DNA of 64,000 bases, from NCBI GenBank assembly GCA_025655595.1, contig JAHXIO010000001.1, positions 1-64,000 of the forward strand. Direction: 5' to 3'. Source of the DNA: Candidatus Thiodiazotropha sp. (ex Monitilora ramsayi). GTDB lineage: Bacteria; Pseudomonadota; Gammaproteobacteria; Chromatiales; Chromatiaceae. Positions 1 to 64,000 of the stretch are shown piece by piece; position 1 is the first letter of the stretch; every line of letters begins with the position of its first letter. Under the pieces are notes generated by a model, which was not told the origin of the DNA, ran no database searches, and was given only the letters and a program-made list of their open reading frames with translations. A program made the translations under genes and the position numbers.

Positions 1-65
1 GGTGTTGTCTGGCAACCAACCAATGACAACACCAATAAAATGAAGATTAAAAACCTATTCCTCAT
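1..65 (-). CDS. Lipoprotein of a second integron cassette, 5' part only
   Basis: The reading frame starts at ATG (65-63, minus strand) and runs off the window edge after 21 codons. The visible peptide is MRNRFLIFILLVLSLVGC followed by QTT. This is a classic lipoprotein signal: basic N-terminus, hydrophobic core and the lipobox LVGC, with lipidation predicted at Cys18. An AAGGA Shine-Dalgarno lies 7-8 bases upstream of the ATG. The frame begins 25 bases inside the cassette boundary at 91|90 and points away from the integrase, as cassette genes usually do. Nothing can be said about the mature protein. An alternative ATG eight bases upstream opens only a five-codon frame. Confidence 0.7.
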   Translation of the reverse strand, partial: MRNRFLIFILLVLSLVGCQTT

Positions 66-84
66 TTTGCATTTTCCTTTTTGC

Positions 85-182
85 ATCTAACGCCGTGGTA
101 ATGGGTTTGGGTGAGATGGCGGCAATTTTGGAACAAAATTGGTGACAGCTTACCCAAATCCCAATTCACCACCTTGTTAAGC
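85..182 (-). other. attC recombination site of integron cassette 1
   Basis: Read on the minus strand, the site starts with the core GCTTAAC (182-176, R'') and ends with GTTAGAT (91-85, R'). Both match the consensus pair RYYYAAC and GTTRRRY. Between them the DNA is a long imperfect palindrome. GTGGTAATGGGTTTGGGT (95-112) pairs, with unpaired bases, with the ACCCAAATCCCA and CACCAC stretches at 152-173. A central hairpin CAATTTTG/CAAAATTG (123-142) closes it. R'' is exactly complementary to the cassette's own first bases (GTTAAGC at 549-543), as a circular cassette requires. The length of 98 bp is in the range of chromosomal-integron attC sites. The stop codon of the cassette gene lies inside R''. 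Confidence 0.88.
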
Positions 183-548
183 ATTGCCATGCCTTCTTGT
201 ATACCACAATGTGATTGGTATTGATGCTAATAATGTTGAAACCACCATTGGAGCTATTGGAACGAACCCAAGGAAATTAGTGACAGTATTTGGCGGCAGC
301 CTAAATATTAAATGCTGCCAACCCACAGTTACTAATGGTATGCCCGACCAAATAGCTACACCCAAAATTGGAGTTATTAAAAGCATTGCCAGTGATGAAA
401 TAAGCCAATGCAACTTTGGAACTCCTTTTCTGATATAGATTCTTGTTTGTATTGCTACTGCCATAATCCAAGGTAACAACAAACCTGAAGCTATGAGCAT
501 TACAAATTCAGAACCAGTTATATGTTGCTCATCCATACTTTTGCTTAA
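91..548 (-). mobile_element. Complete integron gene cassette 1 (458 bp)
   Basis: The limits follow from the G|TT cleavage rule applied to the two GTTRRRY cores, at 549-543 (attI junction) and 91-85 (junction to cassette 2). The cassette holds one gene (177-536, minus) and its attC. The gap between the attI junction and the ATG is only 12 bases, so there is no room for a promoter of its own. Expression probably depends on a promoter in attI or intI. The orientation away from the integrase is the usual one. Confidence 0.85.
177..536 (-). CDS. Cassette-encoded small membrane protein, unknown function
   Basis: This 119-aa protein has three evident hydrophobic segments, roughly residues 10-30 (MLIASGLLLPWIMAVAI), 42-62 (LHWLISSLAMLLITPILGV) and 88-110 (FLGFVPIAPMVVSTLLASIP). 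The C-terminus is short and basic (WYTRRHGNA). It has no cysteine pairs, no lipobox and no motif I recognise. The ATG lies 12 bases from the attI junction without a strong Shine-Dalgarno. The TAA overlaps the attC core, which is typical of cassette genes. Its function cannot be read from the sequence. Many chromosomal-integron cassettes encode small unknown, toxin-antitoxin or membrane proteins, and here there is no partner gene. Confidence 0.75.
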   Translation of the reverse strand: MDEQHITGSEFVMLIASGLLLPWIMAVAIQTRIYIRKGVPKLHWLISSLAMLLITPILGVAIWSGIPLVTVGWQHLIFRLPPNTVTNFLGFVPIAPMVVSTLLASIPITLWYTRRHGNA

Positions 549-668
549 CAGTTATGTAGACAGACGCTTTGTTATCTGAGATAGGAGGTGTCTCTCTATC
601 TCCGTGGACTTTTTTCCAGGTTTTGATACGCTTTCCCTTATCATAGAGATAGCCATGGAGGGCTTATT
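543..668 (-). other. attI primary recombination site and integrase leader
   Basis: The insertion core GTTAAGC (549-543, minus strand) sits between the first cassette and the integrase start codon. The remaining bases to 668 hold the rest of attI and the leader of the integrase gene. GGAGG at 657-661 is the Shine-Dalgarno for the ATG at 669. Further GTTA-containing motifs at 551 and 571 could be accessory integrase-binding boxes, but I cannot assign them individually. The position is deduced from the cassette boundary and the integrase start. Confidence 0.7.
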
Positions 669-2063
669 ATGGTCGGAAATGAAGCTGCTGAGGAACAGCG
701 TGCGGTTGAGCGGTTTTGGCATAACTATCTGTCTATCCTTGAAAAAGACTCCATACCAGCTACAGAAAGGCAATGGTACCGAAAACATATTGAAGAATAC
801 ATCAGCGCCCATTCAAGGGTCAAATTACGGGATCATCAACCCCGCCATATCGATAGATATCTAACCGCAAAAGGCAGACTCCCCAGGCTTCAAGAGTGGC
901 AATTTCGGCAAATTGCCAATGCGCTACGATTACTTTTCTGTAAACTGATCACACCTTCATGGGCTTCTGAGTATGACTGGTATCGCTGGCGAGCATATGC
1001 CAAGGAACTCGAACCCGATCATCCCACAATCATGCGGGATGCTAGTTTTGGCGTTTTGATGGCGCCCAATAGCAATCCTCTAGTCAGGCGTTTTCGAGAG
1101 GAGCATACTGATTTATATCGGGCTTTTGTTAAGACCATTCGCGTACGCGGAATGGCAGCCAGAACTGAAAAAACCTACGAGCACTGGCTGATAAGATTTT
1201 TTCAGTACCACCAGTGGAAAGACATCGGTCAATTAGTACCAAAAAAGATTTCGGACTATCTAGAACATCTTGCACTAAATCGACATGTATCTGCTGCAAC
1301 CCAAAAGGTTGCAATGAACAGTCTGGTTTTCTTTTATCGTGAAGTGCTAGGTAAAAACATAGAGGGTATATTCACTCACACCCGTGCCAAGGCGAGAAGA
1401 CGATTACCTACGGTATTGTCTAAGCAAGAGATAAAACTGTTGCTCGATTCCATGAATGGTCGTTCAAAACTGATGGCTTCTCTTATGTACGGCACAGGCA
1501 TGCGGATTATGGAGTGCGTACGACTGCGTATACAAGACCTCGATTTCGCTTACAAGCAGATTACCATTCGTACAGGAAAAGGTGGTAAGGAGCGAATAGT
1601 TCCCTTGCCTGTATCCTTGATCCCTCAAATCCAGGCATACCTTAAAGAAATCAAGGCGCTCCACGATGGTGATCTCGCTGACGGATTCGGTGCAGTTCTT
1701 CTACCGCCTGCTTTGGCCAGAAAATTAGGGAAAGCAGTCAAGACTTGGCAATGGCAGTTTGTTTTCCCAGCCACAAAACTGGCAATGGATCATGAAACAG
1801 GAAAGGTACGACGCCATCATGTTCATCAAACCGGTTTGCAGAAAGCCATTCGAATTGCTTCGCGAAAAGCGGGCATTAACAAGCGCGTAACCAGTCATAC
1901 TCTACGGCACTCATTTGCGACTCACCTACTGGAAAGTGGAAGCGATATCAGGCTCATTCAAGAGTTACTCGGCCATGCTGATGTAAACACCACGATGATA
2001 TACACCCATGTCCTACAAAAGGGCGGTCTTGGCGTTCAAAGCCCGTTGGATAATCTTAGCTGA
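669..2063 (+). CDS. intI: Integron integrase (tyrosine recombinase), long form
   Basis: IntI catalyses attI x attC and attC x attC recombination of gene cassettes. The tyrosine-recombinase residues are present: Arg279 (GTGMR), His410 and Arg413 (SHTLRHS), His436 (LLGH) and the nucleophile Tyr445 (MIYTH). Residues 372-408, MDHETGKVRRHHVHQTGLQKAIR and what follows, form the extra helix region that separates IntI from XerC/D. The usual core-binding domain spans about 148-235. The protein is 464 aa against about 320-340 aa for class 1 IntI. The excess is an N-terminal block (about 10-125) that itself looks like a second SAM-like core-binding domain. The start is supported by GGAGG seven bases upstream. 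The gene converges on glmS. Confidence 0.93.
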   Translation: MVGNEAAEEQRAVERFWHNYLSILEKDSIPATERQWYRKHIEEYISAHSRVKLRDHQPRHIDRYLTAKGRLPRLQEWQFRQIANALRLLFCKLITPSWASEYDWYRWRAYAKELEPDHPTIMRDASFGVLMAPNSNPLVRRFREEHTDLYRAFVKTIRVRGMAARTEKTYEHWLIRFFQYHQWKDIGQLVPKKISDYLEHLALNRHVSAATQKVAMNSLVFFYREVLGKNIEGIFTHTRAKARRRLPTVLSKQEIKLLLDSMNGRSKLMASLMYGTGMRIMECVRLRIQDLDFAYKQITIRTGKGGKERIVPLPVSLIPQIQAYLKEIKALHDGDLADGFGAVLLPPALARKLGKAVKTWQWQFVFPATKLAMDHETGKVRRHHVHQTGLQKAIRIASRKAGINKRVTSHTLRHSFATHLLESGSDIRLIQELLGHADVNTTMIYTHVLQKGGLGVQSPLDNLS

Positions 2064-2088
2064 GCCACCAAACAGATTAGCTCAGCTA
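2057..2088. terminator. Inverted repeat shared by the ends of intI and glmS
   Basis: TAGCTGAGC (2057-2065) and GCTCAGCTA (2080-2088) are perfect 9-bp arms around a 14-base loop. The left arm contains the intI TGA and the right arm contains the glmS TAG. No long T tract follows on either side. It may act as a weak bidirectional terminator for the convergent genes, or simply stabilise both 3' ends. Confidence 0.5.
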
Positions 2089-3912
2089 TTCAACCGTCAC
2101 GGATTTCGCCAGATTCCTCGGCTGGTCCACATCCGTTCCCTTCAATACCGCCACATGATAAGCCAGCAATTGCAGCGGAATGCTGTAGACGATCGGCGCC
2201 GTGGTTGGGTAGATGTCTGACAGAGTGAGATTCTGGTAGTTGTCCAGGTCGATCTTGACTCTCTGGTCGCTGAATAGGAACAGTTCACCGCCACGGGCGC
2301 GAACTTCCTGCAGGTTCGAGAGTACCTTCTCCAACAACGGGTCATCGGGTAAGGCGCATATCACCGGCATCTCGGCATCAACCAGCGCCAGCGGACCATG
2401 TTTCAATTCACCAGCAGGATAGGCCTCAGCGTGGATGTAAGAGATCTCTTTCAGCTTCAGCGCCCCCTCCATGGCGACCGGGTAGAAGCATCCTCGACCA
2501 AGGAAGAGGGCGTGTTGCCGATCGGCGAAAGCATTCGCCATGGCCTGGATGGAATCGCTCAGCTCCAGTACCACCTCTACCTGGCGGGGTACGGCATGGA
2601 GTTCATTCACCAGTACTTGTTCATCCGCTTCGCTCAATCCCCGGCGCTTCGCCAGCGCCAGGGTCAGCAGGCGCAGGGCGACCAGTTGTGTGGTGAAGGC
2701 CTTGGTGGAGGCGACACCGATCTCGGGGCCGGCACGCGTCATCAACGCTACATCCGACTCTCTTACCAATGAGCTCTCTGGTACGTTACAGATACAGAGT
2801 GAGCCGATATAGTCCATCTCCTTCGCTGCCCGCAAAGCAGCCAAGGTATCTGCCGTTTCACCCGATTGTGAAATGGTAAGGAAGAGGGTGTCGGGGGAGA
2901 CGACGACTTTTCGATAGCGGTACTCACTCGCCACTTCGATACTGCAAGGAACACCGATCTCTTCCAGCCAATATTTAGCGACAAGGCCGGCATGATAACT
3001 GGTTCCGCAGGCGATGATTTGTACCTGCTTGGTCTTGTCGAACAAAGTCTTGGCCTCATGGCCAAAACTCTCTTCCATCAGGCGGCCTTTATAGATACGC
3101 CCTTCCAGTGTCTCTGCGATGACGCCAGGCTGCTCGTAGATCTCTTTGAGCATGTAGTGTCGGTAGGGACCCTTGTCCACACTGTCGGCATTCAGTTTGG
3201 AGGTCTTCTCCTCCCTTGTGACCTCCTCACCGGTTCTGTCATAGATGGTGATCTTGTTTCGGCTGATCTCCGCTACGTCTCCCTCTTCAAGAAAGAGAAA
3301 GCGCTGGGTAACCGGCAGCAGCGCCGCCACATCGGAGGCGATAAAGTTTTCACCCTCACCCAGACCGATAACCAGCGGGCTACCTTCACGGGTCACGATG
3401 ATCCGGTCCGACTCTTCCGGACAGGCCACTGCCATGGCATAGGCGCCGGACATCTCTTTTGAGGCCTCTTTGACGGCCTGGAAAATCTCCAGGCCTTCAC
3501 CCAGCTTGCTGGCCAGGAGGTGCGCGATAACTTCCGTATCGGTTTCCGAAGTGAAGACGAATCCCTGGGATTCCAACTTGCTGCGCAATTCGCTGTGATT
3601 TTCGATGATACCGTTATGGACAACAGCGACCCGTTCGCCGCTCATGTGGGGGTGTGCATTCAACTCGGACGGTCTGCCGTGGGTCGCCCAACGTGTGTGA
3701 GCGATGCCCAGCAGGCCATCGACCCCGGCATCATTCACGATACCGTCCAGATTGGAGACCTTCCCAATGGTCCTGAAGCGTTGCATTCTCCCTTCTGACT
3801 CGCGGACCGCCAGTCCAGCGGAGTCATAGCCTCTGTACTCCAGCCTTCTCAGGCCTTCCATCAGGATGGGGACTACATTGCGCTCAGCGATACCGCCGAC
3901 AATGCCACACAT
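2086..3912 (-). CDS. glmS: Glutamine-fructose-6-phosphate aminotransferase
   Basis: GlmS makes glucosamine-6-phosphate from fructose-6-phosphate and glutamine, the first step of UDP-GlcNAc synthesis. After removal of Met1, Cys2 in MCGIVGG is the N-terminal nucleophile of the class II glutaminase domain (about 1-220). Two SIS sugar-isomerase domains follow (about 285-425 and 455-595). The 608-aa length is normal, and the C-terminus ends with the conserved LAKSVTVE, the segment whose DNA serves as attTn7 in other bacteria. It lies 11 bases downstream of glmU on the same strand, so the two UDP-GlcNAc genes form one unit. Confidence 0.98.
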   Translation of the reverse strand: MCGIVGGIAERNVVPILMEGLRRLEYRGYDSAGLAVRESEGRMQRFRTIGKVSNLDGIVNDAGVDGLLGIAHTRWATHGRPSELNAHPHMSGERVAVVHNGIIENHSELRSKLESQGFVFTSETDTEVIAHLLASKLGEGLEIFQAVKEASKEMSGAYAMAVACPEESDRIIVTREGSPLVIGLGEGENFIASDVAALLPVTQRFLFLEEGDVAEISRNKITIYDRTGEEVTREEKTSKLNADSVDKGPYRHYMLKEIYEQPGVIAETLEGRIYKGRLMEESFGHEAKTLFDKTKQVQIIACGTSYHAGLVAKYWLEEIGVPCSIEVASEYRYRKVVVSPDTLFLTISQSGETADTLAALRAAKEMDYIGSLCICNVPESSLVRESDVALMTRAGPEIGVASTKAFTTQLVALRLLTLALAKRRGLSEADEQVLVNELHAVPRQVEVVLELSDSIQAMANAFADRQHALFLGRGCFYPVAMEGALKLKEISYIHAEAYPAGELKHGPLALVDAEMPVICALPDDPLLEKVLSNLQEVRARGGELFLFSDQRVKIDLDNYQNLTLSDIYPTTAPIVYSIPLQLLAYHVAVLKGTDVDQPRNLAKSVTVE

Positions 3913-3923
3913 AACGCTTCCTC

Positions 3924-5294
3924 TTATTTCTTGGGTTTTTTGACCGGTCGTTGCCAGCCATCAATACTGATCTGTTTGGCCCGGCTAAGACTCAGCGTCT
4001 CAGCGGGCGTATCTCTGGTGATAGTCGAACCCGCACCGATGGTGGAGCCATCGGCAACGGTCACGGGCGCCACCAGTTGGGTATCCGAACCGACGAACAC
4101 GCGATCGCCGATAACTGTTTGGAATTTATTAGCACCATCGTAGTTGCAGGTGATCGTCCCCGCACCGATATTCACTTCAGAACCCATGACAGTATCGCCG
4201 ATATAGCTCAGATGGTTGATCTTACTCTTGGTCGCCACCTGGCTCTTTTTAATCTCGACAAAATTACCCACATGCACCTGATCTGCGATCTGTGTATCAG
4301 GCCTGATTCGTGCGAATGGTCCGACACGGCAATCGGCGCCGATCTCAGCGTCCTCGATAACACTGTTTGCCAAAATCTCCGTATCGGCACCGATACGGCT
4401 ATTCTTGACCACCACATTGGGTCCGATGCGCACGCCGTCCGCCAGCGAGACATCGCCTTCGAACACGGCATTGATATCAATGGTGACATCCTTACCCACT
4501 GTGAGCTTGCCGCGAACATCCAGTCTTGCCGGATCACTCAGGCTGACACCCGATGCCATCAGCATATCTGCCTGCTGCTGCTGAAAATAACGTTCCAGAT
4601 AGGCAAGCTGCTTGCGGTCGTTGACCCCCATTACCTCCTCTTCACAGACCGGGTGGACCACCTGGATATTCACCCCGTCGTTTACAGCCATTGAGATAAT
4701 GTCGGTCAGATAGTACTCATTCTGCGCATTATTGTTTTCGATTCTTCCAAGCCAGCTCTCTAGCCGGTTTTTACTGACTGCCATGATGCCGGTGTTGATC
4801 TCGGCAATCTCCAGTTCCCTTTCCGTAGCATCTTTCTGCTCGACGATGCGGACAACCCGATCGTTGCGGTCCCGCACGATCCGGCCGTATCCGGTGGGAT
4901 CCGGCAGATCGACGGTCAGCAGTGCCAGATCAGTCTGGTGCAGCGCTGCCAGCAGGGAGACCAGCGTAGAGCCACTGATCAGCGGTACGTCTCCATAGAG
5001 GATCAGCACCTGGTCTACCTTTTGCAGTTGCGGAAGCGCTTGCATCACGGCATGTCCCGTGCCCAGGCGTTCCTTCTGCTCCACCCAGTCCAGGTCATCT
5101 GCCGCAAGAGTATTGCAGACCGTTTCGCCACCATGTCCATAGACAATCGTAATCTCATCCGGTGTGATTGATCTGGCCGTTTCGATCACATGCCCCAATA
5201 ACGGTTTTCCCGCCAAAGGGTGCAGGACCTTGGGTAGACGAGAGCGCATGCGGGTGCCCTCACCAGCTGCCAGGATAAGTACGCCAAGATGCAT
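3924..5294 (-). CDS. glmU: Bifunctional GlcN-1-P acetyltransferase / UDP-GlcNAc pyrophosphorylase
   Basis: This cytosolic enzyme acetylates glucosamine-1-phosphate and then uridylylates it, giving UDP-GlcNAc for peptidoglycan and LPS. The pyrophosphorylase signature LAAGEGTRMRSRLPKVLHPL lies at residues 8-27. The left-handed beta-helix with hexapeptide repeats occupies about 250-440. The C-terminal tail is lysine-rich (VKKPKK). At 456 aa it matches the E. coli enzyme. It is followed by glmS; upstream are 239 untranslated bases and the FKBP gene. Confidence 0.98.
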   Translation of the reverse strand: MHLGVLILAAGEGTRMRSRLPKVLHPLAGKPLLGHVIETARSITPDEITIVYGHGGETVCNTLAADDLDWVEQKERLGTGHAVMQALPQLQKVDQVLILYGDVPLISGSTLVSLLAALHQTDLALLTVDLPDPTGYGRIVRDRNDRVVRIVEQKDATERELEIAEINTGIMAVSKNRLESWLGRIENNNAQNEYYLTDIISMAVNDGVNIQVVHPVCEEEVMGVNDRKQLAYLERYFQQQQADMLMASGVSLSDPARLDVRGKLTVGKDVTIDINAVFEGDVSLADGVRIGPNVVVKNSRIGADTEILANSVIEDAEIGADCRVGPFARIRPDTQIADQVHVGNFVEIKKSQVATKSKINHLSYIGDTVMGSEVNIGAGTITCNYDGANKFQTVIGDRVFVGSDTQLVAPVTVADGSTIGAGSTITRDTPAETLSLSRAKQISIDGWQRPVKKPKK

Positions 5295-5533
5295 CTATTT
5301 TCCCCTATTGATCCGATGCCAATGGCATCCGTGGAATTTTATGACATTAAATCAGAATTGCGTCCGTAACTGTATAGACACATCAGAAACGTCAAGGGAG
5401 TTTGCAAACCATCGGAGCCGGGTCAATGGCTAGTCCAGTCATGACCTATGCACTGATTTGCAAAGGCTTTATCCAACAAGCCAAACAAGAACACTAATGG
5501 GGCGCGAGAGCGCTAAAGCTTCGGAACGATGGA

Positions 5534-6022
5534 TCAGTTCAGCGTCGGCGTCTGTCCGGGGATACCGACGTTCATGGCGTCTTCTTTGGTAGCGTCACGC
5601 ACTTCGAGGATTTTAACGTTGACCTTAAGGTCCTTGCCAGCCAGCGGGTGATTGCCGTCGACCGTCAGCTTGCCGTCCTCGATCTTGGTAACAAAGAAGC
5701 TCTTCACCTCACCCGCCTCGTTCTGCATCTGCACTTCCGCACCCAACTGCCGGAACTGAGGAGGCACATTGTCGAGGTCATCGGTGAAGGTCAGTTCGGG
5801 ATCATGTTCCCCGAATCCCTGAGCCGGTGTGATGGTGATACTGACCTCGTCACCGGGGCTTTTACCTTCCACGGCCCGGTCCATGCCGCCGATCAGTTCG
5901 GTCTCACCGCCGTGGATATAGTTCACCGGCAGGTCGCTCTGCTCCAATACATTCCCATCCAGATCACAGATCGAATAGGTGAGTGAAACATATTTACCGA
6001 CTTTGATGATTTCTTGGGACAT
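5534..6022 (-). CDS. SlyD-like FKBP-type peptidyl-prolyl isomerase
   Basis: The 162-aa protein begins with an FKBP strand (KVGKYVSLTYSICDLDGNVLE) and has the loop GGETELIGGMDRAVEGKSPGDE. An insert-in-flap chaperone domain (about 75-125, TPAQGFGEHDPELTF) follows. This is the SlyD arrangement of prolyl isomerase plus chaperone in the cytosol. It lacks the long His/Cys-rich metal-binding tail of E. coli SlyD and ends in GIPGQTPTLN. It lies downstream of the atp operon on the same strand but behind a hairpin. Confidence 0.9.
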   Translation of the reverse strand: MSQEIIKVGKYVSLTYSICDLDGNVLEQSDLPVNYIHGGETELIGGMDRAVEGKSPGDEVSITITPAQGFGEHDPELTFTDDLDNVPPQFRQLGAEVQMQNEAGEVKSFFVTKIEDGKLTVDGNHPLAGKDLKVNVKILEVRDATKEDAMNVGIPGQTPTLN

Positions 6023-6035
6023 GGCGATACAACTT

Positions 6036-6061
6036 TCAGGACCTGATGATACAGGTCCTGA
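6036..6061 (-). terminator. Hairpin after the atp operon
   Basis: TCAGGACCTG (6036-6045) and CAGGTCCTGA (6052-6061) are perfect 10-bp arms with a six-base loop. The hairpin lies between the end of atpC and the start of the FKBP gene. No marked T tract follows on the minus strand, so termination may be partial. Confidence 0.6.
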
Positions 6062-6078
6062 TTATAGCGTGAAGTGGG

Positions 6079-6507
6079 TCAGGTGCGCTTGCCTTTGCGG
6101 ATACGCTCGATGGCACGGAGCTGTGCCACCGCCTCGGCCAGTTCGGCCTGGGCCTTGGCGTATTCGAATTCTGCGCTGCGATCCGCCATGGCGTCTTCGG
6201 CCCGACGCTTGGCCTCTTCCGCCGCAGCCTCGTCCAAATCTGTTGCGCGAATGGCGGTATCCGCCAGCACAGTCACTACATGGGGTTGCACTTCGAGGAT
6301 ACCGCCGGAGACGTAGAAGTGCTGCATCTCCTTGTTGTCGCCAAGGTCCACGCGCACTTCGCCCGGTTTCAGGCGAGTGACCAGCGGGGTATGGCGAGGG
6401 GCAATACCCACTTCGCCCATCACAGCGGGGGCATAGACCATCTCAGCGAGACCGCTGAAGATCTCACCCTCGGCACTGACGATGTCCACATGGATTGTCA
6501 TGGCCAT
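6079..6507 (-). CDS. atpC: F1Fo ATP synthase subunit epsilon
   Basis: Epsilon is the small rotor-stalk subunit of F1 that also inhibits ATP hydrolysis. The N-terminal beta-sandwich (about 1-88, with [19 protein letters not shown]) is followed by a two-helix C-terminal domain rich in Ala, Glu and Arg. The length of 142 aa is standard. It is the last gene of the operon. The start could be Met1 or Met3. Confidence 0.96.
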
Positions 6508-6526
6508 CTATTCTACTCCCAGCCTA

Positions 6527-7963
<1,437 letters not shown>

Positions 7964-7974
7964 TCAGGCTGTCA

Positions 7975-8835
7975 TCAGACAGCCGCTGCACCACCGACGA
8001 TCTCTGAGATCTCCTGGGTGATCGCCGCCTGGCGAGCCTTGTTGTAGATCAGTTGCAGTTCGTTGATCAGCTCACCCGCGTTATCCGAGGCCGACTTCAT
8101 CGCCACCATACGTGCAGACTGCTCACAGGCGCCGTTTTCCACCACGGCCTGGTAGACCAGGGACTCCACATAGCGGCCCAACAGGTTATCGAGTACATCT
8201 TTCGAATCCGGCTCGTAGATGTAGTCCCAGTGGTGCTTCAGCTCTTCCACTTCCTTGGGTGGAATCGGCACCAGCTGCTCGACGGACGGGCTCTGGGTCA
8301 TGGTGTTGACGAAATTGTTGTAGGCGATATAGATGCGATCGATCTTGCCCTCGGCATAGGCATCCAGCATCACCTTGACCGTACCGATCAGGTCTTCGAT
8401 ATGCGGCGCATCGCCCAAATGGGTCGCCTGACTAACGATATTGCCACCAAAGCGACTAAAGAAGCCAAGTGCCTTGTTGCCAATGGTGCAGAAGTCAACT
8501 TCCGTACCGCTGTCACGCAGCTCTTTCATCTCTTTGAACAACTTACGAAACAGATTGTTGTTCAAGCCGCCGCACAGACCGCGGTCCGATGAAACGATGA
8601 TGTAACCCACACGCTTCACTTCTCGCTCGATCATGAAGGTGTGCTTGTACTCGGGATGCGCGTGGAACAGATGTCCAATCACATTACGCATCTTGTCCGC
8701 ATAGGGCCGGGTAGCCGCCATTCGATTCTGCGCCTTACGCATCTTCGAGGCCGCCACCATCTCCATCGCCTTGGTGATCTTGCTCGTATTCTTGATACTG
8801 GCAATCTGTGTGCGTATCTCTTTTGCGCCCGCCAT
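7975..8835 (-). CDS. atpG: F1Fo ATP synthase subunit gamma
   Basis: Gamma is the central rotor shaft. The N-terminal helix starts with [24 protein letters not shown], and the C-terminal helix carries the conserved [27 protein letters not shown]. Between them [11 protein letters not shown] marks the Rossmann-like domain. The length of 286 aa is normal. It sits in order between atpA and atpD. Confidence 0.97.
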
Positions 8836-8869
8836 AACTCTGAACCTTATCTCGTGTTACGTACTCGGC

Positions 8870-10411
8870 TTACCAGGTATGGTTGGCCTTGAAGTCCTTC
8901 AGCGCATCGTGCAGAGCCTGCTCGATCTCGGCATTGTAGTCGCCGGTCTCGTTCATCTTGTCCATCAGCTCTTTCTGGCTACTCTTCATGTAACCCTGCA
9001 ATGAGGCTTCAAAATCAACCACTTTACCGACATCCACATCGTCAAGATAACCTTCATTGGCTGCAAACAGCGTGACGGCCATGCCTGCAATCGAAAGCGG
9101 AGAGTACTGAGCCTGCTTCATCAACTCAGTCACTCGCTCACCACGTTCGAGCTGCTTACGAGTCGCCTCATCGAGATCGGAGGCGAATTGGGAGAAGGCC
9201 GCCAGCTCACGAAACTGGGCCAAGGCCAGTCGAACACCGCCGCCCAACTTCTTGATGATCTTGGTCTGGGCCGCACCACCCACACGGGAGACCGACAGAC
9301 CGGCGTTGATGGCCGGGCGGATACCGGCATTGAACAGATCCGCCTCGAGAAAGATCTGACCGTCGGTGATCGAGATAACGTTGGTCGGTACGAAGGCCGA
9401 CACGTCGCCCGCCTGCGTTTCGATGATCGGCAAAGCGGTCAGTGAACCGGTCTGGCCCTTGACCTTGCCGCCGGTTTTCTTCTCCACGTAGTCCGCGTTG
9501 ACCCTGGCGGAGCGCTCCAGCAAACGGGAGTGAAGATAGAAGACGTCACCTGGATAGGCCTCTCGACCCGGAGGACGACGCAGCAACAGGGAGACCTGAC
9601 GATAGGCCCAGGCCTGTTTGGTCAGATCGTCGTAGATGATCAGTGCGTCCTGACCGATATCCCGGAAGTACTCACCCATGGTGCAGCCGGAGTAGGGGGC
9701 CAGGAACTGCATGGCCGCAGAATCTGCTGCCGGCGCCGCCACGATGATGGTGTGCTCCATGGCATCATGCTCTTCCAGCTTGCGTACCACCTGCGCAATG
9801 GTGGAGTTCTTCTGGCCGACGGCAACGTAGATACATTTGATGCCGGTGCCTTTCTGATTGATGATGGCGTCGATAGCCACCGCCGACTTACCGGTCTGAC
9901 GGTCGCCGATGATCAGCTCACGCTGGCCGCGACCGATCGGCACCATGGCGTCGATCGCCTTGACACCGGTCTGCACCGGCTGGTCAACCGACTTACGTTC
10001 GATAACGCCCGGCGCGACCTTCTCGATCGGTGAGGTCTCATCGGCGGCGATGTCGCCTTTGCCGTCCAGAGGATTACCTAGCGAGTCGACCACGCGGCCC
10101 AGCAGGGCCTCGCCCACCGGCACCTCGAGTACGCGACCGGTACACTGTACGGCGTCGCCTTCACTCAAGTGCTTGTAGTCACCCAATACCACGGCGCCGA
10201 CTGAGTCGCGCTCCAGGTTGAGTGCCAAGCCGAAGGTGTTACCCGGGAACTCCAGCATCTCGTAGGACATGGCGTCCTCGAGACCGTGGATACGGGCAAT
10301 ACCGTCGGTCAGGCTGATGATCGTGCCCTCATTGCGGGCCTCGGTCTTAAGATCGAATTTCTCGATCTTGCTTTTGATCAGGTCACTGATCTCGGATGGA
10401 TTGAGTTGCAT
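8870..10411 (-). CDS. atpA: F1Fo ATP synthase subunit alpha
   Basis: Alpha is the non-catalytic nucleotide-binding subunit of F1. The P-loop GDRQTGKS lies near residue 170, and the alpha/beta signature [14 protein letters not shown] follows. I set the start at [13 protein letters not shown], the conserved N-terminus, giving 513 aa as in E. coli. A frame 29 codons longer exists but would run into atpH. Gene order H-A-G-D-C is canonical. Confidence 0.97.
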
Positions 10412-10424
10412 GATGGCTTCTCGC

Positions 10425-10964
10425 TTAGATTCCCAATTCGTTCGCCAGTTGCTGCAGTTGTCCACGGACAGAGCCGTCGATAACCATGTCGCCCGCACGG
10501 ATGTGAATACCGCCGATCAGATCGGGGTCTTTTTCACTGGTGATGGTGACGTCGCGTCCCAACTTGGCCTTTAAGGCTTCGGCAATGAGTTTTTCCTGCG
10601 CCGCATCGAGGGCGAAGGCAGAGGTGACGTGCACCTTGCTGATACGCTCTTTGTCCGCTTTCAGCTCTTCAAAGAGTGCGTCGATCTCCGGCAGCACCGT
10701 GAGTCGGCCGTTCTCGACCAACACCTTGATCAGATTGCCGCCCTCTTCGTCGACTTTGTCGCCCACGATCTCCAGCAGCAGTGACACCAGGGCGTCCTGC
10801 TCGACCAGCGGATTACCGACGATCGGGGCCATCTCCTCGCTCTCCACCACCGTGGTGAGAAAGCTCAGCATATCGGACCAGACGTCGAGCTTGCCGCTCT
10901 CTTCAGCGCGTGCAAACACCGCTTCGGCGTAGGGTCGGGCAATAGTGGTTGCTTCACCTGCCAT
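10425..10964 (-). CDS. atpH: F1Fo ATP synthase subunit delta
   Basis: Delta joins the peripheral stalk to the top of F1. The N-terminal segment ([20 protein letters not shown]) and the C-terminal signature [20 protein letters not shown] identify it. The length of 179 aa is normal. It starts nine bases after atpF. Confidence 0.96.
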
Positions 10965-10973
10965 GATTCCGCC

Positions 10974-11444
10974 TTAAATCTCTTGTGCCAGCTCGTTGAC
11001 GATGTTTTTGTGCGCCGCTGCGTTGATCTCCTTGCGGAGGATCTTCTCAGCACCGGCCACGGCCAGTTCGCCGATCTTCTCACGCAGGTGCTCACGAGCG
11101 CGGTTTGACTCCTGCTCGATCTCTGCCTGTGCGGCGGTCAGGATACGCTCGCCTTCGGTGCGTGCGGTGTCCTTTGACTCATCGACAATTTCGGCTGCCC
11201 GTTTCTGCGCCTGAGCCACGATCTCAGCTGCCTGTGATTTGGCTTCGTGCAGAACGTCCTTGGCCCGCTCTTTCGCAAGCTCCTGTTCGTGCTGTCCGCG
11301 CTCGGCGGCGGCAAGGCCATCGGCTATCTCTTTTTTGCGGGTCTCCAGCGCACCCATAATCGGGGTCCAGATAAATTTCATCGTGAACCACACGAACACC
11401 GCAAATGTGAGCAGCTGACCTATAAGCGTCAGATTGATGTTCAT
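10974..11444 (-). CDS. atpF: F1Fo ATP synthase subunit b
   Basis: Subunit b is the peripheral stalk. One N-terminal membrane helix (about residues 5-27, [20 protein letters not shown]) is followed by a long charged coiled coil full of Ala, Glu, Lys and Arg, which dimerises. The length of 156 aa matches E. coli. It lies between atpE and atpH. Confidence 0.97.
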
Positions 11445-11499
11445 CCCGGAATTACCTCTCGTTGGACGAGATGATAGAGAGTTCGCTCAATGGCCCGGA

Positions 11500-11760
<261 letters not shown>

Positions 11761-11771
11761 TTAAAAGTTAA

Positions 11772-13026
<1,255 letters not shown>

Positions 13027-13073
13027 CCCGGTTTCCCGGCACCCCATTAGAGCCTTACCAGCAAGGTCGGGGG

Positions 13074-13102
13074 AGTATAAGGGTTCTGATATATAAGGTC
13101 AA
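13074..13102 (-). promoter_or_regulatory. Sigma70 promoter of the atp operon
   Basis: On the minus strand TTGACC (13102-13097) and TATACT (13079-13074) are separated by exactly 17 bases, very close to the sigma70 consensus. Transcription would start near 13067 and enter atpI after a short leader. It lies in the gap between parB and atpI, so the ATP synthase genes need not depend on parAB transcription. Confidence 0.75.
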
Positions 13103-13132
13103 AGGATAGGTGATAAAAATTTATTAATAGAT

Positions 13133-14011
13133 CTATTTGATATGATCAATAATGCCTTCCAGCTCGTCGAGGCTGTTGTATCCAATCACCAATTTGCCTT
13201 TACCCTTCGCACCCTGCTGTAGATCGACCTTCGCCCCGAGTCGCTCGGAGAGGTCATTCACCAGTCGTCGGATGTCCGGATCCGTCTGCGCCGGTTGGCG
13301 CGCAGGCTTGGGCGAGTCCGCCTCGCCCTGCAGGCGTCTGACCAGCCGCTCCGTCTCCCGCACAGAGAGCCCCTGCCTCACCACCTGCTCGGCGGCCTTA
13401 CTCTGCAACTCGCCCTTCAGGCCGAGCAGTGAGCGTGCATGACCCATCTCCAAACGCCGACTCTCCACCAATCCCTTCACGTCTTCGTTCAGTTCCAGCA
13501 GACGCAGCAGATTGGTCACCGTGGTGCGGGACTTGCCCACGGCCTTGGCCACCTCCTGGTGGGTGAGGCCGAATTCATGCAACAGACGGCTCAGCGCATT
13601 GGCCTCTTCCAGGGGATTGAGGTCCTCCCGCTGGATATTTTCGATCAGGCCCATGGCCATGGCGCCCTCTTCGGTGACCTCCTTGATTACCACCGGGATC
13701 TCGTCCAGACCGGCCTGTTGGGTCGCGCGCCAACGGCGTTCGCCTGCGATCAGTTCATAACGCCCGTTCTCCACGGGACGCACCACCACCGGCTGGATCA
13801 CACCCTGGGCAGTGATCGACTCGGCCAGTTCGTGCATGGCATCGGGATCGAATTCCCGTCTGGGCTGATAGCGGCCTCGCTGGATCAGATCCACCGGCAG
13901 CCGGGTGAGACTGCTTTCGCCACCGGAACCCGTATTCGTCTCAGGTTCGCTCTGCGCACCGCCCAAGAGTGCGTCGAGCCCACGTCCGAGTCCTCTCTTT
14001 TTTGCCGCCAT
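13133..14011 (-). CDS. parB: Chromosome partition protein ParB (CTP-dependent clamp)
   Basis: ParB binds parS, loads as a sliding clamp and partners ParA in origin segregation. Visible parts are the CTP-binding motifs GERRWRA and ENIQRED (about residues 90-150), the helix-turn-helix LTHQEVAKAVGKSRTTVTNLL and a C-terminal dimerisation domain ending in ELEGIIDHIK. The length is 292 aa. It lies 13 bases after parA. Its targets are likely the two parS sites inside recF in this window. Confidence 0.97.
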   Translation of the reverse strand: MAAKKRGLGRGLDALLGGAQSEPETNTGSGGESSLTRLPVDLIQRGRYQPRREFDPDAMHELAESITAQGVIQPVVVRPVENGRYELIAGERRWRATQQAGLDEIPVVIKEVTEEGAMAMGLIENIQREDLNPLEEANALSRLLHEFGLTHQEVAKAVGKSRTTVTNLLRLLELNEDVKGLVESRRLEMGHARSLLGLKGELQSKAAEQVVRQGLSVRETERLVRRLQGEADSPKPARQPAQTDPDIRRLVNDLSERLGAKVDLQQGAKGKGKLVIGYNSLDELEGIIDHIK

Positions 14012-14024
14012 TGGTTCTCTTCCG

Positions 14025-14816
14025 TTATGTCACAGGTGTCCCGGCTTCACGCAGTCGGTGTCTGCGCAGCAGTTCGCTGGCCAGCGCGAGATAGGCCGTA
14101 GCGCCCCGGGAGGATTTATCGTAGAGCAATATGGGGATGCCGTGGCTCGGCGCTTCGGCAACCCGGACATTGCGCGGAATAATGGTATTAAAGACCGCGT
14201 CCTTGAAATGGGATAGCAACTGACCCGAAACATCCACCGCCAGATTGTTACGCGGATCGTGCATGGTCCTCAGGAATCCCTCGATCTGCAGCGACTGATT
14301 GAGATGGCCGCGGATCTGCTCCACGGTGCTCATCAGGGCAGAGAGCCCTTCGAGGGCATAGTATTCCGTTTGAATCGGAATCAGGACGCCGTCGGCGGCA
14401 ACCAGCGCGTTCAGGGTCAGCATATTCAGGGAAGGCGGGCAGTCGACCAGGATATAGTCGTAGTCCTCTTTCAATGCGGAGAGGGCGAGATCGAGCCGTT
14501 TCTCGCGCATGGAGCTGTTCATCAACCCCACTTCCGCCGCGGTCAGGTCGGCGTTTGCGGGCATCACGTCGTACCCGGCATCCGGTGTCCGCTGTACCGC
14601 CTCTCTGGGCTGAGCGTCGCCCAGCAACACCTCGCAGCTGGAGCGCTCGAGGCTGTGCTTGTCGATACCGCTGCCCATGCTGGCGTTGCCCTGGGGATCC
14701 ATATCCACCAGCAAGACCTTTTTTTTCATTGCCGCCAGGGAGGCCGCCAGGTTCACCGTGGTGGTGGTTTTGCCGACGCCGCCCTTCTGGTTGGCTACTG
14801 AGATGGTGTATCCCAT
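14025..14816 (-). CDS. parA: Chromosome partition ATPase ParA (Soj)
   Basis: ParA is a DNA-binding ATPase that moves ParB-parS complexes. The deviant Walker A motif KGGVGKTTT is at residues 10-18, and [12 protein letters not shown] and [11 protein letters not shown] (Walker B) follow. At 263 aa it is the small chromosomal type without a regulatory N-terminal domain. It is cotranscribed with parB. Upstream lies a 308-base gap holding a repeat pair. Confidence 0.97.
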
Positions 14817-14967
14817 GTTCTTTTCTACTTGATTCCGCTCCGACGGGAGCCGCCTATCATAAACCGAGGAATGGGCAGAGCGATACTCTTCTGATGCGAC
14901 AAGGCCTACAGGGCTTCCAGTTTATTAGCCTTACAGATGAATATAACGATAAAAAACCAATGGAGCG

Positions 14968-15074
14968 TCCCCTCTCCCCTCAGGGAGAAGGTCAGGTTGA
15001 GGGGAGTAATAAAAACAAGATGTTGGAATGTTTAATTCCCTCACTCTAACCTTAACCCCGGGGGAGAGGGGAGA
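14968..15074. repeat. Two inverted copies of a C-rich intergenic repeat
   Basis: Copy 1 (14968-15005) begins TCCCCTCTCCCC and ends TTGAGGGGA. Copy 2 (15036-15074), read on the opposite strand, begins TCTCCCCTCTCCCC and ends GTGAGGGAA. About 30 A+T-rich bases separate them, so the pair can fold into a large hairpin. Each copy has the internal dyad CCCTCTCC/GGGAGA. The type resembles the CCCTCTCC...GGAGAGGG palindromes scattered between genes of many proteobacteria. The rest of the 14817-15124 gap shows no gene. Confidence 0.7.
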
Positions 15075-15124
15075 TGTGGCGAAAACTTGTGTACCCGGTT
15101 ATCGGGATCAGGCCTTTCTCCGCA

Positions 15125-15769
15125 TCACTCCGAAGGTGAAAACCGGATCAGACAGCGTTGACCCTCTGTGTAGGGGACCTGCAGGGGAATCACCCGGCAG
15201 CCAAGTTTACTGTCGAAGGATTCGAGTTCTGCCTGAGGTACGTTACCCTTCATCGCCAGCAGCACGGTATCGCTGCGCCGCAGACCGGCGGTCAGATCAA
15301 ACATGTTGGGCAGGGAGGTGAAGGCACGCGAGATCAGCGTGTCAAAACCGGTTTCCGGCTGGTAGGCTTCAACCCTTGCATGTACGGCCTCCACGTTCTT
15401 CAGTCCCAGCTCCAGGACGGCCTGGCGCACAAAGCGAATCTTCTTGTTGTTGCTGTCGAGGAGGACAAATTCGATCTGCGGCCTGATCACCGCCAGGGGT
15501 ATGCCGGGCAGACCCGGACCCGTACCCATATCGAGACAACGGTCCCCCTCCAAGTGAGGCGCAACAGCCAGACTGTCGAGCAGATGCCTTGCCACCATCT
15601 CCAGCGGATCACGTACCGCTGTCAGATTGTAGGCCCGGTTCCACTTGGCCAATAGGGCGAGAAATTGCAGCAGTTTCTCCGACTGCTCATCCGTCAGGGA
15701 GAGATCGAGCATCCCAGCACCTTGCAGCAACCGCTCCCGGCAGGCGCGCTCATCGAATCTGCCTGCCAT
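15125..15769 (-). CDS. rsmG: 16S rRNA (guanine527-N7)-methyltransferase
   Basis: RsmG methylates G527 of 16S rRNA using SAM. The SAM motif LDMGTGPGLPGIPLAV lies near residue 80, and NRAYNLTAVRDP and SRAFTSLP are family signatures. The length of 214 aa is normal. Its ATG overlaps the TGA of mnmG by one base, so the two are translationally coupled. Confidence 0.96.
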   Translation of the reverse strand: MAGRFDERACRERLLQGAGMLDLSLTDEQSEKLLQFLALLAKWNRAYNLTAVRDPLEMVARHLLDSLAVAPHLEGDRCLDMGTGPGLPGIPLAVIRPQIEFVLLDSNNKKIRFVRQAVLELGLKNVEAVHARVEAYQPETGFDTLISRAFTSLPNMFDLTAGLRRSDTVLLAMKGNVPQAELESFDSKLGCRVIPLQVPYTEGQRCLIRFSPSE

Positions 15770-17643
15770 CAGGCGGAACGCTTTTTCAGATGAATCAGCA
15801 GCAGAGAGATGGCTGCCGGCGTCACGCCGGGAATGCGCCCGGCCTGCCCCAGCGTCTCAGGCCGGTGACGCTGAAACTTCTCGCGCACCTCGGCGGAGAG
15901 GCCGTGCACGCCGCTGTAGTCCAAGTTCTCGGGCAGGGCGACCGACTCGCTGGCCCGGTGTTTTTCGATCTCATCCTTCTGGCGATCGATATAGCCGGCA
16001 TATTTTGCCTGCACTTCCAGCTGCTCGACCACCTGACCGTCCGCCACGCCGGGTCCCATGCGCGGCAGTTCCATCAATTGACAATAGGAGACATTGGGCC
16101 GCGCCAAGAGATTCAAACCATTGGCCTCTTTGGAGAGCGGGGCGCCCAGGGTCTGCTCGGCCGCTTCCGGCGAGAGATCCTGGGGCCGCAACCAGATGCC
16201 CCCGAGGCGTTGCTGCTCCTGCGCGATTGTTTCACGCTTCTCACTGAATCGTTGCCAGCGCTGATCATCGACCAGGCCAAGCTTCCGGCCCGACTCGGTC
16301 AGACGGAGATCCGCATTATCCTCCCGCAGCAACAGCCGGTATTCAGCCCGGCTGGTAAACATCCGATAGGGCTCGATGGTGCCCCGGGTGATCAGGTCAT
16401 CAACCATCACCCCCAGATAGGCCTCGTCACGGCGGGGTGTCCAAGCCGCCTCTTCGCGGCTGTAGCGGACCGCGTTGAGTCCCGCCAGCAGCCCCTGCGC
16501 GGCGGCCTCTTCATAGCCGGTGGTGCCGTTGATCTGACCGGCAAAGAAGAGCCCCTGGATAAACTTCGTCTCCAGCGAGGCCTTCAGATCCCTCGGATCG
16601 AAGAAGTCGTACTCGATGGCATAGCCGGGCCGGGTGATATGGGCCTGCTCGAACCCCTTCATGGATCTCACCAGGGCGTACTGGGTATCGAAGGGCAGGC
16701 TGGTGGAGATGCCGTTGGGATAGATCTCGTGGGTATCCAACCCCTCGGGCTCGATGAAGATCTGGTGCGAATTCTTATCCGCAAAGCGAACGATCTTATC
16801 CTCGATGGAGGGGCAGTAGCGGGGACCCACACCCTCGATCACGCCGGTATACATGGGCGAGCGGGAGAGGCCACCGCGGATGATCTCGTGGGTCTGCTCA
16901 TTGGTATGCGTGATGTGACAACAGACCTGTCGCGGGTGCTGCTCCTGTGTGCCGAGGAAAGAGAACACAGGCGTCGGCTCATCACCCGGCTGCGCTTGCA
17001 GTTTGCTGTAGTCGATAGTGCGACCGTCGATGCGCGGCGGCGTACCTGTCTTCAGTCTTTCCACCCGAAAGGGGAGCTCCCGCAGACGCCTGGAAAGAGC
17101 GTTGGATGGCGGATCTCCAGCGCGTCCCCCCTCATGATTGGACAGCCCGATATGAATACGCCCGCCGAGAAAGGTTCCCACCGTGAGGACCACCGCCTCG
17201 GCGCGGAACTTCAAACCCATCTGCGTTGCCACACCCACAACCCTGTCGTTTTCCACCAGCAGGTCGTCCACCGCCTGTTGAAATAGCTGCAGGTTGGGTT
17301 GGTTCTCCAGCGCATGACGAATGGCTGCTTTATAGCGGACCCGGTCGGCTTGGGCGCGGGTGGCGCGCACCGCCGGTCCTTTGCGGGAGTTGAGAATACG
17401 AAATTGAATGCCGCCCAGATCGGCCGCCTGTGCCATGATACCGCCCAGGGCATCGATCTCTTTGACCAGGTGACCCTTGCCGATACCGCCAATGGCGGGA
17501 TTGCAGCTCATCTGACCCAGGGTCTCGATATTGTGGCTAAGCAGCAGGGTACGGGCACCCATGCGGGCCGCGGCCAGCGCCGCTTCGGTACCGGCGTGGC
17601 CGCCACCCACCACAATGATGTCAAAACTGTTGGCGTAAAACAT
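15769..17643 (-). CDS. mnmG: tRNA U34 carboxymethylaminomethyl synthesis enzyme MnmG (GidA)
   Basis: With MnmE, this FAD enzyme installs the cmnm5 group on the wobble uridine of several tRNAs. The FAD motif [12 protein letters not shown] is at about residues 11-22. The signature [20 protein letters not shown] follows, and the C-terminal helical domain binds MnmE. The length of 624 aa is standard. Its partner mnmE lies at 33009-34355, on the far side of the MoxR block. Confidence 0.97.
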
Positions 17644-17721
17644 ATCTGTCAGAAACTCTGGGTTAATGAAGCGGCTATTTTAGCCGATAAGGGCAACAGC
17701 AGTTAGGTTGGAACAAGAAAA

Positions 17722-18639
17722 ATGCATGCGGAACTAAAACGAGTCATCGAGACGGCGGGCGAGATTCTGCTCGGTAAAACAGAAGTGATCAAGTTGTCGC
17801 TGGCCTGCCTGCTGGCCCGCGGTCACCTGTTGATCGAAGACTTGCCCGGGGTCGGCAAGACTACCCTGGCCCATACCCTGGCCCACCTGCTCGGTCTCCA
17901 CTATCAACGAATTCAATTCACCAGTGACATGCTGCCTGCCGACATCATCGGGGTCTCCGTCTACCAGCAGAAGGAGCAACGGTTTCAGTTCCATCCGGGC
18001 CCCGTGTTTGCGCAGCTGGTGCTGGCCGATGAGATCAACCGTGCCACTCCCAAAGCCCAGAGCGCACTGCTGGAAGCGATGGAGGAGCGACAGGTCACCG
18101 CCGACGGACAGCGGCACGGTCTGCCGGAGCCCTTCTTTGTCATCGCCACCCAGAACCCGCTACATCAGATCGGCACCTTTCCCCTGCCGGAGTCCCAACT
18201 CGATCGCTTTCTCATGCGCATCCCCATCGGTTATCCCGAGCGGAGCGCCGAGCGCACCCTGCTGACAGGGGAGGACCGGCGGGAGATGATCCAACGTCTG
18301 CCACCTGGCTTGAACACGGAACAACTGACTGCACTACAGAAAAAGGTCGGCCAGATTCACGTCGCCGATGCCCTGCTCGACTATTGTCAGGACATCCTGG
18401 CTCACACCCGCAACTCCACAGATTACCGGCACGGACTCTCACCCCGCGCAGGACTCGCCATGCTGCAAAGCGCCAAGGCGTGGGCTTTGATCGAAGGCCG
18501 CAATCAGGTTCTGCCGGAAGATCTTCAAGCGATACTTCCTGCTACAGTAGGTCACCGGCTACAGGCCACTGGTGAAATCACCAGCGAACAGCACGACAGC
18601 CTGGTGCAGACCCTGATGGAGGCGGTGCCGATTCCCTGA
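17722..18639 (+). CDS. MoxR-family AAA+ ATPase
   Basis: MoxR ATPases act as chaperones for maturation of complexes, usually with DUF58/VWA partner proteins. Walker A GVGKTTLAH is at about residue 44, Walker B VLADEINRA at about 108, and the sensor segment FFVIATQNPLHQIGTFPLPE follows. The 305-aa length is typical. The genes that usually come next (DUF58, transglutaminase) start 11 kb downstream at 29641, so the cluster is interrupted here. The 567 bases after its stop hold no gene; a small ATCATGT/ACATGAT stem at about 18729-18759 is the only structure I see. Confidence 0.92.
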   Translation: MHAELKRVIETAGEILLGKTEVIKLSLACLLARGHLLIEDLPGVGKTTLAHTLAHLLGLHYQRIQFTSDMLPADIIGVSVYQQKEQRFQFHPGPVFAQLVLADEINRATPKAQSALLEAMEERQVTADGQRHGLPEPFFVIATQNPLHQIGTFPLPESQLDRFLMRIPIGYPERSAERTLLTGEDRREMIQRLPPGLNTEQLTALQKKVGQIHVADALLDYCQDILAHTRNSTDYRHGLSPRAGLAMLQSAKAWALIEGRNQVLPEDLQAILPATVGHRLQATGEITSEQHDSLVQTLMEAVPIP

Positions 18640-19206
18640 ACTCGTAGGTTTGGCCAATCGGATCAAATCAAGGCGTGTGAAAAAACCTGTGTAAACGGCA
18701 GTCGGTAAATCTAATGAGTCAGTTCGTTATCATGTATGGGGAAGGGGCTCCCACATGATGACACAGTAGATTTTTATGCTTTTTCCAGCGGAACTTGACC
18801 GGTCTTTTTTCAGTCGATAGCCGGTTTATTTTCTGCATGGCATTAAAAATATTCTGCCAGGTTTCATTTTTTTACAAACAGATTCATTAATAGCTTCTTC
18901 CGGTTCACCAAAAAACCGAACGAGTTAAGCCACCTTCGACAAAGTTCCCAATTAGTGTCGCACAGTCACCTATTCGTCTTGCGCAGTCTATTATTTATCT
19001 TGGAACTACACTTTAGTGGTAACCGGGCATATCGCGAAGCCAAACGAAGAGATGGGGAAGCGTAGCTTATTATCCGCAGCCGTTTAGCTACAGTTGACCC
19101 ACTCAGTCAAAGAGAGACGCACATACCAATATAAAGAGGCGAAAGTCTGATCTATTGATGTCACATCATTCATGCATACGCCTTGCTGCGGCAACAGGTA
19201 ATCACC

Positions 19207-20757
19207 GTGATACTCAGATTCGCAGATATCGAAATCAACACCGACCGCTACGAATTGCGCAGAAATGGCGAACTGGTCGATGTTGAGCCCTTGGTTTTCG
19301 ATCTTCTGGTTCACTTTGTAAAACACGTCAACACCCTATTCACCCGCGATGAACTCATGGATGCCGTGTGGAGTGGTCGGGTTGTCTCCGATGCCACCGT
19401 GTCTGGCTGTATCAAATCCGCACGCAGAGCGCTGGGTGATAGCGGTGAAAAGCAACTCTACATCAAGACCGTTCATGGGCGGGGATTTCGTTTTATTGGT
19501 GATGTCAGCCAAGACCAACCACAGACTTTCACGGCAGAAACCACATCGACATACAAACAGACAAAACAGGCCGAACCATCGTTAATCGTATTACCGTTTA
19601 AATGCATTAACGGTATCCCTGAAATTAATGGTTTTGCTGAGGGACTGGTCGCCAATTTGGAGACTATACTCACCCGCATCCCGCTACTACGCATAAGCGC
19701 ACAGGCATCCGATTATGCTCACCGCAACCTCATGCCGACAGCCCGACAGATCCATGAGGAGATCGGCATTGACTATCTGCTTGAAGGCAATGTTCAGTTA
19801 CTGGGTGACCAGGTGCGGATCAACATCCAACTCATCGATGCGAAATCGGGCTTTAGGTTGTGGGCGGGACTATTCGAACATGCTCTGAATGAAATCAGCG
19901 GTGCTATCGATGGGGTTGTCATCGACATCCTATCCAAACTGGAACCACAATTGAATCGAGCCATATACCATAGCGTCTGTGCGTCTGAAGGCCCGCCCAG
20001 TGCCCGGGAGTTATACCTGGAGGCCAGTGGCATTTTGGCGTTAAAGGGGTGGCATTTGGATACTTTTCAGGAAGCGGCGGCACTGTTACGTAGAAGTTCG
20101 GATCAAGATCCGGCTTTTGCACTGGCCCCTGCTTATCTGTCGCTGATTCTGGCGTTGGGTCATCGGGTGGGTCTGCTTAGCCAATGGGAGCAGACAAAAG
20201 CGGAAGCCATTGAGGCCGCAGAGCACGCGTTGCAACTGGAAAATATGGATTCAACCGTACTCGGGTTTGCCGGTTGCGCGATGGCGGATCTGGGTCTGAT
20301 CAACCGATCTCTTCCCATACTCAAACATGCCGTTGAGCTAAACCCTGCAAATGCACAGGCCTGGGCCGCACTTGGCTCTGCCTATCTGATCGACAGGCAA
20401 CCGAAGCTCGCCATCAAGAACCTGACCCGGGGTATCGACATCAGTCCACTGGACAGCCGACTCTCAATCTGGGGAGCGCTGCTGGCGCTGGCACTGATGC
20501 AGAGCAATGACCTGGATGCGGCGCAGATCCAAGCTGAACTCGCCTGCCAGCGGGATGATCGAACCTATCTGTCCCGGGTCGTGCACGCTGCCGTGTTACT
20601 GCGTGGAAATAACCCTCAAGCGGCGTTACAGGCACTGACTGATGCCTACAGAATCAAGCCCGACCTCTCCGATATCGAGATCGATGCCCTGATTTCCGCC
20701 AAACTCGGCAAGCAGCTTCGAGCCTTGGCCGTTCAGACCGGGCAAAAGCCCGGTTGA
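19207..20757 (+). CDS. Winged-helix (OmpR-type) regulator with TolB-like and TPR domains
   Basis: The N-terminal 100 residues form a Trans_reg_C winged helix (ALGDSGEKQLYIKTVHGRGF is the recognition-helix and wing region). A TolB/FlgO-like domain follows (about 125-250, LIVLPFKCINGIPEINGFAE, with DYLLEGNVQLLGDQVRINIQL). TPR-type helices (about 265-500, LNPANAQAWAALGSAYL) complete the protein. No receiver domain and no clear membrane helix are present, unlike CadC. I use the GTG at 19207 (AGG eight bases upstream); a TTG 24 bases earlier is possible. It may regulate the methyltransferase and OsmC genes downstream on the same strand; its signal is unknown. Confidence 0.8.
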   Translation: MILRFADIEINTDRYELRRNGELVDVEPLVFDLLVHFVKHVNTLFTRDELMDAVWSGRVVSDATVSGCIKSARRALGDSGEKQLYIKTVHGRGFRFIGDVSQDQPQTFTAETTSTYKQTKQAEPSLIVLPFKCINGIPEINGFAEGLVANLETILTRIPLLRISAQASDYAHRNLMPTARQIHEEIGIDYLLEGNVQLLGDQVRINIQLIDAKSGFRLWAGLFEHALNEISGAIDGVVIDILSKLEPQLNRAIYHSVCASEGPPSARELYLEASGILALKGWHLDTFQEAAALLRRSSDQDPAFALAPAYLSLILALGHRVGLLSQWEQTKAEAIEAAEHALQLENMDSTVLGFAGCAMADLGLINRSLPILKHAVELNPANAQAWAALGSAYLIDRQPKLAIKNLTRGIDISPLDSRLSIWGALLALALMQSNDLDAAQIQAELACQRDDRTYLSRVVHAAVLLRGNNPQAALQALTDAYRIKPDLSDIEIDALISAKLGKQLRALAVQTGQKPG

Positions 20758-20884
20758 CCCTCTACACAAAATCCCCACAAAAAAGCCAAAGTCCCCACAA
20801 GCGGAACACCCCTGCCTTCTCTAGCATTACCTTCAGTTGGATGAAAACCAACAGCACTACTCAATCAATACCGTGGAGATAATC

Positions 20885-21733
20885 ATGACTAATGCAGCTC
20901 AAACTATTCAGCAGCCCATGCCTGACTATGAAGCGATCAAAACCAAGCAAAACATGGCCTGGAGTTCAGGTGACTACTGCCGTGTGGGGGTAACTCTGCA
21001 GATCTCAGGTGAGCAGTTGTGCGAGGCCATGGATCTGCATGCAGGTCAGAGTGTGCTGGATGTCGCAGGGGGCAATGGAAACGTGACGTTGGCCGCTGCA
21101 CGGCGGTTCTGCAAGGTAATTTCCACCGATTATGTTCCGGCGCTGTTGGCCCACTCCCAGCAACGGGCCGAGGCCGACGGTCTGGCGATCGAATACCAGC
21201 AGGCGGATGCTGAGGCATTACCCTATCCTGATAACAGTTTCGATAATGTGGTTTCCACATTTGGCGTGATGTTTACGCCGAATCAGGCTAAGGCGTCATC
21301 CGAGCTGATCCGGGTTTGCAGACCGGGTGGAAAAATCGGTCTGGCAAACTGGACCCCGGCAGGCTTTATCGGTCAACTGTTCAAGGCTATCGGTCAGTAC
21401 GTTTCACCACCGCCCGGCATCAACTCTCCGGCCGCCTGGGGAACGAAGGAGTTTCTGCAACAACACCTGGGATCACAAACGTCAAGCCTGCATATGGAAC
21501 CGCGCAAGTTTGTCTTTCGTTACCAGTCACCTCAACACTGGCTCAATCTGTTTTCCACCTACTACGGTCCGGTACTGAAAGCCTACGAGGCGCTTGATGC
21601 GTCCACAGGCGAAAAATTAAGTGCTGATCTGCTGAGTCTGATTAAGAAATTCAATGTGGCTAAAGACGGCACCATGGTAGTCCCTTCCGAATATCTGGAG
21701 GTGGTGGCGACCAAGAAGAAACTGGCGGGATGA
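20885..21733 (+). CDS. Class I SAM-dependent methyltransferase
   Basis: The Methyltransf_11-type core has motif I VLDVAGGNGNVTLAAARR (near residue 58), STDYVPALL and NVVSTFGVMFTPN. The substrate-binding C-terminal half does not reveal the substrate. The start MTNAAQTIQ is preceded by GGAGA; an upstream in-frame ATG at 20837 has no such site. The length is 282 aa. It lies 127 bases after the regulator gene and 166 bases before the OsmC gene. Confidence 0.85.
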   Translation: MTNAAQTIQQPMPDYEAIKTKQNMAWSSGDYCRVGVTLQISGEQLCEAMDLHAGQSVLDVAGGNGNVTLAAARRFCKVISTDYVPALLAHSQQRAEADGLAIEYQQADAEALPYPDNSFDNVVSTFGVMFTPNQAKASSELIRVCRPGGKIGLANWTPAGFIGQLFKAIGQYVSPPPGINSPAAWGTKEFLQQHLGSQTSSLHMEPRKFVFRYQSPQHWLNLFSTYYGPVLKAYEALDASTGEKLSADLLSLIKKFNVAKDGTMVVPSEYLEVVATKKKLAG

Positions 21734-21899
21734 TTACTACACCAGAGGAAACACACTCATCAGGCCCTTGCTAATCGCGAAGCCGAGGCCAAATTGTCCT
21801 GATGTACCGATACTAGAGAGTCTATTCAACTTCGGCAGGTATGGTAGCAGTTCACAATCGGGTTGAATAAATCCACACGAAATAACCGAGGATCGAATC

Positions 21900-22442
21900 A
21901 TGAATACGCAAACACAACTCAATGTTCGCGATCGACAGGCACCATTACAAAAGCGTTATATTGTAACCCCGGAAGAGGCACTCATCACTGACCAGGCAAG
22001 AACTTCTGGGGGGGTGGATACGGATCCATTCCATGGCACGGTTCATCCCGGTAAGCCGAATAACAGTATGCCGTTACACTTCGGCATTCACTCTGCCGTA
22101 GGTGGTTACCACGATGCACCTAATCCAGGGGATATGCTTTGTGCTGCTCTTGCTGCCTGTCTCGACTCGACACTGCGAATCATTGCAGATCGTCTGGGCG
22201 TATGGATTCGATCTCTTGAAGTTGCGGTTAAAGCGAATGTTGATGTGCGTGGCACTTTGATGGTCGACCGAAAAGTACAAGTCGGTTTTCAACAGATGCA
22301 ATGCCACATTGATATCCTAGCGGATGAGCAGACAGATCCCAGGCTTATGCAAAAGCTCATCGCTGCTGCGGAACACAGCTGCGTCAATCTGCAGACCTTG
22401 CGCACAGGGGTTTCTGTTCAGACAAGCGTTAACATCGGATGA
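21900..22442 (+). CDS. OsmC-family protein
   Basis: OsmC/Ohr proteins are cytosolic thiol peroxidases acting on organic hydroperoxides. The two conserved cysteines appear in ALAACLDSTLR and in EHSCVNLQTL, about 75 residues apart. The length of 180 aa is slightly longer than average because of an N-terminal extension (MNTQTQLNVRDRQAPLQ). GAGGA precedes the ATG. It could also be one of the OsmC members of unknown role. A strong terminator follows at 22450. Confidence 0.82.
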   Translation: MNTQTQLNVRDRQAPLQKRYIVTPEEALITDQARTSGGVDTDPFHGTVHPGKPNNSMPLHFGIHSAVGGYHDAPNPGDMLCAALAACLDSTLRIIADRLGVWIRSLEVAVKANVDVRGTLMVDRKVQVGFQQMQCHIDILADEQTDPRLMQKLIAAAEHSCVNLQTLRTGVSVQTSVNIG

Positions 22443-22449
22443 CTCATCG

Positions 22450-22509
22450 AAAACGGGTCTGTGACAATTGAAAATTACAAAATTATCATTTGTCACAGAC
22501 CCGTTTTTT
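22450..22509 (+). terminator. Rho-independent terminator after the OsmC gene
   Basis: AAAACGGGTCTGTGACAA (22450-22467) and its perfect complement (22490-22507) give an 18-bp stem with a 22-base A+T-rich loop, ending in TTTTTT (22504-22509). Read on the other strand the hairpin ends in only four T residues, so it may also slow transcription of the convergent exporter gene. Confidence 0.85.
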
Positions 22510-22534
22510 ACTTTTTACTGTAAGAATGTGTCTG

Positions 22535-22867
22535 TTATGAGATCCCTTGTGACGACGAAACCAATTTAAGCCCGACGATTCCCGATACGATGAGAAGCAA
22601 ACAGAAAATTCTCAAAATGTCCCGCGACTCATTAAATAGAACCATACCCAATATCGCTACACCTACCGCTCCAATACCTGTCCATACGGCATATGCCGTT
22701 CCTACCGGAATGGTTTTCATAGCTACCGACAGGAGCCAAAAACTGATGGCCATGGCCAGTACAGTCAGCAACGATGGAACCGGCTTTGTAAAGCCATCGG
22801 TATACTTCAGACCAATCGCCCAGCCGCATTCAAACAAACCGGCCACCAGTAGATAAACCCATGCCAT
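22535..22867 (-). CDS. SMR-family exporter, Gdx/SugE type
   Basis: This is a four-helix, 110-aa small multidrug resistance protein of the inner membrane. The essential Glu13 lies in [15 protein letters not shown]. The segments [11 protein letters not shown] and [17 protein letters not shown] are those of the SugE/Gdx subgroup, which exports guanidinium, rather than EmrE. An AGAGGAG site lies upstream. I looked for ykkC or mini-ykkC guanidine riboswitch features upstream and did not find the paired ACGR loops. Confidence 0.87.
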
Positions 22868-23066
22868 ACCTCTACTCCTCTGCTTGATTCTGTTGACTCA
22901 TAACTTTTCGGATAATTTGCGTTCTCCTTTAAACACTTTATAGATTACAAAAAACATCATAGTCCCTGCCAACATCGTATACATGACAAAGAAATGAAGA
23001 GACAAGCTGTCTTATCATGTAGAAAAAACATCACACTCGCCTGTTAGAAGGCACCAATCTGAATCC

Positions 23067-23468
23067 CTACCGAAATGCTCGTGGACGAACCAAAAACCAG
23101 CTATACAACACCAGCCCGCCAAAGGCAGTATAAATAACGACAAAAACCCACGATGGGGCGTGATAGTACAGGAGTTCGTTCAACCAGTGCGTTATGAAGG
23201 CACCCTCGTAGACAGTTTCTCCCGCTTTTGATCGTAGATCCATTTCCCAGGTCGTCAGTGGGCAATGGACACCAAGCCAGGATTGCAAAACGACAACGCC
23301 AATTCCGAGTAAATGTGCGATACGGAACCACGGGTTTCTGATCCATTGCCATGTTAGAAACTTACCCACAAAGATTAGAATCAAGCCGAACACAACAAAG
23401 ACTACGAACAATACATGTGTGATAAGTATTGCGGCGGCGGCCAAAGAATAGAGTGCCTGGGACTCCAT
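23067..23468 (-). CDS. DUF2784 inner-membrane protein
   Basis: The 133-aa protein has four hydrophobic segments. The motif GVVVLQSWLGVHCPLTTWEMDLR and the C-terminal HWLNELLYYHAPSWVF are those of DUF2784, a family of unknown role. Start MESQALYS is chosen because AGGAGA lies five bases upstream; an ATG five codons earlier is less well placed. It is encoded on the same strand as the exporter gene but 199 bases away. Confidence 0.8.
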   Translation of the reverse strand: MESQALYSLAAAAILITHVLFVVFVVFGLILIFVGKFLTWQWIRNPWFRIAHLLGIGVVVLQSWLGVHCPLTTWEMDLRSKAGETVYEGAFITHWLNELLYYHAPSWVFVVIYTAFGGLVLYSWFLVRPRAFR

Positions 23469-24419
23469 AGTGTCTCCTAACAATCGATATAATCAGCATA
23501 GATTGCTGCTTATTTCTCACGCTATTAGCGCGATGCCTGTTATACCACGCTTTTCCTTCCGTACTCTGAGCATAGCTTTGCTCTTCGAACTTTTTAATGG
23601 CTTCCTACAGTATGGACTATCTGCTCCCTGTAATACCGGCTCTGATAGCAATACGCTCTATATATAGAACAAATCCTAATTCTTCAAAATGGCCTCATAG
23701 AGATATCGGCCCATTTTTAGAACTGCTGGACGCAAAAAGGGAACCGATACCCTTTCTGACCGGACATCGACAAGAAAAAGATAGCCTCGAATGATTCTGA
23801 GAGAGGATCACGGGATCTTTTTGGAGCATGTCGGGATTATTTTTGAACATCGTAGGAATATTTCGGAACATCTCCGCCCTTTTTGTCCGACTCACGTCCA
23901 AAATAGCCTCGCCGTTGACTAATTTTTAGTCAATGATGAGTTAAATGCGTGTAGCCAGTTTCAAAAATAGATTCGATACTGACTCTTTTTTATTCGACGA
24001 AGAGAAAGAAAGATTCGTCTGCCTCTCTTTTTTATCCGAGAAGTTCCAAATTAATCCTACGATGTTCCAAGGTCTTTCCGAACAGTCCGATAAAGAACCC
24101 ATCATGTTTACAATTTGAATCGTCTGGCTCAAAAATCGAAGGGAAGCAAAAGCATAAGACCATAAGAGATCTGATTGTGTAGGAATAAGACTACAGACAA
24201 AAGGGAATCATTTTGGCATCTTAGGTGGATAGCACAAACAACCAAGAAATCAAAAGAATGGATTTCTTCACACAAAACACTCATTACCCTAGCACCGAAT
24301 TCTCTCAATGGGCGAACAAAAAGGATATTCGGCAACATATTCCTATGTTAGGAGCAGTAATGAATGGAGCAATATCAAAGATCGCCTTATAGCCAGTACC
24401 GCGCGCTTTTTCAGCGCCT
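23469..24419. other. 950-base gene-poor A+T-rich stretch
   Basis: No frame here has a convincing start, ribosome site and family resemblance. The stretch holds a perfect hairpin TTGACTAA-TTT-TTAGTCAA (23915-23933) and a pair of inverted 63-base arms (23812-23874 and 24038-24100). Short minus-strand frames cover parts of it (for example 24129-24338) but look accidental. Base composition shifts towards A+T from here to about 29600. Confidence 0.6.
23812..24100. repeat. Imperfect inverted duplication with 21-base periodicity
   Basis: Arm 1 (23812-23874) and the reverse complement of arm 2 (24038-24100) align without gaps over 63 bases with 45 identities by my count. The best-conserved core is GAACATCGTAGGA. 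Each arm also has an internal 21-base period. On the minus strand, arm 1 can be read as successive seven-residue units MFRNIPT, MFKNNPD and MLQKDPV. On the plus strand, arm 2 gives KFQINPT and MFQGLSE. The 163 bases between the arms hold the hairpin at 23915-23933. Confidence 0.7.
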
Positions 24420-24848
24420 GTGCTACATATGAGCCATGTGGAGCCTAAAGATAGATACCCCGGACGAATCTTAGAAAAAGTGAAGGTTGTTAATCCAAAT
24501 CTTCGGGAAGAACTGGATAGAGCGGAATCTGAGTACCATTCATCACTCTTCCTATTTGGGCTAGGTAGCGTATTAGGCGGGGCAGTGGGCGGCGTAATGG
24601 TCGCAGGAGAGCCGTACCGATACACTGTAGAAACTGCTGACTCTCGCCAAATCGTAATTCTTCACAAACACTCCGGTTTTGCCGTCGGAGATTGCGTAGC
24701 AGTTTTGAATGGCCAAGAAAACAAGCAAGCGTCGATGGCTTATGGAGCTCTGTGCGATGAAGGCTCCTGGCAATTAGGTCAATTCGCTCCTTTTGCTCAC
24801 AGGGACGCTCCGCAGCTCCACGCTCTTTACTTGGGCGTTACACGATAA
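24420..24848 (+). CDS. Hypothetical protein with glycine-zipper segment, possibly a shifted lipoprotein
   Basis: The frame encodes up to 142 aa (GTG at 24420; ATG at 24429 is an alternative). Residues about 45-62 (FLFGLGSVLGGAVGGVMVAG) form a glycine-zipper-like hydrophobic stretch, followed by a polar C-terminal half with SGFAVGDCVAVLNG. No good ribosome site is seen. In the +1 frame just upstream, bases 24390-24446 read as STARFFSACATYEP and then stop. This looks like the end of a lipoprotein signal, so the gene may have lost its natural N-terminus by a frameshift. Function unknown. Confidence 0.5.
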   Translation: MLHMSHVEPKDRYPGRILEKVKVVNPNLREELDRAESEYHSSLFLFGLGSVLGGAVGGVMVAGEPYRYTVETADSRQIVILHKHSGFAVGDCVAVLNGQENKQASMAYGALCDEGSWQLGQFAPFAHRDAPQLHALYLGVTR

Positions 24849-24865
24849 TTATTGAAAAATATCAA

Positions 24866-25690
24866 ATGAAGTCAATCATAGTAACTATCTTATTGGGCAT
24901 ATTGTCTGGCTGTGGTCACGATAACAATCAAGCACAAATTAATCCGGTCAGCATGTCTGGTACTTGGCGTTTCATACAGGTCCACGATTTCTATAATGTT
25001 GATACAGATGAATATTTGTTTACGGAGTACTCAGAGAGCTCGTTGATTATCAACGAGGAATCCGATGAAATTCGATATTACGAGTGTTGGGAATATGGTT
25101 CAGATGGCCATCTAGGGATAAAAACCGATAACCATTTCTATATCAATTACGGGAATACGGCTTTTCACTTAAACAATGACGGTAGCTATTCCACAGACAC
25201 GGAGGACAATCTCCAGTATATCTGGAGCCCGGAGATGTATTTCAATCGCCACTATAAATTAGAAAAAATATCAAGCGATACACTTATAGATAAAGGTCTG
25301 CTCGTACTGTCAGGTCCTGTTGAGGTTACAGAGTATAATCATGTTTGTCTTTGGAAACTCTACTCAAACCTATTTGAGGAGAGAACGCTGGAACTTCAGG
25401 TACCTTACGATGATATGTGGCTGGGACTTAGAATAGATCTCACATCAACACCTGAGATTGGCGAAGTGAGTTATACGAGGTTTGAGGAAGGGGCGGCTAT
25501 ATATGGCTTCAATATCTCTTCAAACGCCTCACATTTCTGGCAAACCGTTGGCTCAAATATATTGGACATTGATACAGCAAATATAAACATCATAGAGAGC
25601 AGCAATGTCGTACTTAGTGGAACCTATTCGTTTATTGCTAACAATAATGAGGACTACTCAGGCGAATTTTCGATTGATTTAGGGGATTAA
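24866..25690 (+). CDS. Hypothetical lipoprotein
   Basis: The 274-aa product starts with a lipoprotein signal (MKSIIVTILLGILSGCG; lipobox LSGC, Cys16). The mature part is acidic, rich in Tyr, Asp, Ser and Asn, with alternating beta-type patterns and no motif I recognise. It begins 17 bases after the preceding gene, so they may share a transcript. There is no obvious Shine-Dalgarno. Codon use is A+T-rich compared with the housekeeping genes nearby. Confidence 0.65.
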   Translation: MKSIIVTILLGILSGCGHDNNQAQINPVSMSGTWRFIQVHDFYNVDTDEYLFTEYSESSLIINEESDEIRYYECWEYGSDGHLGIKTDNHFYINYGNTAFHLNNDGSYSTDTEDNLQYIWSPEMYFNRHYKLEKISSDTLIDKGLLVLSGPVEVTEYNHVCLWKLYSNLFEERTLELQVPYDDMWLGLRIDLTSTPEIGEVSYTRFEEGAAIYGFNISSNASHFWQTVGSNILDIDTANINIIESSNVVLSGTYSFIANNNEDYSGEFSIDLGD

Positions 25691-25934
25691 AATACGGAAA
25701 AATTTACATGTACAGCGTGTCTAACCGGCACACACCGCAGGTAAAAACTAAAACCACGCATATACAGTCCGGCTCTTTCAATGCCTCACTGTTGCGTTGA
25801 TGTGGAGTACCGATAGAACTCAATCTCCCCTTAATATGATATAAAAGGGGTAGGTGAAAAATCTTTTCTATTTATATTTTCACCGTCCCTTTATTTGGCT
25901 TTAATATCACCAACATTTACGGATAGGAGCTTTA

Positions 25935-26660
25935 ATGAAAATATATAAACTTGCCGTATTGGTTACTATATTCGTTTTAAGCGGGTGCGCTTCTTACACA
26001 ACACCCGGAGGGAGTGTGCAGTTAAGTAAACTTTCGGACTCAAGTATCAATGAAATGATGTCGAAAGAGCCCGCAGCGGAGTTTCCTGCAAATATTTCAG
26101 TAGCTCGGATTCAGGCTCCAGGATACCAGTCCTATAAAGTGAGTAGTTTTGGTACGGGTCGTTATAGTGTCGTAACCACCCGTGAAGTCGAATCCGAGGA
26201 TGACTTCAAAAAACTATCAAGTTTACCCCAAGTCGCAGGTATCGCTCCGCTTAACAGGATTCTTTTGCCTACAAATCTTGATTCGATTAAATCCCTACGT
26301 GAAGCATCAGCACGCCTAAAAGCAGACATCCTCCTCATTTATACATTTGACACATCATTCCATGCAGGGGAGCAAAAATTTTTACCGCTAAATGTCATTT
26401 CTCTCGGCTTTCTTAAAAATAAGGATGTTTCTGTAACTACAACTGTATCTTCTGCATTCTTTGATGTGCGTACTGAATATCTCTATGGTCTTTCCGAAGC
26501 TACTGCGAAAGAAAGCAAAAGCGCCAGCGTGTGGAGTACCTCAGATGCAGTAGACGATATGCGTTTATCAACTGAAAGGGCAGCTTTTACTAAACTTATT
26601 CCAGAAATTGAAAAAACTTGGTCTGGGATTGTGTCGCAGTATGCAAAGAAGCGAATTTAA
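25935..26660 (+). CDS. Hypothetical lipoprotein
   Basis: The 241-aa product has a clear lipoprotein signal (MKIYKLAVLVTIFVLSGCAS, Cys18) and a GGAG site before the ATG. The mature part is mixed alpha/beta. ARLKADILLIYTFDTSFH and the preceding VAGIAPLNRILLP resemble the way periplasmic TolB-like or LpoB-like lipoproteins alternate strands and helices, but I cannot place it in a family. It stands alone, 244 bases after the previous lipoprotein gene. Confidence 0.72.
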   Translation: MKIYKLAVLVTIFVLSGCASYTTPGGSVQLSKLSDSSINEMMSKEPAAEFPANISVARIQAPGYQSYKVSSFGTGRYSVVTTREVESEDDFKKLSSLPQVAGIAPLNRILLPTNLDSIKSLREASARLKADILLIYTFDTSFHAGEQKFLPLNVISLGFLKNKDVSVTTTVSSAFFDVRTEYLYGLSEATAKESKSASVWSTSDAVDDMRLSTERAAFTKLIPEIEKTWSGIVSQYAKKRI

Positions 26661-26737
26661 TATGCCAATTTGCTACGCGTCTTCGATGTAGATTGCAGCA
26701 ATATGGCGCAGATATGAGTACTTGGTAGGAACGGCTC

Positions 26738-27075
26738 TTGATCCTAGTTTTCTTGGTACCAATTGGCATCTCTTTTGCCACTCTTGGTTTTGTCGGCTTG
26801 TACTTTCAGTCCGTTATCATCATCGATGCCATCAAGGAGCGGCGCTACATCTTCATGCGCAGTTTTGGTTTCAATGAGATCATACGTAATGATTTTCAGT
26901 CGTGTCACGAACGCACAAGGACGGTGTTGGGGATGTCATCCTCGGCCAGGATGGCCATTGGGAATACGATATCGATTTCAACCAGGCTCCCTGGTTCAAG
27001 ATCAACGCGGTAGGTTTCTTATCGGCACCTAGTGCCAAGCAGGTGATAGAAAAGGAGGAACGAGCATTAGTATAG
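26738..27075 (+). pseudogene. Remnant of a frameshifted membrane-protein gene
   Basis: One frame gives a hydrophobic segment (ILVFLVPIGISFATLGFVG) and then DAIKERRYIFMRSFGFNEII. The sense then moves to another frame, which continues from about 26915 as DGVGDVILGQDGHWEYDIDF and on through APWFKINAVGFL to a TAG at 27073-27075. Both parts look like genuine protein, and no single frame covers them. At least one frameshift near 26890-26920 is implied. I do not recognise the family, and no proper start codon is visible. Confidence 0.55.
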
Positions 27076-27161
27076 TGAATGGGAGGCGTAAGTGGAATAG
27101 TAAAACACTGGATCAGAAAAACTTCTAATAATAGAGGTTAATGCGTTCAAATCTAGATAAA

Positions 27162-28076
27162 TCAGAGAAGCTTACCATTGAAAGATCGCACATTGCCTCG
27201 TAAGTCTCTTAATATGATACGTTGATCTGTATTCCATAAAAGTGTTCCTCTTTCATAATAATTTCTCCATCCATTCTTATACTTGATAGTTGATATTTTC
27301 TTATTATTTGGATCTGAAGTAAATTCATAATCAATCAGCTTAACGATTTCTTCCAAAGCAGAATTCAAGGTAGAGAAGAATGGACTAGCCTCATCTTCTA
27401 CCCAGTAGTCAATACTGTTTACAGATGGTGCGGGGTCTGATTGATAGATGAAAGAATTGCTGTAAATGGATTCATTATTTCTATGGTTTGTAATTGTATA
27501 ATCTATTTTAACTTCCAGTATTCGAAGATTATTTGAGAGCCTTAGCTGAGGCGACACATTTACTTGCCCATCACAGCAGGCTTCTGATTTTTTGTCATGA
27601 GAGATAATTTGAATTGATCTCAAAGAATGAAGTTGCTGCGCAATTGATTCTTCTATTTTTTGATGATGTTCATCCTGATTTATAATATCTAATAATTTCT
27701 GAGCTTTTTTATTTGATTTGGAAAGCATAACGCTGTCAGCCGATGCTTTGGCCAGATATGTAGCCAAAACAAAGGCTGCAGCCATTCCTCCCGGTGAGGC
27801 TCCCTGAGGCGGTGGAGTATTTTGGTATGCAGAAGTCATTGAAGTGGCTAATGCCGCTCGTTCACCTGGACTGCGATTCTCAGATACGGAGAAAAATTTC
27901 TCATTGTCGATAACTATTTCTAACTTCGCTGTTGTCACAACATTATCTATCGTTAAATCTTTCTTTATCAGATAGCTGTGTGTTGCGGTCCCGCAACCGG
28001 ACAGAAATAGTACAGAAATAACAACGACCCAGCCGATTCGAACCAGAGCACTCATAGGTCCAACCACACTAAACAT
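27162..28076 (-). CDS. Hypothetical lipoprotein, second gene of a pair
   Basis: The 304-aa product has the signal segment IGWVVVISVLFLSGCG with lipobox LSGC. A Pro/Gly-rich loop (NTPPPQGASPGGMAAAFVLA) and a beta-rich C-terminal half follow. I use the ATG at 28076, five bases after AAGAGG; a GTG directly upstream is possible. It lies 14 bases after the lipoprotein gene 28091-28828, so the two form an operon. The family is not recognised. Composition is A+T-rich. Confidence 0.7.
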   Translation of the reverse strand: MFSVVGPMSALVRIGWVVVISVLFLSGCGTATHSYLIKKDLTIDNVVTTAKLEIVIDNEKFFSVSENRSPGERAALATSMTSAYQNTPPPQGASPGGMAAAFVLATYLAKASADSVMLSKSNKKAQKLLDIINQDEHHQKIEESIAQQLHSLRSIQIISHDKKSEACCDGQVNVSPQLRLSNNLRILEVKIDYTITNHRNNESIYSNSFIYQSDPAPSVNSIDYWVEDEASPFFSTLNSALEEIVKLIDYEFTSDPNNKKISTIKYKNGWRNYYERGTLLWNTDQRIILRDLRGNVRSFNGKLL

Positions 28077-28090
28077 CACCTCTTGACCAT

Positions 28091-28828
28091 TTATTCGTTG
28101 TCAAGCTTTGCCTGCTTATCCATACCCCTCTCAAAGTGAGTCATGACCTCCTGTTTTACGGCTTCCAAGGAAGCGTAGAATGCATTGGTCAGTCCTGGGA
28201 ATGTTGGGGGCTCATCCCAGTTTCCGGTTGAAAAATTAGCTCGGGTAATCGTCTGATACCAGATGAGCTGATTGTTATTCAGGTCGACCAATTCGCCTTC
28301 AATTTCAAATATCGCTCTTGGGTCGCCCATCGGTACAAATCCGGCATAAGGCCTGGCCAAACCAACACGTTTGGTTTTAATAATCAGCAACTGATCAATT
28401 TCTAACTTTTTCTTTAAATTTGAATAGTCTTTTCTAGAGAAATAGATTTTGTCTTTCGTGTTAGGATCACTGAATGATGGCAAATCATCGACTTTCAAAT
28501 CATCAGAAATTACTTTGACAGCCTTTCCGCCTTGGGAAAAGTGCTTGTTGATATCATCACTCAACAATTCGTAATCCGACATATCCAAATCTGCAAAATG
28601 CGATTTAACGGATGACATAGCAGCCGAAATGATAGCGTAGTCAAGTAATCTAACATCACCTTCAGTATGTAATTGAGGTGTTTGAGTGGGCTGAAAAAAA
28701 ATACCTAGTCGTTGATTTTGCTGTTCCCAATAGGTCTCTTTCATCGAAACAGGCGACTGTGGTGTAGTGGCACAACCAGCGAGCAAGAGAATAGCAAGCA
28801 GGGTGATGGGGATTTGTAAAAACCTCAT
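28091..28828 (-). CDS. Hypothetical lipoprotein, first gene of a pair
   Basis: The 245-aa product starts MRFLQIPITLLAILLLAGCA (lipobox LAGC). An in-frame start 11 codons upstream would spoil the signal peptide. The mature protein has IDQLLIIKTKRVGLARPYAG and DPRAIFEIEGELVDLNNNQL, a pattern seen in outer-membrane lipoproteins that buffer surface assembly, but no firm match. With its neighbour it makes a two-gene lipoprotein operon convergent to the lipoprotein genes at 24866-26660. Confidence 0.7.
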   Translation of the reverse strand: MRFLQIPITLLAILLLAGCATTPQSPVSMKETYWEQQNQRLGIFFQPTQTPQLHTEGDVRLLDYAIISAAMSSVKSHFADLDMSDYELLSDDINKHFSQGGKAVKVISDDLKVDDLPSFSDPNTKDKIYFSRKDYSNLKKKLEIDQLLIIKTKRVGLARPYAGFVPMGDPRAIFEIEGELVDLNNNQLIWYQTITRANFSTGNWDEPPTFPGLTNAFYASLEAVKQEVMTHFERGMDKQAKLDNE

Positions 28829-29177
28829 GTTGTACTCCATTAACTTTGATACAAATACCAATTTCTTTTTTTAATGCTTTTGTCCAGAACACGACAGCCT
28901 GAAGGGCTCTGCGAACCGGGAAGATCAGTCTATGCGGGAACAGTGGAAGGGTGGCGCCTCCTGCACAGAAAGGATTCCTTTAAAAAGCGACACAAGGTTA
29001 ACAAATCATTATTTATAAAGGAACGGCTCAACAAATAGTGAATACCGTCACATAAAACAAATAAGACATCTTATTGATCAGGATCAGTTACTCTTGGGAA
29101 TTAAAGTCATATATCGGACAAATATACTACCCATTTCAGATTAGTCTGGTTATAAATCTATAAACTTAAATAGAGAC
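28829..29177. other. Gap between lipoprotein operon and YidD-like gene
   Basis: The 349 bases hold no convincing frame. The A+T-rich part (28985-29170) could hold the promoter of the plus-strand YidD-like gene and that of the divergent lipoprotein pair, but no consensus box stands out. Confidence 0.5.
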
Positions 29178-29498
29178 ATGCAGGGAAAGCTAAACAAAAC
29201 AACAGCTGTAGCAATCAACGCCTACCAAAAACACATATCACCTTTGAAAGGCTATCGTCGCGCGCACGATCTACTTCATGGTAATGGCTCATGCTCTAAT
29301 TGGGCTCTGGAGAAAATCCGAACGGAAGGAATATGTTGTTTCTTCTCTGGATTTCTACCACGCCTCGTAGCCTGTCGTTCGGCATATATGGAACTACAGA
29401 GTCAGGACTATTCCTCTATAAATGACAAAAAAGAGGGTCGAGACTGTACCGGAAGTAATGTAGCAGGTTGCTGTCTTAGTCTGCTCCCATCAAAATAA
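29178..29498 (+). CDS. Divergent YidD-like protein
   Basis: The 106-aa product contains AINAYQKHISPLKGYR, matching the start of YidD (helix, then the ISP motif), then SCSNWALEKIRTEG where YidD has the CSxYALEAIExxG block. The rest differs: the RCHP/GGxDPVP end is absent and the tail is Cys-rich (DCTGSNVAGCCLSLLPS). YidD assists YidC-dependent membrane insertion. Whether this relative does so is unknown. It is not a duplicate of the canonical yidD at 36036, which is much closer to other YidD proteins. Confidence 0.6.
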   Translation: MQGKLNKTTAVAINAYQKHISPLKGYRRAHDLLHGNGSCSNWALEKIRTEGICCFFSGFLPRLVACRSAYMELQSQDYSSINDKKEGRDCTGSNVAGCCLSLLPSK

Positions 29499-29640
29499 GT
29501 GCTTACCACAAACAATAATCCAAATTCTCACCGGATAAAGGGACTCGTCAGACTGATAAATTCTACTACCGCCTCTCAATGCTTGGACTGAGGGTGCCTA
29601 TTCGCAACTTCCACACGACTCGTGAGTCGTACCATAATAT

Positions 29641-30600
29641 ATGGCAATGGCATCACTTCTAGTAACTAGCTGGCTCTATCGATTTCGCCGTCACGCCCAC
29701 ACCGATGGTCATGGCGGTGTAGTGATTCGGCCTCGCAGTCTCTATATCCTACCCACGCGTCAGGGCATGTTACTCGCCCTGGTACTGTTTCTGATGCTTG
29801 CCGGTTCGATCAACTACGGCAGCAATCTCGCTTACCTGGTCACTTTTCTGTTGGGTGGGATCTGGCTATCCGCCATCCTCCACACTTGGCGGAATTTGTT
29901 GGGATTGGAGATCCGTCCCGCTCAGGTTTTACCGGTCTATGCAGGTCAGGAGGCCCGGTTTTGCCTCGCGGTGACAAACCCGTCTTCTCTTCGCCGTTTC
30001 GGCATCTCTCTACGCCACAAAAAGCTAATGGGTGAGTCGGCGGATCTTCCGGACGAAGCATCATGCTTGCTGCATCTGCCGATCCGTACTCAACATCGGG
30101 GCAGGCTTGCGTTACCGGAAGTCAGTCTGCATACCGTTTATCCGTTCGGCCTCTTCCACGCCTGGAGTTATGCGCGACTGGACACCTCCTGCCTGGTCTA
30201 CCCCCGACCCGCAGAATCGGGAGATCCGCCTGCTGACAGTTGCTACACCTCGAGTGATGATGGTGACAGAGGCGTGGGCGCCGACGACTTTGTCGGTCTG
30301 CGCAGCTACAGGGAGGGGGACTCTCCCCGGCATATCGATTGGAAGGCCCTTGCCCGAGAGCGGGGGCTTGTGAGCAAACAGTTTGGCGGAGACCGAACCG
30401 AGCGGGTGGACCTGGATTGGGACCTGCTCCCGGAGGTGGATACCGAAACCCGGCTCAGTCTGTTATGCCGGTTTATCCTGCAGGCGGAGTCACAGTCAAT
30501 CTCATACGGATTACGTCTGCCGGATCTGACCATTGCACCGGGAATGGGGGAGCGTCATAAACAGCGTTGTCTCGCCGCACTTGCGACCTTTGGAGAATAG
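29641..30600 (+). CDS. DUF58 protein (MoxR partner)
   Basis: Two N-terminal membrane helices (about 40-80, GMLLALVLFLMLAGSINYGS and what follows) precede a soluble domain with the DUF58 signature DDFVGLRSYREGDSPRHIDW (about 217-236). Such proteins accompany MoxR ATPases and transglutaminase TgpA. The 319-aa length is normal. Its neighbour tgpA starts one base after its stop codon. Its expected upstream partner MoxR is 11 kb away. The inverted repeat ACGACTC-GT-GAGTCGT (29615-29630) lies just before it. Confidence 0.9.
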   Translation: MAMASLLVTSWLYRFRRHAHTDGHGGVVIRPRSLYILPTRQGMLLALVLFLMLAGSINYGSNLAYLVTFLLGGIWLSAILHTWRNLLGLEIRPAQVLPVYAGQEARFCLAVTNPSSLRRFGISLRHKKLMGESADLPDEASCLLHLPIRTQHRGRLALPEVSLHTVYPFGLFHAWSYARLDTSCLVYPRPAESGDPPADSCYTSSDDGDRGVGADDFVGLRSYREGDSPRHIDWKALARERGLVSKQFGGDRTERVDLDWDLLPEVDTETRLSLLCRFILQAESQSISYGLRLPDLTIAPGMGERHKQRCLAALATFGE

Positions 30601-30601
30601 A

Positions 30602-32581
30602 GTGCGCCAGACTATCGAGCACACACTCACCCCCAAGCTGCAACTGCATCTCTATCTGCTGACCGGTCTGGTCCTCGTACCCCATGTGCAGCATCTGCCG
30701 CTTGTTGTCAGTTTCTTTCTCTTTACCACTCTGGGATTGCGACTGATCAGCCTGCGACTACCGAATCTGCAGCCTGGCAGGCTGCTGCTTTTTCTGTTGA
30801 CTGTCGCCGGAGTTTTTCTCATCTACAGCCAGCATCAGACATTGTTGGGTAAGGATGCCGGTGTTTCTCTGATCTCGATTATGCTGGTTCTCAAGACATT
30901 GGAGGTTCGGCGACGTCGCGATCTCTATGTCACCATCTTTATCGCTTACTTCGTCATCGTGACGCAGTTTCTCTTTGACCAGTCTTTTCTGTTGTTGATC
31001 TATCTGCTGGTACTGCTGATCGGACACACCAGTCTGTTGTTGGACATCAACCGTGTCACTCCCGCTGCCCATTTTTACGAGCCCTACCGGCAGACACTCT
31101 GGATCACACTGCAGGCACTGCCTATCGCCATCATCTTGTTCGTCATGTTTCCACGACTGAGTCACCCTCTTTGGCACTTCGGACTGGATGGCGGTGGAAC
31201 GACCGGTCTGAGTGAACAGATCAGACCGGGGACAATCAGTCAGCTCATCCAATCATCGGAGGTGGCCTTCCGCGTGGAGTTCAAAGGTGAACCACCGCCG
31301 CGAGAGACGCATTACTGGCGTGGGCTGGTACTTTGGGATACGGACGGAACGACCTGGTTTACGGATCCGGACAAACCTATACCTATATTGACATCCAGAA
31401 TCACACCCACGGGTGAGCCCGTTGAATACGAGATCTATCTCGAGCCCCATCGCAAGACCTGGCTCTTTGCGCTGGACCTGCCTGCCATTGCCCCCACTGA
31501 TTCCAGAATCTCAAGCGATTTTCTGCTGCGGCTTAATGAGCCGGTGACACAGCCGAAGCAGTATGAGGCCCTCTCATTTACCCGGCATCTGAGCAACGGG
31601 CTCTCTCCAACTTATCGTGAACGGGCTTTAAGTCTGAATAATGGCATCACAGACCGTCAACGCCAACTGGTGGAAAAGTGGCGATCATCATCATCTTCAG
31701 ACAGTGAATTGGTCGATCAGGCGCTACGGTATTTCAATACCCAACCTTTCGTTTACACCCTCAATCCACCCCGCTACGTGGATAATCCCGTTGAGCAATT
31801 TCTCTTCGAAGATCGGGAGGGTTTCTGTGAACACTACGCAACCGCATTCACCCAGTTGATGCGGCTGGCAGGCATCCCCGCCCGTATTGTGATCGGCTAT
31901 CAGGGGGGCGAATATAACCGGCTGGGCGACTATTACACGATCCGCCAATATGATGCCCATGCCTGGTCGGAAGTCTGGCTGGAAGAAGAGGGGTGGCGGC
32001 GGATAGATCCTACGGCAGCGGTTGCACCTGAACGTATTCACAGTGCAATTCAACCCAATTTCGGATCGATCGGCGCGCCGGCTTTGTTCATGATCGACGG
32101 TCAGGGATTTATCGGCAACGGTCTGAGTCAGTTGCGCATGTTACTCGATACGACCGGTCTTCAGTGGCGGCGATGGGTCTTGGGTTACGATCGCGAGCAG
32201 CAGTTCAGTCTGATGCGCGGCCTGGGTTTCGATTTCCTTACCGCGGGCTATTGGGGTGCAGTGCTCGTCGCCCTTATCGGCCTGGTCCTGGCCTTGGTTG
32301 CTCTGCAGTTGCTCCGGCAGGGTCGGCTCAAACAGGATCCGGTGCTGGCGATCTATCAGCGCTTCTGTCGCCGACTGGCGGCCATCGGCTATCCCCGATC
32401 TGTTCACGAGGGCCCGCTGGATTATTCAGAAAGGATCAGCCGTGAACGCCCCGATCTTGCAAGTCCTGTGCAAAGTATTACGACACACTATATCGGGCTT
32501 AGATACAGCGAGGGCAAGAAAAGAAACTTGGGGAATTTCGCGAAACAGGTGAGTCGCTTTCGACCCCGACGTGTAGGGTAG
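30602..32581 (+). CDS. TgpA-like transmembrane transglutaminase
   Basis: The N-terminal third has about six membrane helices (DUF3488 type). A periplasmic transglutaminase-like domain follows: Cys in EGFCEHYATAF, His in YDAHAWSEVW and Asp in RRIDPTAAV make the catalytic triad. A further helix near residue 560 and a short cytosolic tail (DUF4129 type) end the protein. In Pseudomonas aeruginosa the homologue TgpA is essential. The GTG at 30602 is preceded by GGAG seven bases upstream and gives 659 aa. Confidence 0.92.
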   Translation: MRQTIEHTLTPKLQLHLYLLTGLVLVPHVQHLPLVVSFFLFTTLGLRLISLRLPNLQPGRLLLFLLTVAGVFLIYSQHQTLLGKDAGVSLISIMLVLKTLEVRRRRDLYVTIFIAYFVIVTQFLFDQSFLLLIYLLVLLIGHTSLLLDINRVTPAAHFYEPYRQTLWITLQALPIAIILFVMFPRLSHPLWHFGLDGGGTTGLSEQIRPGTISQLIQSSEVAFRVEFKGEPPPRETHYWRGLVLWDTDGTTWFTDPDKPIPILTSRITPTGEPVEYEIYLEPHRKTWLFALDLPAIAPTDSRISSDFLLRLNEPVTQPKQYEALSFTRHLSNGLSPTYRERALSLNNGITDRQRQLVEKWRSSSSSDSELVDQALRYFNTQPFVYTLNPPRYVDNPVEQFLFEDREGFCEHYATAFTQLMRLAGIPARIVIGYQGGEYNRLGDYYTIRQYDAHAWSEVWLEEEGWRRIDPTAAVAPERIHSAIQPNFGSIGAPALFMIDGQGFIGNGLSQLRMLLDTTGLQWRRWVLGYDREQQFSLMRGLGFDFLTAGYWGAVLVALIGLVLALVALQLLRQGRLKQDPVLAIYQRFCRRLAAIGYPRSVHEGPLDYSERISRERPDLASPVQSITTHYIGLRYSEGKKRNLGNFAKQVSRFRPRRVG

Positions 32582-32634
32582 ACATCCAGCGCACAACGCA
32601 TAATGATCACGGCAATTGCCGAATGTTGATGGCG

Positions 32635-32664
32635 TCAGGTGCAACGGTATCCCGCTGCACCTGA
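32635..32664. terminator. Hairpin between convergent tgpA and YdcH genes
   Basis: TCAGGTGCA (32635-32643) and TGCACCTGA (32656-32664) are perfect 9-bp arms with a 12-base loop, placed between the ends of two convergent genes. No strong T tract is present. Confidence 0.55.
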
Positions 32665-32670
32665 TCATGC

Positions 32671-32907
32671 TTAACCGTGAAGTACCGCGTAAAGCTTGTC
32701 TTTCAATAACAGGCGGCGTTTTTTCATCTCTTCCATGTGGAAGTCAGATACCGGGTTATGCAGCTCTTCGAGACTTCGAATGTGGGCATCCAGCCAGTCG
32801 TACTCATCCATCATGTGGTGAAAAGCATCGTTATTCTTGCGTAGGTCTGCAATCTTTTCCGCATACTCGGGAAATTCATGCAGCAGATCGTGGGACTCTC
32901 CCAGCAT
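32671..32907 (-). CDS. YdcH-family (DUF465) protein
   Basis: This 78-aa helical protein has FPEYAEKIADLRKNNDAFHH and MKKRRLLLKDKLYAVL, the two helices of the DUF465/YdcH family. Members form small coiled-coil hairpins; their role is unknown. GGAGG lies seven bases before the ATG. It sits between tgpA and mnmE. Confidence 0.85.
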   Translation of the reverse strand: MLGESHDLLHEFPEYAEKIADLRKNNDAFHHMMDEYDWLDAHIRSLEELHNPVSDFHMEEMKKRRLLLKDKLYAVLHG

Positions 32908-33008
32908 ATTCGCCTCCAGTAGTTATTTCAGCACTATTCCAACACAGTTAGCCCTAGCTCTTCCACCACTACAATGTGGCTGATCAAGTTTTTATCACTG
33001 TGATTTGA

Positions 33009-34355
33009 TTACTTACCGATACAGAAGGTGGAGAAAATTCTCCCCAGCAGGTCATCGGCGGTAAATTCTCCGGTGATCTCAGACAGCGCCTGTTGTGCCT
33101 GGCGCAGATCCTCCGCCAGCAACTCACCGGCCTGATGGTTCTCCAGCATTTGTGCTCCCTGGTCGAGGTATCCCAGTGCCCTTTTCAGCGCATCCAGATG
33201 TCGCCGACGGGCGATGAACTCACCTTCGCTCTGGTCCTGATAACCGACGGATGTTTTGAGATGGTCAATTAACAGGTCCAGCCCCAGACTGCTCTTGGCT
33301 GCCAGTGAGATTTCCACCCCATGCTCGCTCTCACGGATTGAAGGGGATTCTCCAACCAAATCGATCTTATTGCGTACCAGGGTGAGCGGCACGGATCGTG
33401 GGAGTTTATCGGTATCCAGTGCGAGATGATCGGGATCTGTCTGACCGTCAAAGACCCAAAGTACCCGATCCGCCTGTTCGATCTGGTGTTTTGCCCTGCG
33501 GATGCCTTCCTGCTCGATGGGATCCTGGCTCTCGCGGAGACCGGCCGTATCGATGATGTGGACCGGCATGCCGTCAATGGAAATTCTTTCACGCAAGATG
33601 TCCCGGGTAGTGCCGGGGATCTCTGTTACGATCGCCGACTCGACCCCGGCCAGCGCGTTGAGCAGGCTCGACTTGCCTGCGTTGGGACGACCGGCTATGA
33701 CCAGGGTCATACCGTCCCTGAGCAACCTGCCGGTTTGCGCATTTTTCAGTATAGCCTTTGTGATATCAGTGATAGCTTGTAAGTCAGTGCTTACTTTTCC
33801 GTCGCTGAGAAAGTCGATCTCCTCTTCCGGGAAGTCGATGGCCGACTCCACATAGAGACGAAGATCGATCACCTTTTCCACCAGTTGATGAATCTGGGTC
33901 GAAAGTGCGCCCTGCAGGGTGCGGCTCGCCAGCCGGGCGGCGGCTTCCGTCTCTGCATCGATGAGATCGGCGATTGCTTCCGCCTGGGTCAGGTCCAGTT
34001 TATCGTTGAGAAAGGCCCGCTCGCTGAACTCCCCTGCTTTGGACAGGCGCGCACCCAGCTCGATCGTCCTGCGCAACAACAGATCCATCACAACAGGTCC
34101 GCCGTGGCCCTGCAGCTCCAGGACATCTTCGCCGGTAAATGAGTTCGGTTTGGGGAAGTAGAGGGCGATGCCCTGATCTATGGCCTGCCCGTCCGCATCG
34201 AGAAATTCCGTGTAGAGCGCCGATCTGGCATCCGGTTGCCCACCCAGTATATGGCGCGCGACATCGGCGGCCTTTTCCCCGCTGACTCGGACGATCCCGA
34301 TGCCCCCGCGTCCCGGCGGGGTTGCAACCGCAGCGATGGTGTCACGGGGCTGCAT
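33009..34355 (-). CDS. mnmE: tRNA modification GTPase MnmE (TrmE)
   Basis: MnmE and MnmG modify U34 of tRNAs. The N-terminal folate-binding domain is about 1-118. The inserted G domain has [21 protein letters not shown] and RNKID, and the C-terminal motif is CIGK with its cysteine. The 448-aa length is normal. It lies 17 bases downstream of yidC on the minus strand. Confidence 0.97.
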
Positions 34356-34372
34356 CGTATCGGATCAGGCCA

Positions 34373-36043
34373 TCAACCTGCCTGCTGTTCGATCTTCCGG
34401 GTGATGTACCACTGCTGCAGAATGGAGACCAGGTTGTTGACCACCCAGTAGAGCACCAGTCCCGCCGGAAAGAAGGCGAAGAAGACGGTGAAGACGAAAG
34501 GCAGACTCATCATGATCTTTGCCTGCATGGGATCGGGCGGCGCCGGATTCAGTTTCTGCTGCACGAACATCGAGACACCCATGATCAGAGGCAGGATGAA
34601 ATAGGGGTCCTTCTCCGACAGACTGTCGATCCAGAGAATCCATGGGGCCTGACGCAGTTCGACACTCTCCAGCAATACCCAGTAGAGGGCGATGAAGACT
34701 GGGATCTGCACCAGGATGGGAAGACATCCGCCGAGGGGATTGATCTTCTCCTTTTTATACATCTCCATCATGGCCTGGTTGAGGCGTGTTTTGTCGTCGC
34801 CGTAACGGTCCTTCAACGCCTGCATTCTCGGCGTGAATTTGCGCATGTTGGCCATCGATTTATAGCTGGTCTCGGAGAGCTTGTAGAAAGCGGCCTTGAT
34901 CAGCAGGGTGAGGATGATAATCGCCCAGCCCCAGTTACCGACAAAGTCGTGGATCGTCTTCAACAACCAGAAGATAGGCTTGGCCAAGACCGTCAGCCAA
35001 CCGTAGTCGACGCTGAGTTCCAGGCCCTCCGCGATGACTTCCAGCTCGTCCTGCAGTTTGGGCCCGATATAGAGTTGACGTTTCAGCTCCTGCTGACTGC
35101 CCGGTTCAATTGTAACGGTTGGTGAATAACTGCCGATGAGATATTTCGATCCCGGCAGGGCATTGGTGTAGTAGTGATCCACCTGTTCCTTTGGCGGTAC
35201 CCAGGCGGAGAGGAAGTAGTGCTCGATCATTGCCAGCCAACCGGTATCAGACTCGACGCTGAGGCTTTTCTTCGCCATATCCTCAAAATCGATCTTTTCG
35301 TATTTGTCGGTAGGATTGTAATAGACACCACCGGTATAGGTGTAAGTGGTGAATCCCGAGCTGTCATCCTGCGGCTCCATGCGCTGCAACTGGCCATAGT
35401 CTCTCACGGCCAGGTTATCCGAAGACTGATTGTCTATCTGATGGCGCACCTCTATCAGATAGCTCCCACGTTTCAGGGTAAAAGTCTTGGTGACGGTTAC
35501 CCCGTCGCCACTTTGCCATACCAGCGGGATCTCAATCTGATCGACCCCGTCGCTAAGTGTGTAGCTGGATGATTCTGACTGGTAGATCTCTTCATGGGTC
35601 GGCGCTTTGCCCTTAGCACTACCGATCAGGCCAGATTGGGCGATATAGAGATCCGGTACATTGGGGGAGAGCAGTTCCACCTTTCGATCAGGTCGGTCAA
35701 GTGATACCGGGTAATCAATCAGAAAGGCCCGGCTGACTGTCCCGCCTTTAGTGGATATCTCTAATTTGAGAAGATCAGTCTCAACATTGATGACTTGTCC
35801 TGCCTGGCCTGAAACACCTTGGTCGCCTGCCCCCGGTACAGCACCAGACTGTGCAGGTGCCATCACTTCTACATTCGGTACACCGCCCGTTTCCTGACCG
35901 CCATTAGTCTGTTGGGAAGGTGTAGCACCCTGCTGTTGCGACGCCGTCTGCGCCGGAATGCCATAGTCCTGCTGCCAGGCTTGGTAGAGCATGAGGCCCA
36001 GAAAGGCCAAAGTAAAAAATAGGATCAGTCGTATATTATCCAT
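34373..36043 (-). CDS. yidC: Membrane protein insertase YidC
   Basis: YidC inserts and folds inner-membrane proteins, including ATP synthase subunits. Helix 1 ([19 protein letters not shown]), the periplasmic beta-domain (about 65-340) and the conserved C-terminal helices with [21 protein letters not shown] are all present. The start MDNIRLIL (556 aa) is the family N-terminus. The longer open frame would overlap all of yidD. Its ATG overlaps the last eight bases of yidD. Confidence 0.96.
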
Positions 36044-36272
36044 GGAACGGCTTTTTTGTGGGTTCAGGTACAGGGTCGACACCACCTTCATGCCAGGGGT
36101 GGCAGTGGGAGAGGCGTTTGATTGCGAGCCAGAGTCCTCTGGCAGATCCGTGTCGCTCGACTGCTTCCAATGCATATGAGGAACAGCTCGGGTAGAAACG
36201 GCAATGCTGTCCGACAAACGGACTCAGTATCGTTTGGTAGGCTCTGATCAGAATGAGGATTATTTGACGCAT
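36036..36272 (-). CDS. yidD: Membrane insertion efficiency factor YidD
   Basis: This canonical 78-aa YidD has an amphipathic N-terminus ([18 protein letters not shown]), [19 protein letters not shown] and [18 protein letters not shown]. It helps YidC insert membrane proteins. It overlaps rnpA by 13 bases and yidC by eight bases (ATGGATAA), so the three are tightly coupled. Confidence 0.95.
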
Positions 36273-36625
36273 TTTTCCGCGACTCTCCGCCAGTGCTGAC
36301 TCAACGATTCAAAACAGCGTCGGTTATCGGCCTGGGACAGTCCCCGTCTGCCGACGACCACCAGATCCAGACCCATGAGTTCAGGCTGATTCTGCCTGAA
36401 GCTCTCTCGGATCACACGTTTGATCCGATTGCGATCCACCGCACGACGGCAGATCTTTTTGGAAACTGCCAAACCCAAGCGAGGTGATGCCAGATCATTG
36501 GGAAGTGCGAGAACGAGAAAGCAGTCATCCACTGATCTATGGCCATCGCTAAAAACCCGACGGTATTCGTCGGGTTTCAATAACCTTCTGCAACGGGGAA
36601 ATGTTGACCCCTGTTTGCTGGGCAA
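36260..36625 (-). CDS. rnpA: Ribonuclease P protein component
   Basis: RnpA is the protein subunit of RNase P, which matures the 5' ends of tRNAs. The signature [20 protein letters not shown] lies near residues 55-75. The frame opens with TTG at 36625, ten bases after the rpmH stop. No ATG is available near the conserved start, so a non-ATG start is likely. The length is 121 aa. Confidence 0.95.
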
Positions 36626-36635
36626 GGGCCGCTAA

Positions 36636-36770
36636 TCAGAGTGCCAGTCTGGCCCGTCCCTTGGCGCGACGCGACTTGAGCACCTTGCGGCCGTTGCGTG
36701 TGGCCATGCGCGCACGGAAACCGTGGGTGCGTGCCCTTTTCAGATTGCTGGGTTGAAAAGTTCTTTTCAT
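36636..36770 (-). CDS. rpmH: Ribosomal protein bL34
   Basis: This 44-aa protein starts [20 protein letters not shown] and continues with [18 protein letters not shown], which is bL34. ATG is at 36770 and TGA at 36638-36636. It is the first gene of the rpmH-rnpA-yidD-yidC-mnmE unit, divergent from dnaA. Confidence 0.98.
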
Positions 36771-36906
36771 AGCTGCTTACCGGTAAATCCGTTAAAAATT
36801 TCAGATAATTACGGACGAAAAAAAAGAGGCGTAGGGTAGTCCCAAAGCCACTCCTCTGTCAATAGATAATTGATTCACACTACAGGCCACAGAATCTATT
36901 CCAAAC

Positions 36907-36915
36907 TGTGGATAA
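36907..36915 (-). promoter_or_regulatory. DnaA box between rpmH and dnaA
   Basis: TGTGGATAA is the exact complement of the consensus TTATCCACA. It is the only perfect box in this gap. It may belong to the origin or autoregulate dnaA. A 14-base palindrome GTACCTGCAGGTAC follows at 36953-36966. Confidence 0.7.
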
Positions 36916-37040
36916 CTCTGCTTTCAAAGAGTAGACTTGGATACCCCACAGCGTACCTGCAGGTACTGGTTGGCAGATAAGTCCACCAGGCGGCAGATAT
37001 GTGTTTCTTTGTTTTTTTAGTACCCGGTTGGAGAGAAGCT

Positions 37041-38372
37041 TTGGATCTTTGGCATCGCTGTGCAGAACAACTGGAACAGGAACTCCCTGCTCAGCAATTC
37101 AACACCTGGATCCGTCCGTTACAGGTCGCCGAAGCGTCCGATGAACTGAAACTTCTCGCACCAAACCGCTTCGTACTCGACTGGGTGAAAAATCATTACC
37201 TGGACACCATTCAGAAGCTGGTAAAAAACCTCTGTCAGGATCAGCCCCCCAGAGTCGTCGTCGAAATTGGCAGCAAACAGCGACCGGAAGCCAGAAAAAA
37301 GCAAAATCAACCGGTCACTGTCTCGCCCGGCAGCAGCCGGCTGGCCCCTATCGAAAGCAATCTCAATCCCAGTTTTATCTTCGATACCTTTGTTGAGGGC
37401 AAGTCAAACCAGCTCGCGCGGGCGGCATCGATGCAGATCGGGGAGAACCCGGGTAAGGCCTACAACCCACTCTTTATATATGGAGGGGTAGGACTCGGCA
37501 AAACCCATCTGATGCATGCCGTGGGGAATAGTATCCTAAACAGAAACCCGGATGCGCGGGTGATCTATCTCCATTCAGAGCGCTTTGTAGCGGAGATGGT
37601 AAAGGCACTGCAGCACAACACGATCGATCAGTTCAAGAAAAAGTACCGTTCAGTCAATGCACTGCTGATCGATGACATACAGTTCTTCGCAGGTAAAGAG
37701 AGATCCCAGGAGGAATTCTTTCATACCTTCAATGCCTTGTTTGAATCCCAGCAGCAGATCATCCTTTCAAGTGACAGATTCCCGAAGGAGGTATCTGGAC
37801 TCGAGGAGCGGCTGAAATCCCGCTTCGGTTGGGGACTGACTGTTGCCATTGAACCACCTGACCTGGAGACTCGTGTCGCCATCCTTCAAAGCAAGGCATT
37901 ACAGCTTAATGCGGAACTACCCAGCGAAGTGGCCTTCTTCATGGGTAAGCGAATCCGTTCCAACATTCGTGAACTCGAAGGCGCTCTGAGGCGCGTCATT
38001 GCCAATGCGACCTTCACCGGTCGCGAGATAAACCTCGATTTCGCCAAAAATGCACTGCGGGATATGATCGCGGCACACGATAAGCAGATCACGATTGAGA
38101 ACATTCAGAAGACAGTCGCCGAGTATTTCCAGATCAGGACATCGGATCTACTCTCAGCCAAACGCAGCCGATCCATTGCCAGGCCGAGGCAGATTGCCAT
38201 GACTCTGTCGAAAGAGTTGACTAATCACAGCCTGCCCGAAATTGGCAATGCCTTTGGCGGCAGAGATCACACCACAGTGATCCACGCCACGCGCAAGGTT
38301 AAGGAACTGAGGGAAAGCGATGCTAGAATCTCTGAGGACTACTCAAACCTGTTAAGAACACTAAGCAGTTAA
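37041..38372 (+). CDS. dnaA: Chromosomal replication initiator DnaA
   Basis: DnaA opens the origin. Domain I ([20 protein letters not shown]), Walker A (GGVGLGKTH), Walker B (LLIDDIQFF) and the C-terminal box-binding signature ([11 protein letters not shown]) are all present. I choose TTG at 37041 because GGAGAG lies just upstream and the protein then begins at the conserved LDLW, giving 443 aa. An in-frame ATG 14 codons earlier lacks a ribosome site. Confidence 0.96.
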
Positions 38373-38601
38373 TGTGGATAAATTGTAAGAAAAATCGGTT
38401 AAGATCCGAATCGCAAACTGTCCACAAACGATCAACAGGAACTCATCATGCCCAGGGACAAATTAGTAACAGGGTAAAACAGTAAAAAACACTGAAAAAT
38501 CAATATGATAATAGTTTTTTTCACAGATATACCCGGGCTTAATAATAACAATAAGATATATTCTTAAACATAATCTATATAAGAAGGCTGAGTGGATAAT
38601 T
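38373..38601. other. Candidate oriC region with DnaA boxes
   Basis: The dnaA-dnaN gap holds a perfect box TGTGGATAA (38373-38381, touching the dnaA stop), a two-mismatch box CTGTCCACA (38418-38426) and a one-mismatch box AGTGGATAA (38591-38599). About 130 very A+T-rich bases (38460-38590) could serve as the unwinding element. Gene order around it is that of classical gammaproteobacterial origins. The gap on the other side of dnaA holds one more box, so the origin could extend there. Confidence 0.6.
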
Positions 38602-39702
38602 ATGAAGATAGTCACCAATAGGGAAAGTTTATTGGAACCCCTACAGCAGATTGCTGGTGTGGTAGAGAGAAGGCAGACACTGCCTATTCTCGCGAATATC
38701 CTCATCAATGCAGGGAACGGAATCCTGCAGATGACAGCGACGGATCTGGAAGTTGAGCTAAAGACGCAAGCCAATGCTGAATGCGACGGCGAGGCGGACT
38801 TTACTGTGCCGGCAAGAAAAGTTCTCGATATAACCAAGGCACTACCCGAAGGTGCATCGATCAGTCTTGTCGTTGATGGTGATAAAGCCAAACTGCAATC
38901 AGGTAGAAGTCGTTTCTCACTGGGTGTTCTCTCGGCTCAAGATTATCCGGTGATAGAACCGACTCCCAGCAATACAGTGTTAACGATAAAAGAAGGACTA
39001 CTCAAACGGCTTATCGAGAAGACTCAATTCGCGATGGCGCAACAGGATGTCAGGTACTATCTCAACGGAATGCTGCTGGAGATTTCCAAGGGTGAGATTA
39101 AAACCGTCGCTACAGACGGTCACCGGCTGGCACTCAGTAAATCAAAAGACAGTATTTCAGATGATGTCGACATACAGGTGATACTGCCAAGAAAAGCTGT
39201 TATAGAGTTGGGCAGGCTTCTCAAGGATAGAGACAACGAAATAAAGCTCGAGCTGAATAACAACTACATCAAGATTTTACTAGAGAATTCGGTATTCACA
39301 TCGAAATTGATCGATGGACGTTTTCCGGAATACCAGCGTGTGATGCCCAGTGGATCTGACAAAGAAGTGGAAGCGGAAAAGTCTACTTTAAGACAATCAC
39401 TCTCACGCGCATCGATACTATCAAACGAAAAGTACCGAGGTATTCGGTTCAGTGTTCAAACGAACCTACTGCAATTACAGGCTCACAACCCGGAGCAGGA
39501 AGAAGCTGAAGAGGAGCTTGAAGTTGACTATCAGGGGGATGAACTCAAGATAGGGTTCAACGTGGGCTATCTGCTCGATGCCATATCGGCTATTGATGAA
39601 GACAATGTTATTATCGAACTCAAAGATTCAAACAGTAGTGCGCTCATATACGGCAAAGGGAATAGTGAAAGCCGCTATGTGATCATGCCGATGAGAATCT
39701 GA
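38602..39702 (+). CDS. dnaN: DNA polymerase III sliding clamp beta
   Basis: The clamp encircles DNA and tethers polymerase III. It has three clamp domains over 366 aa. Conserved parts include LPILANILINAGNGIL, TDGHRLA and the C-terminal YVIMPMRI. The gene ends before a strong terminator at 39723. Confidence 0.98.
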   Translation: MKIVTNRESLLEPLQQIAGVVERRQTLPILANILINAGNGILQMTATDLEVELKTQANAECDGEADFTVPARKVLDITKALPEGASISLVVDGDKAKLQSGRSRFSLGVLSAQDYPVIEPTPSNTVLTIKEGLLKRLIEKTQFAMAQQDVRYYLNGMLLEISKGEIKTVATDGHRLALSKSKDSISDDVDIQVILPRKAVIELGRLLKDRDNEIKLELNNNYIKILLENSVFTSKLIDGRFPEYQRVMPSGSDKEVEAEKSTLRQSLSRASILSNEKYRGIRFSVQTNLLQLQAHNPEQEEAEEELEVDYQGDELKIGFNVGYLLDAISAIDEDNVIIELKDSNSSALIYGKGNSESRYVIMPMRI

Positions 39703-39722
39703 TATTCAAAGATAGACTAGGG

Positions 39723-39750
39723 AAACCGGCAATATTGTTGCCGGTTTTTT
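39723..39750 (+). terminator. Terminator between dnaN and recF
   Basis: AAACCGGCAA (39723-39732) and TTGCCGGTTT pair around the five-base loop TATTG, and the hairpin runs into six T residues. It ends 11 bases before the recF start codon, so much dnaN transcription should stop here. Confidence 0.85.
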
Positions 39751-39760
39751 ATTTTTCAAC

Positions 39761-40837
39761 TTGATAATAAATAACCTTTCGATCCAAAGTTTAAGAAACA
39801 TCGGCCAGGCTGATATTTCCTTCTCACCGAAAATAAATCTTATACAAGGTGGTAATGGAGCCGGAAAGACATCACTCCTGGAAGCCATCTATCTGCTCGC
39901 AAGATCCAGGTCATTTCGACAAACCCATAAAAATACTCTAATAAAACAGAGTGAGGAACACCTGACTGTTTTCGCAGAAGCAAAAACAGATAGAGGTGTA
40001 ACGAAGAAAATAGGATTACAAAAGAAGGGTACGGAGACTCAAATCAAAGTTAATGGGAAAAGAGCGACGAAACTCTCAACTCTTGCAATTGCCCTGCCAA
40101 TCGCACTGATAACACCCCACTCACACAGGATCGTTGAGGAAGGTCCGGAACACAGGAGACGACTTCTCAATTGGGGTGTGTTCCACGTGAAACATCAATA
40201 TCAAAACCAACTGACAAAATACAATCGTGTTTTGATGCAAAGAAATGCCGCTATTAAATCCGGAAATGCCAATCCAGCAATATGGGACGAGCAACTGGAC
40301 TTCTATGCAAAAGAAATTACAGACCTACTGGAAGAGTACGTTCACGACTGGCAGGTGGCAGTAACGGCACTAAGCCAGGATATTGATCTCTTCAAGGGGA
40401 TTAAACTTTTATACAAAAGAGGTTGGGAAAAGAAAACGACTTTCAAAGCTGCCTTGAAGACAAAGCTGGAATTGGACAAGAGAAGGGGATTTACATCTGT
40501 CGGACCACACAGGTCCGATCTACTCCTTCAGATAGAAAACAATCCAGTCAAACAGAGACTCTCAAGAGGGCAGCAAAAATTCCTGGTCACACTTCTCATG
40601 CTGGCACAATCTAGACTTCAACAGGAGAAGAACAGTGAAAAGGCAATTATTCTATATGACGATTTTCAGTCTGAGCTAGACAGAGAATCTCAAAAGAGAC
40701 TTTTTAAAGTTATTGATGATTCAGAATGCCAGACAATAATGACACTGATAGAATCAGACAAGGAAATTATCAGCAGGATGAACTCGGATGATTCTATGTT
40801 CCACGTGGAACATGGTTCTTTTACTCATCAGGTCTAA
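39761..40837 (+). CDS. recF: DNA repair and gap-filling protein RecF
   Basis: RecF is an SMC-like ATPase that loads RecA at gaps. Walker A GGNGAGKTSLLEAIYLLARS is near residue 30, and the signature SRGQQKFLVTLLMLAQSRL and the Walker B region ILYDDFQSELD follow. The TTG at 39761 gives the conserved N-terminus, but I see no Shine-Dalgarno, and a terminator lies directly upstream. The gene contains two parS sites. Confidence 0.95.
   Translation: MIINNLSIQSLRNIGQADISFSPKINLIQGGNGAGKTSLLEAIYLLARSRSFRQTHKNTLIKQSEEHLTVFAEAKTDRGVTKKIGLQKKGTETQIKVNGKRATKLSTLAIALPIALITPHSHRIVEEGPEHRRRLLNWGVFHVKHQYQNQLTKYNRVLMQRNAAIKSGNANPAIWDEQLDFYAKEITDLLEEYVHDWQVAVTALSQDIDLFKGIKLLYKRGWEKKTTFKAALKTKLELDKRRGFTSVGPHRSDLLLQIENNPVKQRLSRGQQKFLVTLLMLAQSRLQQEKNSEKAIILYDDFQSELDRESQKRLFKVIDDSECQTIMTLIESDKEIISRMNSDDSMFHVEHGSFTHQV
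40179..40194. promoter_or_regulatory. parS: parS site 1 (inside recF)
   Basis: TGTTCCACGTGAAACA differs from a perfect 16-base parS palindrome at one position. It is a binding and loading site for ParB, whose gene lies at 13133-14011. Confidence 0.85.
40797..40812. promoter_or_regulatory. parS: parS site 2 (inside recF)
   Basis: TGTTCCACGTGGAACA is a perfect 16-base palindrome and an exact match to a known parS form. It lies in the last codons of recF, 618 bases from site 1. Confidence 0.92.
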
Positions 40838-40922
40838 CACAGAGTTCTTCTTATAAAATCAGTCGTCTGTCTACCACCACTATGGGTATAATGGGGTGTT
40901 CCGTCCCAGGAACCCTTGTTGA

Positions 40923-43349
<2,427 letters not shown>

Positions 43350-43485
43350 GCTATAGGGTCTGTGGGATAATATTTATAGTATTTTCAGTAGGTTACCGAT
43401 GTTAGTAAGTAGTTACTAACAGAGTTTTCATAGATACTGTAAGCAAACCGTCTTGCCCAGACGTAGGTTCACAGTGCTATTTGAT

Positions 43486-44205
43486 CTACTTCTGTTGAGG
43501 CATCTTTTCCACAGTACTTTCGATCCACTCTTCTGCCTGAGCATTAATCTCAGCAGCTGACAACCCATCTGTTGTTATCTCCGGACCTATCGCTACATCA
43601 ATGGTACCCGGGTATTTTCTGATATCGCGTCTACGCCAGAAGACACCGGCATTGTGTGCCACGGGCACAACCGGGTGAGCGGTTTTCTCAGCCAGCAGTG
43701 CACCGCCGATGCCATAGCGTTTACGACTACCTGGCGCCACACGTGTGCCTTCAGGGAAGACGATGATGTTGATGCCGTCCTCCAGCCTTTCACGCCCTTG
43801 TTCGATTATTTGATCCACAGCCTTGCGTCCCGATTTGCGGTCAATGGCAATCGGTTTGAAGTGCCACATCACCCAGCCGAAAAAGGGTACATAGAGTAAC
43901 TCCCGCTTGAGCACCCATGCCTTGGGACCGGGTATCAGGCTGATCAGCGCTATGGTTTCCCAAGCGGATTGATGCTTGGCGAATAGAATGAAGCTCTCAT
44001 CGGGGAGGTTATCCAGACCGGTGATTCGATAGTCGAGGTTGCAGATAGCAGAGAGTGCCCAAAGGTTAAGTCGGCTCCAGGTGTTATCTAGGATATGGAT
44101 ATTTTTTCGGGGAATGACCCAACCTATCAGTGTGCCGACACCAGCGATCAAAATGGTATTCAGGATCAGAAAAAGAAAAAAGAGTGAGGATCGTAAAAGT
44201 ATCAT
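43486..44205 (-). CDS. plsC: 1-acyl-sn-glycerol-3-phosphate acyltransferase
   Basis: PlsC makes phosphatidic acid in the inner membrane. After one N-terminal membrane helix come motif I (KHQSAWET, the HX4E form used by this subfamily), motif III (FPEGTRVAPG) and the proline motif near VVPVAHN. The length is 239 aa. It is the last gene of a minus-strand run with the MazG-like gene, glyS and glyQ; 180 bases separate it from the MazG-like gene. Confidence 0.92.
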   Translation of the reverse strand: MILLRSSLFFLFLILNTILIAGVGTLIGWVIPRKNIHILDNTWSRLNLWALSAICNLDYRITGLDNLPDESFILFAKHQSAWETIALISLIPGPKAWVLKRELLYVPFFGWVMWHFKPIAIDRKSGRKAVDQIIEQGRERLEDGINIIVFPEGTRVAPGSRKRYGIGGALLAEKTAHPVVPVAHNAGVFWRRRDIRKYPGTIDVAIGPEITTDGLSAAEINAQAEEWIESTVEKMPQQK

Positions 44206-44387
44206 GCCAGGCTACCTGCTGATTGAATCAGACAAATGTCTATTCAAACCTCTTTGAGAGATGGTGTTCGGTTCTATTGCTTTCATTTTTTATGACAGGC
44301 GGCCAATACGATTTTGAGTTGCGGTATCTTTGTTGGCTTGACGACTCTGAATGTCTCGAATGTGTGATGATGTAAGTAAATACTTAC

Positions 44388-44726
44388 TTAATTCTCAACG
44401 CCCCTGAATTCAGACACTCTTATCCGACCGTTGACCATTCGTGACTCACGCATGTTGAGTTTCTCCATCTTCTCCCAGAAAGCGTGATTGAGATCGAAAT
44501 CCTGGGCGATGGCCGTACCCATCACCAGAATCATAAGATCCGCCACCTCTTCAGCCAGTTCGGATTTTGACTTGCCTTTGGTGACGCAAGATGAGATTTC
44601 ACCCAACTCTTCGGCCATCAGGGCAACACGATAGGTCATCTCTTCGCCGCCGGTCTCCCGGAAACGGTGTTTGTCGTGGAATGCCTGAACGGCAGAAAGC
44701 ATCTCCTTGTAGGAGTCGGCGTTCAT
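44388..44726 (-). CDS. MazG-like nucleotide pyrophosphohydrolase
   Basis: The 112-aa all-alpha protein has the MazG metal-binding pattern EELGEISSC followed by EEVADLMILV (ExxE and ExxD). Such proteins hydrolyse NTPs or modified nucleotides. Its ATG overlaps the glyS TGA (ATGA), so it is cotranscribed and coupled with glyS. In related genomes this slot often holds gmhB instead. Confidence 0.85.
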   Translation of the reverse strand: MNADSYKEMLSAVQAFHDKHRFRETGGEEMTYRVALMAEELGEISSCVTKGKSKSELAEEVADLMILVMGTAIAQDFDLNHAFWEKMEKLNMRESRMVNGRIRVSEFRGVEN

Positions 44727-46810
44727 GGTTGACTCTCCTGCTGCAACAGAGAGAGATCTGCCACGCTGAGGAAGAGATTTTCCAGCTGGGAGAGAAGAGC
44801 GAGGCGATTCTGCCGTAACTTCCGGTCATCGGTCATGACCATTACCTGATCGAAAAAGGTATCGACGGGTTGCTTCAGAGCCGACAGTATACGCAGCCCT
44901 TCGGCATAGTCTCCCGATGAGAAAAGAGGCAGGGCAACCGGGGTGAGCTCGTTCAGTTTGTCGGCCAGCTGTTTCTCGGCCTCATCTTGAAAAAGCTCCT
45001 TGTTTGCCTGATTCGGCAGTTGTTCCTGATTCTTTTTGAGAATATTGCGAATGCGCTTGTTGGCCGCGGCCAGACTCTCAGCTTCCGGCAGTGTGCGGAA
45101 TTCGGTCATTGCCCTGATGCGCTGGTCGAAATCGGCGACCGTTACAGGATCGACTTCGGAGACTGCTTGAAAAAGGTCCGCCGGGATGCCCTCCTCAGAG
45201 TAGATGCCTTTGAGACGCTCGAGCATAAAGCGGTAGACTGATGCGGCGGCATCGTTGTCAGTAAGTCGATCCGAAAGGTTGTCAGCAACCTTCCCGAGCA
45301 GATCCCGGATGGGTAATGTAAGTGAGTGCTCACGTATGATACGCAATGCGCCTAATGCGGCACGTCTGAGTGCAAAAGGATCTCTGTCGCCGGTCGGTTT
45401 TTGACCGATGCCGAAGATGCCCACCAGAGTGTCGAGTTTCTCTGCCAGAGAGATGGCGATGCCGGTTTTCGTCTGCGGCAGTTGATCGCCGGAGAAGCGG
45501 GGCATGTAAAACTCATCCATTGCTGTTGCCAGATCGTCCGATTCGCCATCCCTCTTTGCTTGATAGCGACCCATGACGCCCTGCATCTCAGGGAATTCGT
45601 AGACCATGTCAGTCATCAAATCACAGCGGCTGAGCAGAGCGGCTCGATGGGCTAACGCCGAATCGCCTCCGATGTCGTTTGCAATATTTGATGCCAGCTT
45701 GGCGATGCGGGTCGACTTTTCGTACATCGAACCGAGCTTGTTTTGGAACACCACGTGCTTGAGAGAGTCGAGGTGATCTTCCAACCGTTTTTTGCCGTCC
45801 TGCTGCCAGAAGAACATGGCATCTGCCAGCCGTGGACGAATCACGCGTTCGTTGCCTTCTTTGATCAGTTCCGGTTGAGGACTGTCAATGTTGGCGATTG
45901 TGATGAAGTGGTTCATCAGATTGCCATCGGCATCGAAGAGTGGAAAGTACTTCTGGTTACCCTTCATGGTAGCAATCAACGCTTCCTGGGGAACCTCGAG
46001 AAAGCGCTCTTCAAAACTGGCTGTAATGGGTACCGGCCACTCATTCAGTGCAGTCACTTCATCCAGCAGATCGTTGTCCAGGTCGGGATTTCCGCCCAGC
46101 GTTTCAGCGCTTGTTTGAACCAGTTTGCGAATCTTCTCGCGCCTCTCCTCAAAACCAGGGATTATCTTGCCCATTTCATTGAGAACAATGGGATAGTCTT
46201 CCGGATTGTAGAGAGTGATAGCAGTGGGGTGGTGAAAGCGATGCCCGTAAGTGAGACGGTCGGCCTTGGCATCAAGCAGTGTGCAGTCGACCAGGTGTTC
46301 GCCATGGATAAAGACCAGCCAGTGAACCGGACGCACGAACTGTGCCTCAGAGTCACCCCAGCGCATACGTTTTGGGATAGGTAATTTGTTCAACGCCTGC
46401 TCAGCGATTGCCGGCAAGAGTTTGTCGGCGGGCTGACCCTTCTCTTCCATGCGATAGACAAGCCACTCGCCTTTATCGGTATTGAGACGCTGCAGCTGAT
46501 CCACGGTAGTACTGCAGGATCTTGCGAAACCTTCAGCCGCTTTGGTGGGATTGCCCTCGCCATCGAAGGCGGCTTTGACCGCCGGTCCACGCCTCTCCAC
46601 TTCCCGGTCGGGTTGGCGTACGGCACACTCCGCTATCAGCAGTGCCAAACGACGCGGTGTGGCAAAGGCGGTAACCTTGCCGTGGCTCAATCCGGCCTGC
46701 TCCAGTCCAGCGACGAAACTGTCAGTGAATGCCTGAGAGAGACGTTTCAAAGCTTTGGGAGGGAGTTCCTCGGTGCCGAGTTCGAACAGCAGAGGTGCTA
46801 CATCAGTCAT
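44723..46810 (-). CDS. glyS: Glycyl-tRNA synthetase beta subunit
   Basis: The beta subunit of the alpha2beta2 enzyme binds tRNA-Gly. The start [15 protein letters not shown] and the block [20 protein letters not shown] are family signatures. An HD-like region follows ([20 protein letters not shown]), and an anticodon-binding domain lies at the C-terminus. The length is 695 aa. It overlaps glyQ by eight bases. Confidence 0.97.
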
Positions 46811-47741
46811 TGTCCTTCTCCTGATCCTGATTCAGCATTGGGAAACCCAGTTTCTCCCGTGCATCGTAGTAGGCCTGAGCGACAGCACGTGCAAGCGCGC
46901 GGACCCTGAGAATATAGCGTTGGCGCTCCGTGACCGAAATGGCATGGCGTGCATCGAGTAGATTGAAACTGTGAGAGGCCTTAAGTACCTGTTCGTAGGC
47001 CGGCAAGGGCAGGCCCGCTTCGATCAGGCGATTGGAATCCTTTTCGCATTGATCGAACAGACTGAACAGAAAATCAACATCGGCGTGCTCAAAGTTGTAG
47101 GCTGACTGCTCCACCTCATTCTGATGGAACACATCCCCGTAGGTCACGATGCCCTGCGGACCTTCGGTCCAGACCAGGTCGAAGACGCTCTCCACGTCCT
47201 GCAGGTACATGGCGATGCGTTCGAGACCGTAGGTAATCTCGCCGGTCACAGGCCTGCAGTCGAGACCGCCCACCTGTTGAAAATAGGTGAACTGGGTGAC
47301 CTCCATACCGTTGAGCCAGACTTCCCAGCCCAATCCCCAGGCGCCGAGGGTGGGAGATTCCCAGTTATCTTCCACAAATCGTATATCGTGAAGGCTGAGA
47401 TCGAGACCCAGCACTTCGAGGGATCCCAGGTAGAGTTGCTGGATATCCTTGGGAGAGGGCTTCATCACCACCTGGTATTGATAGTAGTGCTGCAGGCGGT
47501 TGGGATTATCACCGTAACGGCCGTCAGTGGGACGCCGGGATGGCTGCACATAGGCGGCATTCCAGGGCTCCGGTCCGATCGAACGCAGAAAAGTGGCGGT
47601 ATGGAAAGTACCGGCACCCATCTCCATGTCATAGGGTTGGACGATCAGACAGCCCTGTTTTGCCCAGTAGTCCTGAAGTACGAAAATCAGGTCCTGGAAG
47701 GTTAAAAAACCTTTTTCACTTTTTGCAGCAACACGACCCAC
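46803..47741 (-). CDS. glyQ: Glycyl-tRNA synthetase alpha subunit
   Basis: The catalytic class II alpha subunit has [20 protein letters not shown] and [19 protein letters not shown]. It begins with GTG at 47741. The length is 312 aa, slightly longer than usual at the N-terminus. It heads the glyQ-glyS-mazG-like-plsC run. Confidence 0.97.
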
Positions 47742-47930
47742 AATGAGTCTCCGTTAGATGTATGGGAAAGCGCGTAAGTATAACGATGCCGTCTGTGTAA
47801 GGCTAACCCGGGAAGGATAAATGTAGGGGTTAAAAAGTCTTATCGACAGGGTTTATGTTGCGGTTTACGGGTGCCTGTCGCCTGTCCTTGCCGTATAATC
47901 CCCGGTCCAGCCAGAAAATCTTCACCCCAT

Positions 47931-48974
47931 ATGACCAGACAACCCAAAGCAGCGGCATTGATATCCGGTGGATTGGACTCCCTCCTGGCGGCAAAAGTGG
48001 TTCAGGAGCAGGGTGTCCATGTGGAGGGACTCAACTTCTACACGGGTTTCTGTGTCGAGGGCCACACCCACGCCATCCGCAAAAAAGACCGCAAGAAAGA
48101 GAAGCGCAACAATGCCCTTTGGGTGGCTGAGCAGTTGGGTATCAAACTCCACATCATCGATATCGTGGAGGAGTACAAAGATGTGGTGCTCAATCCCAAA
48201 CACGGCTACGGCGCCAATCTCAATCCCTGCCTCGATTGCAAGATCTTCATGGTCGGCAAAGCACTGGAGTGGATAAAAGCCAAGGAATTCGATTTTATAA
48301 TCACCGGTGAGGTGATGGGCCAGCGTCCCATGTCCCAGCGCAAGGAGACATTGCCGGTGGTGGCGGGTGAGTCGGGTGCCGAGGATCTGCTGCTGAGGCC
48401 TTTGTGTGCAAAGAATCTGCCTGAAACACGAGCGGAGAGAGAAGGTTGGGTCGAGCGGGAGGCGCTGTATGATTTCTCCGGTCGCAGCCGCAAACCGCAG
48501 ATGGCCCTGGCGGCCAAATTCGGTTTTGAGGATTATGCCCAGCCGGCGGGTGGATGCTGTTTCCTTACCGATGCACAATATTCGGTGAAGCTGGCGGATC
48601 TCTGGCGCGCCCGGGGCAGCCGGCAGTATGAGATGGACGACATCATGTTGCTCAAGGTGGGGAGACACCTGCGTCCGGCGGACCATTTCAAATTGATCAT
48701 CTCCCGCGAAGAGGGGGAGGGAAATTTTCTGCGCGGTTATCGCTCCCGTTTCCCTCACCTAACGACGGTGAGCCACCCGGGTCCCTTGGCGCTGATCGAC
48801 GGCGAGCCGACGGCATCGGACATCGAGCTGGCCGCGCGGCTGGTGGCCCGTTACAGCCAGGGAAGAAATGCGGATCAGGTGGTTCTCGAATTTACAGACA
48901 GGGAGGGTCATCAGCGGGAACTGAAGGTCAATCCCCTACAGCCACATGAGATTCCCAGGGAGTGGGTCATTTGA
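47931..48974 (+). CDS. PP-loop ATPase, tRNA-thiolation-like
   Basis: The 347-aa protein begins with a PP-loop (ALISGGLDSLLAAKVV), the ATP pyrophosphatase motif of tRNA thiolases such as MnmA, ThiI and TtcA. Two cysteine pairs (CLDCK near residue 100 and GGCCFLTD near 205) could carry persulfide or bind metal. The C-terminal 100 residues (HLRPADHFKLIISREEGEG) resemble the NFACT-R type of RNA-binding domain. It is often labelled as a TrmU-like protein, but it is not MnmA itself. The TusA gene starts inside its last codons. Start chosen at MTRQPKAAA; an upstream frame is open but has no family support. Confidence 0.78.
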   Translation: MTRQPKAAALISGGLDSLLAAKVVQEQGVHVEGLNFYTGFCVEGHTHAIRKKDRKKEKRNNALWVAEQLGIKLHIIDIVEEYKDVVLNPKHGYGANLNPCLDCKIFMVGKALEWIKAKEFDFIITGEVMGQRPMSQRKETLPVVAGESGAEDLLLRPLCAKNLPETRAEREGWVEREALYDFSGRSRKPQMALAAKFGFEDYAQPAGGCCFLTDAQYSVKLADLWRARGSRQYEMDDIMLLKVGRHLRPADHFKLIISREEGEGNFLRGYRSRFPHLTTVSHPGPLALIDGEPTASDIELAARLVARYSQGRNADQVVLEFTDREGHQRELKVNPLQPHEIPREWVI

Positions 48975-49222
48975 ATGTCCATCTTGTCGATTGCAGAGGG
49001 TTGCTCTGTCCCATGCCGGTAATTCGTGTCCAGACAGCCGTCGAGTCACTGAGTGACGGCACACGAGTAGAGGCGCTGTGCACCGATCCGGGCGTACTCA
49101 ACGATATTCCCGCCTGGTGCCGGGTGAACGGACACAAATTGATTGAAACCCGCTCCGAGGCCGGTGAATATATCGTGGTTGTAGAAGTGGATCATGGGAG
49201 TAGTAATGAGCCCGCAGGCTGA
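48971..49222 (+). CDS. TusA-family sulfur carrier protein
   Basis: TusA-type proteins pass persulfide sulfur to tRNA thiolation enzymes or to sulfur-oxidation enzymes. The signature CRGLLCPMPVIR (Cys-Pro-x-Pro with the catalytic Cys) is at residues 9-20. I use the TTG at 48971 (AGGGAG about eight bases upstream), which overlaps the TGA of the PP-loop gene; a GTG at 48962 is also open. The length is 83 aa. Coupling to a PP-loop protein suggests this TusA feeds that enzyme. Confidence 0.85.
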   Translation: MNVHLVDCRGLLCPMPVIRVQTAVESLSDGTRVEALCTDPGVLNDIPAWCRVNGHKLIETRSEAGEYIVVVEVDHGSSNEPAG

Positions 49223-50357
49223 GACCAGGGATCAGCGTTTCCGCATCAGTCGTCACTCCGCTGTGGTCGGCGCACTGGTGAACACGGTGCTGGCGATCGG
49301 AAAAATTCTCTTCGGCTGGCTGGGCCAGTCCCAATCTCTCGTGGCTGACGGCATCCACTCGCTCTCCGATCTGCTGACCGATGCACTGGTCTTTTTCGCC
49401 GCACACCATGCCAAAGAGGCGCCCGATGAGGATCACCCATACGGCCATGGGCGTTTCGAAACCGTGGGAACCCTGGTCTTGGGCGGTATCCTCATTGCCG
49501 TTGGCTTCGGTATTGTCTGGGATGCGGTCGAGCGGCTTTTCGCCCCGGAGCAGTTGTTGCTGCCCGCGAGTTACACACTCTATGTTGCGGTGTTCTCAAT
49601 CCTCGCCAATGAGGGACTCTTTTTCTACACTCGGCATCTCGCCAATCTCATTCACTCTGATCTGTTGAGGGCCAATGCCTGGCACCATCGCAGCGACTCT
49701 ATCTCATCGGTGGTGGTCCTGGTCGGTATCGGCGGTACCATGCTGGGCCTGCCCTATCTGGACGCGATTGCCGCGGTATTGGTCGGTTTGATGGTGGTGC
49801 AGATCGGTTGGAATCTGGGTTGGGGTGCAATCCAGGAGCTTGCTGATGCGGGGCTTGAAGAGCCGCATTTGAAAGAGATCCGAAAGGTGATCGGCAATGT
49901 ATCCGGGGTCAACAGTGTACACATGCTGCGGACCCGAAAACTGGGCGGCCACGCCATGGCCGATGTCCATGTCCAGGTCGATCCCTGGTTGAGTGTGTCG
50001 GAGGGGCACCGTATCGCCGAGGTGGTCCAGTACGGTCTGATCGATGAGGTGGAATTGCTAGAAGACGTAACCGTGCATATCGACCCCGAGGACGATGAAG
50101 AGGGGCCCTCATGCGCGGAACTGCCGCTGCGGGATGAGGCGGAGACCTTATTGTCGTCGCTCTGGTCTGACATCGATTGTTATCAATCGCGGCAAAGATT
50201 AGTGTTGCACTATCTGTCGGGACGTATCGACGTGGACCTCTTTCTGCCGATATCCTGCTACGCCTCCCAAGAGGAGGCAGAGGCGCTGAAGACCGCCTTC
50301 CAGTCAGCCTTGTCGGGATCGGAGACATTTAGAGGGGTTACCATTTGGTATGGCTAG
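49206..50357 (+). CDS. Cation diffusion facilitator (CDF) metal exporter
   Basis: Six membrane helices (about 10-210) carry the CDF metal site: ADGIHSLSDLLTD in helix 2 and HHRSDSISS in helix 5. The DEDHPYGHGRFE motif follows helix 2. The cytosolic ferredoxin-like C-terminal domain includes HAMADVHVQVDPWLSV and is extended to 383 aa by a further domain. It moves divalent metal ions such as Zn or Fe. Start chosen at the ATG preceded by GGGAG. It overlaps the TusA gene by 17 bases. Confidence 0.88.
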   Translation: MSPQAETRDQRFRISRHSAVVGALVNTVLAIGKILFGWLGQSQSLVADGIHSLSDLLTDALVFFAAHHAKEAPDEDHPYGHGRFETVGTLVLGGILIAVGFGIVWDAVERLFAPEQLLLPASYTLYVAVFSILANEGLFFYTRHLANLIHSDLLRANAWHHRSDSISSVVVLVGIGGTMLGLPYLDAIAAVLVGLMVVQIGWNLGWGAIQELADAGLEEPHLKEIRKVIGNVSGVNSVHMLRTRKLGGHAMADVHVQVDPWLSVSEGHRIAEVVQYGLIDEVELLEDVTVHIDPEDDEEGPSCAELPLRDEAETLLSSLWSDIDCYQSRQRLVLHYLSGRIDVDLFLPISCYASQEEAEALKTAFQSALSGSETFRGVTIWYG

Positions 50358-50372
50358 CACCATAATGGTGCA
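50356..50372. promoter_or_regulatory. NtrC-binding site upstream of glnA
   Basis: AGCACC-ATAAT-GGTGCA fits the NtrC dyad TGCACC-N5-GGTGCA with one mismatch. It lies about 250 bases upstream of the sigma54-type promoter, a usual enhancer distance. A weaker half-matching copy (GGTGCG at 50399-50404) follows. Confidence 0.75.
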
Positions 50373-50591
50373 CGCAGATGCCATGCGCTCCCCGCTTTGG
50401 TGCGTATCGCCCTGCTCTGCTGATGATCTTGCGCTGGTGCTTGTAGCGATCACCAAGATGAAGAGTTTGACAATGAGCGACGCCGATAGCGTGAATCCAT
50501 AACTTAAGTGACTAATTCAGCAGGAAGATTGTATGACCACAGGTTGCCGCACTGCGATAATGAAACCTTGCCGCCAAACAGGACAAGTGTA

Positions 50592-50607
50592 TGGCACGAA
50601 ACGTGCA
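50592..50607 (+). promoter_or_regulatory. Sigma54 promoter of glnA
   Basis: TGGCAC-GAAAC-GTGCA carries the invariant GG (-24) and GC (-12) dinucleotides with ten bases between them. Transcription would start near 50618, some 90 bases before glnA. The rest of the 353-base gap (50358-50710) holds no gene. Confidence 0.75.
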
Positions 50608-50710
50608 AACATGCGATTTCCAAAGCGTCTGGTATAGTTTCCCGGCCGCAAAAGCTATGAGTGGCTGATTTTTACTCAGCATTGAATAACCCAAAATCCT
50701 GGAGATGAAG

Positions 50711-52117
50711 ATGGCCTCAAAAGCCCTGAAGATGATCAAAGACAATGATGTGAAATTTGTCGATCTGCGTTTTACCGATACCCGCGGTAAAGAGCAGCAT
50801 GTCACGCTGCCCGCCAGTGAAATCGACGAGGAGATGTTCACAGACGGCAAGATGTTTGACGGTTCATCCATCGCAGGATGGAAAGGTATCAACGAGTCGG
50901 ACATGATCCTGATGCCGGAAGATGCCACCGCGGTCATGGACCCCTTTGCGGATGAGAACACCATGAATGTCCGCTGTGACATTCTGGAGCCCTCCACCAT
51001 GCAGGGTTATGAGCGCGATCCCCGCTCCGTGGCCAAGCGTGCAGAGGCTTACTTGGCATCAACCGGTATCGCAGACGCCGCATACTTCGGTCCGGAGCCC
51101 GAGTTTTTCGTACTCGACGACGTCCGCTGGAGCGTCGATATGAGCGGCTCCATGGTCAAGATCGACTCCGAAGAGGCCGAGTGGAACTCCGAGCGTGTCT
51201 ATGAAGACGGTAACATCGGTCATCGTCCAGGCGTCAAAGGCGGTTATTTCCCGGTGCCTCCGGTCGACTCCCTGCACGATCTGCGTGGCGCCATGTGCAT
51301 GGCCATGGAAGAGATGGGCGTCCCGGTTGAGGTTCACCATCACGAAGTGGCGACTGCCGGTCAATGTGAGATCGGCACCAAGTTCAGCACGCTGGTCGAG
51401 CGTGCTGACTGGGTCCAGACTCAAAAATACTGCACCTGGAACGTGGCCCATGCCTATGGCAAGACCGCGACCTTCATGCCCAAGCCGATCGTGGGTGACA
51501 ACGGTTCCGGAATGCATGTGCATCAGTCCCTGGCCAAGGGTGGCGAAAATATCTTTGCCGGTGACCAGTATGGCGGCCTTTCTGAAACCGCGCTCTATTA
51601 TATCGGTGGCATTATCAAGCACGCCCGTGCACTGAATGCCTTCACCAACGCCTCCACCAACTCCTACAAGCGCCTGGTACCCGGCTTCGAAGCCCCGGTC
51701 ATGCTGGCCTACTCCGCCCGTAATCGCTCCGCTTCCATCCGTATTCCATGGGTCTCCAGCCCCAAGGGCCGTCGTGTCGAGGTGCGCTTCCCCGATCCGA
51801 CCGCCAATCCGTACCTGGCCTTTTCTGCCATGATGATGGCTGGTCTTGACGGCATTCAGAACAAGATCCATCCGGGCGATGCCATGGACAAGGACCTCTA
51901 TGATCTGCCGGCGGAAGAGGCGCTCAGCATCCCGACCGTCTGTCATAGCCTGGATATGGCACTGGAAGCGCTTGATGCCGATCGCGAGTTTCTGACCGCC
52001 GGCGGTGTCTTCACCGACGACCTGATCGATGGTTACATCGCACTGAAGATGGAAGAGGTCACCACCATGCGTATGACCACCCATCCGGCTGAGTTCGATA
52101 TGTACTACAGTCTCTGA
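50711..52117 (+). CDS. glnA: Glutamine synthetase, type I
   Basis: GlnA makes glutamine from glutamate and ammonia. Family blocks [23 protein letters not shown] and NRSASIRIP are present. The adenylylation Tyr lies in LYDLPAEE (near 397), so activity is controlled covalently. Start at the ATG 50711 (GGAG seven bases upstream) gives 468 aa; an ATG two codons earlier is too close to the Shine-Dalgarno. Control by NtrC/sigma54 is supported by the upstream sites. Confidence 0.97.
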
Positions 52118-52145
52118 CACCCGTTCGATTCTTTCGGATATCAGA

Positions 52146-52182
52146 AAAAACGCGCCCTCCACTTCGGAGGGCGTTTTTTTTG
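52146..52182 (+). terminator. Terminator after glnA
   Basis: The stem CGCCCTCC-ACTT-CGGAGGGCG closes a hairpin that runs into eight T residues (about 52174-52181). It is preceded by a run of A residues, so it may also work from the other side. Confidence 0.9.
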
Positions 52183-52231
52183 CGAACTCTATCGCTTGTT
52201 AACTATTGATAGCTTGGTCTATGCTTGTGCC

Positions 52232-52750
52232 ATGCGAATAGTCTTGCTTCTGTTACTGATATTGATCACATGGCCTCTGCTGGCGAAAGATGTCTATAAA
52301 TGGACAAATGAAAGCGGGGAGGTCGTCTACTCCGATACCTACCGGGATGGAGCCGAGCGCATTCGGGTCAGCGGCAGCAGGTCATCACCCAGCTCAGCTC
52401 CTGATACCACGGAAGGGAGCACGTCCCCTGAATCCGAAGTCGAAGGTGTGACCTATCAGTCATTCGAGGTTGTCCAACCGGAAAACGATCAAACCATCCG
52501 AAGCAATGAGGGAACGGTCAATGTCGGCCTGGCGCTCTCCCCTGCCCTGGCGGCAAACCATGCGATTCACGTCTTTCTCGACGGTAACCGTTTAGAAGGT
52601 GAGATGAAGTCCACTCAATTCAGCCTCAACAACCTCAACCGGGGGACTCACTCCCTCGAAGTGAAAGTGGTCGATGATAAGGGTAATGCACTTACGTCTG
52701 CACCCGCCGTCAATTTCCATCTTAGAAAAGCTTCAATTATCAAACCGTAA
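52232..52750 (+). CDS. DUF4124 periplasmic protein
   Basis: A signal peptide (MRIVLLLLLILITWPLLA) is followed by the DUF4124 block KDVYKWTNESGEVVYSD. A Ser/Pro/Glu-rich linker (about 50-85) leads to a beta-sandwich-like C-terminal domain (LALSPALAANHAIHVFLDG). Function unknown; such proteins often lie between glnA and glnL in this group. The start is the Met of the signal; an ATG 12 codons upstream is less likely. Confidence 0.85.
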   Translation: MRIVLLLLLILITWPLLAKDVYKWTNESGEVVYSDTYRDGAERIRVSGSRSSPSSAPDTTEGSTSPESEVEGVTYQSFEVVQPENDQTIRSNEGTVNVGLALSPALAANHAIHVFLDGNRLEGEMKSTQFSLNNLNRGTHSLEVKVVDDKGNALTSAPAVNFHLRKASIIKP

Positions 52751-52758
52751 TTCTCCCG

Positions 52759-52775
52759 CGCACTATAATGGTGCA
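52759..52775. promoter_or_regulatory. NtrC-binding site upstream of glnL
   Basis: CGCACTATAATGGTGCA differs little from the E. coli glnA enhancer site and from the dyad TGCACC-N5-GGTGCA. It lies 166 bases before glnL, so NtrC may control its own operon. Confidence 0.75.
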
Positions 52776-52940
52776 TAAGGGCACCAGTAGTCCCGCAGAT
52801 ACACTGTCCTTCCAAGATCGATTGAAATAGCTTTGCAGGCTAAGCCGCTGTTTTACAGAGCGTAAGTAAAACCGTACTGGTAAGTTCGGAATGCCTGCCG
52901 TTTAACATGGATTGGTTCGTTTATTGCTTAAGGACACCCC

Positions 52941-54017
52941 ATGACACCGGAGTATGACCAAGCGAATCTCGAACAAAAGGTTCTGGAGAATCTCAGCACT
53001 GCCATTCTGCTCTTCGATTCCGACTTCAGAGTCCGTTACATCAACTCAGCCGCTGAGATGCTTTTTGCCGTCAGTGCCAGAAAGGCCATTGGTATTCCTG
53101 CCAGAGATTTAATCCACTGCCCTGGCAGTGTGTTGGAGAATAATCTTGCCCTCTCACTGAATACCGGCCAGCCGTTTACCGAGAGAGAGCATTTGCTGAC
53201 CTTGCCGGACGGTAGTGAAATAACTATCGACTGTACTGTCATTCCCCAGCGTCGGGGCCACAGTATCGATGAGCTGCTGGTGGAGATACAACAGGTAGAT
53301 CGCCAGCTTCGAATAACCAGAGAAGAGCAGATTCTCTCACGTAATGAGGCAACACGCGAGTTAGTGCGTGGGCTTGCCCACGAGATCAAGAACCCGTTAG
53401 GAGGTTTGCGCGGTGCGGCGCAACTGCTCGAGCGAGAGCTGCAGGATGCATCGCTGAAGGAGTATACGCAGATCATCATCGAGGAGGCAGATCGGTTGCA
53501 GAACCTGGTCAACAATATGCTGGGTCCGAACCGGATTCCCGAATTGAAGCCGGTTAATATCCACCAGGTGCTGGAGAGAGTCAGCAGCCTGGTGCAGGCG
53601 GAAACGGGTTCCAGACTTACTATCTGCAAAGACTACGATCCCAGCATCCCCCCGGTAACGGGTGATCTCGATCAGCTGATCCAGTCCTTTCTCAATATCG
53701 CCAGAAACGGTGTCAGAGCGATGGGCAACCAGGGTGTATTGATGATCACCAGCCGTATTCTGCGCCAATTTACCATTGGCAATATCCGCCATCGGCTGGT
53801 CATTTCTGTAGAGATCGAAGACAACGGTCCAGGTATTCCGCCGGATCTGCAGGAGCGGATCTTCTTTCCCATGGTATCGGGTGAAGGCGGAATGGGTCTC
53901 GGCCTCTCGATTTCCCAGACGCTGATCAATCGACATCAGGGATTGATCGAATTCACCAGTAAACCGGGTCAAACCGTCTTTAGAGTCTTACTACCTTTGG
54001 AGCAAGTCGATGGATAG
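52941..54017 (+). CDS. glnL: Nitrogen regulation sensor kinase NtrB
   Basis: NtrB phosphorylates and dephosphorylates NtrC in response to PII. An N-terminal PAS domain (about 10-120), the H-box LAHEIKNPLGGLR with the phospho-His (near 148), the N box and the G box GEGGMGLGLSIS make up the 358 aa. It is cytosolic, with no membrane helices. It overlaps glnG by eight bases. Confidence 0.96.
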   Translation: MTPEYDQANLEQKVLENLSTAILLFDSDFRVRYINSAAEMLFAVSARKAIGIPARDLIHCPGSVLENNLALSLNTGQPFTEREHLLTLPDGSEITIDCTVIPQRRGHSIDELLVEIQQVDRQLRITREEQILSRNEATRELVRGLAHEIKNPLGGLRGAAQLLERELQDASLKEYTQIIIEEADRLQNLVNNMLGPNRIPELKPVNIHQVLERVSSLVQAETGSRLTICKDYDPSIPPVTGDLDQLIQSFLNIARNGVRAMGNQGVLMITSRILRQFTIGNIRHRLVISVEIEDNGPGIPPDLQERIFFPMVSGEGGMGLGLSISQTLINRHQGLIEFTSKPGQTVFRVLLPLEQVDG

Positions 54018-55419
54018 AGCATGCAGGGTCTGGGTGATTGATGATGATCGCTCCATTCGCTGGGTCCTGGAAAAAACCTTGCAAAAGGCCGACATGGATG
54101 TGACCTGCTACGAGAGTGCGGAGAAGGTGCTGAACTCTATGGAGGGCAGGCAGCCCGATGTCGTGGTTTCCGACATCCGCATGCCAGGTATGGACGGATT
54201 GGAGCTGCTGGAGATTCTGCAGAGCCGATATCCAGGCCTGCCGGTCATTATCATGACAGCGCATTCCGATCTTGAGAGTGCGGTTTCGGCCTACCATGGC
54301 GGCGCTTTTGAATATCTGCCGAAACCCTTCGACGTGGATGAGGCGGTACAGCAGATCCGTCGCGCCTGCCGACAACAGATATCTGTTGAAGAGAAGCCCG
54401 ATGCCAATGCCAATCAGGATGGGAAGGAGATCATCGGAGAAGCCCCGGCCATGCAGGAGGTGTTCCGCGCAATTGGCCGACTGGCAAGATCCAATATCAC
54501 GGTGCTGATCAACGGCGAATCCGGTACCGGCAAGGAGCTTGTAGCGCAGGCATTGCATCGACACAGTACCCGTTCGGCAGCACCGTTCATCGCCTTGAAC
54601 ATGGCGGCGATTCCAAAAGACTTAATGGAGTCTGAGCTGTTCGGTCATGAGCGGGGCGCCTTTACCGGTGCACAGACCCGGCGCGAGGGTCGCTTCGAAC
54701 AGGCCGATGGCGGCACCCTCTTTCTGGATGAGATCGGCGACATGCCCGCGGAACTGCAGACCAGGCTGTTGCGGGTACTGGCTGACGGCGAATTCTATCG
54801 GGTGGGCGGGCATGAACCGGTAAAGGTCGATGTGAGAATCATCGCCGCCACCCACCAAAACCTGGAGAGCCGGGTCGATGCGGGTGACTTTCGCGAGGAT
54901 CTTTTTCATCGTCTCAACGTAATCCGTATTCACCTGCCGGCACTGCGTGAGCGCAGGGAGGATATCCCGCTATTGATGAAACACTTTCTCAATGCCGCTG
55001 CCAAGGAACTGGATGTGGAGGCGAAGGTGCTGTTACCGGAGACGGAGGCGTCTCTCAGCCAATTACCCTGGAAAGGCAATGTGCGTCAGTTGGAGAATAC
55101 CGCAAGATGGCTGACGGTCATGGCATCCGGGCAGGAGATCCATATCGAAGACTTGCCCGCCGAACTCAAGGAAAGTGATACTCTATCTTTATCTCATGGT
55201 GATTGGAGACAACTGCTTAGGGCATGGGCGAGAAAGGAGCTTCAGTCAGGTGGAGAAGGATTGCTCAATGAAGCGGGTCCGGACTTCGAGACGGTATTGA
55301 TAGAGGCGGCGCTTGAGCATACGGCAGGCCGTCGTCAGGATGCAGCTCGCTTGCTGGGTTGGGGACGCAATACACTGACAAGAAAGATCAAGGAGTTGAA
55401 GCTCGACACTGAGGACTGA
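54010..55419 (+). CDS. glnG: Nitrogen regulation response regulator NtrC
   Basis: NtrC is a sigma54 activator. The receiver domain has [10 protein letters not shown] and the phospho-Asp in [12 protein letters not shown] (near 54). The AAA+ domain has GESGTGKE, the sigma54-contacting GAFTGA and [12 protein letters not shown] Fis-type helix-turn-helix ([20 protein letters not shown]) closes the 469-aa protein. It is coupled to glnL and its likely sites lie in this window. Confidence 0.97.
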
Positions 55420-55544
55420 ATCGAGCAGTGGAAAAGCTTGTAAAGCACCGGGTAAAGAGAGTTGCCTGTGTCACTGAGCGGGTTATCATGCTCCCCGTTC
55501 AATATTTGATTGATAAGTTGTGCAATCTAAACAGGTAATAATTC

Positions 55545-55940
55545 ATGGACTCTACGACAATCGACCTGCCCGGGAGTGAAATCGAATCGATCACACTGGA
55601 GGCGGGCGTTCTGAATATCCGGTTTTCCCGCGCCTATCTCATCAAGACAATGAGCGGTTCGGAAGAACGAACCCGTTGGTGGCAGTCGGGTTCCCTGCTT
55701 TTCCAGGATGCGGAAACAGAGAGTGAGTTGCCAGATTGCCCCTGTATCTGTGATGGCGGTGATGTGGGCGAGAATGCCTATACCTATCGGGACATGATCC
55801 CGATTCCTCTCGATAGCCAGGGTCGGGCTCACTGTAAACTGAAGTTCAAGTCTTCCGGTCTCATGTTTGAGGTACAGGCCAGTGGCGTGAAACTGAAGAT
55901 GGATGACCGGCCTCACTATATTGAGCACATACGTCAGTAA
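55545..55940 (+). CDS. Hypothetical protein
   Basis: The 131-aa soluble protein has a beta-rich pattern and a conserved-looking cysteine cluster (DCPCICDGGDVGENAY). No signal or membrane helix is present. I do not recognise the family. It lies alone between glnG and the convergent endonuclease V gene. Confidence 0.6.
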   Translation: MDSTTIDLPGSEIESITLEAGVLNIRFSRAYLIKTMSGSEERTRWWQSGSLLFQDAETESELPDCPCICDGGDVGENAYTYRDMIPIPLDSQGRAHCKLKFKSSGLMFEVQASGVKLKMDDRPHYIEHIRQ

Positions 55941-55955
55941 AAAGATCCGTTCGTG

Positions 55956-56612
55956 CTAGCCGGAAGCCAGGCGATGCGCCGCTCGAGTGGTCTCCGGCAG
56001 TTTATATCGTGTCGTACATGCCAGCACATAACGGATGGCACTCTGCAAAGAAATTCTGTGTCCGACTGAGATGTAGAGGGGCATTACACCGCTTCTGGTC
56101 CGTAACACGGCACCGATCTGCTCCCCATGATCCATCAGTGGCACCCAGGCCCCCTTCTCCAGCGGTAAGTTTCCATGGGTACCGATCAAACGGCTCTTTG
56201 CCACACCGATGGAAGGTATATCAGTTAACAAACCCAGATGGCAGGCAAGGCCGAATCGCCTGGGGTGGGCGAAACCCTGTCCATCACATAAGAGGAGATC
56301 GGGTGCCTGTGTAAGTTTCTCGAGTGCCCTGAGAATCGCGGGTATCTCACGGAATGAGAGCAATCCGGGTATATAGGGAAAGGTCGTGGGAAGTCTGGAT
56401 ACCGCATGCTCAATCGGTGTGAGGCTGGGGAAGTCGAGTACAGCAACGGCTGCCCGTGTGACCGTGCCCTGTTCTTCAAAACCTACATCCACACCTGCGA
56501 CACGTTGAGGTGAGGATAATTGATCCGAGAGGAATAGCTTGTCGCGTAGTTTGCGTTGAAGTGCTATCGCCTCTGCAGGAGTGAGGTTCCAATTGTGGTC
56601 TATCGTCGGCAT
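55956..56612 (-). CDS. nfi: Endonuclease V
   Basis: Endonuclease V cuts 3' to deaminated bases such as inosine in DNA. The catalytic Asp segments VAGVDVGF (near 44) and LLCDGQG (near 111), the intercalating motif [14 protein letters not shown] and the C-terminal [10 protein letters not shown] are conserved. I use MPTIDHNW as start (218 aa, near the E. coli length); a frame 35 codons longer opens upstream without support. Confidence 0.93.
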
Positions 56613-56786
56613 TGGATAATGTGACTCACTTTTTAATCCTGTTGCAATCTTCACTGATCGGTTTAAGCTTTTGAAGTCAAAGTCGCTATTGCATATTACA
56701 TATCGCTGTCGGAACAATGATTTCCCGTTTTATGAGAAGTATGTACCGGGAAGATAGCAGTACAACTGAGAGAAACAGCAAAAACT

Positions 56787-57545
56787 ATGTCAGTCGAACT
56801 ATTTAATAATGGCAGCCACATCTGTGTTGCCTTTCGGGATCTCGTCAATGGAGAGGCGGTCCAAGCCAATCAGTTCCTCATCTACGATCATCAGCATGCC
56901 GCGCTGATCGATCCCGGCGGTGAGTTGACCTATTCGCGTCTCTTCATGGCTATCAGCGACTATATGAATGTGAAGAAGCTCGACTATGTAGTCGCTTCTC
57001 ATCAGGATCCGGACATCGTTGCCTCGGTCAACAAATGGCTGGTTGGCACCGACTGCAAAGTGGTGGTCCCTGCTCTCTGGGAGCGGTTTATCCCCCATTT
57101 CACGCGACCTGGGCGTCTGCTCGACCGGGTTGTCGCCATACCGGACGAAGGTACCAACCTCGAATTGGGCAACATTCGGCTGATGGCGCTGCCAGCGCAT
57201 TTTCTGCATGCGGAAGGGAACTTCCAGTTCTACGATCCCGTCAGCCGGATACTTTTTTCAGGCGATATGGGCGCCAATCTTCCACCGGGCGATCTGAACA
57301 AGCCGGCAAAGAGCATTGACGAAGTCATGCCCTATATGGAGGGGTTCCATAAACGCTACATGAACTCTAACAAGGTCTGCCGCCTCTGGGCGAATATGGT
57401 GAGACAGCTGGATATCGATATGATTGTACCCCAGCATGGGCGTGCCTTCGCAGGCAAGAAAGTGGTGAAAGATTTCATTGCATGGGCCGAAGGACTGGAG
57501 TGTGGGATCGACCTGATGACCCAGGATAACTACCGATTACCTTAA
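56787..57545 (+). CDS. ODP-like metallo-beta-lactamase-fold protein
   Basis: The 252-aa protein has the fold of flavodiiron-type beta-lactamase domains: VASHQDPD (in place of HxHxDH), ALPAHFLHAEGNF, FSGDMGAN and VPQHGRAF supply the di-iron ligands. It resembles the oxygen-binding di-iron protein ODP, a chemotaxis-linked O2 sensor, and lacks a flavodoxin domain. It may bind O2 or act in redox sensing. It is convergent with the cache-domain gene that follows. Confidence 0.8.
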   Translation: MSVELFNNGSHICVAFRDLVNGEAVQANQFLIYDHQHAALIDPGGELTYSRLFMAISDYMNVKKLDYVVASHQDPDIVASVNKWLVGTDCKVVVPALWERFIPHFTRPGRLLDRVVAIPDEGTNLELGNIRLMALPAHFLHAEGNFQFYDPVSRILFSGDMGANLPPGDLNKPAKSIDEVMPYMEGFHKRYMNSNKVCRLWANMVRQLDIDMIVPQHGRAFAGKKVVKDFIAWAEGLECGIDLMTQDNYRLP

Positions 57546-57615
57546 GCCGCCAGTATCGATCGCTTCAGCAACGGGCTGGTCTCTCGTGCGGAATAGATAT
57601 ATTTAACGCAGTACG

Positions 57616-58581
57616 CTATCCGTGCGACTGCCGGTCGGTCGCCAATTCGCCGATCCAGAATCCCAGATTTTTATCGATGAACTCCTCCACCGGCATATAG
57701 TGGGAGCCGTCGCAGGAGAAGGTCAGCCCCAACATGCCGTTCATGATATTGATCGAGGCGCTGCGCAGGTAGATGGTTTCATCCGCGAATCGCAGTGCCT
57801 TGAATTCATCAAGCACTTCCCGGATCTGCCCAGGTGTCACCTTTGCCCGATCAGGATAGGCATATAGCGGATAGGCCAGTGCAATATCTGGGTCAATAAT
57901 CTCCTCTACGCCGTGTATGCGATAGCTGTAGGGGTCCTCCATCAGCCAGAAGGAGCAGCGACCGCTGGAGTAGTGAACCTTGCAATGGAAGACACCATGA
58001 TCTGCCATCAGGGCATGGATCGTCTCATGGACCGAGTCGATATGTTCGTCCAGGCGGCTCTGTATCCGCTCCTGCATAAAGAGTGTGCCGCGAACGGCGG
58101 GATCACCCTTGAACTGTTGCCAGCGCTGCGCTTCATCCAGTTGTAATCCGTTGCTCACCACCTTATCCAGTGAGAAATCCGCGGCGATGAATCCGCGCAG
58201 CGTCTCTTCGTCGCGCACCGCCTGCAGGGCCGTCACACACTCTTTGGCAGTAAACTGGCTGTGATAGACGGAGGAGAGCATGATGCCCTTGAACGGCAGG
58301 TTATTCTTCAAATAGGGACGCTTTGACAGATCCCGTCCACGCCAGGCCGAATCGGCACCGCCCGGTCTTACCAGCGAAGAGATCTCCAGACCGTCAAGGT
58401 CCCAGGCATATAGGAACTCACAGTTGGGGATTTTATCGATACTTTCCAATAATACCCGGTCAAGGTGATCCGGGTCGTCCCATACAGGCGCACATCTGTC
58501 CGCAAGATGCGAAAGCGGCTCACCGACCACTCCCGCCAGGGCGTCTTTCTTGTTGAGAATGAGTTGTCTTAGTGCAGTCAT
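57616..58581 (-). CDS. Stand-alone PDC/cache sensor-domain protein
   Basis: The 321-aa product has a helical N-terminus (about 1-40), then a PDC/cache-like region (FLYAWDLDGLEISSLVRPGG; RGRDLSKRPYLKN; SVYHSQFTAKECVTALQAVR). It has no membrane helix, kinase or methyl-accepting part, so it may be a cytosolic ligand sensor that works with a partner. The ODP-like gene lies next to it in convergent orientation. Family match is moderate. Confidence 0.65.
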   Translation of the reverse strand: MTALRQLILNKKDALAGVVGEPLSHLADRCAPVWDDPDHLDRVLLESIDKIPNCEFLYAWDLDGLEISSLVRPGGADSAWRGRDLSKRPYLKNNLPFKGIMLSSVYHSQFTAKECVTALQAVRDEETLRGFIAADFSLDKVVSNGLQLDEAQRWQQFKGDPAVRGTLFMQERIQSRLDEHIDSVHETIHALMADHGVFHCKVHYSSGRCSFWLMEDPYSYRIHGVEEIIDPDIALAYPLYAYPDRAKVTPGQIREVLDEFKALRFADETIYLRSASINIMNGMLGLTFSCDGSHYMPVEEFIDKNLGFWIGELATDRQSHG

Positions 58582-58722
58582 GGGTACCTCTGTTGGGGGG
58601 ATTATACCCTGCCATCGCCTGAGTGATGAAAGGGTTTGCGTGCAATGAGAAGTGCTTCGTTTGCGTGTACAATTCCCCTTCTTTCTAAAAAAGCCTTTTC
58701 AGAGCCGAGGATCGACTGAGCC

Positions 58723-59793
58723 GTGACCACCCTAAAAAACGATCGATTGTTAAGAGCGCTGCTGCGTGAACCCGTTGATGTGACACCGGTCTGGATGATG
58801 CGCCAGGCAGGCCGTTATCTGCCGGAATACCGCGCAACTCGGGCAAAGGCAGGCAGTTTCATGTCACTTTGCCGCAATCCTGAGCTTGCCTGCGAGGTGA
58901 CGTTGCAGCCGTTGGAGCGTTACCCGCTGGATGCCGCGATTCTCTTCTCCGATATCCTCACGGTGCCGGACGCCATGGGTCTGGGACTCTATTTTACCGA
59001 AGGCGAAGGACCACACTTCGAACGGCCGGTGCAGAATGAGGCTGCCGTCAATGCCCTGGGCATCCCCGACATGGAAGACGACCTGGGCTATGTGATGGAT
59101 GCGGTACGCACCATCCGCCGTGAACTCGACGGCCGGGTGCCCCTGATAGGTTTCAGTGGCAGTCCCTGGACTCTCGCTACCTATATGGTTGAGGGCGGTG
59201 GCACCAAGAACTTTTCAAAAGTAAAAGGGATGATGTTCGACCGCCCGGAGTTGATGCACAAACTCCTGCAGCGCATCAGCGATTCAGTCACCGCCTATCT
59301 GAATGCACAGATCGCTGCGGGTGCACAGGCGGTCATGATATTCGATACCTGGGGAGGTGCCCTCACCCCTCAGCACTATCAGGCGTTTTCTCTGGATTAT
59401 ATGCAGAGAATCGTGGATGGACTGGTGCGTGAAGCCGAAGGAAGGAAGATACCGGTCATTCTCTTTACCAAGGGAGGCGGCTTATGGCTGGAGCAGATGG
59501 CGCAGACCGGGTGCGATGCACTGGGTATCGACTGGACGCTGAGCCTGGCCGATGCCAGAGCCAGGGTCGGTGACCGGGTCGCGCTTCAGGGCAACATGGA
59601 TCCTTGCACACTCTACGCTTCACCGGAACGGATTCGTGAAGAGGTCGCTCAGGTGTTAGCCAGTTTTGGTCATGGCAATGGCCATGTCTTTAATCTGGGG
59701 CATGGTATCCATCCTGAGATCGACCCGGAACATGCCGGTGTTTTTGTGGAGGCCGTGCATGAGTTAAGTCGTCCCTATCATAGCGATGACTGA
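58723..59793 (+). CDS. hemE: Uroporphyrinogen decarboxylase
   Basis: HemE removes four carboxyl groups from uroporphyrinogen III in haem synthesis. The signatures [16 protein letters not shown] (near 22), [20 protein letters not shown] and [10 protein letters not shown] are complete. It begins with GTG at 58723. The length of 356 aa is normal. Confidence 0.97.
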
Positions 59794-59857
59794 CTGAAGC
59801 TGAATTAGCGGCGGCTGTTTTCGAACTGTACTTGTTTGTTATCAGGAGAACCTGGCG

Positions 59858-60745
59858 ATGAAAATCACCCTGTTGGGTCTCGGTCTGATGGGACAACCTA
59901 TGGCATTGCGTCTACAGCAGTGCGGACATGATGTGGTTGTCTGGAATCGATCAAATAAGCCCCTTGAGGAAGCCTCGGATGCAGGCTTGAGCGTCGAATC
60001 CGATCTGTCAAAAGCGATCGAAGCGGGTGAGGTGATCGTCCTGACACTGAGCGATGCGGAGGCGATTGAATCGGTCCTCTTCAGTGACCAGGCTCCCTCG
60101 TCGCTGCAGGGGAAGACAGTTCTCCAGATGGGTACCATTGCTCCCAATGAAAGTCGCGATGTCGGCGCCCGGGTCAACAGTATCGGCGGTGAGTATCTGG
60201 AGGCGCCCGTACTGGGCAGCTTGCCCGAAGCCCGTACCGGGCAGTTGATTATCATGGCTGCCGGTCCGGAAGCGGTCTATCAGCACTGCCTGCTCATGCT
60301 CAGATGCCTGGGTAAAGAGGTCGAGCATATTGGCACCCTGGGACAGGGTGCTGCCACCAAGCTGGCGATGAATCAGCTGATTGCCTCTCTGACCGCGGGT
60401 TTCTCTCAGAGCCTGGGCTTGATTCGGGCGGAAGGGGTGGAGGTGGAGCTGTTCATGAAGCTCCTGCGGGAAAGTGCACTCTATGCCCCGACCTTCGATA
60501 AAAAGCTGAAGAAATTTCTCGAGCACGACTACAGCAATCCCAACTTCCCGCTCAAGCACCTGATCAAGGATACCGGCCTGTTCAGGCGGGTTGCGGAAGA
60601 GTCGGGCATCGATGCCTCAATTTCCGAGGCCATGCTCAGGGTGTTCGTCAGCGGCCAGAATGCAGGTTACGGGGAGGAGGATTACTCCTCCCTTTATGAA
60701 GCGATCAATCCCGGTTTCGATGCAGAGACTGATATCGGCTGTTGA
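59858..60745 (+). CDS. NAD(P)-dependent beta-hydroxyacid dehydrogenase
   Basis: The Rossmann motif LLGLGLMGQPMALRL (residues 4-18), the substrate segment EAPVLGSLPEARTGQL and the catalytic Lys in GQGAATKLAMNQL identify the 3-hydroxyisobutyrate dehydrogenase / 6-phosphogluconate family. The exact substrate (3-hydroxyisobutyrate, tartronate semialdehyde or succinic semialdehyde) cannot be decided. The length is 295 aa. A Shine-Dalgarno (AGGAGA) precedes the ATG. Confidence 0.88.
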   Translation: MKITLLGLGLMGQPMALRLQQCGHDVVVWNRSNKPLEEASDAGLSVESDLSKAIEAGEVIVLTLSDAEAIESVLFSDQAPSSLQGKTVLQMGTIAPNESRDVGARVNSIGGEYLEAPVLGSLPEARTGQLIIMAAGPEAVYQHCLLMLRCLGKEVEHIGTLGQGAATKLAMNQLIASLTAGFSQSLGLIRAEGVEVELFMKLLRESALYAPTFDKKLKKFLEHDYSNPNFPLKHLIKDTGLFRRVAEESGIDASISEAMLRVFVSGQNAGYGEEDYSSLYEAINPGFDAETDIGC

Positions 60746-60754
60746 GTGTGGATG

Positions 60755-60781
60755 ATGGGCGGGTTTCAAGACCCCGCCCAT
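60755..60781 (-). terminator. Hairpin downstream of the first 26-aa gene
   Basis: ATGGGCGGG (60755-60763) and CCCGCCCAT (60773-60781) pair with a nine-base loop. It lies six bases past the stop codon of the small gene (minus strand) and just after the dehydrogenase stop (plus strand), so it may end both transcripts. Confidence 0.6.
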
Positions 60782-60786
60782 TCTGA

Positions 60787-60867
60787 TCAACTGACGAGCA
60801 GGGCGACAACAATACCAAGTATCAGGAGACCGATGGAGCCCACAATCGCTTTGTCGCTGCCAAGCAT
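60787..60867 (-). CDS. 26-residue single-helix membrane peptide, copy 1
   Basis: The sequence is MLGSDKAIVGSIGLLILGIV followed by VALLVS and TGA. It has a short polar start with one Asp and one Lys, then one hydrophobic helix with spaced glycines. GAGGAGG lies seven bases before the ATG, a very strong ribosome site, so translation is likely. A second copy at 62854-62934 shares the start MLGSDKAI, the GIVV core and the ribosome site. Function unknown. Confidence 0.75.
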   Translation of the reverse strand: MLGSDKAIVGSIGLLILGIVVALLVS

Positions 60868-61122
60868 TTTCTACCTCCTCATCTCTAAGATAGCGGTGAA
60901 ATCTCCACAATGCGGTGGTGTTTTCAACATGAACACCACTACAGGCGTTGTACACTTTGACATGATGGCAGGGCTTCGGTTTTCAAGTGGCAATGCGGTT
61001 AATCAGCCTTTTTTCCATGGTTGTTTATGACCCGTAGCATTGCCTGAAAGAGAGAGACAGTTTTTCCCTTATGACAAATACTTCTTGGACTGAATTGAGA
61101 TTCTTTGACTGAGGATGCGTCG

Positions 61123-61437
61123 ATGAAACTGAACGACCCTTTTGGAAGGCTCGAGTCCCGCCATCAACGGGGGTATGAGAACATGCGCGACAGTCTGAAT
61201 AAGGCGGGCATTGAGACACCTCAAGCGGCGTATGAGGTAATTCGCCAGGCATGGCGGCGTGGGTGGACGATAATCGGTGTTGTACTGTTGCTGATGTTGC
61301 TGTTGATCGGACTGATACCCAAATCCTTGCCGCTCGCGCTGGGCCTGGCCCTGTTCATGATCGTCTGGGTCTTGAGCTCAACTATTAACGGTCAACGGTA
61401 CGTGAAGCGTTTCATTGAGGAAGAGCTGGATGCCTGA
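61123..61437 (+). CDS. Small two-helix membrane protein, unknown
   Basis: A polar N-terminus (MKLNDPFGRLESRHQRGYEN) is followed by two adjacent hydrophobic helices (about residues 48-66 and 70-86) and a charged end (YVKRFIEEELDA). I use the ATG at 61123 (GAGGA upstream), giving 104 aa; one six codons upstream is open. I do not recognise a family. It lies between the two 26-residue peptide genes. Confidence 0.65.
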   Translation: MKLNDPFGRLESRHQRGYENMRDSLNKAGIETPQAAYEVIRQAWRRGWTIIGVVLLLMLLLIGLIPKSLPLALGLALFMIVWVLSSTINGQRYVKRFIEEELDA

Positions 61438-61468
61438 CTGGTCCTGAGTACTCATTCCGGTAGGTGTT

Positions 61469-62668
61469 TCATATGTCACCAGGCCGGGTTAACGACTTCA
61501 ACTCATAGCGTCGCATCAGCTGTACAAACTCTTCCAGTGCCTGGATCCCGCTGCTCTCTGCCTGTGTACACCACTGCCTGAGTGATTCAAGTCGTGTCTC
61601 ATGACTCGAGGCCTGCTGCTCCCAGACGTCCTGCAATTGTATCCTCAACTGGTAGACGGTTTTCAGGGTTGAACTGTTTTCCAGTACTTGCCGCAGACGT
61701 TGTCTCTCCTTCTCGTTCAGCAGGCTTAAATCGCGTTTGGCAAGATGCCTTGCCTTACGATAGAGACGCTTCCAGGATTTGTGTGCTGTGGCATTGATCT
61801 CCGCACGAAAGACAGGTTGAAGAACCCTACGACGATAGTCACTGAGTAGCTGCAAGCGATTGACCGTGAGTGATCTCACGGCATCCATATCCAGTTGTGG
61901 TCGGGCCGGGATCAATTGCGGGGCGGGCGCCACCTTGTGAACCCTGGCCAGTCGAAACAAAGAGAAGAGCCGGATGTAGAACCAACCGATATCGAACTCC
62001 CATGGGCGAATTGAGAGCTTGGCGGAACTGGCATAGGCATGATGATTGTTGTGCAACTCTTCTCCGCCGATCAGTAGGCCCCAAGGCAGGATATTGGTCG
62101 AGGCATTGGGTATCTCGAAGTTTCGGTAGCCCCAATAGTGGCCGATGCCGTTGATCACACCCGCAGCCCAGAAGGGTATCCAGATCATCTGTAGTGCCCA
62201 AATGGCCACACCTGCAGGTCCAAAGAGCAGAAACTGAATCACGAGTAGCAGCGAGACGCCGTGATAGTGGCGGGGTGTGTAGATATGCCGTTCGAGCCAG
62301 TCATCCGGTGTTCCTTTACCGTAACGGTCGAGAGTCTCTTGATTGGCCGCTTCGCTTTGGTAGAGTTCAGCGCCGCGGCAGAGAACCTCGCCAATCCCAC
62401 GCGTCTGGGGACTGTGGGGGTCATCCTCTGTTTCACATTTGGCGTGGTGTTTGCGATGGATGGCAACCCATTCCCGGGTCACCATGCCGGTGGTGAGCCA
62501 GAGCCAGAAACGAAAAAAATGGCTCAAAAGCGGATGTAGATTGAGCGCCTTATGCGCCTGGTGGCGATGCAGGAAGACGGTGACTGAAACGATGGTGATG
62601 TGGGTCAAACCCAGCGTCAGTGCAATATAGCCCCAAATGGTGAGGTCGGACAGGCCGGTAAGTGTCAT
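61469..62668 (-). CDS. Acyl-CoA/fatty-acid delta-9-type desaturase
   Basis: This is a membrane di-iron desaturase with the three His boxes HRHQAH, HRKHH and HNNHH and about four membrane helices. It introduces a double bond in acyl chains. After residue about 260 comes a soluble C-terminal extension of about 130 residues. Its last part (LRQWCTQAESSGIQALEEFV) resembles tails of other gammaproteobacterial desaturases and, loosely, of ISL3-type transposases. The length is 399 aa. It lies between the two 26-residue peptide genes. Confidence 0.9.
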   Translation of the reverse strand: MTLTGLSDLTIWGYIALTLGLTHITIVSVTVFLHRHQAHKALNLHPLLSHFFRFWLWLTTGMVTREWVAIHRKHHAKCETEDDPHSPQTRGIGEVLCRGAELYQSEAANQETLDRYGKGTPDDWLERHIYTPRHYHGVSLLLVIQFLLFGPAGVAIWALQMIWIPFWAAGVINGIGHYWGYRNFEIPNASTNILPWGLLIGGEELHNNHHAYASSAKLSIRPWEFDIGWFYIRLFSLFRLARVHKVAPAPQLIPARPQLDMDAVRSLTVNRLQLLSDYRRRVLQPVFRAEINATAHKSWKRLYRKARHLAKRDLSLLNEKERQRLRQVLENSSTLKTVYQLRIQLQDVWEQQASSHETRLESLRQWCTQAESSGIQALEEFVQLMRRYELKSLTRPGDI

Positions 62669-62817
62669 GGAGTGCCTTTAGGTAGTCGTGTTATCAGGTA
62701 GAGACGACCGCCCAATGCCTCCACACAGACCGATTGCAGGAACGGCTAATCGAAGCTGTTCTGGGAAGTGTAGTGTATGGTGGTGGAGAGTGACACCACC
62801 AGCGAGTGCGGATTTTC

Positions 62818-62848
62818 CCAGGGGCGGGAGAGACTCTCCCGCCCCTGG
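62818..62848 (-). terminator. Hairpin downstream of the second 26-aa gene
   Basis: CCAGGGGCGGGAGAG (62818-62832) and CTCTCCCGCCCCTGG (62834-62848) are perfect 15-base arms around one base, a very stable stem. It follows the stop codon of the small gene by five bases. No T tract is seen. Confidence 0.65.
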
Positions 62849-62853
62849 CGTGG

Positions 62854-62934
62854 TCAGCCAAGCATTACCGAGACCACAATGCCCACAACAAGGATGGCCA
62901 GTGCGCCGATAATTGCTTTATCACTTCCTAACAT
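62854..62934 (-). CDS. 26-residue single-helix membrane peptide, copy 2
   Basis: The sequence is MLGSDKAIIGALAILVVGIV followed by VSVMLG and TGA. The same length, the same first eight residues and the same GIVV core as copy 1 (60787-60867), together with AGGAGGA before the ATG, argue that this is a real gene family. A longer in-frame reading (from 63048) is open but lacks the strong ribosome site. Function unknown; a role in membrane or lipid state is conceivable because a desaturase gene lies beside it. Confidence 0.78.
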   Translation of the reverse strand: MLGSDKAIIGALAILVVGIVVSVMLG

Positions 62935-63250
62935 TGAGTTGTCCTCCTGATGACATGATTCCACTGAGTGCAATGAATTGATCGGATGTGCCGACAATAA
63001 CAATGCTAACGGTAGGGTAATTAATTTCTCTCTGTCAGGAAGTGACAATTATCAATAAATCCTGACCAAGGACAAAAATTGTCTATGAAAAGCAGGTATA
63101 AACGGGCGTTAATCTACTAATGAGCCTAAATTCGCCCTTGCGGTGGTTTGGTTTCGAGTTTTGGTTCTGCCCCTAAGGGGGCGATTCATGGTAAAAAAGC
63201 GAGTCAATACTACAGGGGACAAAAGATCCCCGTTCAGTTCGGGGTGAATC

Positions 63251-63928
63251 ATGCGACTGCTGTTTAGCGAACTGCCCGGCCGGCACGAACGCCATCTACT
63301 GCGAAAACAGGATAATCCACTCTTTCCCGAAGCCCAGCGTCGCTTCACGCAAAGTGAGCTGACCGAGGCACAACGCCTTGACCATGAGGAGCTGGAGGCC
63401 TATATCCGGGATCTGCGCAATCTGGTGGGCGAGGCGGTTTCGCTCGGACCCCACGAGCAGAGCGACGTCATACTGGATCTTAAGGAGCGTCTGGACAAGG
63501 CATATGAGAGCGCCTGCCGTTTGGCGGATGACCAGACACCCAACAAAGATGCAATTCTGCGCCTTGTTGCGGTGATTATGCGAGCGGTTTGGAAAGGGGC
63601 AGGGAATGACACCCTTGCCAAGCAGGAGCTGGAGCAGGAGGAGGAGGCACGTCGCCTTCACTATGAAATGCTCGAGTATCCGCTGGTGGCTGATCTATTG
63701 GACCCTGATTCGTTGATAAAACAGGATGAGCTACTGCCTGTACTGTTGAGTGCTAAAGAGGATGCCTTTACGGCTGCAGTCACCCTATTCGACCCATCGC
63801 AACTGGGTGCTTTGTGTGACCAGGGAGAAGCCTATTTGCAGACGCTGGACAGCAGTGAATCCATGAGTGAAGCTAAACAGCGACTCGAACAGTTACAATC
63901 ATTGCGTGAAGTGGTAACGCCAGCCTAA
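63251..63928 (+). CDS. Hypothetical helical protein
   Basis: The 225-aa soluble protein is strongly helical and charged (QELEQEEEARRLHYEMLEYP) with no membrane helix, signal or catalytic motif I can name. The N-terminal MRLLFSELPGRHERHLLRKQ is distinctive. It is the last gene; the remaining 72 bases of the window hold nothing I can assign. A GGGG...CCCC stretch (63214-63242) before it may form a small hairpin. Confidence 0.6.
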   Translation: MRLLFSELPGRHERHLLRKQDNPLFPEAQRRFTQSELTEAQRLDHEELEAYIRDLRNLVGEAVSLGPHEQSDVILDLKERLDKAYESACRLADDQTPNKDAILRLVAVIMRAVWKGAGNDTLAKQELEQEEEARRLHYEMLEYPLVADLLDPDSLIKQDELLPVLLSAKEDAFTAAVTLFDPSQLGALCDQGEAYLQTLDSSESMSEAKQRLEQLQSLREVVTPA

Positions 63929-64000
63929 TCTTGCCCCCCCACAGGGCGATTTCTATTGCTGTCGGGTACTTTCAGCCTCGTCCGTATACTCAGTTAGGAA

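Follow-up and report, generated by a model that had tools for sequence, protein, structure and literature searches.

Integrons supply genes to bacteria, and the tolerance of one integrase for many attC sites is a central question in their study. The locus described here, in the genome of a sulfur-oxidising clam symbiont, Candidatus Thiodiazotropha (assembly of 4.68 Mb in 46 contigs), raises this question beside the essential gene glmS: is there an integron, where do its cassettes begin and end, how far does the array run and what kind of integrase serves it? The window analysed is a stretch of 64,000 nucleotides at the start of contig C2. As its position 1 is the first base of C2, a real contig end inside the integron array, the array is cut by the assembly. 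Taken together, the evidence makes it highly probable that a Candidatus Thiodiazotropha-type symbiont carries at glmS a chromosomal integron whose array would pass through a cassette shared with contig C14 into contig C1, and whose integrase is predicted to carry core-binding domains in tandem.

Table 1. Features at the start of the window, with the basis of each assignment.
Feature	Coordinates	Strand	Basis and remarks
Cassette 2, first 91 bp	1..91	-	starts G91|T90 of GTTAGAT; 100% identity to C14; continues past the contig end
attC of cassette 1	85..182	-	98 nt; R'' GCTTAAC 182-176, R' GTTAGAT 91-85; direct reading and fold
Cassette 1	91..548	-	458 bp between two G|TT junctions, G549|T548 to G91; comparison with C7 and C14
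Cassette 1 ORF, 119-aa predicted membrane protein	177..536	-	stop codon inside R''
attI and intI promoter region	546..668	-	95.9% identical to the decayed C7 copy; 73-75% to relatives
intI	669..2063	+	464 aa, integron-type tyrosine recombinase; TIGR02249; IntI4 match
Extra N-terminal core-binding-like domain (predicted)	669..1010	+	aa 1-114; AF2, VIA-align, Phage_int_SAM_4
Candidate cassette promoter Pc	794..823	-	inside intI, TTGACC-N18-TATTCT, pointing at the cassettes; conservation
glmS	2086..3912	-	ORF outside the integron; convergent with intI, 22 bp between stop codons

All the sequence elements named beforehand are present: on direct reading, the minus strand carries GTTAAGC at 549-543 and GTTAGAT at 91-85. 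The sequence-only reading had taken these motifs as the bounds of a cassette, and both junctions hold against second copies on C7 and C14. Positions 546-667 are 97% identical to G000:C7:76149-76270, with the identity ending at the attI junction, where both sequences read CTGTTA before running into different cassettes. At the other bound, positions 1-91 recur with 100% identity at the end of C14, as the first cassette of a second integron; here the identity begins at the G of GTTAGAT, and the preceding base differs. As the genome carries another copy of one cassette, in its second integron, the boundaries can be determined with single-base precision. Within the attI region, a near-inverted repeat is formed by TAGACAGAC (557-565) and GTCTCTCTA (590-598).

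The R'' of the first attC is the exact complement of the start of its own cassette, GTTAAGC. This complementarity had been described before, and it stands; the statement that it proves circularisation was too strong. A cassette able to circularise is expected to show it, but its presence does not prove that circularisation occurs. As DNA, the 98-nt attC folds at -17.1 kcal/mol (z -2.8), and only 1 of 200 shuffled sequences folds as well. Outside the window site, the only match to the palindrome at 85-182 is a 98-nt attC-like site in the congener G010 (L086:898-995), which sits between two cassette-like ORFs. Sharing of this palindrome with unrelated non-integron loci, named beforehand as evidence against an integron, was therefore not what the search returned. 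The same G010 locus also contains, near its attC-like site, an IS91-like transposase with an adjoining 285-aa tyrosine recombinase (L086:1792-3772), and a similar 297-aa recombinase has several matches in G004, one of them beside an intI. The 119-aa protein of cassette 1 showed no Pfam or NCBIfam match and no counterpart among 39 relatives.

The ORF of cassette 2 runs down from position 65 (MRNRFLIFILLVLSLVGCQTT) and is lipoprotein-like. The C14 integron possesses its own integrase (462 aa) and its own attI; since positions 1-91 equal the C14 end from the core site onward, the same cassette takes second place in the glmS integron and first place in that of C14. That the window is cut inside a second cassette, as had been proposed, is confirmed by the C14 copy starting at GTTAGAT. 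An overlap of exactly 91 was also found between contigs C24 and C15, which indicates that 91 is the k-mer of the assembler and that the sequence shared by C2 and C14 is longer than seen. The sequence-only reading had passed over this shared cassette, the second integron and the two-domain N-terminus of the integrase.

We then located the continuation of the array by synteny. The closest relatives (G018 and G005, glmS 94% identical) have no integron at glmS, and the ORFs that come after the gene there are patatin-like, ~600-aa, 329-aa and acyl-CoA-dehydrogenase-like. The matching acyl-CoA dehydrogenase of the source genome lies at C1:8675, oriented as predicted for a C1 placed after the gap, and the gene order of the relatives thus places C1 opposite C2 across the gap. 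C1:1-6345 is a cassette array with ORFs of 112-207 aa and 12 to 14 attC sites (C1:29-6345), all on the + strand. In four of five consecutive C1 cassettes, R'' complements the bases with which the cassette itself begins, with 6 of 7 bases in the fifth; the same complementarity is present in the cassette interrupted by an IS110-family element and in one later cassette. The R'' of the first C1 attC, ATCTAAC, is the exact complement of GTTAGAT, the start of cassette 2, and occurs once among the 32 attC sites of the source genome. The unsequenced gap between C2 and C1 therefore probably lies inside this single shared cassette, as judged from the sequence of the two contig ends. Among the contigs searched, no other carries the first 91 bases of C1.

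When ten C1 cassette proteins were compared with Pfam, only DUF4304 and DUF2059 were matched above the cut-off. The IS110-family transposase (L224:3116-4066) interrupts an attC of the C1 array, and its flank at C1:4093-4288 is 96% identical to C4:13180-13375. Further attC arrays, in which no nearby integrase was seen, are located at the C7 end, on C24, at the C12 end, on C4 and at the C6 end (L255, L256, L257, L258 and L260, respectively), and several contigs of the source genome end within attC arrays.

The search for further attC sites in the same direction, suggested by the sequence-only reading, was carried out with a covariance model built from the 32 attC sites of the source genome. This model detected 51 attC-like sites genome-wide at E <= 1, and its matches on the C1 locus (L224) are all on the + strand. 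The integron-free relatives (L198, L200) gave no matches with the model. In integron loci of relatives outside the training set, 82 sites were found at E <= 0.1, on the strand opposite to intI. The window attC was among the training sites, and its score is just 25 bits; its assignment accordingly rests on its boundaries and fold rather than on the model. The proposed leftward continuation of the array is borne out by a series of at least 12 further same-direction attC sites on C1, which synteny joins to the window.

Residues 154-463 of the integrase match TIGR02249 with ~406-407 bits against a cut-off of 265, while all 14 control genomes give low-score matches and none passes. The closest solved structure is IntI4 (2a3v; E 8e-83), with residues 157-462 aligned and the patch region included; over the core and catalytic part, the identity is ~41% and the VIA-align Z 27. 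Alignments point to R279, K304, H410, R413, H436 and Y445 as candidate catalytic residues. A LexA box and SOS control before intI are frequent in integrons, but they are neither defining nor needed for membership; at 550-670, no CTGT-N8-ACAG-like box with up to one mismatch was present.

The first ~150 residues of the protein extend beyond the TIGR02249 and IntI4 match. In the full-length AF2 model, an extra helical domain (~4-110) precedes the core-binding domain (137-226) and the catalytic domain; confidence is low in the linker (111-133) and near the catalytic tyrosine (438-454). Folded alone, the extra domain reached a pLDDT of 92. Its predicted structure aligns with the core-binding domain of V. 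cholerae IntI4 (2a3v) at a VIA-align Z of 10.9 (rmsd 3.2, 98 aligned), and the top 26 rows are all tyrosine recombinases (Z 6.9-10.9) ahead of a first unrelated row at 5.2, with the proviso that helical bundles reach middling Z by chance. Foldseek gave a weak E-value (0.45) with a probability of 0.99 for the domain alone, and Phage_int_SAM_4, a SAM-like Pfam family, matched the extension below the cut-off (E 0.018; 1.5e-4 in a homologue). From these models, we infer that the extra domain is a duplicated core-binding domain, giving two in tandem. Most likely, it would contact additional DNA, for example accessory attI repeats.

A set of 43 full-length relatives with the extension was assembled from named genomes. 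Carriers belong to Chromatiales and related sulfur bacteria, Sedimenticola, Thiodiazotropha, Desulfobacterota and others, and among the loci matching the N-terminus are many from Candidatus Thiodiazotropha and other symbionts of lucinid clams. A core-region tree unites the long integrases in one group of 38 (support 99/97). Three short rows lie inside this group: L049 and L077 retain 61-63 residues before the core, and L056 has an extension match upstream in another segment (L172). With these traces of the extension, they look like broken long forms. The integrases of the glmS and C14 integrons belong to different subclades of this tree, and the identical cassette stretch is hence carried by two arrays with different integrases.

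A third integron, now decayed, is present on C7 (L004:10040-11135) and comprises the dead 5' end of an intI, two short cassettes and an attI resembling the window copy; a GNAT acetyltransferase is encoded by the ORF that comes next downstream. The attI-promoter segment of C7 is 95.9% identical to the window over 123 nt, versus 79% over 281 nt for the remaining intI (Fisher p 5e-6). This difference was absent from the decayed copies of G007 and G030 and small in that of G020. No gene-conversion breakpoint could be placed in the C7 copy: the identity declines gradually and the homology ends near 950. A frameshift near codon 26 is common to all four decayed glmS-type intI copies (L004, L083, L084, L085), which come from four genomes.

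The motif pair TTGACC-N18-TATTCT is fully conserved in five sequences, namely the window intI and the four decayed copies. Among 192 placements, only this one and its 1-base neighbour are fully conserved, a result to be read with the caveat that the sites were noticed first and that the five sequences are related. The single promoter scan was not significant (2 found versus 4.1 expected from shuffles); being below the shuffle expectation, it provides no evidence, and the candidate Pc is argued from conservation. These sequence comparisons suggest the hypothesis that the candidate cassette promoter and attI outlive intI.

The position of the integron close to the origin, noted earlier from the sequence, is confirmed by atpA, parB, parA, rsmG and mnmG at 8.9-17.6 kb of the window. 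The glmS gene is 72-94% identical to the one glmS per genome in each of 21 congeners. However, glmS as a conserved integron site across the genus was dropped because an intI adjoins it in only 2 of 22 Thiodiazotropha genomes, the source genome and G012. In the latter, the integrase is broken and convergent with glmS (L215, G012:C284). Within the window, no Rfam family matched at the gathering threshold, and a plasmid collection gave no match.

The shared cassette makes the joins ambiguous, and the C1 array could belong to the C14 integron or to another array, which would leave the glmS integron short. Since one 91-mer terminates both C2 and C14, either join is permitted by the assembly graph taken alone, and the arrays at the C6 end, the C7 end and on C24 also lack an upstream end. 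However, judging by gene order in the integron-free relatives, the sequence from C1:8675 onward belongs across from the integrase on the far side of the gap from glmS, and the R'' of the first C1 attC agrees with the prediction from the shared cassette, while those at the ends of C6, C7 and C24 do not. Such an assignment of the C1 array is therefore unlikely.

That the integron is decayed, with attI, attC and cassettes as relics of an inactive integrase, appears quite unlikely. About a third of intI genes were pseudogenes in a published survey (PMC2426708), and the C7 copy in this very genome is dead; against this, the window intI is open over 464 aa with the candidate catalytic residues kept, and recent movement is suggested by the occurrence of one cassette stretch, unchanged, in two arrays. 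Given that all 14 control genomes match the integrase family at low score, weak matches mean little, and one might think of a chance palindrome beside an Xer-like recombinase or of an assembly chimera of repeats. We regard this as very improbable: the integrase lies far above a cut-off that 0 of the 14 controls pass, the attI copy on C7 and the cassette copy on C14 diverge exactly at core sites, and the same-direction attC series refutes a non-integron reading, barring the case in which C1 lies elsewhere and the palindrome occurs outside cassettes. The proposal of an integron made from the window alone is thus supported by an IntI above the TIGR02249 cut-off, an attI with a decayed copy, a structured attC and the C1 series.

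According to the preferred reading of a chromosomal integron at glmS, the element would have inserted between glmS and the acyl-CoA-dehydrogenase region near oriC. Its IntI, a tyrosine recombinase, would capture cassettes at attI (G549|TT), and attC, folded from one strand, would serve as the recombination substrate. The array would run leftwards through the C14-shared cassette and then along C1, with ~13 cassettes and one attC carrying the IS110-family insertion. The gene, the sites and their boundaries, the common direction, the sharing and the synteny are seen in the sequence itself; the integron would probably be active and its cassettes mobile, and the extra domain may have a DNA-contacting role.

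The clade with the predicted duplicated core-binding domain offers a natural experiment on attC recognition. Two different integrases sharing one cassette, together with an attI copy better preserved than the adjoining dead intI, make the use of attI in trans testable, and the Thiodiazotropha animal symbionts represent a little-noticed cassette reservoir. More tentatively, and with doubt prevailing, the tandem core-binding integrases could form a separate mechanistic class of integron. Their extra domain would recognise attI arm repeats or the attC hairpin as accessory DNA and alter synapse or specificity, while the Pc-attI platform would stay under selection and be used in trans after the death of intI, as on C7.

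The integron itself is of a known kind, while the two-domain N-terminus of its integrase is undescribed as far as our partial literature search shows: no description of long two-domain integrases, glmS integrons or Thiodiazotropha integrons was found there, and a full-text search for integron with Thiodiazotropha yielded an incidental mention only. Several intI per genome, along with frequent intI pseudogenes, have been surveyed (PMC2426708), with up to five intI in one Shewanella strain (PMC9229058), and Thiodiazotropha reaches four integrases per genome. In contrast to those multi-integrase genomes, an identical cassette stretch occurs here in two arrays whose IntIs belong to different subclades. 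Like Tn7 or a class 2 integron at attTn7, downstream of glmS, the element lies just 3' of glmS; unlike them, it has the end of intI itself 22 bp away from the stop codon of glmS. Reading the ORFs of window 1-8000 and C1:1-11700 by eye turned up no tns transposition genes. With class 1 integrons, where Pc lies inside intI1, it shares a candidate Pc inside intI directed at attI, but it is chromosomal, has a long integrase and shows no resistance cassettes among those read. Compared with sedentary chromosomal integrons such as that of V. cholerae (IntI4/VchIntIA, 2a3v), the array is short and one of several in the genome, and the integrase differs from IntI4 in its additional N-terminal core-binding-like domain. 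The locus nevertheless resembles these integrons in having intI divergent from the array, an attI and attC sites with R'' and R', and, as in other gammaproteobacteria, cassettes in one direction that are mostly of unknown function.
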